Assembly: GCA_030248065.1 (NCBI GenBank)
Contig: JASAMV010001966.1
Span: forward strand, 62,001 to 126,000
Direction: 5' to 3'
Origin: Rhynchonema sp. JSB1_4
Taxonomy: Eukaryota > Nematoda > Chromadorea > Monhysterida > Xyalidae
Length of the DNA stretch: 64,000 nucleotides
The translations under genes were made by a program, and so were the position numbers. Positions 1-64,000 of the stretch are shown piece after piece. Numbering within the stretch: the stretch's first letter is position 1; every line of letters begins with the position of its first letter. The notes beneath the pieces are model-generated. The model did not search any database. It was not told where the DNA came from and was given only the letters and a program-made list of their open reading frames with translations.

Positions 1-3000
1 AGTCATTTGCACTCCCACGTGTGATTTGCTATTGACACCTGAACCGAGTTACAATTGTAATACATACATAAACGTAGGTTTATTTTCCATTAGAAACTGA
101 CTACATAGGTATACCTGGACTTCGTCTCTTATACTTTGTATATCAGTCATAAACTCTTGCAATCTATGTATCGTTGTGCTGCCGTTTTGGTTCAATGTTG
201 CGATAGTGTACAGGAAGTATTGCTTACAACTACTACATACAAAATGTGAAGGATTCTCTGGCCACTTTATGTCTGCACTGTATGTATGTAGGTGGGTGGG
301 TGGACTTACGTTATTCAATGCATCTTTATGTTTTGATTGTTTTTATACCCGTATCGTCTTATCAACTGCGCAATGCTCGTACAAAACTACATTATGTAAG
401 TCAATTCAGTACCCAAGCTAATTGGTATTCGAACATTGAACTTGTACTGTACGCAAGCAGACGGGCACAGTATTATCATAATATCTCTCTGTGCTGGCAT
501 GGCGGACTGTCGGTCCCTTAGTTCTGAATTCTAGTACAGTGCGCATGAGCGTTTGTGCGACTCATAACTTCGAGTAAGACTCGGCGCATGGCAGCCTGAG
601 TTTTAGGCGCGTGGCGCCAACATTCTACTCTGCTTGACAACAAGTGTTTTAGCAGGTGCAGGGGCATCCGAATACATATGTAGCTCGAAGCCTGTGTAGG
701 TATGTTTTTACTGATAACCTAAAAACTCAACAAGCTCCAAGAAGATCCTAGGCGGTACCTGGGCAGATTAGTTGCTCTCGGTCCCAACCGTGGTTAATAA
801 TGGTACCTGAACTGAACAAAAAATGCTCATCTTCCCCAAATCCGATATTCACGTCTCGCTAACTTTACCGAAATGTGGGACATTCAGCATTCTGTGTTCA
901 CCACCAATAGTTATTTTATTGAACATTGGTTTTTTCTGACATTCTTTTTTTGCCCCTTGGCTCCAGAATGTCGCGCTTCATAGGTGGCTGCTTTGTGGGT
1001 TGAGTCTCCGTGAACAGGGTGACCCAAACAGATCTTATCAGTTTGTTGTGTCCCAAAAACTATTGATGTACACGATTATTAGGTCCAATGTAACAACATA
1101 ACAGCTCTGTATCAGCTATTGTACCCGAGATAAAAAGTGTTGAATGTTTCTGCTTGCCAACTAATATGCCTTTCAGCAATAACAACAACAACATCAACAC
1201 ATGGACTTATTGCCTCATGTTAGACAAGTTGACACGTGTTGTGCGGGGTGCACCATGTCCTTATATACGAGTGGGTGCTAGTCCATTTGGGGACAATCAT
1301 TTGATTTTGTCGTTGGACTGCAGTAATCTTTGTTCAGAGCCAGCCTCTTTCGGAATTGGCAAGAGTGGTTATGGTTGCGTAAAATCCAAAGCCTCGACGT
1401 TCTTTTCACGTGGTCTGCATGCAACCAAACAAAAGAATCCCAATGTTCGAGCAGGTGGTGCCCCAAATGCAGGAGTGCCCATACCAAGTGTAAACATTGA
1501 CAATTTGTGTACACGTTTCCACAAAGTGCGTTCGATCCTGTTACAGAGCTGATTTGGCGGTTTTGGACCACACTATTTTTTCGAATTCTCAATTTTATGC
1601 TGCGTGTGTGCCTGATTTCCCAAGCTGTAGTTACACCTGCTCTGGTCCGTGACTTTGAATTTACCCATTACACATTGTGGTGATGCAGCAGGACCCTTGA
1701 TTTTCATATTTGTAAGTTCGGTGGAATATAGCCAATTAAAAAAGCGCGTGCTTTGTTGGGCAGTAAATTCCAAGTTGCCTGATGTTTCAAAAACGCCTGT
1801 TTTTTTCATGCTCTGATTTTTACTTGCCGACTAAATCATTCCATTGTTACTCACTGTTCCCAGAAATTCATGTCCAACCTCACTCTACTAACACGTGTAA
1901 ATTATTGGTTTATCGTTTATTTATTGAAAGCGCGACACAAATCCATCAGTACATTTTTGTGGTTTTGAGTTCCATGCCAAGGTAGTTCTCCAGGAATTCT
2001 GACAATTTTGTCCTACAATGGTAAAAAATGATGTATTGAGTTGGTGTTGAGTCAGTCCAAATAATACTCAATGTAAACATTACAAAACGTTCTTTTGCAA
2101 AATGTATTTAGTTCTCCGTAAAATGTTCTGTTGTGCGCGCTTCCCAAAAACAGCAGATGCTAAGCCTGTGCGTTGTACTGTAGTATACTTTTATTGCCGC
2201 ATAAGCTTCTATTCTACTGATAAAAACATACATGCTATTCTCCTGACATTGTTATAAGATTCTGTCGAAAAACCTGCTTCCAAGACTGAACGCTGAAGGA
2301 AACCAGTTATCGTGGAATTTAGTTTTGCATCGTAATACATTCGCAAAGAAAACGATGGATTTAAGTCGAATTTCTGCACAGATTCTATAGACGAAGCGCT
2401 CAGATTAAAAATTTTCCAAAGTCATTCCCATAACTTTGTGCTCTCTTGTCTGTTCATTGCGAAACCTATAAATTGCATTATCATCTAAATTGTCGTAAGT
2501 GCTCTAAATCACCACTTCAGGTGGCAGAAATGTACAGAAGGAGAGCACTTGTACTTTAGCCCATGTGCGTCCATAGGTTTATATTGATGGTCACAAAAGT
2601 TGCACTTCTGGGTCAGTGCATGCAAAGTGTATTAATTGAAGTGTATGTTTATACATGCCGCTGACCAGCGTAAGCCCATTTTGCATAAAAGTTTGTTTGC
2701 CTGCAAACCTTCACTCGTGATTGCTCAAAATGTTAGTGCCGTGACGCAAGTAGTCAAAATGTAATAATTCGTCAGGAAATTGGCGAATTTTACAGTACGT
2801 CATGCAGCACGCATACGGCATCAATATTCTGGATTGGCTAAACGTTGATCACATTAATCATGCACGCCCTAGTTGGGATGATGACAACTTTATCCACCAA
2901 GCGACAGGCGCGGCGGTGCTTGTTTTGTTGCATAAAACTTCCATAAATTAGTCACTTGTCATATATGTATGTACGTATATGTATGTATATAATACGAACA

Positions 3001-6000
3001 TGACCTGCTTGTCATCTGTCATTTTACTGTTGTTTTGTTTTTGTATACGATTCTCTCTCATAGTTTCAAATTATGCGATGAAAAAGGTGATTTTTAGCCC
3101 GATGCACAGATTACATTTATTTTTCACTTTAGCAAATCGCATCACACATTTCGTAGGTCGGTTGGTAACACGCAACATTTTGCTGTTTTGCACCCGCGTT
3201 TTTTTACAGCACAGCGTAGCCTCAGCCTGTGTCGGTCAAATAAAATTTTCCCACTGACTGACGTATTTTTATTTTTGATGACATTTCTCGCCGCGATAGT
3301 GCTCAGGTGGAAAAGTCGCAAATTCGCACCATAAGGTTCCAAGTTGTGGTTTCGATCTGGATTTTCGGCTCGAAAACCCGAAAAAGTGCGCATAACCTGT
3401 TTGTTGCACCAAAACGCAATGAGAAAAACGTTTTGCGGTGCGTTTAGTCATGAAAATACATACGGATGAAAAGGCGCGCAAATTTCTTCCCTGTTTGTAG
3501 CAAAAATCTGCGGTCCCCATTTTTTGTTTCAAACACTACCGGTGTGTTGCCATTTTACGTTGTGTTTGTGTGTCTAATTGCGCCTGATGCCAGCCACTTT
3601 TAGAAAATAATGAGAAAATGAGTTTGTTCGTTGTTGTCGAAGATTCCTCTCGACTTTATTTTGAAAAGACAAAGTTGTTGCGGGGTTTCCAAATCTAATG
3701 ATCGATTTATCGAAGAAAAAACAAAATTTGATAAAGTCAGTTTGTTTGCCGAAGTCTGTTTTATGATAGATACTGTAGATATATATTCGTGAAAGTCTGA
3801 GCGGTTGTTTTTTGGCGTCTGACAAACTCTTTCGTCTTTATTGTTGCAATTTTTTCGAATTGCGTGACGGATGTTTTTTATTTGTTTGTTTGTGTACTAC
3901 TATCTGGTAACATGAAAGTCTATTGCCAAGATTTTACTATACCTACATAGGAACATACCTTTCTGGCCAAATAAACTGATTAAAATGTTTCTTGCCATTG
4001 GTTTCCAGAATAGAGTTTCTCCAATTTGAAAGTGGTACACACCATTCGGGGCACTTTGATTTGGTTATGTCAGTTAAAGATAGGTTGTGTACCTCGTATG
4101 TACGTGGTGTCCATTTTGCTGCCGCAACTTGAAGAAGGCCAAGAGAATCTAATCAAGCTCTTCGAGGGTTTTCGTAAAGTAACACACAACCAAATGTTTG
4201 CAATTGTCAGAGTATGTATGTATGTGATAGCGGAATTTGGTGTTAGAACATGACAAAAACCGTTTAGAATGAGGTGTGTAGTACATATAGGGTATTGATT
4301 AGTGTGGTACATCTCTGTGGTAGGATAAACAGCGCAATAGTAGAAATGTTCCATAACATGATGCCCACTGCCTGTAACAGTCACCGAGTCACTACCTACG
4401 GTATTCTATAACTTTTCTCCAAGTTTAATTGTGTCACTCCATAATCGTTCGATGACTTTTACATAACCTCTTTGTTTTACCTATGTATGTATCGCGCCTG
4501 TCGAGTTTTGAGTTCTGGTTCTAGCAGAAACCTCACTGTACCGAAATCCAAAAGGACTTGGCACCAACAAGAATTGGCTCCATACACGTCAGACCTACTG
4601 TGCATCAGGTACTCGCACCAAGTCATCTGTCATACTTTGTAGTTGGCAGGGTTATGTCGTCTTATTGAGTCATATAGTTGAGGTTCCTTTGGTATCCACA
4701 GCAGGCACACCTCAGAACATTTGGGATCGGTTTTCGGTACATTATGCATCTTGGTATATGTAGCTTGAATTGCGCTAGCCGTCTGGTCATTCTGTTAGTT
4801 TTTGACTTCGATACTCCGACTCTTTTGAATGGCTACTCGCTTATTCGAAATGTATTCCAGTTTGCACCGAAGGGGTACCTATACATACATAAGGAACTAT
4901 GCCTTGTGTCATAGAATGGATGCATTAATGGGTTCGCAAAACTTGTCCAACAACAGCTTCCAAAACACCGACCATTCTGCTGGCCTAGGTATGTGTATGT
5001 ATACCTACATATCAATGTTACGTACATTCTATAGCTTTCAAAATGTCACAAGAATCGGCGAAAAATCGAATCTACAATAACCAAATGTTCAAAAACCCTG
5101 AACATCTCATTTTTTATTGATTTGATTTCCTGTGGGACAAAACGCTGCTTGAACTGCAAGAAAATGGGTGCAGCTGTGTATTTGATATTTGTCAAAACGC
5201 TCCCTCGCTGCCATATGGTTTAGAGAGATGAAAATGACAATGAAATGAATGCTTCTTTGTGGCCTATCAGACTCACATCAGGTTATTCATTCTCAGTCCA
5301 CATGTTTCACCCTAAAGCACGCGTGTGCCTTTATTTTACCAAGGGGGCTACTAATGAGCGGAAGAAGTTTATTTCAAAATTTTTTGCAGAAGTATTGCAG
5401 ACTGCTTTGTACCCGTTTTGTGAAGCTTGCGGTACACATTCAGAATGTTGGTGCTGTGCGCGTCAACACACACCTTTGTCACCCTCGCACTTTGTATGGT
5501 TAGCGTCGGTTCAGTCCAAATATTCAAACGCGCAGCACTACGATTCTGATTTTACCATTGCAGCGGATTCAGTATGCCAAACTGAATTCCCATCCCAGTA
5601 GCATTTTGCACAATATACCATGCCGTGGTGAAACGGCTTATATTACAGTGGTCCACTCAAGTATAGTCAAATCACTTCGTCAACTCACTTTGTAGAGTCT
5701 TCAACTCATCTCGTGTTGTGCCATGTATTATTTCACACGGGGCTGCAGCAGTGAGATGACGAAGTGATTTGACCACTTGAGTTGACCACTGTAATGTCAG
5801 TCAGTAAAGCGGACCGGCACAGCCCAATAGCAAGCAATGCACAGCGCTAATAAAATGTGTTTTTATGAGTTTGGTTTTCGGTACGTTACACGTGTAAGTG
5901 CTTATCCTCGTGTTGTGTTTGTGTTTTACAATGCATCAAGCACCCATTTTCTGGGACTGTACAGGTCTACATCGGTCTTATAAATGAATTTGTAAATTTC

Positions 6001-6406
6001 AAAATATTGGTGCTGCGTATATTCATCATTGTACAGCCGATGTCTTGTTCGTCATCGAAAGCCTGTGTCAAACTTGGTGATCTGATCGAATTTAATTTCG
6101 CTGCGTCACGAGTCATATTGATCACATTTTTCAAGATTTATGCTGATGCCTTTAATCTCGGCCAGCGTGAAAGCAGTTTCCTGGCACACGCAGAAAAAAA
6201 CTGTAGTTACGCTGGCCAAGATACATACGTGACATCAGGATCAGGGCATTGCGAAATATGAACAAGAGAATAAGTCTCTTGGTTGTGACTGGACCAAATG
6301 TGAACCGATTACCAAGTTCGATACCGGCTCAGAATTTCAGCATTCCGAAAATTTTGCGTCATATGATATGTAATGTCGAGCCATGCCAAGCCATGTGATG
6401 TTTCAG
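1..6406. other. No recognised gene; intergenic or 5' distal sequence
   Basis: I find no exon chain, RNA gene or recognisable domain here. Open frames such as 1154-1552 (132 codons, plus) and 5245-5601 (118 codons, plus) match nothing I recognise and lack supporting splice neighbours. The stretch holds short (ATGT)n runs around 2964-2995, one complete TA-flanked MITE at 5646-5791 and scattered copies of the short dispersed words described under findings. Confidence 0.5.
5646..5791. mobile_element. Mariner-like MITE with TA target-site duplication (family M1)
   Basis: A 146-bp palindromic element starts CAGTGGTCCACTCAAG and ends in the near-inverse GAGTTGACCACTG, with TA at both flanks (5644-5645 and 5792-5793). 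The inverted arms run about 40 bp and include AAATCACTTCGTCAACTCA. A copy of the same length lies at 9908-10053, and truncated or diverged relatives occur at about 33160-33250 and 51070-51215. TA duplication and CAGTGG ends are typical of Tc1/mariner MITEs. There is no coding capacity. Confidence 0.85.
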
Positions 6407-6576
6407 GCCGGACATATAAATAACCCGACCATCCAACGACGTCTGTCGACAATGCCTGGTGTCACAAATGCGACATCGATGCGACAGTTTGGCAGCGTCA
6501 AACATGTCGAGGCGCGACAACAATTGGCCGAAGCGTACAGTCAATTGCTCGATGTTGGCAGTCAACCTGATTTTAG
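6407..6576 (+). CDS. Coding exon, probably 5' part of the DLC-type RhoGAP gene
   Basis: The frame is open after a TGATGTTTCAG acceptor (phase 0) and ends at AG|GTACGG in phase 2. It reads AGHINNPTIQRRLSTMPGV, continues through a helix-like stretch (EARQQLAEAYSQLLDVG) and ends QPDF. It joins the exon at 6678 in frame. No domain is recognised. It is Asn/Gln/Ser-rich like the exons from 15624 on, and the pair ends in phase 0, which matches the phase of the exon at 15624. I therefore infer that it belongs to the same gene across a 9-kb intron. A separate small gene is possible. Confidence 0.6.
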
Positions 6577-6677
6577 GTACGGTGCACCTTCTTTATATTG
6601 ACCCTCCAATGGTAAAAAAAACTTTATATTCATCGAAAATGACGCATATACAACCTATCAACATCACTTTGTTACAG

Positions 6678-6819
6678 CGCTTTGATGGAGGTCGCAGCCG
6701 AATCAGCCACTGCACTGGACTCGCCCTTTAGCAATCAGGGAACATTACGTCGCAACAATGATGACTATGCTACACCAACCACGTCACCATATCAAACAAT
6801 GGTCGTTAGACATCAGAAT
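6678..6819 (+). CDS. Second upstream coding exon, probably same gene
   Basis: The exon follows a TTGTTACAG acceptor, takes one base to complete the codon split at 6576, and ends HQN|GTAAGT, a consensus donor, in phase 0. It reads ALMEVAAESATALDSPFSN and then a Ser/Thr/Asn-rich tail (NDDYATPTTSPYQ), a composition expected of a disordered region. No domain is recognised. Exact phase agreement with the previous exon and a strong donor support real coding sequence. The next coding exon I can identify is at 15624. Confidence 0.6.
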
Positions 6820-6999
6820 GTAAGTTTTTGGTGAAAGTTACATTATATGTAGTATTTTTACATTTAATTGTGGTATTGTGCCGCGTGCGCAAGGTTGCTA
6901 AAGATACTAAACCTCATTTAACGCCTTAATCTGGCATTCAAGCTTGGTGTCCGGTCGGGTTCGGATAGTCCTTGGGCACATCACATGTATCTGTTGTAC

Positions 7000-7182
7000 A
7001 GTGCCAAGCTGCAATTGCAGGCGATGTTGAGCCTGCACGGTTAAGAACAGAAACCACCGGAGCCTGCAGGCGCCTGTGTGCAGTCTTGGCTTGGCGCAGG
7101 CTCTAAGTGGCGTGTTTTTTTACTATGCAGGCGCGGCCTGCAGATGCCGGCAGGCTCAGCATCGCCCAGAATTGCAGCTTTG
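7000..7182. mobile_element. Palindromic MITE with AAGCTGCAATT arms
   Basis: The left arm reads AAGCTGCAATTGCAGGCGAT and then GTTGAGCCTGC. The right arm is its inverse, GCAGGCTCAGCATCGCCC then AATTGCAGCTT. TA dinucleotides flank the unit at 6998-6999 and 7183-7184, suggesting a Tc1/mariner-type insertion. The centre is rich in GCCTGCAG/CTGCAGGC words. There is no coding capacity. Confidence 0.65.
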
Positions 7183-8985
7183 TATACTGTATGTAATTTT
7201 TTGCTGTATTGGGGAAATGTGATATTTACCGCCTAACCCCTCATTTCCGAACCGAACCTCTCACCAAGTTTGATACCGGGAGCAATACCTATAATTCATA
7301 CCGGGATCATTCTGGGATCATTCTTTGATGGAACATGTGTATCACCAAGTTCTTTACTGTCCACGTTATGACGTCAGAAAATGTCTTTATCACCAAGTTT
7401 CGAGTAAAATCAGATTTTCACGCATGGGTCTCCCACCATGTATTGTTGCAAATCACTGTGGTCGGCCCCGGTCTTCTTTCCACCGAGCCCGAGTAAGATT
7501 TCACTTCATGCTCTGTTTCCAACTGCGCGGTTTCTTAAAAAAATCAAATGAGCAGCGCGCGGCACAAAGCAAGCCGCACAAAGTCGCAATATATAAAATT
7601 CATTACATTCTTTTTGCTCCCATCCGCCCACATTAGGATGGTATACTTCCACGCTACCCGGGGCAGGAAAGATTAACGGGGTTTTCTTTCGAAAACGGGG
7701 TTGAATTCGATTGTCATTGCTTCTTCTCTGACTTACGTAGTTTCTTTGTCGAAAGCCGCACCGTATAGCAAAGGAAGATTATGGACCCTCTGTGTCTCTG
7801 GCCGAGTAACATTTTGCCTTTATTGCTAAAAGTGCTGGAAATCGCTTAGCCCTTTTCCAGCACATGGAAGTGCGTTGAAACCCATATATTACTAATTCAG
7901 TCGAAATCCCTCCTGTTGATATGTACGCATGTTTTTCGCGTAAAGCTGGTTAGAAATGAAAATTTCATTTCGTTTTTGCTTGGGAGTGAGTGAAACGAGA
8001 AATAGCTCATGTAGTGTTCCCATAAAAGGAAATTCAAGAAAATGACGTGTGTGCCAAGCAAGCTTGCATCAGCTGTCATGTTTACTTTTCGATGAGACAT
8101 CAACCGCAAAGTAATCGAAACGCACGAACACATGCGACAAAATTCCTTGTGCTGGATACGTAGTTTTATTCGCTGTTTTTGCCTCAGGCCTAACACGCCT
8201 ACCTCAGATTCTGCGTGCCCTTATTATTTCCAACCCATACGCTGTCCAAAAATAAAGGTGGAAATCTGTGCACAGCTGCTTGGCTGCCCACAAATGGGTT
8301 CAAGCACTAAAACTTAGGCAGATATCCCGGACCTTGCATTCATGTCCGCACAGGGTCACCGCTGCAGTACCTTCTTATGGTCTCGGATTGGGGATGCGAA
8401 CGTTTTTTCGCTCCACCCGGTAGTTTCATAATGTGTGTATACACAGCGTAGTAAAGCCGGCGTGACGGAAAGTGCCAACGAATTTGGCTCTCGCACTTTG
8501 AAAATATTAGTACTGTGCATGTAACCTGATCATGACTTTTTCGTGAGAATCCTCCAGCATGCCTGAGATTCAGATACCTTTTTTAGAATATGTGGTTTGC
8601 TTATATCCACAGCACTAAAATTATGAATGAACAGACTGCACCATTGCTGATGAACGAAAATTCCTGCGCGAAGAGTTATCCTGGCCGGTGAGCACGATAA
8701 AAGCCTCGCTGTGATTTTGGCATTCTGGTTCTGTGTCCTGTGTCTTCCACTTGTCTTTGGCTAATGTTGGAGCCTTGATCGCATTTTGAACCAAACCCAA
8801 ACTTTCGCTGTCCAAGATTTAGCCCTCTAACCCAAACAAGCACACATGTGCGTTGCGCGTGTGCATCTGCTTCGAATTAGGCTACTGTCTTCGCGTGTGT
8901 GACGAGATGTGTATGTCATAGTGTACTCAGCCAGACTATTAGTGCCGCGCGCATAAAGCTTTTGCTCACAGCTGGAGCTAACTAA

Positions 8986-10471
8986 GGCCGCATTCACAAT
9001 GCAAGCGGATTAGCGGATTAGCCGATTAGCGGGCGAGATGCGCACGCTTTTGCATTCACAATGCAAAAAGCGGATTAGCGGGTTAGCGGATTAGCGGGCG
9101 AGCAACTTTTCACACCCGCTAATCCGCTAATCCGCTGCACGCGTGTGCATTCACAATGCAAAGCGGATTAGCCTGTTAGCGGATTAGCGGGTCCGCTAAT
9201 CCGCTTTTCACGATTAGAACTGGTTCTATTTTTTTTGCGGATTAGCACCGGAGGCGCACGTTCAGAAGTTTATTATTTGCCTTCAAAACATTTTCAGAGC
9301 ATGAAAAAAGTGTATATATTAGCAGCTTAACCACCTGCGTTCATTGGAAACGTTTTTGTTGCAGTTTGATGTTTGGAAAAGAGATTTTTACAACGTATGG
9401 TATCATTATCGCGTTCAGTTTCGACTCTACACGACAAGGTTGTAAAATGCTGTATTACAAAATGTGCTTGCTGTTTTTTCCGACGGGCTTTGCATCGTGG
9501 CGAAAGTAAAGCCAGCCAGCCAGCCACTTAAGAAATAACTTGCATCGAACAATCAATGCGAGAATGCAATTCAACTCATTCACATTTTTGCCACAGCAGC
9601 CAGCTATTTTTACACGGTTTCATATGAAAACAAAAAAACTGAAGAAATAATGTAAAGTGATGTCCATGGGCGGTGTCGTACACGCGCCCTATTATTCAGC
9701 AGGCCAGCACGCTACCGCTGCGCTTCGCAGCTCTGCATCGATCGTGCTATAAAGCGAGTGATAAACCTAGCAGCGTGTAAACTGCAAGTCTGTGTTGCGC
9801 TAAACTAGACAGTGCAGTGCTTATGATATCACACACGCGAAGGTTTGTTCGTGCATAAACACTGCGTCCTGCCTGAGGCGCATGTGGTCGAAGTTTGGCT
9901 AATATTACAATGGTCAACTCAAGTGGTCAAATCACTTAGTCAACTCACAGCAGTCCCAAATAAATGCGAGAAATAATACATGGCATTCGGGGTGAGTTGA
10001 CGAATCTACAATGTAAGTTGACAAAGTGATTCGACCACTTGAGTTGACCACTCTAATATACGCCTATGTGTTATTCGTGCTATTTTCGTGATCGGTGTTC
10101 CTATATTTCTGTTTATTGGTTGGAAATGCTGCAATCCAATGAAACATTTAGAATAACAACATTTGATTGATTTGATGTGTGTAATTTGCCATTTGTTGAA
10201 CAAAGAAAGACACAAACAACAAAATTTTGAAGTAAATCTACTTTTTCACCTAAACTCGGACGACGTGCATTGTGAGCGCAAACACTTTTTGCGGATTAGC
10301 GGATTAGCGGGTTAGCGGATTAGCGGGTCTCCAATTAGCTGACCCGCTAATCCGCTTTTTCAATTTCCATTGTGAATGCAAAAGCGTGCGCGAAAAGCGG
10401 GCCCGCTAATCCGCAACCCGCTAATCCGCTAATCCGCTAACCCGCTAATCCGCTGCATTGTGAATGCGGCC
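8986..10471. mobile_element. Harbinger-like element with AGCGGATTAGC subterminal arrays
   Basis: The 1,486-bp element begins GGCCGCATTCACAATGCA and ends in the inverse TGCATTGTGAATGCGGCC, flanked by TAA at 8983-8985 and 10472-10474. Both ends carry arrays of AGCGGATTAGC and its complement. Three-base TAA duplications and GGCC...ATTCACAATG ends suggest the PIF/Harbinger group. Inside are only short open frames on the minus strand (9327-9527, 10006-10215), which I do not recognise as transposase, and a nested mariner-like MITE (9908-10053). The 249-bp copy at 30836-31084 is an internally deleted relative. Confidence 0.75.
9908..10053. mobile_element. Mariner-like MITE, second full copy of family M1, nested
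   Basis: It has the same 146-bp length and arms (CAATGGTCAACTCAAGTGG...GAGTTGACCACTC) as 5646-5791, flanked by TA at 9906-9907 and 10054-10055. It lies inside the 1.5-kb Harbinger-like element and so inserted after it. Both copies share a central stretch that includes ATTATTTC; diverged copies elsewhere keep it as TATTATTTCTCGCGCTCA. Confidence 0.85.
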
Positions 10472-12711
10472 TAACGGCTCTGTTGCGAAAGGTTAATACT
10501 GATGTCGTTGACGAAAGTTGTGTATTAGTATAATCCAAAGTTTGCACCACTTGATCGCAGCCGATGCACCTGGCACTAACATTCTGAGAAAAATACATTT
10601 CGACAGTATGTGCGCACTTCTGTTCCGGTTTGTTGAGACACAATGCATCATGCTTGCGTGGACCAGAGTCAGTAAATCCAGAATGTCCATCCGATGTGCT
10701 ATGAAACAAACTAAAACCACAAGGTTTTTAAATTTTTTTTGATTGTCTTCATCGTCAAAAATGCTAGGTGGTTAGCATATAATTGACTTTTTTGCACAAC
10801 TTTTAGTGTGCAAGCCTGAACTCAACCAAACTATGTATACAGTACCTAAATATACGATCCACAATATCTGTTCTAGGACAGCTGATCTTGATTTTACCTA
10901 TATAGTCTGGTTTTGTGAATTGTTTTCATTCACGTGGGGTCCCAAATCCCAATCAAAAAATAACTACACGGGATACAAAGTCGCACGTGATACAAAGTCA
11001 CACGTGATACAAAGTATCCAGGCGCTACAATGGCGCGGGAGCAAATGTGTCCTCCAATCAATGTCAATCAAAGCTGCACTAAGATTGCGTCATGTACATA
11101 TACAGTGTTCATAGTGGGTGTTCTTTGGAACTTTGCTGGGACTGTCTATGTCTATATCAGGCGTATAAGCTAAATTTGTTTAGTGTGGTGCAGACGTTGT
11201 GCTAAAACCAGGGCTAAAACTGTGAATTGATGGCACTGTTATATGCACACGTCAGTTTTCTGGTCTCCAGGTCGGTACTCGAACTAGGTTGCTGTTCTTG
11301 GAAATACATATGTCACTTTCTACAGAACTGAAACCAATTCTCCAATCCAAACATGATACGCGCGTGGCACAAACATTTCGGGTTACCACTGTACTATTCA
11401 GTGGCAGGTATGTATGTACGCTATGTAGGTACGTAGATGAGTACCGCCTTTTGGTGATCCCGGCTCATTTTTTTATGCTCGCCATGAAACACTAAGTCCG
11501 ACATTTCGGTTGTGCTCTCAGAAACGTTGGGATTGGTTTCATAAACGCTCGGCTTTTGGGGCGATACTTTACCCACTAATGTACTGCATACCAAATAACA
11601 ATGATGCTGCTTATCAAGCCTTGGGCCCCAGGGAGAGTGTTCTGGACCAGCTGGATGGTCTTTGCTGCCCAAGCTGTAAACTTTGATCAGGCGGTATTAT
11701 CCGGCGTGTTTTAGTGGTTGTTGTCATGTAAGGTATTAGGAAGTGACATTGGCGTGTTTTCCACATTTGAAATTTAAAGTTATAAAGGTTATCGAAGTTC
11801 GTTCATTGGACCGGTTACCGATAAGTTTATCTGCCGAAACTTTGTCTAACTTAGTGGAATGGTCCTATCTGTGTAGCTGGATGGCCCACGGTAACCTATC
11901 CATTCCACAGCGCACCTGCCGTGGGGTCATAAACTGAACACACAATAACAACGCAAAACTGCATGGTATCTATGGTGCTGTGCCTACATCACCAGCTGTT
12001 TTATGGTTATGGGGCGCCAGCTGAGTGGCTATTGTTTATTATTTTTCGTCGGTATCTGAGTTGCAGTGTCATGTGCCAACACCCACCTACCCATGTACAG
12101 TATGTGTATGTATATATCTGTCCAGTCCAACTAACACTGGTTACATGCTAGGTTGACAGCATGTGTCGGGACATAGGAAAGTACGGCCACCCCAACGTTT
12201 GAGCGTATACTGTACCTTTGCAATGTCAATGTACCTGCAGAATTCCACAGCCCAAGTGTACCAAAAGCCATCGTCGTTTCCCTCGTAATGGCATGTATTT
12301 TGATATCAGTTCATATGATGGTGCATGAAACCCCCAGCTGCGGAGCTGCGTATGCGCACTCACGCGCGAAAAACAAACCAAAACAGTGTAGTGTGCTGCA
12401 ATTAATGACAAATTCCAGTGTTTTGTACCTTGCCTGATTTTCCAAGGATACGAATATGAATAGTTTCATAATGGCGTATTGTTCCCTGATATAGCAAGGA
12501 CTCTCAGAAATTGTTTTTCATCAGCTTGCTTGTGTACGTAATATCCCATATCATCCTTTATTTTGCGGTACACTTTGTAGCACGCGCGGGCGCGAGGTGC
12601 ACTTTCTGGCGCTTGTGATGCCGGCATGCAGCAGGTACCAGTTTGAAAAATGGATCCAATTTCTCGAATTGCTTTGAAGGAACAAACCCGCCACAGCGTG
12701 TGTCCCCTGTA

Positions 12712-12885
12712 CAGTGGTCACCCTTTACAGTGGCATGATGGAGTCATTAGTTTCAGTCACTATAACGAATATTCACTGCATTCGGTGGCATTCAGTGGGT
12801 CAGCGGCAGAATGAGGACCGAAAAGATCGTTAAAAAATATTCACTTTTCCAAGGGTCACGTCACACTTATTAAGTGGGCTCACTG
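12712..12885. mobile_element. Possible mariner-like MITE with TA flanks
   Basis: CAGTGGTCACCCTT on the left and AAGTGGGCTCACTG on the right form imperfect inverted ends, with TA at 12710-12711 and 12886-12887. The element is 174 bp and non-coding. The CAGTG terminus with TA duplication suggests a mariner-like MITE, but the arms match only about 10 of 14 bases. Confidence 0.45.
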
Positions 12886-15623
12886 TACGCATACGTTGGC
12901 AGTGTCCGCGAGCGCGGGATTTTTTCATCGAATTTCTAACGCCCTAAGCCCCATACCTAGTAGGAACTATATTACATGTGTACCATGTTACCACAGGTGT
13001 ACTTCTTGTGCACCTGTTTGTACTTGCCGCAACGCTAAGACCCGCCCATCATGCGCTAGCGTATGATGGGAACGAATTTATGGCACACGGTATACACGTG
13101 CGTGCAAGAACCATCGCAATGTTTTTGCGGCAAAATGCCAAAAATGGCATATGTATGTACGTGCGTCGGCAGTTGTGTTGCATAGACGAGGCGCACGCAC
13201 ATCTGAGTTTGATTAGTGCTGAAAGCTGGGTGGGACACGTATGCGAAATATACAGCTTTTGTTCGAACTTCAACTTTGGTCAATAATGTTCTGTTCGGTC
13301 TGTTTCCATATTTGTTTCGTTCTCGGCGAAACTTTTCCCTCTCATTTTGTGTTTTGAGCACCAGCTGAGAAAAAGCTGTACTTTTCATTAGCTACTGTCA
13401 TTTTTTCTGCTTGATCTGTGCAGAATTGATTTATGTTGATGGATTTTAAAATGGACATGCTCATTTCACATTTCACTCAAATTGTTTTTTTTGCGCACTG
13501 CGCCCTTTGTTCCAGCAGTACAAGTGCAAACAGCATCGTCAACAGTTATGGTCAGGCCAAACAAGTTGGCGCACTAATTGCGGAGGGAAGCACGACGGCC
13601 TATACTATTGTATTTCTGGCACATGTAGTGCAATAGGTAGCTGACTGAACTCCACTGCTGACGAACACGCCCTGATGGCCTCTGCGTGCGAAACTCCTAC
13701 ATTCAGATTCAATCATGAGACAGAAAAGTTATGACCGTTTTCATAAATGGTCCAAATTCTCGAAAGCGCAACCGCCCCGGATTTGGGCCCATATGACATC
13801 AAAATAATCGGTGACATCAAGTCACAGTAAAGCTTCTGCGCATAAAATGTTTTTTGGCTCATAAACTTGCGCTAACTTTTTTTACCTAACCGGCATGACA
13901 AGCTGATCATGCATTCGGTCTACGTTATTTTGTTCGCCGCCAGGTACACGGTAGCAGTACTAGTACCTATGTTGTATACGTGTACCTACACCTAGTTTAC
14001 CGCCAATAAATTTGCCCGTTTTGTCTGGCTGGGCGCAAATGGAAAGGTCTCTCTCTGTGCCTTCCATGCCGCATGTCACTGCGTAATGTCACAAAGTTAG
14101 AGCGGCACTGGCGCACCTGCCAAACTTTGTGATCGGCTTTGTGCTGTTTTACAAATCCACTGTGAAACATCATCCAGTTGGCCAACTGCAAAGTGCGTGC
14201 GTTGCTGACCGATTGTGAACAGCTCACCGGTTAAATGTTCCACGGTGTTTCGTTTGTGAAACATTTTGTGTCAAGGGAAACGAAACAAGGCCGATCGTCA
14301 AGTTTGATTCGCAAAATAATGCCCTCAATGTCCCGTGATGGGCAAGTCACCCAACCCAAACGGCAACAAGAGTGAAAGCAGGCATTATTTGTCTTCGACA
14401 TGTCTGTGTTTTTCGCATGATTCGGAACACAAGACGTGAGCGAATAATCAATCGCATGATGGAGGTCGGCGAAACTCGCTTGAAGTGCACCATGCACACG
14501 ACAAGGCTTGAATACGAAAACAGACTGCAGAACCAGACCAAATGAACATGCGCTGAACGAGGGAGAGAGTGCAAAAAAGAAATTATTTTTTGTGTCGACA
14601 ACAACGACATCGACTCAGTATTCCATATTGTCGGGCCTGTTTGCCATTATTGTCGGAGTCATTCAAACGAGCTGACAAGTTTGTACCCTTGTTTCGTTGG
14701 AACACTGCGGTGCAGGACACTACGTATAGCTATTTGTAGCTCACTAATTTGCCTGCGCGTTTGCTGACTGAACCACGTGTGCGTCACACGCGCGCACATA
14801 AAAACGCTCTTCCTTTCGACAAGCCACTGGAGCGACCGACATCGTCGCAGTTGTATGTACGTGTGTTTTTGCAGCCAATTTTCTCCCAATAACAACATCA
14901 CAATACAAGCAAGCAAGCAACGTATTCGAGTCCTGCCCTCCCGAGACTTTATGTAACCCACACATCACCACCGCCACGGACTTGCGACTTTGCCTTGGAA
15001 AATCAGGCATTTGTGATCATCAACCAATGTAAAAGTCGCAAGTGCCATCCAAAACCGGGCCATACATGTCATATCAGTGTGAGTGTGTCACAACCGCTGT
15101 CGCAAGCGTGGATGGGCGTCCTTTGGGACACACGACGTTGTCTTGTCCAACTCGATATGTGTTTGTACCAAACATGTGTCCCCCACACTGAACCATATCC
15201 CGGATGGTACACCACTACTACTAACAAGTTTGCGCCTGCCAACAAACTACATTCTGCTCTACGTCTCGGCATTCCACTGGAACTGGACTTTGCTAATAAC
15301 GGTTCCTTTCTATGCATCACACGTTTTGGTGATAATGTGATGCCTCCTTCCACTTTTAGAGCTGTCCCGGGGCCATTATTGACCGAAAATTCTCGCCCCT
15401 CTCTTGTCTACATTATCTCAGATGAAAGTATGCCATATTCACTCACGATGTGTTTGTTTTTATGTATGCTGTTGCTAAATAAGCCGATCATGTCAATTTT
15501 TTTTGTTACATTAGTTGAAGCCCGATATCTTTTCTCCTTGTTGTTGTTGCATTAAGGACGCACTTTGCTATTTTTTAAGAAAATTTCATGTTATCCTCAT
15601 CTTTCTGTGTTTCAACGCATTAG

Positions 15624-18600
15624 CAACCGTGCGCACTGGTCACCACACTGGCTGAGTGGGCGATGTTTCGTCTGATGACCAGTCTATTCCAGGCGGCCAG
15701 TCAGGCAGCGAGCGTCTACGACAACGGTGTCCCGTCTCAGGGCAACGTCAATAACAATAACCTTGCATCTGCACCGCCCGAACCCAGTCCGCAACCACGA
15801 CGGCCTTCTCAGCAGGCAAGGCTCGAGCGACCGGCCTTGTCGTTGGACAAGGATCCCAGCAGCGCCGCAACTGACGCCTTCACGCAGACCAGTCCGCATT
15901 CGTTGAGTCGCAGTTCGAGCTTCACTTGGCTGTCGGAGGTGAATGTACTGAAATACAGTATAAAAAGATTTTTTTGGGATTTGATGTATTATAGTTCTGG
16001 ATACCCTGAAAATTAAGGTGGATGGGCTTCACAAAAGAAGTTCTGCGGTTCAGCTGGGTTGTCAGGGTTTCTAAAAATGCTCTTCAGCACTAACGTTTAC
16101 TGGTTTCATGTGGTTTTCACAGACGGGTGGTGTACCGGGACTTCGTCAGTGCGAGCACGCTAGGTTATCTAGTGGCGTTCCAAAAGTTCCCAGTGGGGGC
16201 CTATTCGTCGGGGCTTAATAGAACTCCTCGAGTAAAAACCACAGTGTTTGAGCTAAAAAGTTCATAAACTCAAAAAAAATCACTGTCCTTCGTTAATCAA
16301 GGTCGACGACAACGATAACGAGAAGCCGACGCCCGACGACGTGATGTTTCACGCGCAGGCGTTGTACAACAACAATGAAACATCATCAGCACTCAACAAC
16401 ACTGCCATTTCGCCAACCACAACGCCGCACCGAAGAGCCAGGGCCGGGTCGGCCAGTTCCACTTCCGAATCCGATCGAACACAATCCAGTCCGCCGCCGA
16501 TTGTCAGGTATCAATACATGTGCACATTTTTATATTCACTGAGTAATGTATAAACACAGCGCGTGCATAAACATACGGTGGTGCTTCCAGCCTGTCAGCT
16601 GCTCTGACCTTTCTTTACACAGCGTCACAGTTCAGATAAAATCTCATATTTATAGCAGGTGCTATGCTACAACACACGGCATGTCATCGACGTCATAATT
16701 TTACCACGCAAGTGAAACACAGTGAAGCTGTTCACTCAAAATGTTATGGCTGATGTTTCAGTCACGAGAGTCTACGTGAGTCGAGCACCACGGCCCCATC
16801 GTCACAACCGACCTTGAGAAATCAGGGAACGCATCCGCAATCGACCGAACACCACTCACAAGCGGCACCACTAACGAGGCTGCTGGCGCTGGTGAATGAA
16901 CAACACCACGAACAGCAGAAATACAGACCTACGAGGGATTTGCGGTTAGTTTTCGGCAGTTTGCCTAAAAGGACTCGATTTACTGATATACAGACCACTA
17001 ACTTCGACCACCGTAAAAGATGTTCCCGTCCGAAACACCGAAAACACACGGGACCCAGATCCGGTCACAAAGTGGGATAAAAGACCCATGGGGCTGTGTC
17101 AGAAGAGTCAATCGTGACTGGCAATTTCGTTTTTCAAGCGCTTCCACACGAAAGGCTTTCCATGACCCAAACTGCTGCACAGAATTAAAAAAATCAATTT
17201 TTTGAATATTAGTGCCACATATTTCAGCTCTGAAACATCCAAATCATCAGTGGACGTTCGGCGTCAGCGTTACAGCGAGCTGGACGAAAGTCTTCGTCTG
17301 CTGTTGGAGTACTCGACAACAGCCAATAATCAAGCGACGGCTGTCGCTGCAGCCAATCAGCGTGCCAGGAACAACAACAATCTGGCCAATCAGAATCATC
17401 GACCTCAGGGTGTTGGCACAGTGCCAACAATGTCTTATACACCTGTCAATGTCAGCACTGCGACCACTACGACAGTGACGAACAATAACGCAGCGACTGC
17501 GGTTGGTCTGGTTGTGCTCGTTGTTTTGAAAATGTTATTCTGTTTGTAGCACGTGCATTAACATTTGGTAATACAGTATCATCGATCTTTGTGTGACGTG
17601 CGCACGTAGCAGGCCCAGTGGTGAGCAGAGGTGGGAATCGGGCCGGGTTACCTCGGCCCGACGAGGTCCTGGGGTCGGCCCGGCCCGGCCCGATTTTTTT
17701 CGGCCCGACTTTTTCTGATGATGTTTTGAAGAAAATTTTTTGGTGCAAAAATTACAGTTTTTTGTTTAAAAATACCTGAAAATCATAGAAGTCGGTCCTG
17801 AGCAGCTGAATCGTAAGAAATTTTGGCTAATTTACCGTAAAAAGTCACGATTTTTTAAATGAAAATTCGATGATGTCGGGCCTTTTCGGGCCGACCATCC
17901 CGGCCCTGCCCGGCCCGACATTCCGAAAAGCCGGTCCGGTCCGATTCCCACCTCTTGTGGTGAGATATAACTCACATGTGCTACAGCACGACTATGCTAC
18001 AACGCATGACATAGACTAACATCGATAAAAAATTTACGTGACAAAAAGATCAATCCAGAATATTAGTGCAGTGCATACAACCACAACAATGTTGTTTTCA
18101 GACACTACAAAAACAGAAGACCCCGCCGACGGTCAAGTACAGCGCCGGCAATCGTAACAGTGGCCCGATCGAACCCTATCCCTTCACGGTGACCGCTGTC
18201 GGCAGTGGGTATCAACGTCTAATACACGGACCGAGTCCACCAGGTGCGAGATGACTTGACAGGGATTTTTTATTCAGCGCCCAATGTACAAAGACCACGT
18301 CTATAAACATGCGGTAATGTCTGAGCGTCTGTTATCGACAACTGACGTGGTCCACGGGTACGTACGCAGCTTTTTGGCGTTCATTTCCAGTTAAATCCTA
18401 AAACTTCACGCACGTGCCATACAGCAAACATGACAAAAAACCCTCAACTCTAGCCCCAGATATTGCAGGCGCATTCGGCGGTGAGCATCAGTCAACGCAA
18501 CCTCCCCCTCCTCCACAACAACAGCAGTCAAACAGTGTGACTAAGAGTGGCAATGAAACATCAGCCAGCCAGACGAATAACATGTTTGAGTCCGTCTATG

Positions 18601-21207
18601 ACAACCATCCACGATCGGGTGCAGTCAACAAACAATGGCTGGCAAGTCGGGGACTACTTCGGCCCACTGTGGACGCTTGGAACTCGGAACAACATCATCT
18701 GGAAGGTCAGTTACTGTTGATTACTTGTGCAGTGCGGGTATGTATAAACATAGGACGCATGGATAAGCACACGTAATGTATAAATATGTGATGTCTCAGC
18801 CGAGCACCTTTACGCTGTAGATAGAATCGAATCAGTTTTTGAATGTTATGCGCTGGGTGGTCGACTCTTCCATGCGCAGCTTCTCGGCTAAGGTAGTAAG
18901 CTAAATCCTATACTTACAGGACGTGCTAAATGCTACAACACATGCATCAATATTTCACTGCAGGACCCCCCGCCGTCGCCAAGCCGTCAATCCCGCGTGA
19001 CCTATCTGTGACCTCCAGCATCATGGCCGACTCTGAGGAGTCCCCGGTTTCTCCACCCAGACCCAGAGGAGGAGTGGGTGTGCCCCTTGACCCTCCCAGT
19101 CTGACACTGTCAAGCCCCTCGATCTACCGATCACAACAGGGCTCTACATCACCCAAGAGTGGTGAAACATTATCTGCCAGGCAACAACAGCAACCACAAC
19201 AGGGTACTTACATACCAGCAACATATCAACAACAGCTACAACAACAGCAACAGCATTATCAACCGCAACAACAACACTATTTGCATCACAACTTGCATCA
19301 CACGTCTGTTGGCAATGTGACAGGCTTTGCGCAACATCCGCCTTTGCGCAAACGATCAGCGGAGTACCAGGTTGGTGTCCAGAAAAAATTGTGAATTTAG
19401 AATATTAATACCGTGCGTGTTAGCTTTCTCGTTCTATACTGAGGCGTGTGATATTTTTCTGCACCAATGACGTGTAAATCTCGTTAAGGAGTTGGAAGCC
19501 TGCCAGCGAGCGGCGTCCATTATTTCAACACAACACTACTAGCTGTACAGACACCCAGTGAAATCCTCAATGTGCTGAATGTTTGAGAACAACAGTCCCC
19601 AATTTGCTGCTAACTTCCAAACTACCGCTCAAAATGGCGAATATTTTCCATAGTGATCAAAGTAACCACCATCCCCACCACGTCACTACAGTAGGGGTAT
19701 ACAAGCGTGGACTAAACCACCCATCCATCATAATAACTCCCAGTCTGCGCCCGAATTACAGCCCCGTCCGCCTGCGCACGCCGCAACGCACCATATCTAC
19801 GACGAACCGTTTATCCAACACCATCACCAACGGGTGGGTGTCTATCCGTTCCAACCAAACCCGCCTCAGGCATTGATGTCGGCGTCTTGGAACGGCAGCA
19901 TGATCGCCCAGTCCATGCCGAGTCTGGAACATTGTGGCACGCAACCGAACAATAATGCAACTAATATTCTGGCGCTGTTGGCTGCGAGACAACAACAGCA
20001 ACAACAACATAATAACGCCGTCAACTTGGCACATCAGGCAAGCGCGGTTTAGTATTTGGTCATTTCATCTGGAATGTTAGTGACGTGCGCATCAGACAAG
20101 AACAACGGTTGTTCGTACGTTGCCAAATTTGCCGGTGTACGTTCGGTCCAAAGTCTGCCGTTAACTTTCAACCATCACTCGACTCGTAGGCCAATAAAAA
20201 TGACGGGGTCCCGATTGTGTTGCCGTAAAGTGGACATTACAGTACATTACGTCCGGTATCAATACTCAGGTATTATACAACCTATACATACATACAATCC
20301 TATAATTTACGACTGTACTGTAATGGCAGATCATATCACTTACGTACTATATAAAGAGAGAAAATGTACACAGTTGATTGCAGGTTCTCCTAATGCACGA
20401 GGATGATCTAACAGAGGCACAATTGGCCGCTTTGATGCGCCGCCGACGTCAAAAGTCGCTGACACCCACATCCGGCACCCCACAATCCTTGGCGGCTTGC
20501 TTCGCACAACAATCGGCACTCGAAACTCGGCGGTCGGCTACAAATCTCACCAGCTCTCAGGTTCTTTATTTGGGGGATTCATACCTACCGTAGGTAAGGT
20601 GGCAAGTTATAGGTGTATGTAGCTTCTACAGAGGCTTGCTAATGGGCTCCGTCCTCGGACCAAGATAGGGGAATTTTAAGGCTCGCCGGAAAATTCCAAA
20701 GCCCCTCCCCACCTGCGAATGAATTTTGCGGTGGTTGCTTTCAAGGTATGACAGGTTTTTTTAGCTTACATACCTGGAACATATTATTGGGAGGTTTATC
20801 GTGAGTAAAACTTTTTTTGAATTGAGATCTTGTAGCCTTTTCGGGGTTTTAGTCGGAATTTTCAGGGCGGGGGGGGTGCACAACACATTTTACAATCTAA
20901 TTAAACATGGTCTGTTACGCTTGGTTTCGTGTCAAAAATAACTTTAATGGCGTATTTGTTCCCGATCAGAAAAGGTCGAAGCCTTTGGTCCAATGAACTC
21001 TTTCAGTCTTATCGAAGGCTTAATGAAACTAAAGATCGAAGTAGGCCTGTAAAGCTTGACTCAAGCTTATACAATTTCACAAATGATAATTCTCAAAGCT
21101 CCTCAAAGAAATAACGGAAAATATGTATGCAACATCAAAATTGCTCTATGCATCCAACTTGCAGGCTTCAAGCGAGTATCTGGTCCAGTCGGCCCATATA
21201 AACTCGG
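15624..21207 (+). CDS. N-terminal disordered region of the RhoGAP gene (10 exons)
   Basis: The first exon opens after TTAG with QPCALVTTLAEWAMFRLM; an alternative acceptor at 15691-15692 would drop 23 codons. The rest is Ser/Pro/Asn/Gln/His-rich: NNNNLA repeats, PPPPQQQQ near 18505, QQQLQQQQQHYQPQQQHY near 19230-19285, and QQQQQQ near 19990. One conserved-looking helix reads SELDESLRLLLEYST (17276-17320). Each junction is phase-compatible and no stop interrupts the chain. The exon ending at 20046 could instead use a GC donor at 20038; both keep phase 0. No folded domain is recognised. Long Dlc/Cv-c isoforms also carry extended disordered N-termini, which fits a scaffold or regulatory role; that is inference. 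Confidence 0.85.
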
Positions 21208-24200
21208 GTAAGTGAAACAACAAAACTTTTTAAAATAAATTTTGCTTTATTTTCTCTCACCAAAACTTGCAAATTGTACTAATATACATGGTGCCAGTGC
21301 ATCTGGTTTGGATTATGTCATGTCATTTATTGCGATTTTTATTACCGTTTCTCGCGAGCGCAAATCCGGGATTGTTATTCATGGTAAATGGTTCAGTAGA
21401 TGAAGTTTGATACTGTTGTCTTGCTGGTATGGGAATACCACTAACAAACGGAACTCAAGTTCTTCAAGTTCAATTGACATAAACCTGACATTGAGTCGAG
21501 CTGGGTTTCTGATCGGTGTGGCAGCCACAGATGTGCTGACCAAGCTGCAATTACGTCATACCCGTACAGTGTACTTGTGGCAGTTTCAAGTTGGCTCCGA
21601 ATTCCGGCCAAGCATTATAACCCACAACGTGCACGTCATATAGATTTCTCAGAGACCCAGAATTTTCTGAACTTTTGGGCTCATATTCATGTGGTTAACT
21701 CAGACCGTCAACTCTCGTCGTTAACTCATTCGCCCAAATGCCATTGTATTTTTGCCCTTGTTTAGGGCTGCTTGGATTGACGACCAAAGCTGACGACTTT
21801 ATTTGACGAATAAACAAACAGCCAACTGTGCTGACTTTATCCAGCATTTATATTTTGTCTAGTGGTTGTCAATCAATGCCAGTTCCGACTCATGAGCTCG
21901 CCTTGACGGGTCAGGGTGGTTGACGGACGAGAACAACAATCAGTGCCTCGTCAACGCAAGCAGTCCATTTTTTTAAAAATACTGACTATAGTAAGGTGCG
22001 CTGTTACTCTCTTTAACCCATACAAAAAACTATAAATTTCCTTGTTAAGTTTTATGCGCTTTCCATTTTGCATGGATAAACATTTCATGCGCTTCTGATC
22101 TTGAACTTGAAAAAATGCTGTCAGAAATAATATTTGCAGAGGCCGCGTATACAAAGTATAGTGCGTGTGTTCGTTGTTGTGTTTTCTTTTCGCGCACGTA
22201 TGGGTCAAAAATGAATACGGCGAAAGTCCCTACGGCACACACGCATAAAATCCCAATCACAAACTGCCGCTTTTTGCATGCGCAAACACACTTTTCAGCG
22301 CTGATGTTTCGAAGCGCAAACAACCAACAAGCACTTTCTGCTGATCTATTGTGTTCATCATAAGTTTTGTACACACAAACATGAATAATGGTGAAGGTTT
22401 TTGTGCCGTTGTCTCATTTTCATCCCAGCGTTCATGGTGTGTTCACTTTCAATAAAGAATTATTTTGGACATTTTTCGCGCAAATAATAAATAAAATCAG
22501 CAACAATAATCTCCTATTTGTTCGACATGGATTTTTTTAGTCACCCACATTTATACTTTGAATACCGACACAGTAGTACCTACCTATTCCAAAACCCAAG
22601 CAAGCTTGAATAAAACGGGGTTTCGTGTTTTACAGTTGCGGATTACGGATTTGCCACCTAATCCCAAAAGACATCAAAATCGGGTGCATTTGTGTTGCAT
22701 TGGCACCTTATGTACATATGTGCAACCGTTTCCTGTTGTGCTATTCGTGCTCATAAATATTTGTTATTGATGTCAAGCATATGGTTTGGTTTCTTGCTTG
22801 CAAACGCATCCAACCACCACATTCGTATTTTCGTGGCTTATACGGAAATTCATATTTTTTCTCACTCATAACAACAATGCTAGTTAACGAAATCTCCAGT
22901 GTCCAAGGTCGGAGTAACCGGGAAATATTCGAATATCGTGGAATCTGCGAACTTTTTTCGTTCCGCTGTAAATTCAGAATACTGGTGCCCAGCGTAGAAG
23001 AGTGACGGGCGTTCTTGCATGCACCTTGCCACAACAAGGCCTGCAGCTGGTTCTTGCATATCACACAAATCTCGCTGCCGAACTGGAGTTGCTGCGTGTA
23101 TACTGCGTGATGTGTTCACACACATGGCACTAATATTTTGAACTTTAGGATACCAGTGCCAATCATTGTACCAAAATGGCATCTAAGTACACCAGTCACA
23201 TCTGGATTGCGCGACTGCTTGGCTGACTCACTGACTGGACCAAATTTTACATTGGTCTATATCTGCGTTGCTCCCTAAGGCTGTCTCGTTCCTTGTGTCG
23301 GTCAGTCATTCACAAATCCTTGTTTATTGCGCACGGTTTTTGATGAGTTACCGCCTCTTTTCTTGACACTGTGCACCACGCACGCTGGTGAAAATATGCA
23401 ACAAGCCACACCACCCTCGCTTTCCGGTTTTTTGTTGCTGAAAAAATAAACGTTTGTGACTGCGCTGCTGTTTAGAACAATAAACACAAATATAGGAAAC
23501 CCTTTTTATTGTATAGCAGTGTATTCTTTGGCTTTCACCACGTGTTTCAAGCACAAAATTGACGAACGATTTTATGCGTGTTGTAACCGTTTGTGAGCGA
23601 TGGACAATTCTAGAAACGAAAAGCCATAGCAATAAAGAGGCCGTTCGATCTCTGACAGCGTATGCGAATAATTCCGTTAAAATTCCACAAATTTATAAAT
23701 GGCTTGAAGAGCGGCCATCTGCCCTAAATATGTATTTTTGTTCTCTTCTTGAAATATACATAAACACTGAAATTGGGTGGTTTCAGTCATTTATCATCGC
23801 ATTTCTATGATTTCTATGGTTGACTTGGCACAGCTTGGGTAGGAGATGTGCGCACCATGAGACTCCAAAATTTTGTTCGATCAAAGAATTTTCAACAAAC
23901 TAAGCTTGGACTTTATGGAACCGAATGGTGCAAGTGATTCATACATAGATTATTCTTTGTCTTGAAAATTAGAAGTTACTGCATTTGACAGGCTTTCGGC
24001 CAAAAAATAACCGCAATTTTTTTAAATTTCGCGGGAAATTTTTCGGGATTGATTAAACAAAAGGCGCATACATCTTCGCTCGATTATTCGATGTCCGGAT
24101 TTATTCACTCGTTTGGTTCTGATTTGATCAAGAATTGATTGATTTTATCTCACGTGCGGCGATGTTGTTTTGTGCGCGTGTGTGCGGATGCTTTTGGCGC

Positions 24201-27200
24201 CGAAAAAACTACTAATGACGTTTTACACAAAACAACAACAACGCGGAAAATTAACATGAAACCACAACGTTATTGTTAATGTCAATTTTCTGCACAAATT
24301 TCCGCGAATTCACTATGCTTTTTTGACAAGAGAATATCAGATGCATGCTCACGCATCTCCCTGTAATGTTCCTTTGAGTAAGCGCGCGTATTATTGTGCA
24401 GCATATTGCGCGTGTTCTTTTGTGAACATCGCGCTATTGCAAATTAGCGCGTCAAAATTTCGCGAATTCATAAATTATTTCTGCGACACCCTTGATTCCA
24501 AAGGTCCCGCACCATTATGGAGCTGAATCCACGTGGTTTACTGTTTCCATACGCTTGGAACCTAAACCCGACCTTTTTGGGAATTATGTATTTCATGATG
24601 GTCATAATACAAATGGCCTTCATGTGCCTTCTTTTGCGCACATTTGCGACTTTTGTGCAAGGATAGCATTGGTTTATAGCTGGGGCGGCGTATTATGCAT
24701 CATGCATGATGTCTCTGTGAAGCAGCATAACGTCACATTATTATACTCCCATCGGGAGGACTTTTTACGGCCGTTCCCACTCTCGTACGGAACGCGAAAG
24801 TGTAAATTCGCATAAAGATTCACGCATTAGAGTTGGTTTTATTATACTTACTTTCTTGCTCTTATATGCACATACAGTAGATATCTCCAGCGCACTATTT
24901 TATTTTCTCGTTCCAGTCTGCTTTCATGTGTGTTAACGGCCATACTATACGAGACATCTTCTGTCTTTCTCATCTTTTATTTTAATCATCTTTTTTATGT
25001 TGCAAAATCGTGTAGCCCTGCTAAAAGTCGAAAGACAGTCTGTTTTGGTGCTGTTTAGAAGTGGCTCCCAAATGAAGTTGCGATGAAGTCATGCTGTGAA
25101 CTCGTTTAATTATTTCGCGCTGAGCGTGTAAAAGTTTTACTGTCCGTCTTGATCACGATAAAACGTACAGGAAAAATATCACGCACTTGCTTCGTGCCAT
25201 GCACCAATGTGTACTTCTTCATTATCCTAAATTGTGAAAAACGCGCATTTTCTCTCGCAGCGAAAGAAAGGCGATTATGGTGTGCAATAGCTGAGATGCC
25301 CAAAATCTGTAAGGTGAGACAAAAGATTATTACTTTACACGAAAAAACGACGATTCAGACATCGCACTTTTCTTGATCAAGTTCAAGCAAAGTCACTGAG
25401 GTGGTCCGTGCTAACGTTACTGTCCCTCAGTTAAATACATGATGTAGTTTGATACTCGGAAAATTAAATTTCTTTCACGTTCGACTAAACAAGCAGCCAT
25501 GTGTTTGTACAGTACTTTAAACTACTCATATGTGCAAACGTAGTTCTTACTTGCTCAATTTTTTCTGCCAAATCAAAATCGAAAGCGAAGAATGAAATTT
25601 CACAATCTGTCAGTGAACCGATCATAGGCCGCACACACACGACGACCAAGGGTGCGCTACATATCTTGGTTTCTGATTTGACTGCATTTTTGTATACTTT
25701 GAAACTTGAAGATCGGCCCATCCCTGTCTTACTACACTACAAAAGCGTTGCCACAATCAAAGAAAGAAATGTACGCCGTCACACACTAACGCTGTAACTC
25801 CAACTTGTACTTCCACTCATTCCCACGCGCGTTATCTTACTGGAACCGTGAAACATCAGTCAGCGGGACATACAATGGTATGCGCCGGCGCTTTGGTTTC
25901 ACAGATGTTAGATTGTGGCTAACCTTCTTGGGATAGAATCGGATTTGAGTTCAACATCAAATCCGATCCGATTTTCAAGCCTGATAACCAACTTATCATT
26001 TAGACCAGACCAAGCCCATTACCAAGTTTCGCTGGCCTCCCACCCACATGTTGTACGCACACAGACAGACTTTTATGGGTTTTTTATTGCCCGGTAAATA
26101 ACCAAACAACCCTTTACACACACGCGCGCGCATGGGGATTGATTTTATACCTGGCCTTTTTCGACGCGGTACAATTTATACCTGCATGGACTTTGTGTAG
26201 GCGTATAGGCGTCGTGGCACTCTTTATTATTTGCATCATACTTTTCTGTTTTGATTTTTTAACATTTTTTATTGTTGCCGTAAAATTTTCTATTTCGCGA
26301 CCATTAAAACATGCAACAAGGTGAACTGTTTTTGTTGAGATTTTATTTGGAACAGCATAGCGTGTGAAAGTTGAATTCATTTCGCTTTCAAAATTCCGTG
26401 GTGTGCTCTTATTACTTTTAATGATGAATTTTTCCAAGAATCTTTCAAAAATATTCGTGAAATTAATCTGAAAGCACGCATCATGCATTTCACTGCAGTC
26501 CTCTCCGTTTACAGTGGGCGTGTTTCCTGATTTGGAGGTCCGTAGGTCCAAGGTTCAGTTGCCAATATGCCATCATAACTGCTTTTCATGCACTTCTATA
26601 GCAGCGCGTTCCTTCTTAGCAGCGCACAAAATTGGCGAGTTCGTCTCGATATCGATTCCGTATGTGGAGGATAGACTGTGTAGGTACACCTTCCCGTGCC
26701 TGTTCAAAATTTTACCTCGAACCTCAAACACCATCGATGCCCAAAATCAGCCTGGTCGTCAACGAGCATAGGCAACACGCTCTCAACAAAGTGCACAAAT
26801 GTAAACTCGAATAGGATGACGAAACGAAACACATGACATTTAAGGTATAGGTTGTACACAAAATGAACTCTGTGTCACCATATAAATCTAAGATTGACAG
26901 CCAGTCGCATTGTATACTCTTATTGACGACAACCCACTAATTTTAATGGTTTCCTATTGTCAGTATGTTGTGTTTACACTTTGTTCGCACTGGCTGCGCA
27001 TAGGTCAGATCGAGTCTAATCCCCTCCCTGTTTTAGACAAAACGCTAAAATGTTCGATGATTTAGGTTTCTGTTCCTATGCTTACGTAAAGATAGAAGAG
27101 TGTAACTAATGCGGTTTGCGGTCCTGAACGGACACTAATGGGGACGACAAATTTGCACAATATTCAGAAACAGCAAGTCCATTGAAACTTACTGCGGTTA

Positions 27201-30200
27201 CAAATTTTATTCTTACTCGATTTTGAAACGCAAAATGCAGGTCTCGCAGCTGCATTATTGTCAACCGATGTCAAATCTCTTGCGCAAAATCAATTCAATA
27301 TTGATGCAATAATGTACATATTCGTGCTTTTGGTAGCACCAAAATGAGCTGGTAAGTACAGTAGTAGTAGCAGATGCGGGTTACATACATACTGTACGTA
27401 CGGCGCGGAAAATTTAGTCAGCTAAAGCAGTAATTCGGCAATCCTAAATCCATGTTGTTCCAAAATTGCTGTTGCTCACAAGATTCTGGCTCCGGTGTGG
27501 CGTTGTTTTATTCGTTGGTCACTTTGTGACCATAATAAAGTGTGTTAGCGCCAAAAACAAACAGCACATCGACTGAAGGTTACCGCAGTGTTACACCCGT
27601 GTTATCGGTTCTTGTGTGGTTGGTTACAATGGAAAGTCGTCATCAGGAAGAAATTCTCTGTGTCGGACATTTTTCATATTGCGTGTGCGCACGTTTCCAT
27701 CTTTTCACGTCGGGTAACCTGCCCTTGACAAAGTGAACAATATTGGAGATTTTGAATACCTCGAAAATGAGCTGAAATTGTCATTTTATTACACACACAT
27801 TCTCCAAAAATTCTCACATCACAACAACGCGCTCATTTTATTTCTGTTACATCAGTAGGTGCTCCTGCTTGCGCTCTCTACAGCCCAATTGTATTTGGCT
27901 GATTTGTATCACGTCTTATTCGTATGATCATATTTTTCTTTTACTCTCTGCATTCTTGAATGGTACTTAATAATAGTCGAAGGAAAATAATGGTACTTCT
28001 TGATGGAGTTCATACAGATGCACTGGCACTGGCAATGAATTGCGTTTCTCATTTTTTTTGTGTCGTGCGCGCTGGCATCAATTTCATTATGTGTTTTTCA
28101 TTTGAAACAAATTTATCAACTCGTTCACCAAAACCTGATGTTTCATTGTTACAGAATCGGATGCAATCGAAGCGTGTCAGTGGCTGCGCGCCGCCGGCTT
28201 CCCGCAATACGTGCACATGTATGAAGGTTCGTATTCGTATTCTAACAAACCATTGTTTTAAATGAAAATGAACGTTTTTCAATTTTGTACGATATGTATT
28301 GAATTTGATAATCCGATAGGATCTGTCTTGCAGATCGGTTCTGACCTAGTCACTAACTTCAATAGCGGCTCAACATGTTCATACCAAAGTTTGTATGCCG
28401 AAAACCCGTTTGACAAACGTTTTTGAATTTTGCCTCAAAAAGTATACTGAATTTAATCTCATAGGGTCTCGTCATTTGGTTCACAGAAAACAATGGCAAC
28501 TTATTTTCTTTCAATTTTAAAATATCTAGCCACAAAACGAAGCGAATAAACCTAAAAATGCAGAACAACACCAAAGTCAATCTGTGATTGCAGAGGGCCG
28601 ATTCCCGATCGACATCCAGTCGGTGGCGAATGATCACGAATTTCTCGACCCCGACTCGCTACAGGCCCTGTTTCGCCGACTACAGATCCTGAACCGATGC
28701 GCCGCGCTGCACACGCAGGTCGTGCTGAGGAGACAGGTATGGTTGCGGCGTATTAGTGCCATGCGAATAACTTATGTAATCGGCTCTGAGGATATTTTCA
28801 TCTTGTGAAGTTTGTGAAAGCAGAAAGTTGGTGATATCGCATCAAGCCGGTTCGGAACTACCTTTGATCATGTTTGACCTTCTTTGCATTGTGAGAATAT
28901 TTTGAGGTTACCTGATGCCACATGCCACTAATTTTGACCAGCGTTAAATTTTTGCCAGATAGTCATGCAGCATACGACCTGGTGTAAATGAGTCACGTCA
29001 GTTAATCGCGATGTTATGCATCTTGAATGCAAAAAGCAAATCAATCAATCGTGACCAAAGCAAACTCAATCCGACTACCATGTTTGATACCGATGCATAT
29101 TTTCCGAATTTACTTTGCTAAAACTTATCTTTCGATCAAAAACTCAATTGAACACTCACTAATTTTGGGCTGGTTGCAGCAGTCAACGGTTGCGGAGGAA
29201 GACGAGGGTGATGCGGACCAGGACGAGATCGACGACAGTACGGTGGCGCTGAGTGGTCATTGGAGATATCAACGCAATTCGAGGACTTGGTCGCGTGTGG
29301 TCACCGATCAGATGCAGTTGTTGCAGGTGATTTAGTGGTTGTGAAACATCAGCCAGTTTAAGCAATGTGAGGTTGTTTATTGGCAGCAGACGATGTTATA
29401 CAATAACGGGAAGCATTCCATTCTGGTACATGCCAAACTCCTTTGCAAGCAAAAAGCTGCTTTCTTCGGGTGATATTTTCGAAACGGTGTAAAGGTCAGT
29501 TGGGTGTAAAAGTCGGTGGAAAGCTCGGTTGATAGCTCAGTGTGACAGACCTCGGCGCCTACCTAAACTGGTGGAGCAATGCCCCGGTTAGTTATAAGTT
29601 GGTTAGGCCCAGTTTGATTGGTGGTACTGTAGCATATAGCTCAGGTCATCTCCAACAGTTGTTAGCCCTGGTTATTGGCCTGGCTGTTTGACATATTGGC
29701 TGAGGCAGCCTCAGTTGCGCACTCAACATAATGTAATCGCAATGAGTGTTGACAGTTTAGTTCTGTATTCTCATACACGAACGATGGATTAGGACATCGG
29801 CAATGCGAACTAAAATTCTGCATATTGGACGACTAGGCACCTTCTCACCTTACAGCCTCCACCCACGGCGCAGCAGTCCGACACGCGGTCGCTGGACAGT
29901 GCCTGTCTGCGTCGACATGCCATTTCGAACGATGGTCAAGTGATCTATGATTGCGTGCCTGATGAACAACACCAAAATCAGCAAAATAGAGCGACGGGAG
30001 ATGTGACCCGAGATTTGGATGATGATGATGGTGCCACTAGCCAGTTGGTGCACGCGATGGTCGCCGCACAACACCATGGCATGAAACATCAGCCACAACA
30101 CCAGCAACAGGGACCGAGTAAATTGCAACGATCGCAGTCGGAGAGGATAAAGGTGGGCAGGATATGTTGGTGAGGGATTAAAGGGATGTTTTTTTCCATA

Positions 30201-33200
30201 GCAGGAGCTTTAAAAAAGAAAAATAAAGGCATGAACCAATTTTATATTTAGTCATCAAATCGGATCTGCCTCGGTCATCTGCGTTTTTTAATCAAGGATG
30301 TTTTGAGATTTACAGTACTTATAACACTATTATGTTCGCCCACCGTAACAGCTGTTTAATAGCAGCTGTGGGATGAAACATAGGTTATAATTAGTTGGAT
30401 CAATAAGTCTGGAAATATCATTTGGACTAAAATTAGAACTTTCCATTATTATATTATTATCATTATAAGTATTCTAACTTCCCATAAACACACAGGATCG
30501 AGCGAAGGCCATAATGAAACGAATCGACTTGCGTGCGTCCACTCGTCGACGTCGACCGGTCGTTCAACAAAATCTCGAGATCAGTGGGCCCATGCTCGTG
30601 GTGGAACATCAGTCGGCATCACCTGTGCTCAGACACACGATGCAGGGCAATGGTGCGTATGGTGAGTTGGATCGGGTATGTGAATAAGAAGCTTTGGATC
30701 GGCCGGTAAATATCAACATGTGAACAGTCTGTCTCGTATGCGTGCACGGATACACGGTACGATTTTGGATCAAACGTGCTTATTCAGAACTGTTTACAAT
30801 ATCAAACACCCTTATTACCCACATTTATTACATAAGGCCGCATTCACAATGCAAGCGGATTAGCGGATTAGCGGGCGAGATGCGCACGCTTTTGCATTCA
30901 CAATGCAGAAAGCGGATTAGCGGGTTAGCGGATTAGCGGGTCTCCAATTAGCTGACCCGCTACTCCGCTTTTTCATTTTCCATTGTGAATGCAAAAGCGT
31001 GCGCCAAAAGCGGGCCCGCTAATCCGCAACCCGCTAATCCGCTAATCCGCTAACCCGCTAATCCGCTGCATTGTGAATGTGGCCTTAGCGTAAAAGTCAG
31101 AGTCAGACCGAAGTCAGAGACCAACCCAAGAACACGGCTGGCGCGTTTACGTCGATAAGATATCGACTGCAGATTTCGTGATTCACACTGTGGCTCGCTG
31201 ATGTGCAGTGGATTTGACAACTTGTAGGGTGGCCAGAAAGTAAACCAATTTACCATTGCAGTGACCGACCCAACCATCGCAGCAACACCGAAATCCTGCG
31301 GTCCCGACAAACGATATGGTCGTGTGTTCGAGTCGCAGGCGGTTCTGAGCTCCCCTGATTCACCAAGTGAACCCCGTGCTGGATGGGGCCAGGCATCGGC
31401 AACTTTGCCCGTTGGCGAGATCGAACGACAACCACAACAACAACAGGGGTTCTCGAATAGTGCCAGACTGCACCGACCGACCAGTGATGTCATTGCGAGA
31501 GGTGGGTGTTGGTTTCGGAAGAAGTGACCTTGCTTTGACAGCAGGAACTTGTCAAGGAATACGGTATACACGATGTTTCACCACATTTCCTTTTTGTTGT
31601 AAGCTTGAGCTGAGCTGCACGTGTTATAGCACTCTCCCAAAACCTCTCCGTGGCCGATAGGTGTTTTTGAAAAGCACCACTCTCTGGCCTCAAAGAACCA
31701 CGTGAGCTGTCTCTGACGTCACTTAGATCGGCAGGTCATCATAAAATTTTGGCCATGTTACTGCGGATAAACATTTCACAAATTCATTATCGCGTAAACT
31801 TTCATTTTGTTACTTTTATTCTCGACTCGCTGAATTTTCGCACCATCAGTCACAGCACAGCGGATGATGCGTGATCTTCTCACATCTTGCACGTAAACAT
31901 ACAGTATCTCATTAATTGTACTCTGACAGCAAGAAAGATCTGTTAATTAGCCGTGCAGCTCAAGCTTGATTGCTCGATGCCCTTATTTTTAAGCTTCGAT
32001 TATAGCCTGAAGGAACAGTATTTTCGAGGTATTGAATAAAATACCCCGATTTATAAATAAACAGCCTTGTCACCACGTTTTGGAATCAAACCACAACAGA
32101 CGATTCTGCCCTGTGTTTCTTGAAACATCAATCTGCGTAAGAAAGCACATTTTGTACTGACGATCTTCTCCTGCTCTCGTTGATGTTTCATGATCAACAT
32201 TCATAGGAAGAAAAGTAATAAAAAACGTGTGTTTGTGATAGTTGCTATTCTTCAACTTTGGATAGCGTCAAACCAGTGGTAAATAACAAAATGCGCACGT
32301 TTCAATCGCGCGGATCTTCAATATCCTGATTCACGCTTGTTGACAGCGGTTCATTCATGACTTCGTTTGTTCATCCGCAAAACAGCGTTGCTCAACCACC
32401 CACCACATCACTTTGAAACACTTTTTTCAAATCAATTTGAGAACAAGATGCATCCGCATTGACATTAGCCGTTGCTTTGAAGTTCTGTGCTGACGTATGT
32501 AGGTCCAATAATCACGTAGAAATTGTTTATGTTGTTTATAAGGGAAGTTGCTTCGTTAACAAAGTAAAAGAGCCCTCCGTTTTGCTTCCTTTATTGCAAC
32601 AGCCTTTTTGTTTACCAAAGCCTGAGGGCGTCTGTGCTTTTGTTGTCGTCGGAAAGTGGTTGCCATGGACAGTCCGCTTGTTTTTGTTTAAAAATGTCAC
32701 GTTAATTCCATGGCATTTCGCTTCAATTAGTGAACTGTCGATTTGTTCCCCATTGTACCACTACACATATAATATCATCAGCTTATAAATAAAGTTTATT
32801 CTTGCAGAACCAAATTCGCGCAGTGATTAGAAACGTCTGGAAACGTTCTGTATCTTGACGTCAATCTATATATGTTTACCTGTCGGTCCATCTATACTTT
32901 GTTTGCTTGTTTATTTCTAGAAATAAACACTTATCATGTGGATATTCCCATATGGTTTCGATGTCACACAAATATAGCATGAAAGCGTGGTTTCATATAT
33001 TTCTCTGGATATACCTGCGACGTGCGTAATACAGTTCGAACCTTTTCTAAGATCTTGGACTGTTTACGCCAGCGGCGTTTTGAGATACATATTTCAAAAC
33101 TCAGCACGAAGCTTTCAAATACCAGACGATACCGGCTATCTTGATGTTGACGGCTGTCCGTCACGTCGTCAGTGCCACGCATTATTTCTCGCGCTCACTC

Positions 33201-36200
33201 GGGGCTGCTATGAGTTGACGAAGTGATTTGACCACTTCAGTTGACCACTGTAATATCAGCCGTTTCAATCATCACACGACACATGCAAAGCACGTGTACT
33301 GTACTATGGTACATAGTATGTATCTGTGTATATATCATGAAATCTGATACATGGTATCATGTCATCCCATCGTCAATAAAAACATTTCGTCTTGGAAGCA
33401 AAACAACATCGAAAACAGTTTTTAAGTGTCAGTTGATCTTCCTGTGCCAGATGTCGGAAAAGTGCGCTAAAGATAGGTTATCGGTCACTGACACACCTAC
33501 TGTATACATAATTACGTGGGTCCCAATATCGACTTTGGGTTCCAGAGCAGTGACGTTGACTTGGTTTAGGTCGGTTCGGCCCGAAAGCAAAATCTTCTTA
33601 GTTACACTGCGTGCAAGCTGTGAAACATCAGCTTAACCGTCAACCGTAAAGTGCTACAGATGGACAGCAGGCTGATGTTTCATTAGGTCTGTATATTGAA
33701 TGGCCAATTCTTGGTGGAAAGTCATCAAATGCGATGCCGGACAGGCCCGTGGCTGTAGACAAGAACCGGCAACTACATAGTAAGCCAAGCCCACGTGCTT
33801 TAATCAAAATATCACGAAATCACGCAATCATGCTAGAGCACTATGCATGTTTCCACAGCTCACGAAATGTTGTTGTCTAAAAAAAGGATGACTCGGGCTC
33901 TGATGCCAGCGCATGCGTGCTCTTATCAGCTCTGCGCTCATTCGATTTTATAGGCCACTTATACCGTTTATTTTTGTTTGGTCCGGGCTCTATAGGTGTA
34001 AAAACAGGCTATGCCGCGCGCCGATATTTTGAGCACATTTTCTCTTTTTATAACCAATATTAAATGACAGTTCGAGAGAAAGCAGTGTAGGAGATAATTT
34101 TGTCATGATCGAAAGCAGATACAAAACTGGACTACAGTATGTAGGTGTGGACCAAGGGTGGAATTCACAAAGAGAGTTATACAACAGTCACACTTGGTCG
34201 TTTGGGTCGTCGTCAAAGTCCATACTGTCAGATTTCGTTGTTGAAAGCGCATGTGAAACCGATTTTACTTTCATTAACACGGCGGCAGCAACTATACGTA
34301 TATATGTACGGCGGCAAATCACAGTTTCTGTTGTTTGTCATGCGTCATGAGGGACATGTAAGGCTGCAAAATGAAGCAAGCCTAATACTGGGATTCGAAA
34401 TCGGTTTGGATTTTGACAACGGACTCTGACGACCAGTCGAACGACCTCTTACGTGATTCACCGTTTGACAAACACAACATTCGATTTTGAGCTGACCGTT
34501 GAACGCTCAAACGACACGAGTGTGACTTTGTTTTGTGAATTCCGCCGATGTTTGTGCTGGTTACGATGACCCCCAAGGTACATATCCTGTACATACCCTA
34601 TACGTCGCCTTGTCCTGAGCTTTGAGCAATTGGGTTTGAACAATCATGCAACGCTCAGCCCATGCGTCTTCTTTGATTATCGCAGTTTAAATGACGACAG
34701 TATCTTAGTCACCTGGTTTTAGGTCTAAGTGTCCGCAAATTAATTTGTCATCTTTTTAGCTCTCCTAAATATAGACACGACACAGCAACTGGAACTGCAT
34801 TAGTGCGCACAAGCATGGTGTCTTCTTGAGAAGGCGTCACTTGACGTTGAAATCATATCACAGTGTACCAAAAATAACTGGCATTAAAAACGTCATAACC
34901 TTCAAATCGTAAGCGTTATCGGATCTGTTGCTCTCTGACATCGTGGCCATGCCAGAAATAATTATAGTAGGATTACCAAACTACGCATATGTATAAATAG
35001 TTTGGCTTGTATTAATGTGGTCAATGCACATCGTCAACGCTGAGCGTTTAGGGCATCCCGTGTGTTCTTATTCTAGGTACTGAATGTCGGTTGCCTATTT
35101 TGCCGCCATAGTCATGTTGTATTTCATCGCGCTCCTCATTTAGGGATGTTTTGGTCCAGTAATGTCGTTGAAGTATCAAATGACTATGTATAGTATGCAC
35201 TCAACCCACATGTGCGTTACGTGGGGCATGCGTGCTGCGTTACATTGACGAGCCGCGTTGACAATTTGCGTTAACGAATAAACAATCAGCCAGCAGTTTG
35301 GTAGTTTTAGGCTTCTAACAAAAAGATATTAACCCACGGGTGGTGTGTGGTGTGGGCAGAGGCACTAGTGTAATCTGAATACATCAAAGGTATTTTTCCT
35401 TGTCTTAACTTATTTTTGACCTTTATGTGTACTGTTTGTAAATATTGGTCACACTGTCTGATGAATCGTGTGCCCTAAGGATTACGAATCGCATTGACTT
35501 GCATATCAGAACTGCATACATTTCATTTGCATATGTTTTTTTCTAAAAATAGTCCGTTTATTTTTTCCCTATGCACCCTTTGTAAGAGCAAAATGACAGC
35601 CGAACTGGACACAGTATATTTTCATCTTAGGACACTCTCCTCAGAGAAAATTTAGGGTCTTCGTCTTGCCTGATCAGGGAAAATCACGTTTCAAAATAAT
35701 TGTGCTCAAACTTCCATGCCTTCGTTTTTTTCGTTCAGATGCGGCAATGGGATCGACAACTGAAAGTTCACCCGATTTACCCAAACATAAACCTGGTGGC
35801 GGTCAGGCAACAACAGTGAACAACACTGAAAACAACAACAACAACACACGTCTGCTGGTGTCGCCACGAACTCAGAATTCACACTCGAGTTTGGATAGGT
35901 TGGTTTGGCTTCGGCAAAGTTTTTTTTATACCGCCGTTAGGTAGTACAGCACAAAGCAGGTCCCATAATATTTCAAAAACTGCGAGTTCGATGCCAGCGT
36001 AAAGGTTGTGCGTTGGAGGTTTGGAGGCATGTATGTACCTCATTTTTAACACTTGCGGGATTCATCGTAAAATGTCAAAATGTCCTGGGAGCTTCATTTG
36101 GGACCCTCTTCGGATTTGAGATTTCAGAAACAAATAAGCCCAAAAGCATATAAAACACCTCTGAAAATGACGATTAGATGGGGGGATTATTCGAAAAACC

Positions 36201-39200
36201 TTCCGACTAAACCTCCATTGGGGGGAGCTTATTTGACAATCCCCGGTACGCAATTTTTCCAATAACAAAATCTCACCTGCTCGAACGGCGCGCCCGATGA
36301 ATCAGATGCCAGAAAAGTGCATTCCAGCCAGGTGTTTTTGGTGTCATACGTGGGCATAAGAAGGGTGTCAGGAGGTGCACTCGAAACGTCAAGAATAAGA
36401 AGTTGTTCGTTATTATTTCGTGCAGTGCTGCGTCTCACAAACGTCCAGTGATCATGTCATTGACAAATCGGAGTCACAAAAACACCATGCACTTGAAACA
36501 TTGCAGTTCGACGGAAGACACCGACCACAGCCCGCATGCGTCCGGCAGTGGGCATCAGCCACATCTTGGTGAACGAAGGGATTCCGGTGTTGGGTCGAGT
36601 CTGTCTCGATCGCCAAGGTGTGTAAAACATTCGAATCGTGTTTTTTTATGGATTTTTGGACATAAGACATGTACGTATAGGGGTATAGTACGTCAAGCTT
36701 GCTGATTGAATTTGATCTGACTTTTTTGCATTTCGAATATTCTCAGATCCGCTGGTTCCTGACCAGCGTAAAAATTGTTCACTGCGATAATCAGTGGCAC
36801 AAACGTTATTGTAAAACACGAGGGATTTTTCAACCCAAAAACGCTTACAAGAGAGAGACCAAAGTAAATTTTCCCCCCGATCTAATCCGATCACCAAGAG
36901 CAGAGTGCACAGTATCTTAAATTTGTATTTGTACACAGTATTGATCCTTAAATTTATATCATTTAAACTGTATTCTGCAATCCGTTGACAATCGATCGAA
37001 TTGCAATGTTGACCCGTTTCGTTTTACAGTGGTCCCGGTCGACGTTTCGCCAACAGCAAATGGTCGAATTTTGCGCCGTCCACTGATCCGAATCGGCAGC
37101 CGATGGAAACATTCGATCCGATTGATACGTTATCGGTAAGACTCAAATGACGTGTTTGGTTAATGTTTCGAATTTGGCGCCAAACAGGACCTGCACATTT
37201 TCCCATGTAATTTTTATCAGTGCTTGAGTATCCAATTTGTGAACATTCTTCCCGAAGCGATTGAAAATACCGGTCCCGATCAGATGACGAATGGTGAGGG
37301 TAGACAAGGTCGACGCTAAGGCTTAAACGCACGGCATTGATATTCCAAGACTAAACCACTTTCCTTGACATTCCAGGTATCCGAACTGTTGACAATGCGC
37401 AAGTACGCGCTGCTCAAACTAACCGCGTTGATGGAGAAGCACTCGCCAGGGCGTCACACCAGTGGCTGGGCGGGCGTGCAGCGCCTGTTGAAGAAGATCA
37501 AGACACCTGGTGGGGACTCGAAAGGCGTCAAGGGTAAGCGCCATCATAGTGTTGGAAAATTAGAAGAGTCCAGTTTCTTTATACTGACACTCTTCATACT
37601 GGAACGCTCTTATATAGTGCATTTTGTCAACGCTCTGTGCCAATGTGCCCCAATGTGCCGTTAACCTCATAATGACCACTGTGCGCAGTGGATATTTTTT
37701 ACAGTGACAGACAATAGTCGGTTCCGTTGATATCGCTGTAAAGAGAGTAGACCAGCCTGCAAGTAGATAGAAGTCTTGCTTCGATGCTGACAGCTCTTGT
37801 TCTCAGCTCTGCAAGCGGAGCTAAACGGGCCATTGAAGTGGACCTTGTATTCCACTCCACGTTATGCTGATACGTGCATGTCACAACTCTATGGGAAGAG
37901 TCTAAAATTATTGCACAGTTGGCGAGCAAATTTTGAGCACGCACACATGATAAATATGTATGTAAAAAGTGCGCACGATTCTACGGAACGCTGAAAATTT
38001 TCAGGCAAACTGTCTCGGGCGTGGCATTATAAATCTGGTATCTTAGGAATGAAATTATAACATCTTTTTGGTAAAATATTTCACCCAATCAAATCCCTTT
38101 TTACAGACCGTCAAGTGTTCGGTGTGCCCCTGCACGTGAACGCCCAACGCGATCTGCCCCTGCCCAGGTGCATGTTGTACGCGTTGCAGTTCCTTCGTGA
38201 CCAGGCACCGGATGCGCACGGTATATTCCGCAAACCTGGTGTTCGATCGAGGATACAGAAGCTGAAAACCATGTGCGAACAGGCACCGAATGGTTAGCGA
38301 CAGCGTTATTGATTTTATTTTTTGTTTGATTTTTAGATACACACAGGTAAACACAGCGCAAGGATTCGCTGAAAGCCCAAACCGATGTTTCATTTCAGAC
38401 GTTCTATTCCGAACGGAACAGGTGTACGACGTGGCTGATATGCTCAAGCACTATTTTCGCGAGCTGCCCGAACCGCTCCTAACCAACAAACTCTCGGAAA
38501 CATTCATCGGAATTCACACATGTGAGTGTATTTCTGAAAAAGTACACCTAGAGAGTAAATAATAAATAAAGTGTTTGTATCGTACTTGTAGATGTACCAC
38601 TCGATCTGCGTCTGGAGGCTGTGCGAAAAGCCATTCTGCTTTTACCCGATGAGCATCGTGAAACATTACAAACGCTGCTCTATTTCCTGCGCGACGTTGC
38701 CACGCACGCGACCACCAACCTGATGACCGCACAGAATTTGGCCGTTTGTTTTGCGCCATCTTTGTTCCAACTGAGTCCGCGTGTCGGCGCATTGTCGCCC
38801 CAACGACGACATAAGACATTCAGCGGGCCGGGATTGCCCAGTGAAAAGGTACGTAATCAGCAATATTGTGTTGGGGACCTCAATTCAGACTTCAACTTGA
38901 TGACAAAGCAATATAGCAACAATCCAGTTCCGTGCAATCGAACAAACATAGGATTCAATTTGCTTCGTTTTAAGTCTTCCGTTGCTCCATCTAGTTAATC
39001 TCTTGAACTGCACAGGCATCATAACGTTTCACACCTTTACAGGAGCTGCGCGAGAATCAAGCGGCTCAGTCGTGCTTGACACAAATGATCACCGAGTGCA
39101 AGCAGCTGTTCGTCACGTCCAATAACGTGTTCGAGCGATACGGCAATCCGCTCGTCGACTGCTACAATCCGAATCCGCCACAGCTAGTCGATCTCGGCGG

Positions 39201-41417
39201 ACCATCGAGCACTTACAGGGATTATCTACTGGACTGTGTTCATCAACTAGTCAAGGTACGGGAAAGGTGAAGTTGACCAGAATTGTGATATTTAGCTGCA
39301 AAATTCACACTTCGAGTGTGATTTTTGCAACGTTGCTGCACTAGTGTAAAATGGTACGAATTTTACACTTTTTGAGCAAACCAACCAGTTCAAGTATAAA
39401 CAACACAAATTTACAAATCAACACTTTGTGTGTGAATTGTACTTTATGTGAATACTGCAGGAACAGCGCGACGGCTGGAAACACTGGACCACGGAGGGTT
39501 CGCACTTGGGCGTCGAGATGACGTCGAAATCAGCATCCGACCAGTACCCGCTTCGACTGTGGCGCTGCTGGACCGACATTGAAGCGCCGCCCAGTGAACT
39601 GCTCGTGCGCATACTCAGGTATGGACTGGAGTACGGTAGATTCGTTTCAATAATACAGTAATCATAATGTTGGTTGCAGGGATCGCGACGTTTGGGATGA
39701 GAACATCATGAAACAACAGGTTGTGCGCATGCTCAGTGACGATTGTGACATATTCCAGTATGTCGTCAATGACATGCCCCCGCATCCGACCAGAGATTAT
39801 TGTGTGGTCAGGTGAGGTGTTGTGTTGTTATGCTTATTTTTTAACATTAGTGCCGTGCGTACTTTAAACAGTGCTCTTTTAAGCCAATCAGTCTAATAAT
39901 ATAATTGAAACCAATCAATATAATTTAAACAATCTTCTTCTTCAGATTATGGCGTCAACAAATCGTCGGTATCAGTAAAATTAAGACCAACCCCCACCAA
40001 AAGACCAACCCCCTTTTTGTGTGCAGCGTGTAGCTGGCAAACTATTCTAAACATTCACCAAAAATTTTGTCTCAAAACGCTATGTACATTGAGTTACAGC
40101 CTGTTGAAAACACCTGCTAGTTCCGGTTGGGGGTTGGTCTAGTTTCTTGTTTTTGAAAAAGAAAACCAAGTTGCTTGGCGGAGCAATTTTCGCGGACAAA
40201 AAAGACCAAGCCCCAAAGCACGCGACCCCAACACACACACACACACACACAAGATTGCTTCAGCACATGATTGTTGCATAATACCCCAGCTGTGTGTGTG
40301 TGTGTTGTATTAGGGACTTTACGCTCTCTCGGTGAGTGCGTCGCTGCTGGCCCGATCATTACGTTTATAATGTATCGTAAGGCGGCTTGGCTGTCGGCGT
40401 CTTTAGCACAGTGGCAAGCATATCTGACTGTGGTTGTGAGAGCCACGAGTTCGAAGCTTCTCACAGACAAGCTTTTTGATGTTTTTCTTTATGTTTTCAA
40501 TGTGTAAATATCAATGATTTCAACAAACAGAAACCAATCGCTTCACACCCGGCGTTTGCTTCAAAATACAATCAGAAAAACCCGGCCCAAAAAATCGGGC
40601 CGGATAGGACCGGGCTGACTTTTTCTGAATCCGGCCATGCCGGACCGAGGTAACCCGATTCCCACCTCTGTAACAAGCATTTTGAATGATAATGCTGCAT
40701 TTAAGACGTTTTCATGAACCCCGTATTGAATCATTTTCAAGCAGGCTAAAAATAAATGGCAGAGAAAATGGGGGTTGGACTTTTTTTCGGTTTTCAACTG
40801 CTCCGCCAAGGGGCTTGGTCTATATTTATTTTTTTGTCAACTAAAACCAACCGACAAATAGCTTTGTTTTTACTTGGATATGATGATTCAAAGTCTAGTT
40901 TTGTTTCTATGATGATCAGCATGCTCCCTTTCGTAGACATGCCAAACATCAGCCTACCGAACCAAACCGTGTTGGAAATGCGGTCAGGCCAACTTCAAAC
41001 GCTTTTTTCTCGAAAAAGTGGTTTGGGGGTTGGTCTTATTTTTACTGATACCGACGAAATGGCCGAGCTACGTGGCGGCTGCGTGCTCGTTGAAACATCA
41101 GTATGTGCAGCCAAACTGATCGGCGGTTTGCGCGCCAATTGTATGACGTCACGATTTCTGATTGAGCCGTCGCCTCTGGGTGCCGGTCGATCGCGGGTCA
41201 CCTATGTTGCCAGAATTGACACTAAGTAAGTGTAAATAGTTTACGCAGCATTTTGTAACATTTTTACATTTTTGTGTGGGAAAAACTAACATGAATTTAC
41301 AGAGGTCGCGGCAAAGCCTGGTACACGCGAATCTTCGGCCATCAATGTGCGCGGCATCTGGCACGATTACGTGACAGTTTCAAACAAGCGGCCACTGGTC
41401 CCGAAACAAAATTGTGA
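15624..41417 (+). CDS. DLC1/STARD13-like (gei-1/cv-c family): DLC/STARD13-type Rho GTPase-activating protein (SAM-RhoGAP-START), 29 coding segments
   Basis: Exons, all phase-compatible: 15624-15938, 16302-16507, 16762-16944, 17228-17501, 18102-18243, 18469-18705, 18964-19370, 19744-20046, 20384-20560, 21165-21207, 28155-28226, 28594-28736, 29180-29326, 29856-30152, 30496-30661, 31262-31501, 35739-35898, 36426-36617, 37030-37135, 37377-37533, 38107-38292, 38399-38521, 38592-38848, 39043-39255, 39461-39618, 39680-39811, 39946-39964, 41068-41225, 41303-41417 (TGA). They total 5,328 nt. The family stimulates GTP hydrolysis on Rho and is lipid-linked through START; it controls actomyosin and adhesion from cortex and junctions. 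Domain order is disordered N-terminus, SAM, Ser-rich linker with the family motif ERRDSGVGSSL, RhoGAP, START. The N-terminal extension before SAM is about 760 residues, unusually long. One exon is interrupted by a transposon (39964-41056). The true start codon is not identified; it probably lies upstream of 6407. Confidence 0.92.
17626..17956. mobile_element. hAT-type MITE with 8-bp duplication GTGGTGAG (family H1)
   Basis: The 331-bp element begins CAGAGGTGGGAATCGG and ends in the inverse CCGATTCCCACCTCTT. Exact 8-bp direct repeats GTGGTGAG flank it at 17618-17625 and 17957-17964. The body is full of CGGCCCGA/TCGGGCC words and is non-coding. CAGAGGTGGG ends and an 8-bp duplication are diagnostic of hAT elements. 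It lies in an intron of the RhoGAP gene. A related end fragment lies at 40570-40673. Confidence 0.9.
21208..28154. other. 7-kb intron of the RhoGAP gene, nothing coding recognised
   Basis: It separates a 14-residue exon (21165-21207, ending in phase 1) from the SAM exon (phase 1). I see no further exon. The 145-codon minus-strand frame at 26114-26551 matches no family I know and is AT-rich. A diverged relative of the GTTGACGAC mini-element family spans about 21690-21830. Confidence 0.55.
28155..28736 (+). CDS. SAM domain exons of the RhoGAP gene
   Basis: Two exons, 28155-28226 and 28594-28736, encode a SAM domain of the DLC type: EACQWLRAAGFPQYVHMYE, then FPIDIQSVANDHEFLDPDSL, then LFRRLQILNRCA. 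Human DLC1/STARD13 have the same spacing (WLRATGFPQY, FPIDI, HDFLD, LCRRLNTLNKCA). The intron between them is in phase 1. In the family this SAM packs as a monomeric helical bundle that binds partners and modulates GAP activity. Intronic sequence just downstream (28750-28770) carries one of the dispersed TATTAGTGCC words. Confidence 0.93.
29180..31501 (+). CDS. Post-SAM linker exons of the RhoGAP gene
   Basis: Exons 29180-29326, 29856-30152, 30496-30661 and 31262-31501. The first contains an acidic run and ALSGHWRYQRNSRTWSR, the equivalent of the conserved ALSGKWTFQRDSKRWSR segment of DLC proteins. The second ends KLQRSQSERIK, and the third begins DRAKAIMKRIDLRASTRRRR and continues LEISGPMLV, matching the basic stretch followed by (L)EISGPVL in the family. 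The fourth is Gln/Ser-rich. In vertebrate DLC1 this region holds the serine-rich focal adhesion targeting and phosphorylation sites; the RSQSER motif is a plausible kinase or 14-3-3 site (inference). Confidence 0.88.
29401..29470 (-). repeat. Fragment of a SINE-like repeat (3' part)
   Basis: Read on the minus strand it contains CCGAAGAAAGCAGCTTTTTG then CTTGCAAAGGAG and ends CCCGTTATT. The same string, slightly diverged, follows a tRNA-like head in the fuller copy at 51510-51650. It is intronic. Confidence 0.45.
29468..29555. mobile_element. Half copy of the GGGTGATATTTTCG foldback element
   Basis: The sequence GGGTGATATTTTCGAAACGG followed by TGTAAAGGTCAGTTGGG matches the arms of the complete element at 41449-41675. 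No matching right arm is seen nearby, so the copy is truncated. It lies in an intron of the RhoGAP gene. Confidence 0.6.
30836..31084. mobile_element. Harbinger-like MITE, internally deleted copy of the 8986-10471 element
   Basis: It has the same ends (GGCCGCATTCACAATGCA and its inverse) and the same AGCGGATTAGC arrays, reduced to 249 bp. Flanks are TAA on the left and TTA on the right, so the duplication has either decayed or is absorbed into a TAAGGCC/GGCCTTA palindrome. It sits in an intron of the RhoGAP gene between the exons ending at 30661 and starting at 31262. Confidence 0.85.
31502..35738. other. 4.2-kb intron of the RhoGAP gene
   Basis: The flanking exons are both phase 1. The intron holds a truncated family-M1 MITE at about 33160-33250 and a diverged relative near 35140-35290. 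The 131-codon frame at 33241-33636 has no domain and begins in repeat sequence, so I do not treat it as a gene. Confidence 0.55.
33160..33250. mobile_element. Truncated copy of MITE family M1
   Basis: It retains the centre (ATTATTTCTCGCGCTCACTC) and the right arm GACGAAGTGATTTGACCACT ending in CCACTG with TA after it. The left arm is missing. Confidence 0.7.
35739..37533 (+). CDS. Ser-rich linker and pre-GAP helix exons of the RhoGAP gene
   Basis: Exons 35739-35898, 36426-36617, 37030-37135 and 37377-37533. The second contains GERRDSGVGSSLSRSPR, the near-invariant family motif (RRDSGVGASLTR in vertebrates) just before the GAP module. The fourth encodes VSELLTMRKYALLKLTALME then KHSP and RLLKKIKTP, matching the conserved helix LRKLSLLKLTALMEKYSP that precedes RhoGAP in DLC proteins. 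All junctions are phase-compatible (1-2-2-0-1). Confidence 0.9.
38107..38848 (+). CDS. RhoGAP domain exons
   Basis: Three exons: 38107-38292, 38399-38521 and 38592-38848. The domain opens RQVFGVPLHVNAQRDLPLP and contains GIFRKPGVRSRIQKL, whose first arginine (codon 38229-38231) is the arginine finger that completes the Rho GTPase active site. It continues YDVADMLKHYFRELPEPLL (GAP motif RELPEPL) and then PDEHRETLQTLLYFLRDVA and MTAQNLAVCFAPSLF, all hallmark RhoGAP blocks. All key residues are intact, so activity is expected. The second exon's acceptor follows a GATGTTTCA word (38384-38392). Confidence 0.95.
39043..41417 (+). CDS. START lipid-binding domain exons, last part of the RhoGAP gene
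   Basis: Exons 39043-39255, 39461-39618, 39680-39811, 39946-39964, 41068-41225 and 41303-41417. Family blocks are present: RDGWKHWTTEG, LRLWRCWTDIEAPPSELLVR, DRDVWDENIMKQQVVRMLSD, YVVNDMPPHPTRDYCVVR, GGCVLVETSV, MTSRFLIEPSPLGAGRSRVT and AWYTRIFGHQCARHLARLRD. The C-terminus after RDSF is short, as in the family. The segment between WRQQ and LRGGC is split by a 1.1-kb inverted-repeat element. Splicing from ATC|GTCGG (39964/39965) to GAG|CTACGT (41067/41068) gives WRQQILRGGC, exactly the family length for WKTNLPKGAC. The START pocket probably binds a lipid; the ligand is unknown. Confidence 0.93.
39290..39440. repeat. Cluster of short ACAC/GTGT palindromes in an intron
   Basis: The intron between 39255 and 39461 contains several small inverted repeats such as TTCACACTTCGAGTGTGA, GTGTAAAAT...ATTTTACAC and AACACTTTGTGTGTGAATT. 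The same style of cluster occurs at 61440-61620. The origin is unknown. Confidence 0.45.
40231..40310. repeat. (CA)n and (TG)n microsatellites
   Basis: A CACACACACACACACACA run at about 40231-40252 is followed about 40 bp later by a TGTGTGTGTGTG run at about 40290-40303, so the two can fold back on each other. Both are inside the element in the START exon. Confidence 0.7.
40395..40470 (+). other. tRNA-like segment, probably SINE-derived
   Basis: It contains TTTAGCACAGTGGCAAGC, resembling an A box, and CACGAGTTCGAAGC, resembling a B box, at tRNA-like spacing. The acceptor and T stems do not pair fully, so it is not a functional tRNA. It is part of the insertion at 39964-41056. Confidence 0.4.
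40570..40673. mobile_element. End fragment of hAT MITE family H1
   Basis: CCGGCCCAAAAAATCGGGCC followed by a right end ACCCGATTCCCACCTCTG matches one half of the element at 17626-17956. The other end is missing. It is nested in the 1,093-bp element, so it is either captured or inserted and then truncated. Confidence 0.65.
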
Positions 41418-41448
41418 TCCCGGGTTTCTGTACCTAGTACCTATCATA

Positions 41449-41675
41449 GGGTGGAATTTTCGAAACGGTGTAAAAGTCAGTTGGGCGTAAAGGTCGGCGT
41501 GAAGTTCAGTCGAAAGCTCGGTCGGCGCAGCTCGGTGTAAACGTGAAACGTTGCCTGTTATTAACGTGGTATGTTTCAAGTTTACACCGAGGTCTATCAC
41601 AATGAGCTGTCGACCGAGCTTTCCACCGACGTTTACACCCAACTGACCTGTTTTACCGTTTCGAAAATATCACCC
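41449..41675. mobile_element. Foldback MITE with GGGTG...TTTTCGAAACGG arms
   Basis: The 227-bp element starts GGGTGGAATTTTCGAAACGG then TGTAAAAGTCAGTTGGG, and ends with the inverse CCCAACTGACC...CCGTTTCGAAAATATCACCC. ATA is found directly on both sides (41446-41448, 41676-41678). It lies in the 3' region of the RhoGAP gene, 31 bp after the stop. A half copy is at 29468. Confidence 0.8.
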
Positions 41676-42289
41676 ATACACCTCGACACGATTTTTGAGC
41701 GCGATAATGTGCATTTTCCTCACATATGAAGTGTCATTGTATATCATTTTAGTCGAACTTTTGTTTGTCATTTTCAATTTTTGTTCTGTCAGAGAAATTT
41801 ATACATGATTAGGTATTTTATCGCTTTCTTTCGCTTACGAAACATATTATTATTGAAGTCAATGGTTGTTGAATGAGCTGTTTTGTCGTCTGCGATTTGA
41901 CCATTTTCAACGCACATTTCCCCATTGAATGTACCTGTATGTATTCGTTCGTTGTTAAAATTATTTTCATGAACCATTATGAATACCGTGTGCAGATACG
42001 CAAACTTGCTTACTGTGGTCAATAAACGATATCTATGACAAAAAGTTTGAGCTGTTATGTTGGACAAAGTATCGCACACCAAAATAGCATGTCACCACAG
42101 TGACAAGGTTCATAGCACATCAGAGAAGGAAACCAAACTTGACACTGAGGTCGTTCGAAACAAACACGAACATTAAAGCAAACGTCATTTTCTGCTTCAC
42201 AATGACCTAATTAAAAGTTTCAACTATTTGAATTACAGTGCAATGGCAACGAAACTGATTTTTGAGCAAGGAGGCAAAATGTCTCGTCG

Positions 42290-42575
42290 GCATAGGTGGC
42301 CGGGCAATCGAGCAAAGCACATTTGAGCAAGGCCACTTTGAGCAAGTGAAAAAGAGCAGGGCCAAAAGAGCAGAGCACTTATTTTGTTCCAATGGCTTAG
42401 GCTTAGGCTGATTTTGGTATCGGGCTTAGGCTTACACTTAAGATTAGTTTTGTGTTTTGGCTTAGGCTTAGGCCTATTCGTTTTTAGGTTCTGCTCTTGT
42501 CCCCCCTGCTCTTTTTCACTTGCTCAAAGTGGTCTTGCTCAAATGTGCTTTGCTCAATTGGCCGTCCGCCGTCAG
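42290..42575. mobile_element. Palindromic element with GAGCAAAGCACATTTGAGCA arms
   Basis: The left arm GAGCAAAGCACATTTGAGCA then AGGCCACTTTGAGCAAGTGA is mirrored by the right arm TTGCTCAAATGTGCTTTGCTC preceded by TCACTTGCTCAAAGTGGT. Arms are about 75 bp and the loop carries TTAGGC units. There is no coding capacity and I could not settle a target-site duplication. End positions are approximate. Confidence 0.75.
42393..42476 (+). repeat. Degenerate TTAGGC array
   Basis: Five TTAGGC units in about 85 bp: two at 42397-42408, one at 42425-42430 followed by the decayed TTACACTTAAGATTAG, and two at 42460-42473. TTAGGC is the canonical telomere repeat of many nematodes. It sits in the loop of the palindromic element at 42290-42575. 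Confidence 0.6.
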
Positions 42576-43158
42576 CATATGCGGTACTTTGAAGCACGCC
42601 CTACGCTTGAATGGGGCTGTCCAGCAGTTATTTCGTCAAAATATTGCTTTCGTATTTTTATATTATGCATGATGACGATATCAGTGATTAAAGTCACTTT
42701 CGACTGATAAGAGTACAGTTTGAGTCGAGTGATGCACCAGAGGGTGCACTCAATATAACGTATATTTTGATTTATGAGCAACAAAAGTGATATGCCCGGT
42801 TGTACTCACATTTGTTATTGTAAAATTTCAGGTTTGCTGCCTGTATCGTTGCTCTTTTGGTCGCAAAATGAGATCCGCATTTCTGGTCACAGGTTTGTTC
42901 GCAAATATAGGTACATACCTATAGCTCTGAAGTTAGAGGCACGTTTTTTGTGTAAATGATCAATGAAGCAATTTGAGAATGTGTGTTTTCACAAAAATGT
43001 CTGATTGCAATATTCAAACAAAATTTCCCAGTGAGCACATATGATCGTAATGTAGGCTCGTAAGACCCATAACGATACGATTTACGATTTATGGAGCATC
43101 CATTGCACTTCATAAGACCCCGTTGCCGACGGCAAGCTCTACCATGCTCTCATTACAG

Positions 43159-46100
43159 TTGTATTTTGCGTCTTTGTTGGCGTTGTGCTACCGCAAGAGG
43201 AAGATGAAGCAGATCCCGGCATCTTCATGGATTTGTGCACCATCTGTCGTCATGGTATGGTGGTGTGTCATTGGGTAATTTTTAAGCCACAGTCAAAATG
43301 TGAATATAGGTACATACATATGTACTCAGTCTATGCGGGCATAAAAGCATACGTTCTGGACCGGTAGCGGTGTCTGTGGGTTCGGTGAAATGGTTGCAAG
43401 AGACATTATTTGAACATTATTATTACAGCGACTGTTATACTCATACAGTTCCTGGGTGCAGGGTTGGAAAAAAATTTTTTTTAAACAAGTTTTTTTAAAA
43501 AAAAAATTTTTTTTTTAAAAAGTCTGAGATTCGGGGAAATTTTACCAAATTTGCCTAAAAAACGCGCAAAATCGCGAAAAAATGCAACTTTAATTGACAA
43601 GTCACTTTTGTGACTTGGTTTGCATCACTTATCAAGGGTGTTTACGTCATTTCGGTACGATCCAACAGTCTGTGCTTGATATGGACCAATGATTGCTGCT
43701 CTGTGGTATCGGACACAACAGTTTGTGGCCGAATAAGCAAGATTCACTCATAAACCACGCAGAATTGAGAATATAAGCTGCAGAAATACTTGTCGGGCAG
43801 CTGAATCAGTCGTATATGACCGACCTGATGGGGTATGACATCGAAGTACCATGTAGGCACATGCATACTGTGTCCCATGTATCAAGGGAAGGTATAATAA
43901 CATCATTTGGGGTATCTTAGGTACCAAATACATGCCCCAAAGGTGATTTTGTGAAGAAAATTTTTCGACCCTTGAGAAAAAATGACAAAAAATAAACCCC
44001 AAAAAGGCCATTTTTGGATGTTTTAGAACATTTTGTTCCCCCGAAAATTTAAAAAAAAAATTTTTTTTTTAAATTTTTTTTTCAAAAACCTATTTTTTTT
44101 TGCCCAACCCTGCCTGGGTGCAATTCTAGGCTTAAAGTATGTAGCGTGCGCGTGCATGTGCACGCGCGCGCGAAAGCTATGTATAACTCTTTGGAGCAAA
44201 GTATGTATGTACAATATGCAAAAAGTCGAAGTAACTTCGCGTGCGTGAGGTTTTGGTGTCAAATTCAGTGTTAGTGTGCAAAGCGGTTGATCTCCGGCAG
44301 TGTTTGCATGCATGTGCCTCGTGACACGTGTTTATGCTGGTGCCCATATGTGCACATGCGCATGCAACTGCTACTACTGGCTTCACGGTTTCCCACGTGC
44401 TCTGATCGCATTTTACTTTGCTTACTCAGATTGACCAGCGGAATCCACTGATACAATACCTTTCATACCATAGCGCGTTTCTAGCTCTAACAATGCGCTT
44501 TAGCTGTGGAACTTCGCAAAAAGCTACTTTGGTGATGCGAGTAATAAACCAGCTGATAACACAGTTATGCACGTTTTCATTTATTTCACGTTTCAGACCA
44601 ACTTCGTGGTTTTATCTGTAATGGGTGATTGTGTATCTGGAGCTCAACTCATGCGCAGATTTTGGTAACTTCATGTCTTACTTTTGGCGATTGGTAAGGC
44701 ACAAACCACCAAATATTCCTTAACTATGGACGCGAGGAAGTGTCGCAGCGCCGCCTAAGATTGCACCCTGTACTGTATGTACGCGCTGTAGTAATAATCT
44801 GACTGACACCTTACAAAACGTATGTACATACATCTTCATCAAAAAAAGGCAGGAATTTCTTTAAGTGTGAAACTTTTTTCCCGAAATCTTTAGGTGTCGC
44901 TCTGCTGAGTCAAGACGAGAACGGGCAAAAACTGCAACAAGCTGCCATGATGTACTGCGTGTTCAGTGGAAATGTTGGTGGATGTTTCAATTTCAGCTGT
45001 GTTACTCGTTATACACAATTAGACGATCAAGAGGCATATCCAGATCGTAAATGAATTTTGAACTGTGTGGCTGATGTTTCTCTTTTTTTAGTGATTATTT
45101 CCTCTTGCTGCAACTCCGTTTCAGTGCAAGAACGCTGAATACGTCAACATCACCGAAGCCATCAAGCTGCAGCTGCCAACTTTATGTCAGGTAAATCAAT
45201 CTTGAGTTTTCGCAGACGATTCGTGCCTCGTACAGGCCAGAGTTCTCTTTGGTACCCATCCCTCTTTGGTACCCATCCAGCCGGTACCTACTTTGGTTTA
45301 TCTGAAAGTTCTGCATCCAACTTTGCCGTCCAGAACTAGAATCAGATGTGTCGACACTAATACTCTGAATTCTATGTAAAAGTGATATGAATCTATTCAA
45401 ATTTACACACATTACAAGTTTTCAAATTCCTATTTTCCCAGTCACTGGGCTGTCCGAAAATGAACGCCGCCCCGTTCCCGCGCGTCTGCACTGCGATGGC
45501 TCGTGTTGAGGCCTATGTGGTTGGTTCAGTCTTTATGATCGGATCGGCGGAATGGAATGGTCCCCCGACCTTTCGCTTTGCTCAATTTCTGAAAGTTGTG
45601 CTCTGGGCACCAGTCTCATATCATATTGTACATACCCGAGAGCGTCTCGAAATATCCATGATACAAAAAAGTCACACGATCAAGGCAGGGCTCATCCGAT
45701 GTGATCTGCTTGATTGCCAGGGCAATCATTTCGAACCGTCGAAAGCTAAAAACAGTCAAATTTAAATCAGCCCCCTTCCCTGATTCAGGCACGATGGTAC
45801 CAACAAGCACTGGTCGGCTGCGAATACATCCCGGTGACGTTCATCGAGCAACTGTGCGAACAGTTCATGAATGACACAATGCCCGGCTTTGTCAGCATGG
45901 TCGAAGGCATTTTCCACTTTATCGATCAGACATTCGGATGTCAGAATAATGCCACTGGTTAACTGGGGAGGGGATTTGGGAGCATTTCTTCTGGCCTTTA
46001 GAAATTTTACATTCCCACTCGCACCTAGTACTTACACTTTATGTACGTGACACGGGGCCGTCTGGTGCATGCGCACTGCTGATGCCCTGGTGTATGGTTG

Positions 46101-46465
46101 ATGACTTTGGCATATTAGTCACATTACAAATAACTAGACGGGACCCGTGCCTACGGCCCGGCTACAGCGCCGCGCCCGTGCCGTGTCACCCCCCCCCGAA
46201 GACCCGTTAGCATACCCAAAGCTACCCCTGAAAATTGACCCGTCCGCACCTCCGAGGGAGGGGGCCACATACATACAGTACATACGTCTTCCTGTTTTGG
46301 TAGTATAGATTTTTCCTTTTTGGGCCCCGTTGTCGGGATTCCGTTCGAGCACTGCCTGTCAAGTGCATTCGAAAATTTTCCTTCAATTGTTTCCCAATTT
46401 CAGCAGCGATCGACGAACAGGTCTTCAAGAAATTCAAGCCACTCGCGCTCAACCTGAATATGTAA
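43159..46465 (+). CDS. Secreted protein with two saposin B-like units
   Basis: Exons 43159-43254, 44894-44973, 45125-45190, 45442-45516 (or 45519) and 45789-45957 with 46404-46465, or 45789-45962 if the last intron is not used. The first exon enters in phase 1 with a hydrophobic run VVFCVFVGVVLP, the end of a signal peptide whose start exon I did not find. Unit 1 has the six saposin cysteines: LCTICRHG, YCVFSGNC, LCQ and LGC. Unit 2 (from NAAPFPRVC through VGCEYIPVTFIEQLCEQF to TFGCQNN) has only four, so one disulphide is lost. Saposin folds bind or permeabilise membrane lipids; in invertebrates such proteins act in lysosomes, digestion or antimicrobial defence. Which of these applies here is unknown. 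The intron between 43254 and 44894 holds a hAT-type element. Confidence 0.8.
43459..44112. mobile_element. hAT-type non-autonomous element with 8-bp duplication CCTGGGTG
   Basis: The 654-bp element begins CAGGGTTGG and ends with the inverse CCAACCCTG, inside exact 8-bp repeats CCTGGGTG at 43451-43458 and 44113-44120. Both ends run into long A/T homopolymer tracts. It is non-coding and lies in the first identified intron of the saposin-like gene. A similar end CAGGGTTGGGAAAAAA starts at 63722. Confidence 0.9.
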
Positions 46466-47355
46466 GGAACACCATTTCTATGCAGCAAAAAATGAGTAAT
46501 TGAGAAGTGTAAAGAAACTTCGATGGTCCAATCAAGCCAGTGCTACGAACTTTTATCATCTGTCTTTTCAATGACTATCATGCACCACCAGATTCAGTAT
46601 CCTGTCAGTAGTAGTCGTCAATGTAGGGGTACGTTACGTGACCTTAAAGTTTCAATTCTTATGCATTTCTGGGCCCTTATACATTTTTTTCGAGGATACC
46701 GCCGTTCTTTGTTGATTGGAAAAACATCAACGGCCTAAATGTTTCATCGCCAGTGGACACGGTTACAAATTATGTTCAACAGCCATTGGTATAAATCTAC
46801 GTCAATAATTCCTTTGCGCAGTTGTTATCGAAACAGTTTCCAGACGGCGCCATGCATAGTATCCCACACCTACATACCGAACAATAATTGTGCAAGCAAA
46901 GCGACCAATAAATTGGCAAGAGGCACAATCCGTTCCGTGATACCTATGTAAATCTGCCGAATAATTGTGACTACGCTGGATATCAGGCAAATCGCGCGCG
47001 CTTACACTGATCCTTTTATAAGCATTACAAAAACACCTGACAAACGCATCATTCGTAAAAAAATATGCATTCATTTGCGATATTATCCCCATATGATATT
47101 CATTTGATATGCACAAAGGTGGGTCGCAACGTTCAAAGGAGCGCTCTTGAAATAGTTACCAAAACCAACCACCGCTGCCGACTACGCATATTGGGTCCCA
47201 TCCCAAGACAGTTATCTGCACATTTCGAAATGACTTGGGTCTGACCAATAACATTTCGAAATACATAATTACAGTATACATATTTCCTGCGGGTGCAGTC
47301 GCCGAAACGGGTGACAAGCAATCTGTTTCTGCATACTTGGTTTCAACGCTAAATC
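46466..47355. other. Intergenic region upstream of the astacin gene
   Basis: About 0.9 kb without a recognisable exon. The saposin-like gene could extend here, because its last exon ends in a strong donor-like AATAT|GTAAGG at 46461. An AATAAA lies at 46907-46912. The promoter of the astacin gene must be here or further upstream; I see no clear core motif. Confidence 0.45.
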
Positions 47356-48455
47356 ATGACATGTCACGTCACTTTTAAACTGCTCCTCACACTGGTCTGT
47401 GCAACAGTTGACACCGCAAAGCCACCGCAGCTGCACAAACGCGGTCCTGTTAATGCCAACAACCGGTCGCGGCACGGTTCCGCTCAAATCGAGGACCATC
47501 CCAATCGTCGAGGGCCTGACGACCAGATACACCCGGGTCACTACCACATTCGAAAACAGCCCCCGAAAGGCCCACCGGACGTGCCACCGGGTCAGGTGCG
47601 CAAAGCGATCGCCAAACCTGTGAAATTGGCAAATGGCAAGCAAGTGAAGCCATTCGACGAACAATACTTGATCGGCGTGCAGAAATTGGTGAAAGAATAT
47701 GAGAAATGCGTTGGACTGGTGAGGCTTGTAGTCTACCCTCTTCGTTAGCAGCCACATGATGCTATAGCAATAAATAATATCCATCATTTTCGCTCAACAT
47801 AAAGAACGTTCGCCATTATACGAAGAGCGACACAATTTTTTTAACACCAAGCTTTTTTTGGAAGGCGGTCGGATAGAACGATACTACGATTAGGCGATGC
47901 GTACACTTTTTGTCTGTATCTGTGTTTTTCTCGTGCAGACCGACACCCGAAGCGAGAACGACGTTGAATTCTATGCTGATGATATTCTGCTGACACAAAC
48001 ACTTGTGAAACATCGAATTGATGACTGCAAAGCGGGTAAGTCTACTGTATACATACATATAGGTCAAGGGACGAACATTGATGTTAGCTATGTATCTGCA
48101 TCTCATGAAAATTTTTGATACAGCCTGTCCAACCTACAATTTGGACCAGTAATTTAAGGTCACTTCACCATAAAGGATATTCACAAAGGCAGATTGAAAA
48201 CCAATATTTTAGTGTTGTATGAAGATGGCTTCATTTCGAAGGCACCGTGGGTGCACGGTCAGTAATATAAGATTCTCGAAACCTGTCGAGTTAGGATACA
48301 AGACTCTTTCAGCCAAGAGAGGTCACCCGCGGCCGAAACGTCAGATCATCAACCCAAAAGTTGCACGTGACAAAGGCTTTTTCTGGAACACCACCATTCC
48401 CGTCGTTATGACCGAACACGCAAGAAACCAACCTGTGCTTGTGGATATGCTAGTT
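47356..48455 (+). CDS. Signal peptide and propeptide exons of the astacin gene
   Basis: Three exons. The ATG at 47356 is followed by a hydrophobic core (VTFKLLLTLVCATVDTA), a signal peptide with likely cleavage near residue 20. The propeptide is rich in His, Pro, Lys and Gln and contains DEQYLIGVQKLVKEYEKC. The second exon encodes FYADDILLTQTLVKHRIDDC. The third begins RGHPRPKRQIINPKVARDKG: PKR is a furin-type site, and the mature enzyme should begin at or near QIINP. It then reads FFWNTTIPVVM, the usual first strand of astacins. All phases agree (0-1-0). Confidence 0.87.
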
Positions 48456-51400
48456 GTAAGTGCGCATCGGGAAAAGTGCTTGTTCATAAGCAGCCAGTAT
48501 GTACTGTAGTTCCTGGCAGGAGGGGAGTCCCCCTCGGGTTCGCTATCTGCCCTCAGGTGGTACACTATCCTCCTATTAGGTATTTCCCCCTACGGGTACA
48601 CTATCCCCCAATTTTTCTTAAAATATGCATTTTTAGGCCTAAAATAGACATTTTTAGGCTGCAAGTTTATCGAAAATAGGCGATTGACTACTTTTTCGAA
48701 CGTTTTAGTAATCGAACGAAGATTGATCAATCTCAATTAAATTTCGATCTATATTTTCCAATCGCGGTTGAAGATTGATCCTTTTTTAATCGCAATCGAA
48801 ATGCAGAGACCAACTTCGATCGATTTTTCGATCGCGGGATCGATCGAAAAATTTGAATAAAAAATCGATTGAATCTACGATTGGTGCATGCAGAGTATGG
48901 GGCGGTGTCTAGAGGGTCTTTCTGTCCTGGGTTCCATATTTGTGCAAATCCATGGTTCCAATCCTACAGAACATGATCACCGACTATCGCAAGTACACGT
49001 GTGTACGATGGAACCTGCTCGACGAACCTCCGAATAATGACACCATTTATGTGCTCATCATCACTGACGATCCAAGTTCAGGGTAGGTTCTTGGGTTATT
49101 GTAATACCGTACATACTTTCGTTAATAGTATTAGAAGCCCCACCTAATTGAAATGCTGTATAGACTTCTCTCGTTGGGTACCTTAGAAAATATAGAACCG
49201 CTGGGCCCGCTCATGAATGCAAATCGGGCAGTCCCAGTCTGCCCTCTTTGGCTAAACCCACCCTCGCTGCCCGACCTGGTTAAATCTCATGCACGTCAGT
49301 CTTGACATGATGTTGGGTGAAATATTTCCGGGATTGCAGATGTCGCACGTACGCCGGTGTGGACAATGACATGTACGGTGAAGTACCCGTTGGCTACCGT
49401 AACCCGAACGTTCATCCAGTGTTCCTTGGCGCCGGCTGCGTCAATGTGAGTGTGATACTGTAGCATACCCTCTTTATCATGGCTGTTTATATTGACACTC
49501 AAAAGAAAATCCTTGGTATACTTTCATCTTTTGGTTCATGCGTACACAACTTGCGTGTACAACATTAGTATAAGCCAAGCACACCCGCCGCCAATACCGC
49601 CAATATTGCTCAGTACCAAACAATGGTGCACGAGATGCTGCACGTGCTGGGGATGTTTCACGAGCACACACGTAGTGATCGGGATGAGTACGTGACGGTG
49701 CACTGGGACACTATGAAGTCATGGGCGGCACTACAATTTGCACGATGTGATAACGTGTCCATTTGGGAGGACAGGGCATGCGCCAATGCACGCACGCCCT
49801 ACGACCTGCTGTCGGTGATGCACTATGACACGGTAGGTTGGCTGATAGATCGATTAATGGATGAAGTGATCGTACGAGTTGTGCAGCATATCTTTGGTTG
49901 CCCGTGTCGACCTATGAATCGTCACAGACGGGCGGTGCCCCAGGTCATCGTCAGTACAAATGCACCAGATGCAACGTGACCCCAAAAACAAACAGTACTT
50001 GGTTTTTTCGGGTCGTTCTTTTCAAATCCCACTCGGGTGTACAATAAATGTTTGGATTTTTTGGAGAAACACTCTGGTATTGGAAATTTCTTAGTATTTT
50101 TGGGGGCATGTATGGAAAATTTGCCGAAATTAAGACTGGTTATGTGAAGGTTTCGATTTCTCAACGACACAGCTGGAGTGACTGAATGAATGATTTGTTG
50201 ATCGATCGATTGGTTACGTTCTCAGGTGGCATTCAGCAAGAACCGCAGTGAACCCACACTGTCATCCAAAGTTCCCGATCTGACGAACACACTAGGTGTC
50301 GGTGTCGATCTGTCGCACAGTGATTTCCATCGCATTGCATACGCCTATTGTGGCACACGTATGGTCCTTGGGCTTATTCTGATGTGGTTGACGCAAGTCG
50401 CCTGCCATGCATGCATTGCCCTCATTTATAGGGCTACGTCGACAACGATAATCTATGCGACTTGCGTATAAAGAGGCCTCGCTCTTTGTATGAAGGGGCA
50501 AGAGGTATTACCTGAGCAAATGACTAAGGCAATAACCTAAATTTTGCAATCGAATCGTATCTGCTTGGTCACATGACTTTTGTAAATATGTATGTATCTA
50601 CAAAGAGGTTTAATGATGCCACACATTTCGTCCAGCGCGAAAGTTCGCTTATTTTTGCACTGCGGACAAGTTTCACGATCGAAATTATAACCGGTACGTC
50701 AACTGTCAGTCACATGACGAAGGCCGGATCCGATCCGCTCAGATTACACCAATCTTCATCGCAATATTAGTGCCGAGCGCATAGGCGCATTATGTGAATG
50801 AAAATGCCTCTGACGTTCAGGCTTGAAATACCTGTAAAACTGAAGTGTGTATAGTAACATTTGGCACGCAGAATGTGCCGAATCGGGCTGCGAACCATCC
50901 GGCTACCGTAACCCAAACGACTGCAGTCAATGCATCTGTGCAGACGGTATTAGCCATGACGGAACATGTCAAGCGCCTGCGCCACAACCAAGTATGTGTG
51001 TAGTGGGTGATGTTTTACATGCGGGCACCACAAACGGGTACAGCATCGTGATATTGTCATGACACGGTACATGTTTCTTAAAGCCCACGTTGGGGTCAAT
51101 GCCGCGTCAAATATTTTCATCAAATTACTGTACATGTATTATTTCTCGCGCTCATTTGGGGCTCATGTATCAGTGCTTGATTTGACGAAAAGATTTGACG
51201 AATTGATTTGACGGCAAAACTACTCGCTATACCCCGCAGTGAAATGTTATACACACGCCCGGTTGCACAATGGCGACGAACTCGACCAATTGGCACATTA
51301 TGACAAGGCCATAAAACTATTTTTTGAAGAAAAACTGACCACTTACAATGTTCTGCATAGATTTCCAATGCGGCTCGCTGCTGCACGCAACATCCAGCTG

Positions 51401-54400
51401 GCGAATGCTGACAGTGAATCAGCAACGAAATCAGCCGAACGCCGATGAATGCAAATATGTGATCGAGGTGCATGAATGAAACCCGAATGAAAGTGAATAT
51501 GTTTAGAGTAGAATAACGGGAATCCATATTCAAAATTCTTTGCGAACAAAAAGTTGCTTTCTTCGACTAGGGCTGGAATCCAGACCCTCCATCTCCTTGC
51601 TGAGTAGCTACAATACGGTCTACCCTCATTAGAGCGATACTTGATGGGGACGCGAGCATTTTCGATAAATAGACGCGGGATTAACTGTAGAGGTTCACAG
51701 ACAATCTCAATTACCGCACAGTATAGTCCCAACCATCAGCTCATGAGATGCCCGAAACTGAAGCTGGCTTTGCCAGATCCAATAACGTTCCGGTTTCACG
51801 TATTACAAAATGTTTCGAAAACAAAAGAAAGAGAATCGACAATGCAAAACATCGCGAATTCTCTCCTTTTGTGTTCGAAACACCTGGAGCCGGAACATTG
51901 TTGGATCTACCAAAGCCAACTAAGTCGTCTCATGAGCCCGTTGTTGGACTATACACTTATTTACAGGCACCCGAAGGCCATCAAATCCTGTTCGAGACGC
52001 GCAACGCGAATCTGTTCATGGCCGGTAGCGCATATTCGAATAATCCGTGTAATTGGAACGGAATCGAGGTGCGAACTGACACTGATCGATTGGCGGAGGA
52101 GGCGGAAGTGTTAGTGCAACCATGGACTTACTGATCACGACGAGACTCTTCAAAGGACATTGCGAGACTCATTCATTGCATTCATTTCGACCAGCGTAAA
52201 AGTTGTTACAAGTTCATTCGCCCGCTTCATGAAAGCCCGCTCTTAATCGGATTTTTTTCGGTTAATGTCCCCCACTTTGAAAATTATTCAGGATCAGCTT
52301 TGGATGTTGTTTCCTGGCATAGAAGCTTTAGCCAGAGTTGAAACGGATCCAAATTGACTAAACAACACGGAGATTTGCGGGCAAATATGCGAACGGAGGA
52401 ACTATTTGTTGATGTTTCAGTCTGTGCGGCGATGTGTCGCGACGAACCTATCGATCGACTGGAAGGCGATTGCTGTTCATACATCGATATCGGCTCACAT
52501 TCGCCTTTCCGACCAACTATTTCTATTACAAATTCGTTGGTTGGTGTGCGTTTGACTTCACAGCACACGTGCGCAGCATTTCTGGCTTATTGCTTTGTCG
52601 TCGACGCAAATCGTTCATTCTGGTCATCAACTGAAGCAGCCTTGAATGAGCACAAAAAATATGTATACTGCAGTTACCATTATTACATATGTAGCGTCAG
52701 GGCTGAGTTGACCACGTGCGTTGAGTACCTACGTGAACTTCAGCCCAATTTTTGTGTCCTTCAAATAATCCGGGTTCCGACTGTTGATCGCAGTTGCACG
52801 ATACTTTGGCCATATTTTACATTTACACGCAACAGCGATAAAATTAGCTCGCATGTGCAGTATATTTCTGGTATCACGTGGAAATCTAGTGCCCAGGCAC
52901 TGTACGATGTATTTACACTGATCCACCGTGTGAAAAGATTGATGCACATAGCTGCTGTGTACGAGTTTGGTGAATACCAACCAAGGTTTAAATTTCAAAC
53001 TGACGATGCGACTCGTGAAATTATGTTGTTCGACAGTGTGAATCGCTAACTCGTGTCACCGATTGAAACGAAAATGCGATATGATTTCGATGCGCGTTTT
53101 CAGCACCGACAACCACAGTGCTCCCAACCACTACAACCATACCGACAACGACCACACCAAAATGCGGCGATTTAGCCCTGGGACGAAATGTTGAGCTTGT
53201 GACAATGGAGTCCCATGCGAAGGCGTTAGTGCGTTGTGCCAAGTCACACGTGTGGTCACCTGGTCACGTGACTGAAGTACAAAAAGTGGTCGTGTGTGAG
53301 GGCGGAGTATGGCAGCAGACGGGCGATTGTCAACCAGGTATAACATTGTGGCGGGTATATAGGGTGGCACAAAAGTGCATTCTTCAGTATTGGAATTGCA
53401 ATTGTGGATAATTTGAACGGTCACCCTATTCAACGTGAAGTGTGTTACCAACAGTGTTCGAACGGGATCCCGATCCCGATCCCGGGATCCCGGGCCCTTT
53501 TTCTGATCCCGATCCCGATCCCGTCATTTTGAAAAAGTCAATCCCGATCCCGCCCAAAAAACTACCGGGATCGGGATTAAGTTTTGAGAACAAAAAGTAA
53601 AAAATTATGCAATCATAATTCGACAAGCTGTTGTAAGGGCGCAGCCATGCAAACGCGGGCGCGGGTCGCGGGTCAGAAAAATATTGTATTTGTCCAACAA
53701 TCGCCCCGCGATTGCATGGCCGCACTTGCGGGTCGCGGTTTGCGGGTCACTTGAAAACATTTGTTTGGCTGCAACACGCAAAACTTAACCCATCAGCGTC
53801 GAGCCAACGTCGCAGACTGCCGTAGCACAGCGCTGATTGGTTCATTTTGTGTGTTGCGGCTAAATAAATGTTTCAAGTGACCCGCAAGTGCGGCCATGCA
53901 AACGCGGGGCGGTCATTGGACATAGAATACATATTTTTCTGACTCGCGCCCGCGTTTGCATGGCCGCGCCCTAAGAGGTGCTCGACCGCTGATTCCGAGT
54001 GTGATGAAACCGCAATCAACAAGTCGAGCTAGAACTGAACGGTTACACAAAGTTGCATCGAACAAAGGGACCCAGTTTCGAGAAAATGTTGTCATGGTGG
54101 GCAACAAATGAGACAAAGTTTCCGCGACTGGCACGTCTAGCTTTCAAATATCTAAGCGCTCCGCCTACGAGCGTGCTTTCTGAACAGTTCTTTTCCAGTG
54201 CAGCTAATTTGTTTGATGACAAAATATACAGCTTGAAACCAGAAAATGGTGAAATGCTTGTCTTTTTGTCAATGGCTTTGCCACTGATCGACGACAATTA
54301 TGATCTTTGAACTTCTCCGTCGTCAGCTATTCTCGATTTTCAATCGGCTTTAATCACTGTTGCGTGTGTTTATCCATGTGTGATAAACATGTTTCATGGT

Positions 54401-57400
54401 TGTCTGTGACATTAACTTGCATCTTATGCATAAAATGATAAAAAAACTATTACTTTTCTATAATCTGGACAATCCCGATCCCGATCCCGGGAACCCGGGT
54501 TTTCAAAACCGGGATCCCGATCCCGATCCCGATCCCGACACTTTCTTGATCCCAATCCCGATCCCGATCCCGGGATTAAAAATGAATCCCGTTCGAACAC
54601 TGGTACCAAGGATCTGACATTTTCAATTACCATTGATTGTGTCTTCGGAGGGGTAACAGGAAGGGCCAACTGCAGATTGGGAATATCGCTTAAAGTGGAA
54701 GTGGGCGTCATCAGCCGGGTCACTACAAAGAGGATAGGGTGGTGCTAAAGTGCCTTTCATGGAAGTTCGTCCATTTCAACCGGTTCACAAAATACATACA
54801 CTTACAGTTTGTTCACTGGAAGAGCATGGTGTGAGCAACGCGGTCGTTACCTCGTACAGTCCTGGACCGAGCAGGGGTTTGGTCAACATCGGAGGGTTAG
54901 TGTTGCTGCTATGGGAGTGCTGTAGGACACAAAAATGAGCCTATATTGATATCGTCAACGAACGTCATTAACACTCTTGTCGTCTACTCAGCCCTGATGC
55001 CATTGAATATCGCGCTCATTCAGGGCCGCCTGAGTTGACGACCAGAGTTGACGATTTGCATTGACGACTGTAGAATTGGCCCAAACTTGACCACAGGTCC
55101 AAGCCTGAGGTATGTAACTAACTTAATGCTGGACCACAAAAACGCCCGTTTGGCCTGAAATACGATGATGGTATGATGCTGTTATCTCTTGCTTGCAAGA
55201 GCAGGACAGAACCTAACGACTCATAAGTCTGATACCGCGACCAAAAATATTTATTCTCTGTTCAGCAGTCTATTCCTGAAATGCGCTGATGGATTTGAAT
55301 GGAGTGACGGGACATCAGGTGGAAAGTCCTTGGTTTGCAATGGAGCACAAACATGGACACATATCACAGCCCAGTGTGTCAAAACGACAACAACAACAAC
55401 AACTACAACAACTACAACAACTACAACAACAAGACCAATGACGACAACAACACCAAAATGTGGCGATTTAGCCCTGGGACGAAATGTTGAGCTTGTGACA
55501 ATGGAGTCCCATGCGAAGGCGTTAGTGCGTTGTGCCAAGTCACACGTGTGGTCACCTGGTCACGTGACTGAAGTACAAAAAGTGGTCGTGTGTGAGGGCG
55601 GAGTATGGCAGCAATCGGGCGATTGTCAACCAGGTATAACATTGTGGCGGGTATATAGGGTGGCACAAAAGTGCATTCTTCAGTATTGGAATTGCAATTG
55701 TGGATAACTTGAACGGTCACCCTATTCAACGTGAAATGTGTTACCAAGGATCTGACATTTTCAATTACCATGGATTGTGTCTTCGGAGGGGTAACAGGAA
55801 GGGACAACTGCAGATTGGGAACATCGCTAAAAGTGAAAGTGGGTGTCATCAGCGGGGTCACTATAAAGAGGATAAGGTGGCGCTAAAGTGCCTTTCATGG
55901 AAGTTCGTCCATTTCAACCGGTTCACAAAGTACATACATACATTTCCAGTTTGTTCACTGGAAGAGCATGGTGTGAGTAACGCTGTCGTCACCTCGTACA
56001 GTCCTGGACCGAGCAGGGGTTTGGTCAACATCGGAGGGTTAGTGTTGCTGCTATGGGAGTGCTGTAGGACACAAAAATGAGCCTATATTGATATCGTCAA
56101 CGAACGTCATTAACACTCTTGTCGTCTACTCAGCCCTGATGCCATTGAATATCGCGCTCATTCAGGGCCGCCTGAGTTGACGACCAGAGTTGACGATTTG
56201 CGTTGGCGACTATAGAATTGGCTCAAACTTGAACACAGGTCCAAGCCTGAAGTACATAACAATGAGCGCAAGCTTTAATTCTGGATCAGGAAGCGTCCGT
56301 TTGGCCTGAAGCACGATGATGATTCCGGTTGCTACAGGTGTATCAAACGTTTCCAAAATACAAGCAAATTAAAAAAAGCAGCGGCTGCTGTTTTTTCCGT
56401 CGCTGTTTCTTCCACCGCTGTTATCTCTTGCAAGAGCAGGACAGAACCAAACGACTCATAAGTCTGATACCGCGACCAAATATTTTTATTCTCTGTTCAG
56501 CAGTCTATTCCTGAAATGCGCTGATGGATTTGAATGGAGTGACGGGACATCAGGTGGAAAGTCCTTGGTATGCATTGGAGCGCAAACATGGACACATATC
56601 ACAGCCCAGTGTGTCAAAACGACAACAACAACAACAACAAGACCAATGACGACACCAACACCAAAATGTGGCGATTTAGCCCTGGGACGAAATGTTGAGC
56701 TTGTGACAATGGAGTCCCATGCGAAGGCGTTAGTGCGTTGTGCCAAGTCACACGTGTGGTCACCTGGTCACGTGACTGAAGTACAAAAAGTGGTCGTGTG
56801 TGAGGGCGGAGTATGGCAGCAGACGGGCGATTGTCAACCAGGTATAACATAGTGGCGGGTATATAGGGTGGCAGAAAAGTGCGGTCTTCAGTATTGGAAT
56901 TGCAATTGTGGATAACTTGAACGGTCACCCTATTCAATGTGAAGTGCTTTACCTATGTAGGACCTGACATTTTCAATCACCATGGATTGTGCCTTCCGAG
57001 GGCTAATAGGAAGGGTCAACTGCCGATTGGGAGCATCGCTGAAAGAATATTCACTGGAAGTGGGCGTCATCAGCCGGGTCAGCACAAAGAGGATAGGGTG
57101 GCGCTGAAGTGCATATCATGAAATTCGTCCATTTTAACCGGTTCACATACACTTACAGTTTGTTCACTGGAAGAGCATGGTGTGAGCAACGCGGTCGTTA
57201 CCTCGTACAGTCCTGGACCGAGCAGGGGTTTGGTCAACATCGGAGGGTTAGTGTTGCTGCTATGGGAGTGCTGTAGGACACAAAAATGAGCCTATATTGA
57301 TATCGTCAACGAACGTCATTAACACTCTTGTCGTCTACTCAGCCCTGATGCCATTGAATATCGCGCTCATTCAGGGCCGCCTGAGTTGACGACCAGAGTT

Positions 57401-60400
57401 GACGATTTGCATTGACGACTGTAGAATTGGCCCAAACTTGACCACAGGTCCAAGCCTGAGGTATGTAACTAACTTAATGCTGGACCACAAAAACGCCCGT
57501 TTGGCCTGAAATACGATGATGGTTCCGGTTGTTACAGGTGTATCAAACTTTTCCAAGATACAAGCAAATTAAAAAAGCAGTAGCTGCTGTTTTTTCCGTC
57601 GCTGTTTTTTCCACCGCTGTTATCTCTTGCAAGAGCAGGGCAGAACCTAACGACTCATAAATCTGATACCGCGACCAAATATTTTTATTCTCTGTTCAGC
57701 AGTCTATTCCTGAAATGCGCTGATGGATTTGAATGGAGTGACGGGACATCAGATGGAAAGTCCTTGGTATGCATTGGAGCACAAACATGGACACATATCA
57801 CAGCCCAGTGTGTCAAAACGACAACAACGACAACAACAACAACAACAACTACAACAACTACGACAGCACCAAAGACAACAACAACAACACCCACTTGTGC
57901 CGGCATTCCCGAACTGGGCAGAAGTGTGGAGTTCGTTCGCTATGACTACACGCTGGAAGGACATAAACGAGCGCTGCTTCAATGTGCACCCGGACACGTA
58001 TGGGCAGATGGACACTCAGATAGAAGAAGACCTGTGCCCTGCACACACGGACAATGGGATGTGGTACCACACTGTGAAGCAAATCAGATCAGGTTGGAAT
58101 CACACCAGGATAAGGAATGGGTCAACGCGCCTTCTCGTTGCTCGTTTCCACCTCATTTCGGTGGAACAGTGCATACCTCAGACAGTTTTGGAGATTAGGG
58201 TCCCTCAGAATGGAGGACCAAAACGCGGCTAATTTTCATGTCGCCATTCGGATCGTCAAGCTCTCGTGGTCGTCAAGTTACCTATAGTTCCAAGCATAAG
58301 GTATTCCTCACTCTCATCCAGGGCTGCTTGAGTTGACGACCAGAGTTGATGGTTTACGTTGACGACCAAACAATTAGCCCAAAATGCCGTTCGGGTGAAT
58401 ATCCGTGATAATAGTGACAATGAAAAGGTGCTGTTTCGATCATCATATTGCTGAGATTACCTAGGCCGCATTTTATTGGCATCCATTTTATTGGCAAATC
58501 AGAAAACGACGAAGTTTGCGTTTGAAAGACACGAAATAAACAGATCCGACCGTTTCAGCTGCACTGACACAGCATCGGCCCACAATCTGACCATCTGGTA
58601 CAGCATCGCAGACACGCACTATCTAGTCAGCTGCAAACACCCATTCCAGTGGACGGATGGCAGCCATCAATACTATCGTTATGTAGAGTGCACTGGGGGC
58701 ATTTGGAAGGGTATCGGCTGCCAAGCAGGTAACGCGCTTCACTGACTACATACCTGGGTACATTTACAGTATATGTTGCCGGGTCGCAATTTTTTCAGGG
58801 AACTTGATTGCACATTTTCGGATGGCAGACACATATTTGCAGAATGAGAGAAATATTTTTGCGCGCGGTAAAGCTTTAGAAATGAAACATTGCCATATTG
58901 AAGCAGAATTGTGATCGTTTCTTCTGCACGCATATTTCATCCAAATCCAATCCTTTATTTCTTTCTTCGGCTCATTGATGTGTTGTCTACTCAGATGTCA
59001 ACCTGAAGTCGTCAACTCAATAGTAGCCCTCAGTGAGAAATAATACATGGAATTAAGCGTGAGTTGACTATGTTTGTTGACGATCTGAGTTGACGGCATG
59101 GATATAACATATTTTTTCTGAGATTCCGTTACGTTTGTTTGTTGTTTCAGTCTGCAGCATTCCCCCACCATCTGTTAGACACAGTTATGCGACTTCGTAC
59201 ACTGGATTGACAACATCAAGAGACGCTGTGCATGTTGGAGGGTAGGTGACACGACACTACGTACCAACCTTAGCTGATGCTAATGCCGTCAACGTAACTG
59301 CCTAAGTCTCCTGCGAGCTTCGAGCTCCGATTTTCAAAAAGAAATTCCACTAAAAATTTTTTTCTTAAAATTTCTTCGAGCTCATCCAGCGGTGCTGTCG
59401 TCACTCTTAGTTTACGTGTGCTGCATACCGGCTAGTTTGCGCGAATCACAGGCAGTTCCGTTGACAACAATGGTGTTGGCCGCAAATCTGACGTACAGTC
59501 TATGGAACTGTTCCAAAAACGTTTCAGCACTGCACAAGTGTTCTGTAGATCTGGTTACAATTGGAATGACAGTGGGCCCAAGTCCAAGACCATTACGTGT
59601 GTAGATGTTGACATTTGGACAACAGTGCGGGGCATGTGTGAACAAGCCAAGGGTGCGTGGGTTGGGGTTGGCTGATGTTTCATTATAAACATTGGTTGGC
59701 AGTTAAATTAAACTTGGTGACCGGTCCGGTCTCGCCCTGGTCACGTGACTATGTGTGGTGATTTTAGTGATTCCACTGATTTTGACCAGCGTAAAAGTAT
59801 GGTTTCCGGACGGCCAACGTAGTGAATAAGTTTTTTTGCTGGTCAGTAGCATCGGTATACCAAGCTCCTTAACCACTACAAAAAAGTCACGTGACCAAAA
59901 GCAGATATATCCCATCACCGAACCGAGTTATGCATAACAAACAAATGCATATTTATTTCTGCTCCATTCTACGCACCACACATGGGCGCGTATTTTGTGA
60001 CGTCTATATCAGAAATCATGTCTATGTATCAAATATACGGTTGTTGTATCAGCATTGCAGTGCCAAAGCCATCAGGTACCCTGATCGTCTACCAATACCC
60101 GCCACACAACGCTGCGCCCGTGGTGCAACAAGTGGTCATCACTGATTACGCTGGTCAAACGCTGGTCAAAGTCAAGCCCGACAGACGATCCTATCCACCG
60201 ACCTACTATTTCGCTCAGCCCAAGCTCATCACAGTTGATCAGACGATATTTGCGATTGGGGGACGTGGAGGTGAGTTAAATAATAGTGCCGTGTGCATGA
60301 GCAAAATGTTGTTTGTGCGTACAAGGCTCGCTTGCAGTCTTCCGCTGCCGATATTAACCTTGGCGATCGGAACTGCTTTGTTTTATCAGGGTTCTAGTAG

Positions 60401-62817
60401 CGGTTTACATTGGTAATTAATGGCATCGAGTAAATTTCTTATAATTTTCCGTTACAAAACGGTCCAAACCGGATCCGACTCGATAGTCAAGTTTGAAGCC
60501 GGCTCACCTGTAAAATCGTCGTGAAGTTTGCTTCACAAAATCTGTCCGTCAAATAAAGGCCGCACATCTTGAGTCTAATGGTTACCGTGCTATGACATAT
60601 GAGGAGTGTACACATGAAACATCAGTCTGCTTGTGTTTTGCAGTACTGGGACGACACGTGGAAATGTGTGTGAAACCAACAACATCGGCGCACTGTTGGT
60701 GGCAGTCACAGCCGACGACAAATGAACTTCGCGATTTTGGTGGGTGCGCATTCTCAACCGGCTACCCTTGTCACAATCTGACTCTCTAAAAAGTAAAAAT
60801 TATCACGATGGCCAGCTCTGTCGCTACATATTCCTCCGCCTGCTTTAGTGAAACACCAGCACGAAGCGAAAAATTTCAGACCCATTTGATCACGCAGACT
60901 AGGAAGAGGATAAAAATGACGTGATATTGTGGCTCCATTAATCAATCGTGATTCAGCTGGTAAATCAAACATTCAAATCATTCAACCCATTCACAGCTGC
61001 AATCGGCTACATCCCCGATCTGGCGCTACTATTCGCGTGCTCATGTGGCACCCGCTATTGGCTGCCGGGTGCCCCGAGCGAGACTAAACTGCCTGATTTG
61101 GGTGGTTGTGCGCGATCATGCGAGTTCAGGTCAACGAGACCCGACAGTACGTGGACTAAACGATCACTGCCGCATGGACGGTGTATCGCACAAACGGCTG
61201 CCGTCGGGTACAAGGTGCGTGACCGGCGTAAAAGTTAAAAATTGGGACAGCTGTCTGTGAACAAACGTTTTGCTGATCGGCATCAGCAGATATGGGAAAT
61301 ACTCTTCAAAATACGAAAAGTCACATCACCCAAGGCAGGGACTGACCGATCATCACTAAAAATATTGCCCTGAACTCGTATGGTATTTTTTCAATACATA
61401 TGAACTGAATGCCTACGGTTTTATACTGTGGATGTACATATATATATACTCGCTGGGAAATAATGTGTGAATCGCAATCACACATTTTTGTGTGAATTGA
61501 AAAGCACACACATTTGTGTTACTTCTATCGTGATGTACACAAAAACTGTGTCGTTCCAGAAAAAACACACAATAATGTGTAAAATTCACACATAATTGTG
61601 CAAAGATTGTTTACACTTCACAAATGTTTCACCGATAAAAAATAACGAATCGATCATGGACACGAATAAGAGAAATCTCATCAACCTTGCAGTATAACTG
61701 CAGACATGCCAGACCTGTTGGCCGGTAAAACTTCGCAACAGCAAAGTTGGGGTGCATATTTCAAGCCGCACTGATGTTTCACCCCGTTACAAATGCCCAG
61801 GCCTACCTATTCTTGTCGGGCGGAGTTGACTGCACGCTATACGTGCACAGCAAGCAATTGTTACGCTACGATTACGATAGGGATGAGTGGCGAAAATGCA
61901 AGTCGATGAATCAACCGAGGGAGTTGCATTCGATGGTTGTGGATGGAGATACGTTTGTGGTTAGGATAATGGTTTTCGTCGATTGGAACATCTGTGAACA
62001 CGTTTGAGCATTTCTGAATTCTGTGTGGACCTACAGTATATGAGCATAGTGTTGCTCTCTCATGCAATGATGGTTTATGATAGCGTGTTTTTCATGCCGT
62101 CTGTCAAATGTAGTGCATTTGCACAGACGATGACCTGGTGCACACCGCCCGTTAGGGAACATAGGCAGCAAGGCCGGAAATCAAATTTGGACAATTCAAA
62201 TTTCTTATTCCCACTGCATAAATATTCAAAAATCTGCAACTCAATTGAGGTCTGCGGCGGCGCTTGGGATGCTGAGCATTGGCACCAAATGGCCACTTGT
62301 GAACGTTATGATGTCAAGACGGACACTTGGACAAACATAGCGTCATTACCACAAGCGTGCGTTTGAAGTTACTGTAGGTTGTTGAATTTGATGACACCTA
62401 CTGTATCATGTAATGCAGTATACATACGGTATAGCTGCCGAGTGGTCAAGTTTTTTTGCAACGATTCCATGTTTTACGGCGCGTGCTTGGAGCACGACCT
62501 TCGGAGCAAAAGCCTGCGTGTTTATAAGAATGAACACATAAACCCCAATCCTGGGCACGCCTGGCCGTAACATGACCGATATGCCAATCCAGACCTTTTC
62601 CAGCTTGATCAACACAGCAATGTACAAGCTTGGCAGCCAGCTGGTACTGGTCGGTGGTCAAACAGTGCAGTTCGGCACATTTGGCTATTCGCAGTACACA
62701 CGTGACTTCAACGACTATGTGTATGTGCTTGGAAGTAACAACACTTGGATACGGGGAGGGAACAGGCTGATAAACAGGGCTGATTGGGGCATGTTGAGCA
62801 TTGCTCGGTTACCATAG
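47356..62817 (+). CDS. Secreted astacin metalloprotease with EGF, CUB, sushi array and Kelch propeller
   Basis: Exons: 47356-47718, 47939-48035, 48313-48455, 48970-49082, 49340-49445, 49569-49832, 50226-50358, 50872-50991, 51967-52109, 52421-52568, 53104-53337, 54808-54895, 55266-55633, 55950-56037, 56501-56841, 57159-57246, 57700-58092, 58559-58728, 59151-59241, 59456-59652, 60061-60270, 60644-60739, 60997-61214, 61801-61959, 62250-62356, 62604-62817 (TAG). From 53104 to the stop every junction is phase-compatible, so sushi and Kelch parts form one gene; likewise 47356-50991. Two joins around the CUB exons are unresolved: the exon before 51967, and phase 0 against phase 1 between 52568 and 53104. 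Astacins are zinc endopeptidases secreted as zymogens; the sushi and Kelch parts probably bind ligands or position the enzyme (inference). It could be two genes if the CUB joins fail. Confidence 0.8.
48600..48890. repeat. AT-rich stretch of ATCGAT/CGATCG words in an intron
   Basis: Between exons 48455 and 48970 the sequence is dense in AATCGA, TTCGAT and CGATCGA words (for example GATCGATTTTTCGATCGCGG), with local inverted repeats. It looks like a degenerate foldback element; no boundaries or duplication were found. Confidence 0.4.
48970..50358 (+). CDS. Astacin catalytic domain exons
   Basis: Exons 48970-49082, 49340-49445, 49569-49832 and 50226-50358. Blocks in order: DYRKYTCVRWNLL, the astacin 'W.kyTCirF' strand; CRTYAGVDND and LGAGCVN; then the zinc motif HEMLHVLGMFHEHTRSDRD (49629-49685) with the three His ligands and catalytic Glu; then WEDRACANARTPYDLLSVMHYD, giving the Met-turn (SVMHYD) and the preceding Cys; then VAFSKNRSEPTL and FHRIAYAYCG. 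All zinc, catalytic, Met-turn Met and Tyr residues are intact, so an active protease is expected. The 88-codon exon carrying the motif is in phase 0 at both ends. Confidence 0.95.
50872..50991 (+). CDS. EGF-like module of the astacin gene
   Basis: Single exon, phase 1 at both ends, reading CAESGCEPSGYRNPNDCSQC then ICADGISHDGTCQAPAPQP. The G-Y-x-NPNxCxxCxCxxG pattern is the compact EGF-like segment that follows the protease in nematode NAS proteins and related astacins. It ends in a Pro/Gln hinge. The phase matches the preceding catalytic exon. Confidence 0.85.
51510..51650 (-). repeat. SINE-like repeat with tRNA-like head
   Basis: On the minus strand: GTAGACCGTATTGTAGCTAC resembles an A box region and GGTCTGGATTCCAGCCC a B box, followed by CGAAGAAAGCAACTTTTTGT and TCGCAAAGAAT, ending CCCGTTATT. 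The 3' part recurs at 29401-29470. This arrangement fits a tRNA-derived SINE, but the tRNA fold is degenerate. It lies in the intron before the CUB exon. Confidence 0.5.
51967..52568 (+). CDS. CUB domain exons of the astacin gene
   Basis: Exons 51967-52109 and 52421-52568. The first reads APEGHQILFETRNANLFM and then NNPCNWNGIEVRTDTDRLAE, matching the CUB core 'i.ap.g..i.l.f....C..d.veV'. The second, joined in phase 2, reads VLCGDVSRRTYRSTGRRLLF and FVGWCAFDFTA, the CUB 'fCG......s.gn.l.i.f' and 'GF.f.y' strands. The N-terminal strands of the domain must come from an earlier exon I could not fix; the frame just upstream (51748-51966) is open but unconvincing. The second acceptor is GATGTTTCAG. 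The donor at 52569 gives phase 0, which does not match the next exon, so a small exon or another donor is missing. Confidence 0.68.
53104..58092 (+). CDS. Tandem sushi/CCP array with threonine-rich linkers
   Basis: Seven exons. Exon A (54808-54895, 55950-56037, 57159-57246; each 88 nt, phase 1 to 2) encodes VCSLEEHGVSNAVVTSYSPG and ends LVNIGG. Exon B (55266-55633, 56501-56841, 57700-58092; phase 2 in) encodes LKCADGFEWSDGTSGGKSLV and ITAQC, completing a four-cysteine sushi module. A linker of 7 to 16 or more threonines follows, then a second sushi: KCGDLALGRNVELVTMESHA, LVRCAKSHVWSPG, VVCEGGVWQ and GDC. Exon 53104-53337 holds only a linker and the second sushi type. The last B copy has a diverged second sushi (TCAGIPELGRSVEFV...VPHCEA) and exits in phase 2. 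Sushi modules mediate protein or glycan binding; the linkers are probable O-glycosylated stalks. Confidence 0.88.
53637..53971. mobile_element. TAA-flanked palindromic MITE nested in the hAT element
   Basis: The 335-bp element has ends GGGCGCAGCCATGCAAACGC and the inverse GCGTTTGCATGGCCGCGCCC, with TAA at 53634-53636 and 53972-53974. Internal arms also pair (TTGCGGGTCACTTG / CAAGTGACCCGCAA). TAA duplication suggests the Harbinger group. Being nested, it is younger than the hAT element. Confidence 0.87.
54053..54310 (+). pseudogene. hAT transposase C-terminal fragment (hATC dimerisation domain)
   Basis: The 85-codon frame reads KMLSWWATNETKFPRLARLA, FKYLSAPPTSVLSEQFFSSA, then LKPENGEMLVFLSM. 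This is the hATC signature (W..n...fP.La.lA..yL..p.tSv.sE.fFS.a). The rest of the transposase, including the DNA-binding and catalytic parts, is absent, so it is a relic. It ends 292 bp inside the right terminus of the host element. Confidence 0.9.
54975..55070. repeat. GTTGACGAC mini-element, repeated in each cassette
   Basis: A short unit GTCGTCTACTCAGCCCTGAT ... CTGAGTTGACGACCAGAGTT then GACGATTTGC recurs at about 56118-56212 and 57323-57420 as part of the duplication. It recurs independently at about 58260-58375 and 58980-59095. The centre (CGCGCTCATTCAGGGCCGCC) resembles that of the family-M1 MITE, so these are probably diverged relatives. Confidence 0.65.
58559..59652 (+). CDS. Final sushi modules of the astacin gene
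   Basis: Exon 58559-58728 encodes a four-cysteine sushi (SCTDTASAHNLTIWYSIAD, LVSCKHPFQWTDG, VECTGGIWKGIGCQA). Exons 59151-59241 (CSIPPPSVRHSYATSYTGLT...HVGG) and 59456-59652 (VDNNGVGRKSDVQ...AQVFCRSGYNWNDSGPKSKT, then TCVDVDIWTTVRGMCEQAK) form a diverged copy of the exon A plus exon B sushi. They have the same intron position and phase (1, 2, 1) and the same GG at the junction. The last exon then joins in phase 1 to the Kelch region, so it physically links the two parts of the protein. Confidence 0.85.
60061..62817 (+). CDS. Kelch-type beta-propeller, C-terminal region of the astacin gene
   Basis: Exons 60061-60270, 60644-60739, 60997-61214, 61801-61959, 62250-62356 and 62604-62817. Kelch double-glycine strands appear in order: TIFAIGGRG, KLPDLGGCA, AYLFLSGGVDC, FVVCGGAWDAEHW and LVLVGGQTVQFG. 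Typical blade text lies between them: LLRYDYDRDEWRKCKSMNQP, CERYDVKTDTWTNIASLPQA and TWTKRSLPHGRCIAQTAAVG. About five or six blades can be traced; exons 60644-60739 and 60997-61214 carry extra cysteines. No transmembrane segment follows; the protein ends SIARLP then TAG. Extracellular Kelch propellers are known in attractin-like proteins; fusion to an astacin is unusual. Confidence 0.85.
61440..61620. repeat. Cluster of short ACACA/TGTGT palindromes in an intron
   Basis: Five small inverted repeats follow one another: TCACACATTTTTGTGTGA, ACACACATTTGTGTT, ACACAAAAACTGTGT, ACACACAATAATGTGT and TTCACACATAATTGTGC. A similar cluster is at 39290-39440. The intron lies between the Kelch exons ending at 61214 and starting at 61801. 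Confidence 0.5.
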
Positions 62818-62850
62818 ACAGTGATTGAATGATTGATTGACTGCTTGAAT

Positions 62851-63145
62851 CAGTGGCGGATCCAGCTTTCGGCCAAGGGGGGCAAATCCCAAAAGTCATT
62901 TTTATCTAGTGCATGTTTGATTTTTCAAAAATGGTTTTTTATCCCGTGCTTGTTTCTAATTGGGCAATTTTAAGCCAAATATTACGTAAAATATGGGAGT
63001 GCGCGCAATTTTTGGACTTTTGAAGTGTATCAGAGTGAAAATCCTGCGATTTTGTGGTCCTTTTTTCCTTTTCTCCGAAACGGTGGCTCCCTCCTTAAGG
63101 GAGAGGGAGGCCTGGGCCCCTGTGGCCCGCCTGGATCCGTTAGTG
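62851..63145. mobile_element. hAT MITE with 8-bp duplication GCTTGAAT, in the 3' UTR
   Basis: The 295-bp element starts CAGTGGCGGATCCAG and ends with the imperfect inverse CTGGATCCGTTAGTG. Exact 8-bp repeats GCTTGAAT lie at 62843-62850 and 63146-63153. It is non-coding. It starts 33 bp after the stop codon of the astacin-Kelch gene and immediately before the first AATAAA. Confidence 0.9.
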
Positions 63146-63150
63146 GCTTG

Positions 63151-63156
63151 AATAAA
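63151..63156 (+). promoter_or_regulatory. Candidate poly(A) signal AATAAA
   Basis: AATAAA overlaps the right-hand target duplication of the hAT MITE. It is the first AATAAA after the stop at 62817. A second copy lies at 63302-63307. Confidence 0.45.
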
Positions 63157-63634
63157 TACTTTTATTGATGCACTTTGTGATTATGTGCATTGTAAACGTG
63201 CCTATGAAGCAGCATGGTTCATAATGTAACGTAATGTAACGTGAAATCATTTTGCCATGCGCACAACTTTCACGAACAACTCTCAGAACGTATACCGTTC
63301 CAATAAATATCTGTCTTCTTCATGGTGAGGTGATACTATACTATCGGGACTGGGCATTTCCGATCACGATAAACAATATTCAGTGCAGAATGTAATCCGG
63401 AGGCTAACCGCAGAATGGGTACAAATATGTGGTTCAAAAAATTTCACGCAAAGAGGCACACGTTGCCGTATCAACTTTGAAAGCGACGACCACAATTAGA
63501 CTCTTGCACAGAGCATGAAAACAGAAACGCAAGTATAATACAAACCGAAGTCCTTGCTTGCTATTTATTTTTTTATTTTATTTGAGTTTTTGCACTTCCA
63601 GTGCCAGGTGAATGCAAACGCCCGCAGGCTTGCT

Positions 63635-63708
63635 CCAATTGCGTGCGACTCGAATCCAGGTCCTTTCGCTCATCGGGCGACTGCCATACCAGCTGAACCA
63701 TCGAACCC
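63635..63708 (-). other. tRNA-like segment, SINE or tRNA pseudogene
   Basis: On the minus strand: GATGGTTCAGCTGGTATGGC (A box), an anticodon-like arm TCGCCCGATGAGCGA with GAT in the loop, and CTGGATTCGAGTC (B box). The T stem does not pair and the acceptor stem is poor, so a working tRNA is unlikely. Confidence 0.45.
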
Positions 63709-63721
63709 AGATTTTTTCGCT

Positions 63722-64000
63722 CAGGGTTGGGAAAAAAGGAAGGCGTTTTTGGTTTTTTTAAATCCCGAATTTCCTTGAATTCCATGATTTTTCATGGAAA
63801 GTTCATTTGTTTTCAAAGAAAATCAATTCTTGTACAGTATTCGTCAAAAGGTTTCGACCAGTTAATTTTTACTTTGTCGAGACACGTCGATACACGGAGT
63901 TTGATTTTCATAATGAAACCCCTGCCAAATTTTGATCAGATGACGTGGGCCAAATTGGAAATGTTTGGAACTCGCTAGAAAACAGTTTCAAACACGTTTA
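63722..64000. mobile_element. Left end of a hAT-type element, cut by the window edge
   Basis: The end CAGGGTTGGGAAAAAA matches the terminus of the 43459-44112 element. The right end lies outside the window or has been lost, so the boundary cannot be fixed. Confidence 0.4.

Follow-up and report, generated by a model that had tools for sequence, protein, structure and literature searches.

The START exon of a DLC/STARD13-type gene is interrupted, probably by the very recent insertion of a non-autonomous, multi-copy DNA transposon with terminal inverted repeats (TIRs). The window, i.e. the whole stretch of 64,000 nucleotides that was analysed, contains the following parts of the insertion:

39964..41056, no strand assigned: non-autonomous TIR DNA transposon (MITE-like), 1,093 bp, assigned by its ends, its length, its genome copies and the lack of a transposase domain
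39964..39997, plus strand: left terminal inverted repeat, 34 bp, identical to the right end at 32 of 34 positions
41023..41056, minus strand: right terminal inverted repeat, 34 bp
39960..39963, no strand: target-site duplication AAAT, left copy
41057..41060, no strand: target-site duplication AAAT, right copy

The element, its mirrored ends and the AAAT direct repeats around it had been described in a sequence-only reading of this DNA and were found as described, as were its partly palindromic contents. The same reading had proposed that the element is spliced as an intron, which is discussed below.

The element, its family and its age

A 17-base word from the element ends occurs twice in the window, once at each end. 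This count is unchanged when three mismatches are tolerated, and the number expected by shuffling is 0.13. None of the eight open reading frames of the element contains a transposase domain (best Pfam match 15 bits, cut-off 24). ARAGORN found no tRNA in the element, and nothing in Rfam reached its gathering score. Words at 40405-40480 look like tRNA-gene A and B boxes. An open reading frame with an ATG (40756-41229) extends out of the element and, in frame, reaches the second half of the START exon.

In the genome search, 492 candidates were obtained and 40 of them scored; all 40, including the window's copy, are full-length matches at 96-100% identity. A 25-base end pattern with at most two mismatches occurs 352 times in the genome and its reversed control not once; exact left ends were counted at 96 and 27. 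With two ends per copy, the 352 end motifs would correspond to about 176 copies, and roughly one third of these, 59 copies with both ends, was read. L047, one end of which is unmatched, was excluded, as was an additional end in L040 that lacks a partner. Perfect 4-bp duplications flank 57 of the 59 copies, and matching duplications are missing in two. The 59 copies share a palindromic target preference, C/T-A-W-W-T-A/G, for which the window's target C-AAAT-G is typical. A transposase acting in trans would have opened C-AAAT-G, the usual kind of target of the family, and repair of the 4-bp stagger would have generated the AAAT duplications. For several other copies, among them L058, L023 and L020, related empty sites were found. 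The empty counterpart of L058 is a dispersed repeat that is also present in the window at 43547-43706 (98.75% over 160 bp). A limited search yielded no autonomous partner. The longer end-to-end stretches L050 and L051 hold nested or rearranged copies, and no transposon gene was recognised in them, their open reading frames lying outside the Pfam scan. At 41460-41640 of the window, behind the RhoGAP-START gene, lies a palindromic repeat containing ACACCGAG words; another copy of this repeat harbours the element in L051.

The family is a multi-copy, MITE-like, non-autonomous TIR DNA transposon family. With non-autonomous TIR elements of the 4-bp-duplication kind it shares TIRs, 4-bp duplications, many near-identical copies and the lack of a detectable transposase domain in the element. 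Most MITEs are shorter than about 1.1 kb, the approximate length of the window element. A near-identical repeat is also a candidate for a misjoin, so that a repeat copy might have been placed into the gene during assembly. Such an artefact is very improbable: the AAAT duplications on its two sides match and occupy a preferred target, and one contig carries the gene on both sides of the element.

The window insertion is very young. A consensus was built from the 22 copies within 1.2% of the window copy, the window copy included, and only substitutions were counted. The window copy differs from this consensus by one substitution in 1,091 positions, while two further columns differ by a gap. From L009 it differs by no substitution. 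The mean distance of the 22 copies to the consensus is 0.075%.

The host gene and its interrupted START exon

The insertion lies in a gene that was read in part:

30000..41417, plus strand: DLC/STARD13-type RhoGAP-START gene, part read; 15 predicted exons, stop codon at 41415-41417
39946..41225, plus strand: interrupted START exon, 183 bp long when element and one duplication are disregarded; a prediction based on reading frame, homology and GT-AG borders

Position 30000 is an arbitrary start inside the gene, the 5' end of which is not defined, and all exons are predictions. Once the element and one AAAT are omitted, the 15 predicted exons form one open frame of 846 residues. The insertion point is located 18 bp into the START exon, both predicted splice sites of which, acceptor and donor, are intact. 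Omission of the element and one AAAT keeps the frame open and gives WRQQMAELRGGC as the junction product. The gene product contains a START domain (E 3.3e-23) and matches the structure 2pso of StAR-related 13 (E 7.9e-51). Homologues annotated as rho GTPase-activating protein 7 or STARD13 are present in many animals. The gene is otherwise intact, and START matches carry on either side of the element. The latter agrees with the sequence-only reading, which had placed the insertion within a conserved coding strand with intact START blocks on both flanks. From these flanks it had further concluded that the gene looks functional. This conclusion does not follow: because the copy is nearly undiverged from other copies, the flanks would be intact whatever the insertion does, and they are uninformative on gene function. 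Within an intron of the gene, GCGGATTAGCGG words form a palindromic repeat at 30840-31085.

A tree was built from the query and 33 chosen members of the 120 listed homologues; in it, the host groups with nematodes and the best match (15 rows, support 100/100). Neither a second gene copy nor an empty allele was found in the assembly, where matches to the joined empty site are confined to the two halves of this locus. The host gene is a single-copy gene of the DLC/STARD13 type.

The element interrupts a loop of the START domain. Loop lengths were compared in 120 listed homologues, the best of 1,040; the counts exclude the query as well as P0001, a fragment of the window itself. The loop comprises 12 residues in 16 of the 120, namely 15 nematode sequences and the best match, and 10 residues in the other 104. 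All 16 long loops contain the E and RG. Plain excision of the element restores a 12-residue loop as in these 16 sequences. The 10-residue loop of DLC1 was considered as a yardstick and rejected, because the nematode homologues among the 120 listed have 12 residues.

The proposed reading of the element as an intron

In the sequence-only reading, the element is an introner-like intron. According to this proposal, it is spliced between a donor in its own end and an acceptor in the exon:

39965..39966, plus strand: proposed donor GT, 0.4 bits, within the predicted TIR helix
41066..41067, plus strand: proposed acceptor AG, -6.5 bits

Splicing from 39965 to 41067 gives WRQQILRGGC with an open frame. 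In addition, the distance between the AG and a CTGAT at 41045-41049 would be plausible for a branch point. Both reconstructions that had been said to keep the frame, excision and this splice, do so, but open frames are common: of 16 GT-AG pairs close to the element ends, 7 are open, and a wider scan found 48 open pairs. Among the seven, only the proposed pair keeps LRGGC. The product has the 10 residues of DLC1, as had been pointed out, but DLC1 is the wrong yardstick here. Compared with the 12 residues obtained by excision and present in the nematode homologues, the splice costs two residues, including the glutamate that is kept in all 16 long-loop homologues.

Splice sites were scored with a matrix from the 14 predicted introns of the same gene, each native site being left out in turn. 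The donor scores 0.4 bits versus 2.1-9.3 for the 14 native donors, the acceptor -6.5 bits versus -0.2 to 13.4 for the 14 native acceptors. Both proposed sites score below all 14 native ones, and by this measure neither is a usable splice site at or beside the element ends. As noted earlier from the letters, the acceptor has no pyrimidine tract. Furthermore, the proposed donor and the CTGAT would both be buried within the predicted helix of the element ends.

Gozashti et al. (2022, PMC9860276) record introners with TIRs and 4-bp duplications. The window element resembles them in its TIRs and 4-bp duplication, its position inside an exon and the existence of one GT-AG pair that can keep the frame. 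It differs from the introners described there by its weak sites, an acceptor outside the element and a product shorter than the ancestral loop. Its length is above the range of 30-654 given there for the medians of introner families. Some introners recorded there alter protein length, but for most families mRNA length is usually unchanged. A further difference from that account is that the family copies scanned contain no clear second exonic copy.

This last point results from a survey of the other copies. Open reading frames of at least 55 residues across the joined flanks were scanned by Pfam for 47 of the 59 copies. The scan is blind to exons without a Pfam domain and to frames of 40-54 aa; nine longer frames (55 aa or more) of L040a and L041 were left out for low complexity. 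The window copy shows a clear coding domain across its junction (START, 27.6 bits, cut-off 22). Among the 47 copies scanned by Pfam, no second copy clearly interrupts a coding domain. L011 (CD36, 13.7 bits, cut-off 26.5) was rejected as an exonic copy: a gtaagc donor precedes it by 37 bp, which places it within an intron of a CD36-like gene. In L010 and L055, a CRAL_TRIO match just equals its cut-off of 22.6 bits. On the opposite strand, a helix-turn-helix frame with an ATG (21.8 bits versus a cut-off of 24.6) is followed by gtaggc, and the insertion is probably intronic. L010 and L055 form an inverted duplication on the 13.7-kb contig C153, each arm of which carries the element at the corresponding position. 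A FATC match reaches 15.2 bits versus a cut-off of 25.3, and further junction matches are weak (E 0.008-0.047). A codon-bias scan gave values above 8 at 5 of 59 junctions, the window's included on the wrong strand, versus 12 of 75 control points. The training gene scores 7.4-27.7 at its exon midpoints. The scan is weak, and no conclusion is drawn from it. L031, which ranks first in it (19.2), lacks a Pfam match. A search for the same ends at intron boundaries of other genes had been suggested. L011, which lies within its intron and not at the border, counts against a canonical introner.

Taken by its sequence, the DNA gives no sign of intron behaviour. The introner reading is not supported because of the weak sites, the loss from the loop, the near-zero divergence and the lack of a second clear exonic copy among those scanned; we regard a canonical introner at this site as extremely unlikely. 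What persists of the earlier proposal is a transposon inside a coding exon; the intron finds no support in site scores, loop or the copies surveyed. The element would be of greater importance if it were an introner in a nematode-like animal, a reading to which the sequence lends no support.

Fate of the message

As a very young insertion in an exon of a conserved single-copy gene, the window element offers a clean natural test of how an animal cell treats a TIR element in a message. Such a test would separate decay, exon skipping, cryptic splicing and TIR-guided excision. Since the native splice sites of the START exon are intact, retention of the element is favoured. The retained element would add 23 codons and then a stop, with a further exon junction downstream of it:

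40031..40033, plus strand: first in-frame stop TAG on retention of the element, reached by read-through after 23 codons

A truncated START domain or nonsense-mediated decay would be the default outcome of retention. The insertion allele may be heterozygous or tolerated. The otherwise open frame of the gene would fit a functional, healed transcript equally well.

The ordinary spliceosome might provide some in-frame message by cryptic splicing or exon skipping. Skipping of the whole START exon keeps the frame at the cost of 61 residues. The best of the 48 in-frame GT-AG pairs combines the native donor at 39812 with an element acceptor at 40898. However, in-frame acceptors inside the element are weak (at most 0.8 bits with the native donor), and the intact native sites speak for retention. 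We consider such a rescue possible, yet unlikely.

Alternatively, the message might be healed with the help of the TIRs. The ends would pair in the transcript, the element would be cut out and RTCB would join the exon pieces without GT-AG sites. SOS splicing would then keep the insertion allele working by removing the MITE-like element from the START-gene transcript. Both the healing and this role of SOS splicing appear rather improbable to us. The proposal concerns RNA only and is compatible with a recent transposon insertion as the origin of the DNA structure. If true, the window element would be a natural exonic healing substrate of a type other than Tc1 and outside Caenorhabditis.

TIR pairing is the trigger of SOS splicing. 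Nematodes use this pathway with CAAP1 and AKAP17, and the grouping of the host with nematodes is in line with its presence. A host search for the CAAP1 family gave no match, which is uninformative, as the controls of that search were equally silent. A 2026 review (PMC13247085) counts SOS splicing among metazoan pathways: transposons are excised from mRNAs, and RTCB serves as ligase. According to its title, a 1996 paper concerns Tc1 and its removal from pre-mRNAs in C. elegans. The window insertion shares with these cases a TIR element, a coding exon, a nematode-like host and ends that are predicted to pair in RNA. In contrast to Tc1 in C. elegans mRNA, the window element is of a different type.

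By prediction, the inverted repeats are able to pair in the transcript, as an SOS substrate should. The minimum-energy fold pairs the element ends with each other by 32 base pairs. The pair probabilities are mostly 0.95-1.0 and lower at three places. The duplex of the ends has a predicted energy of -57.7 kcal/mol versus a mean of -13.4 for 500 shuffles. In addition, RTCB is encoded in the host genome, where eight pieces over the cut-off are located on one contig.
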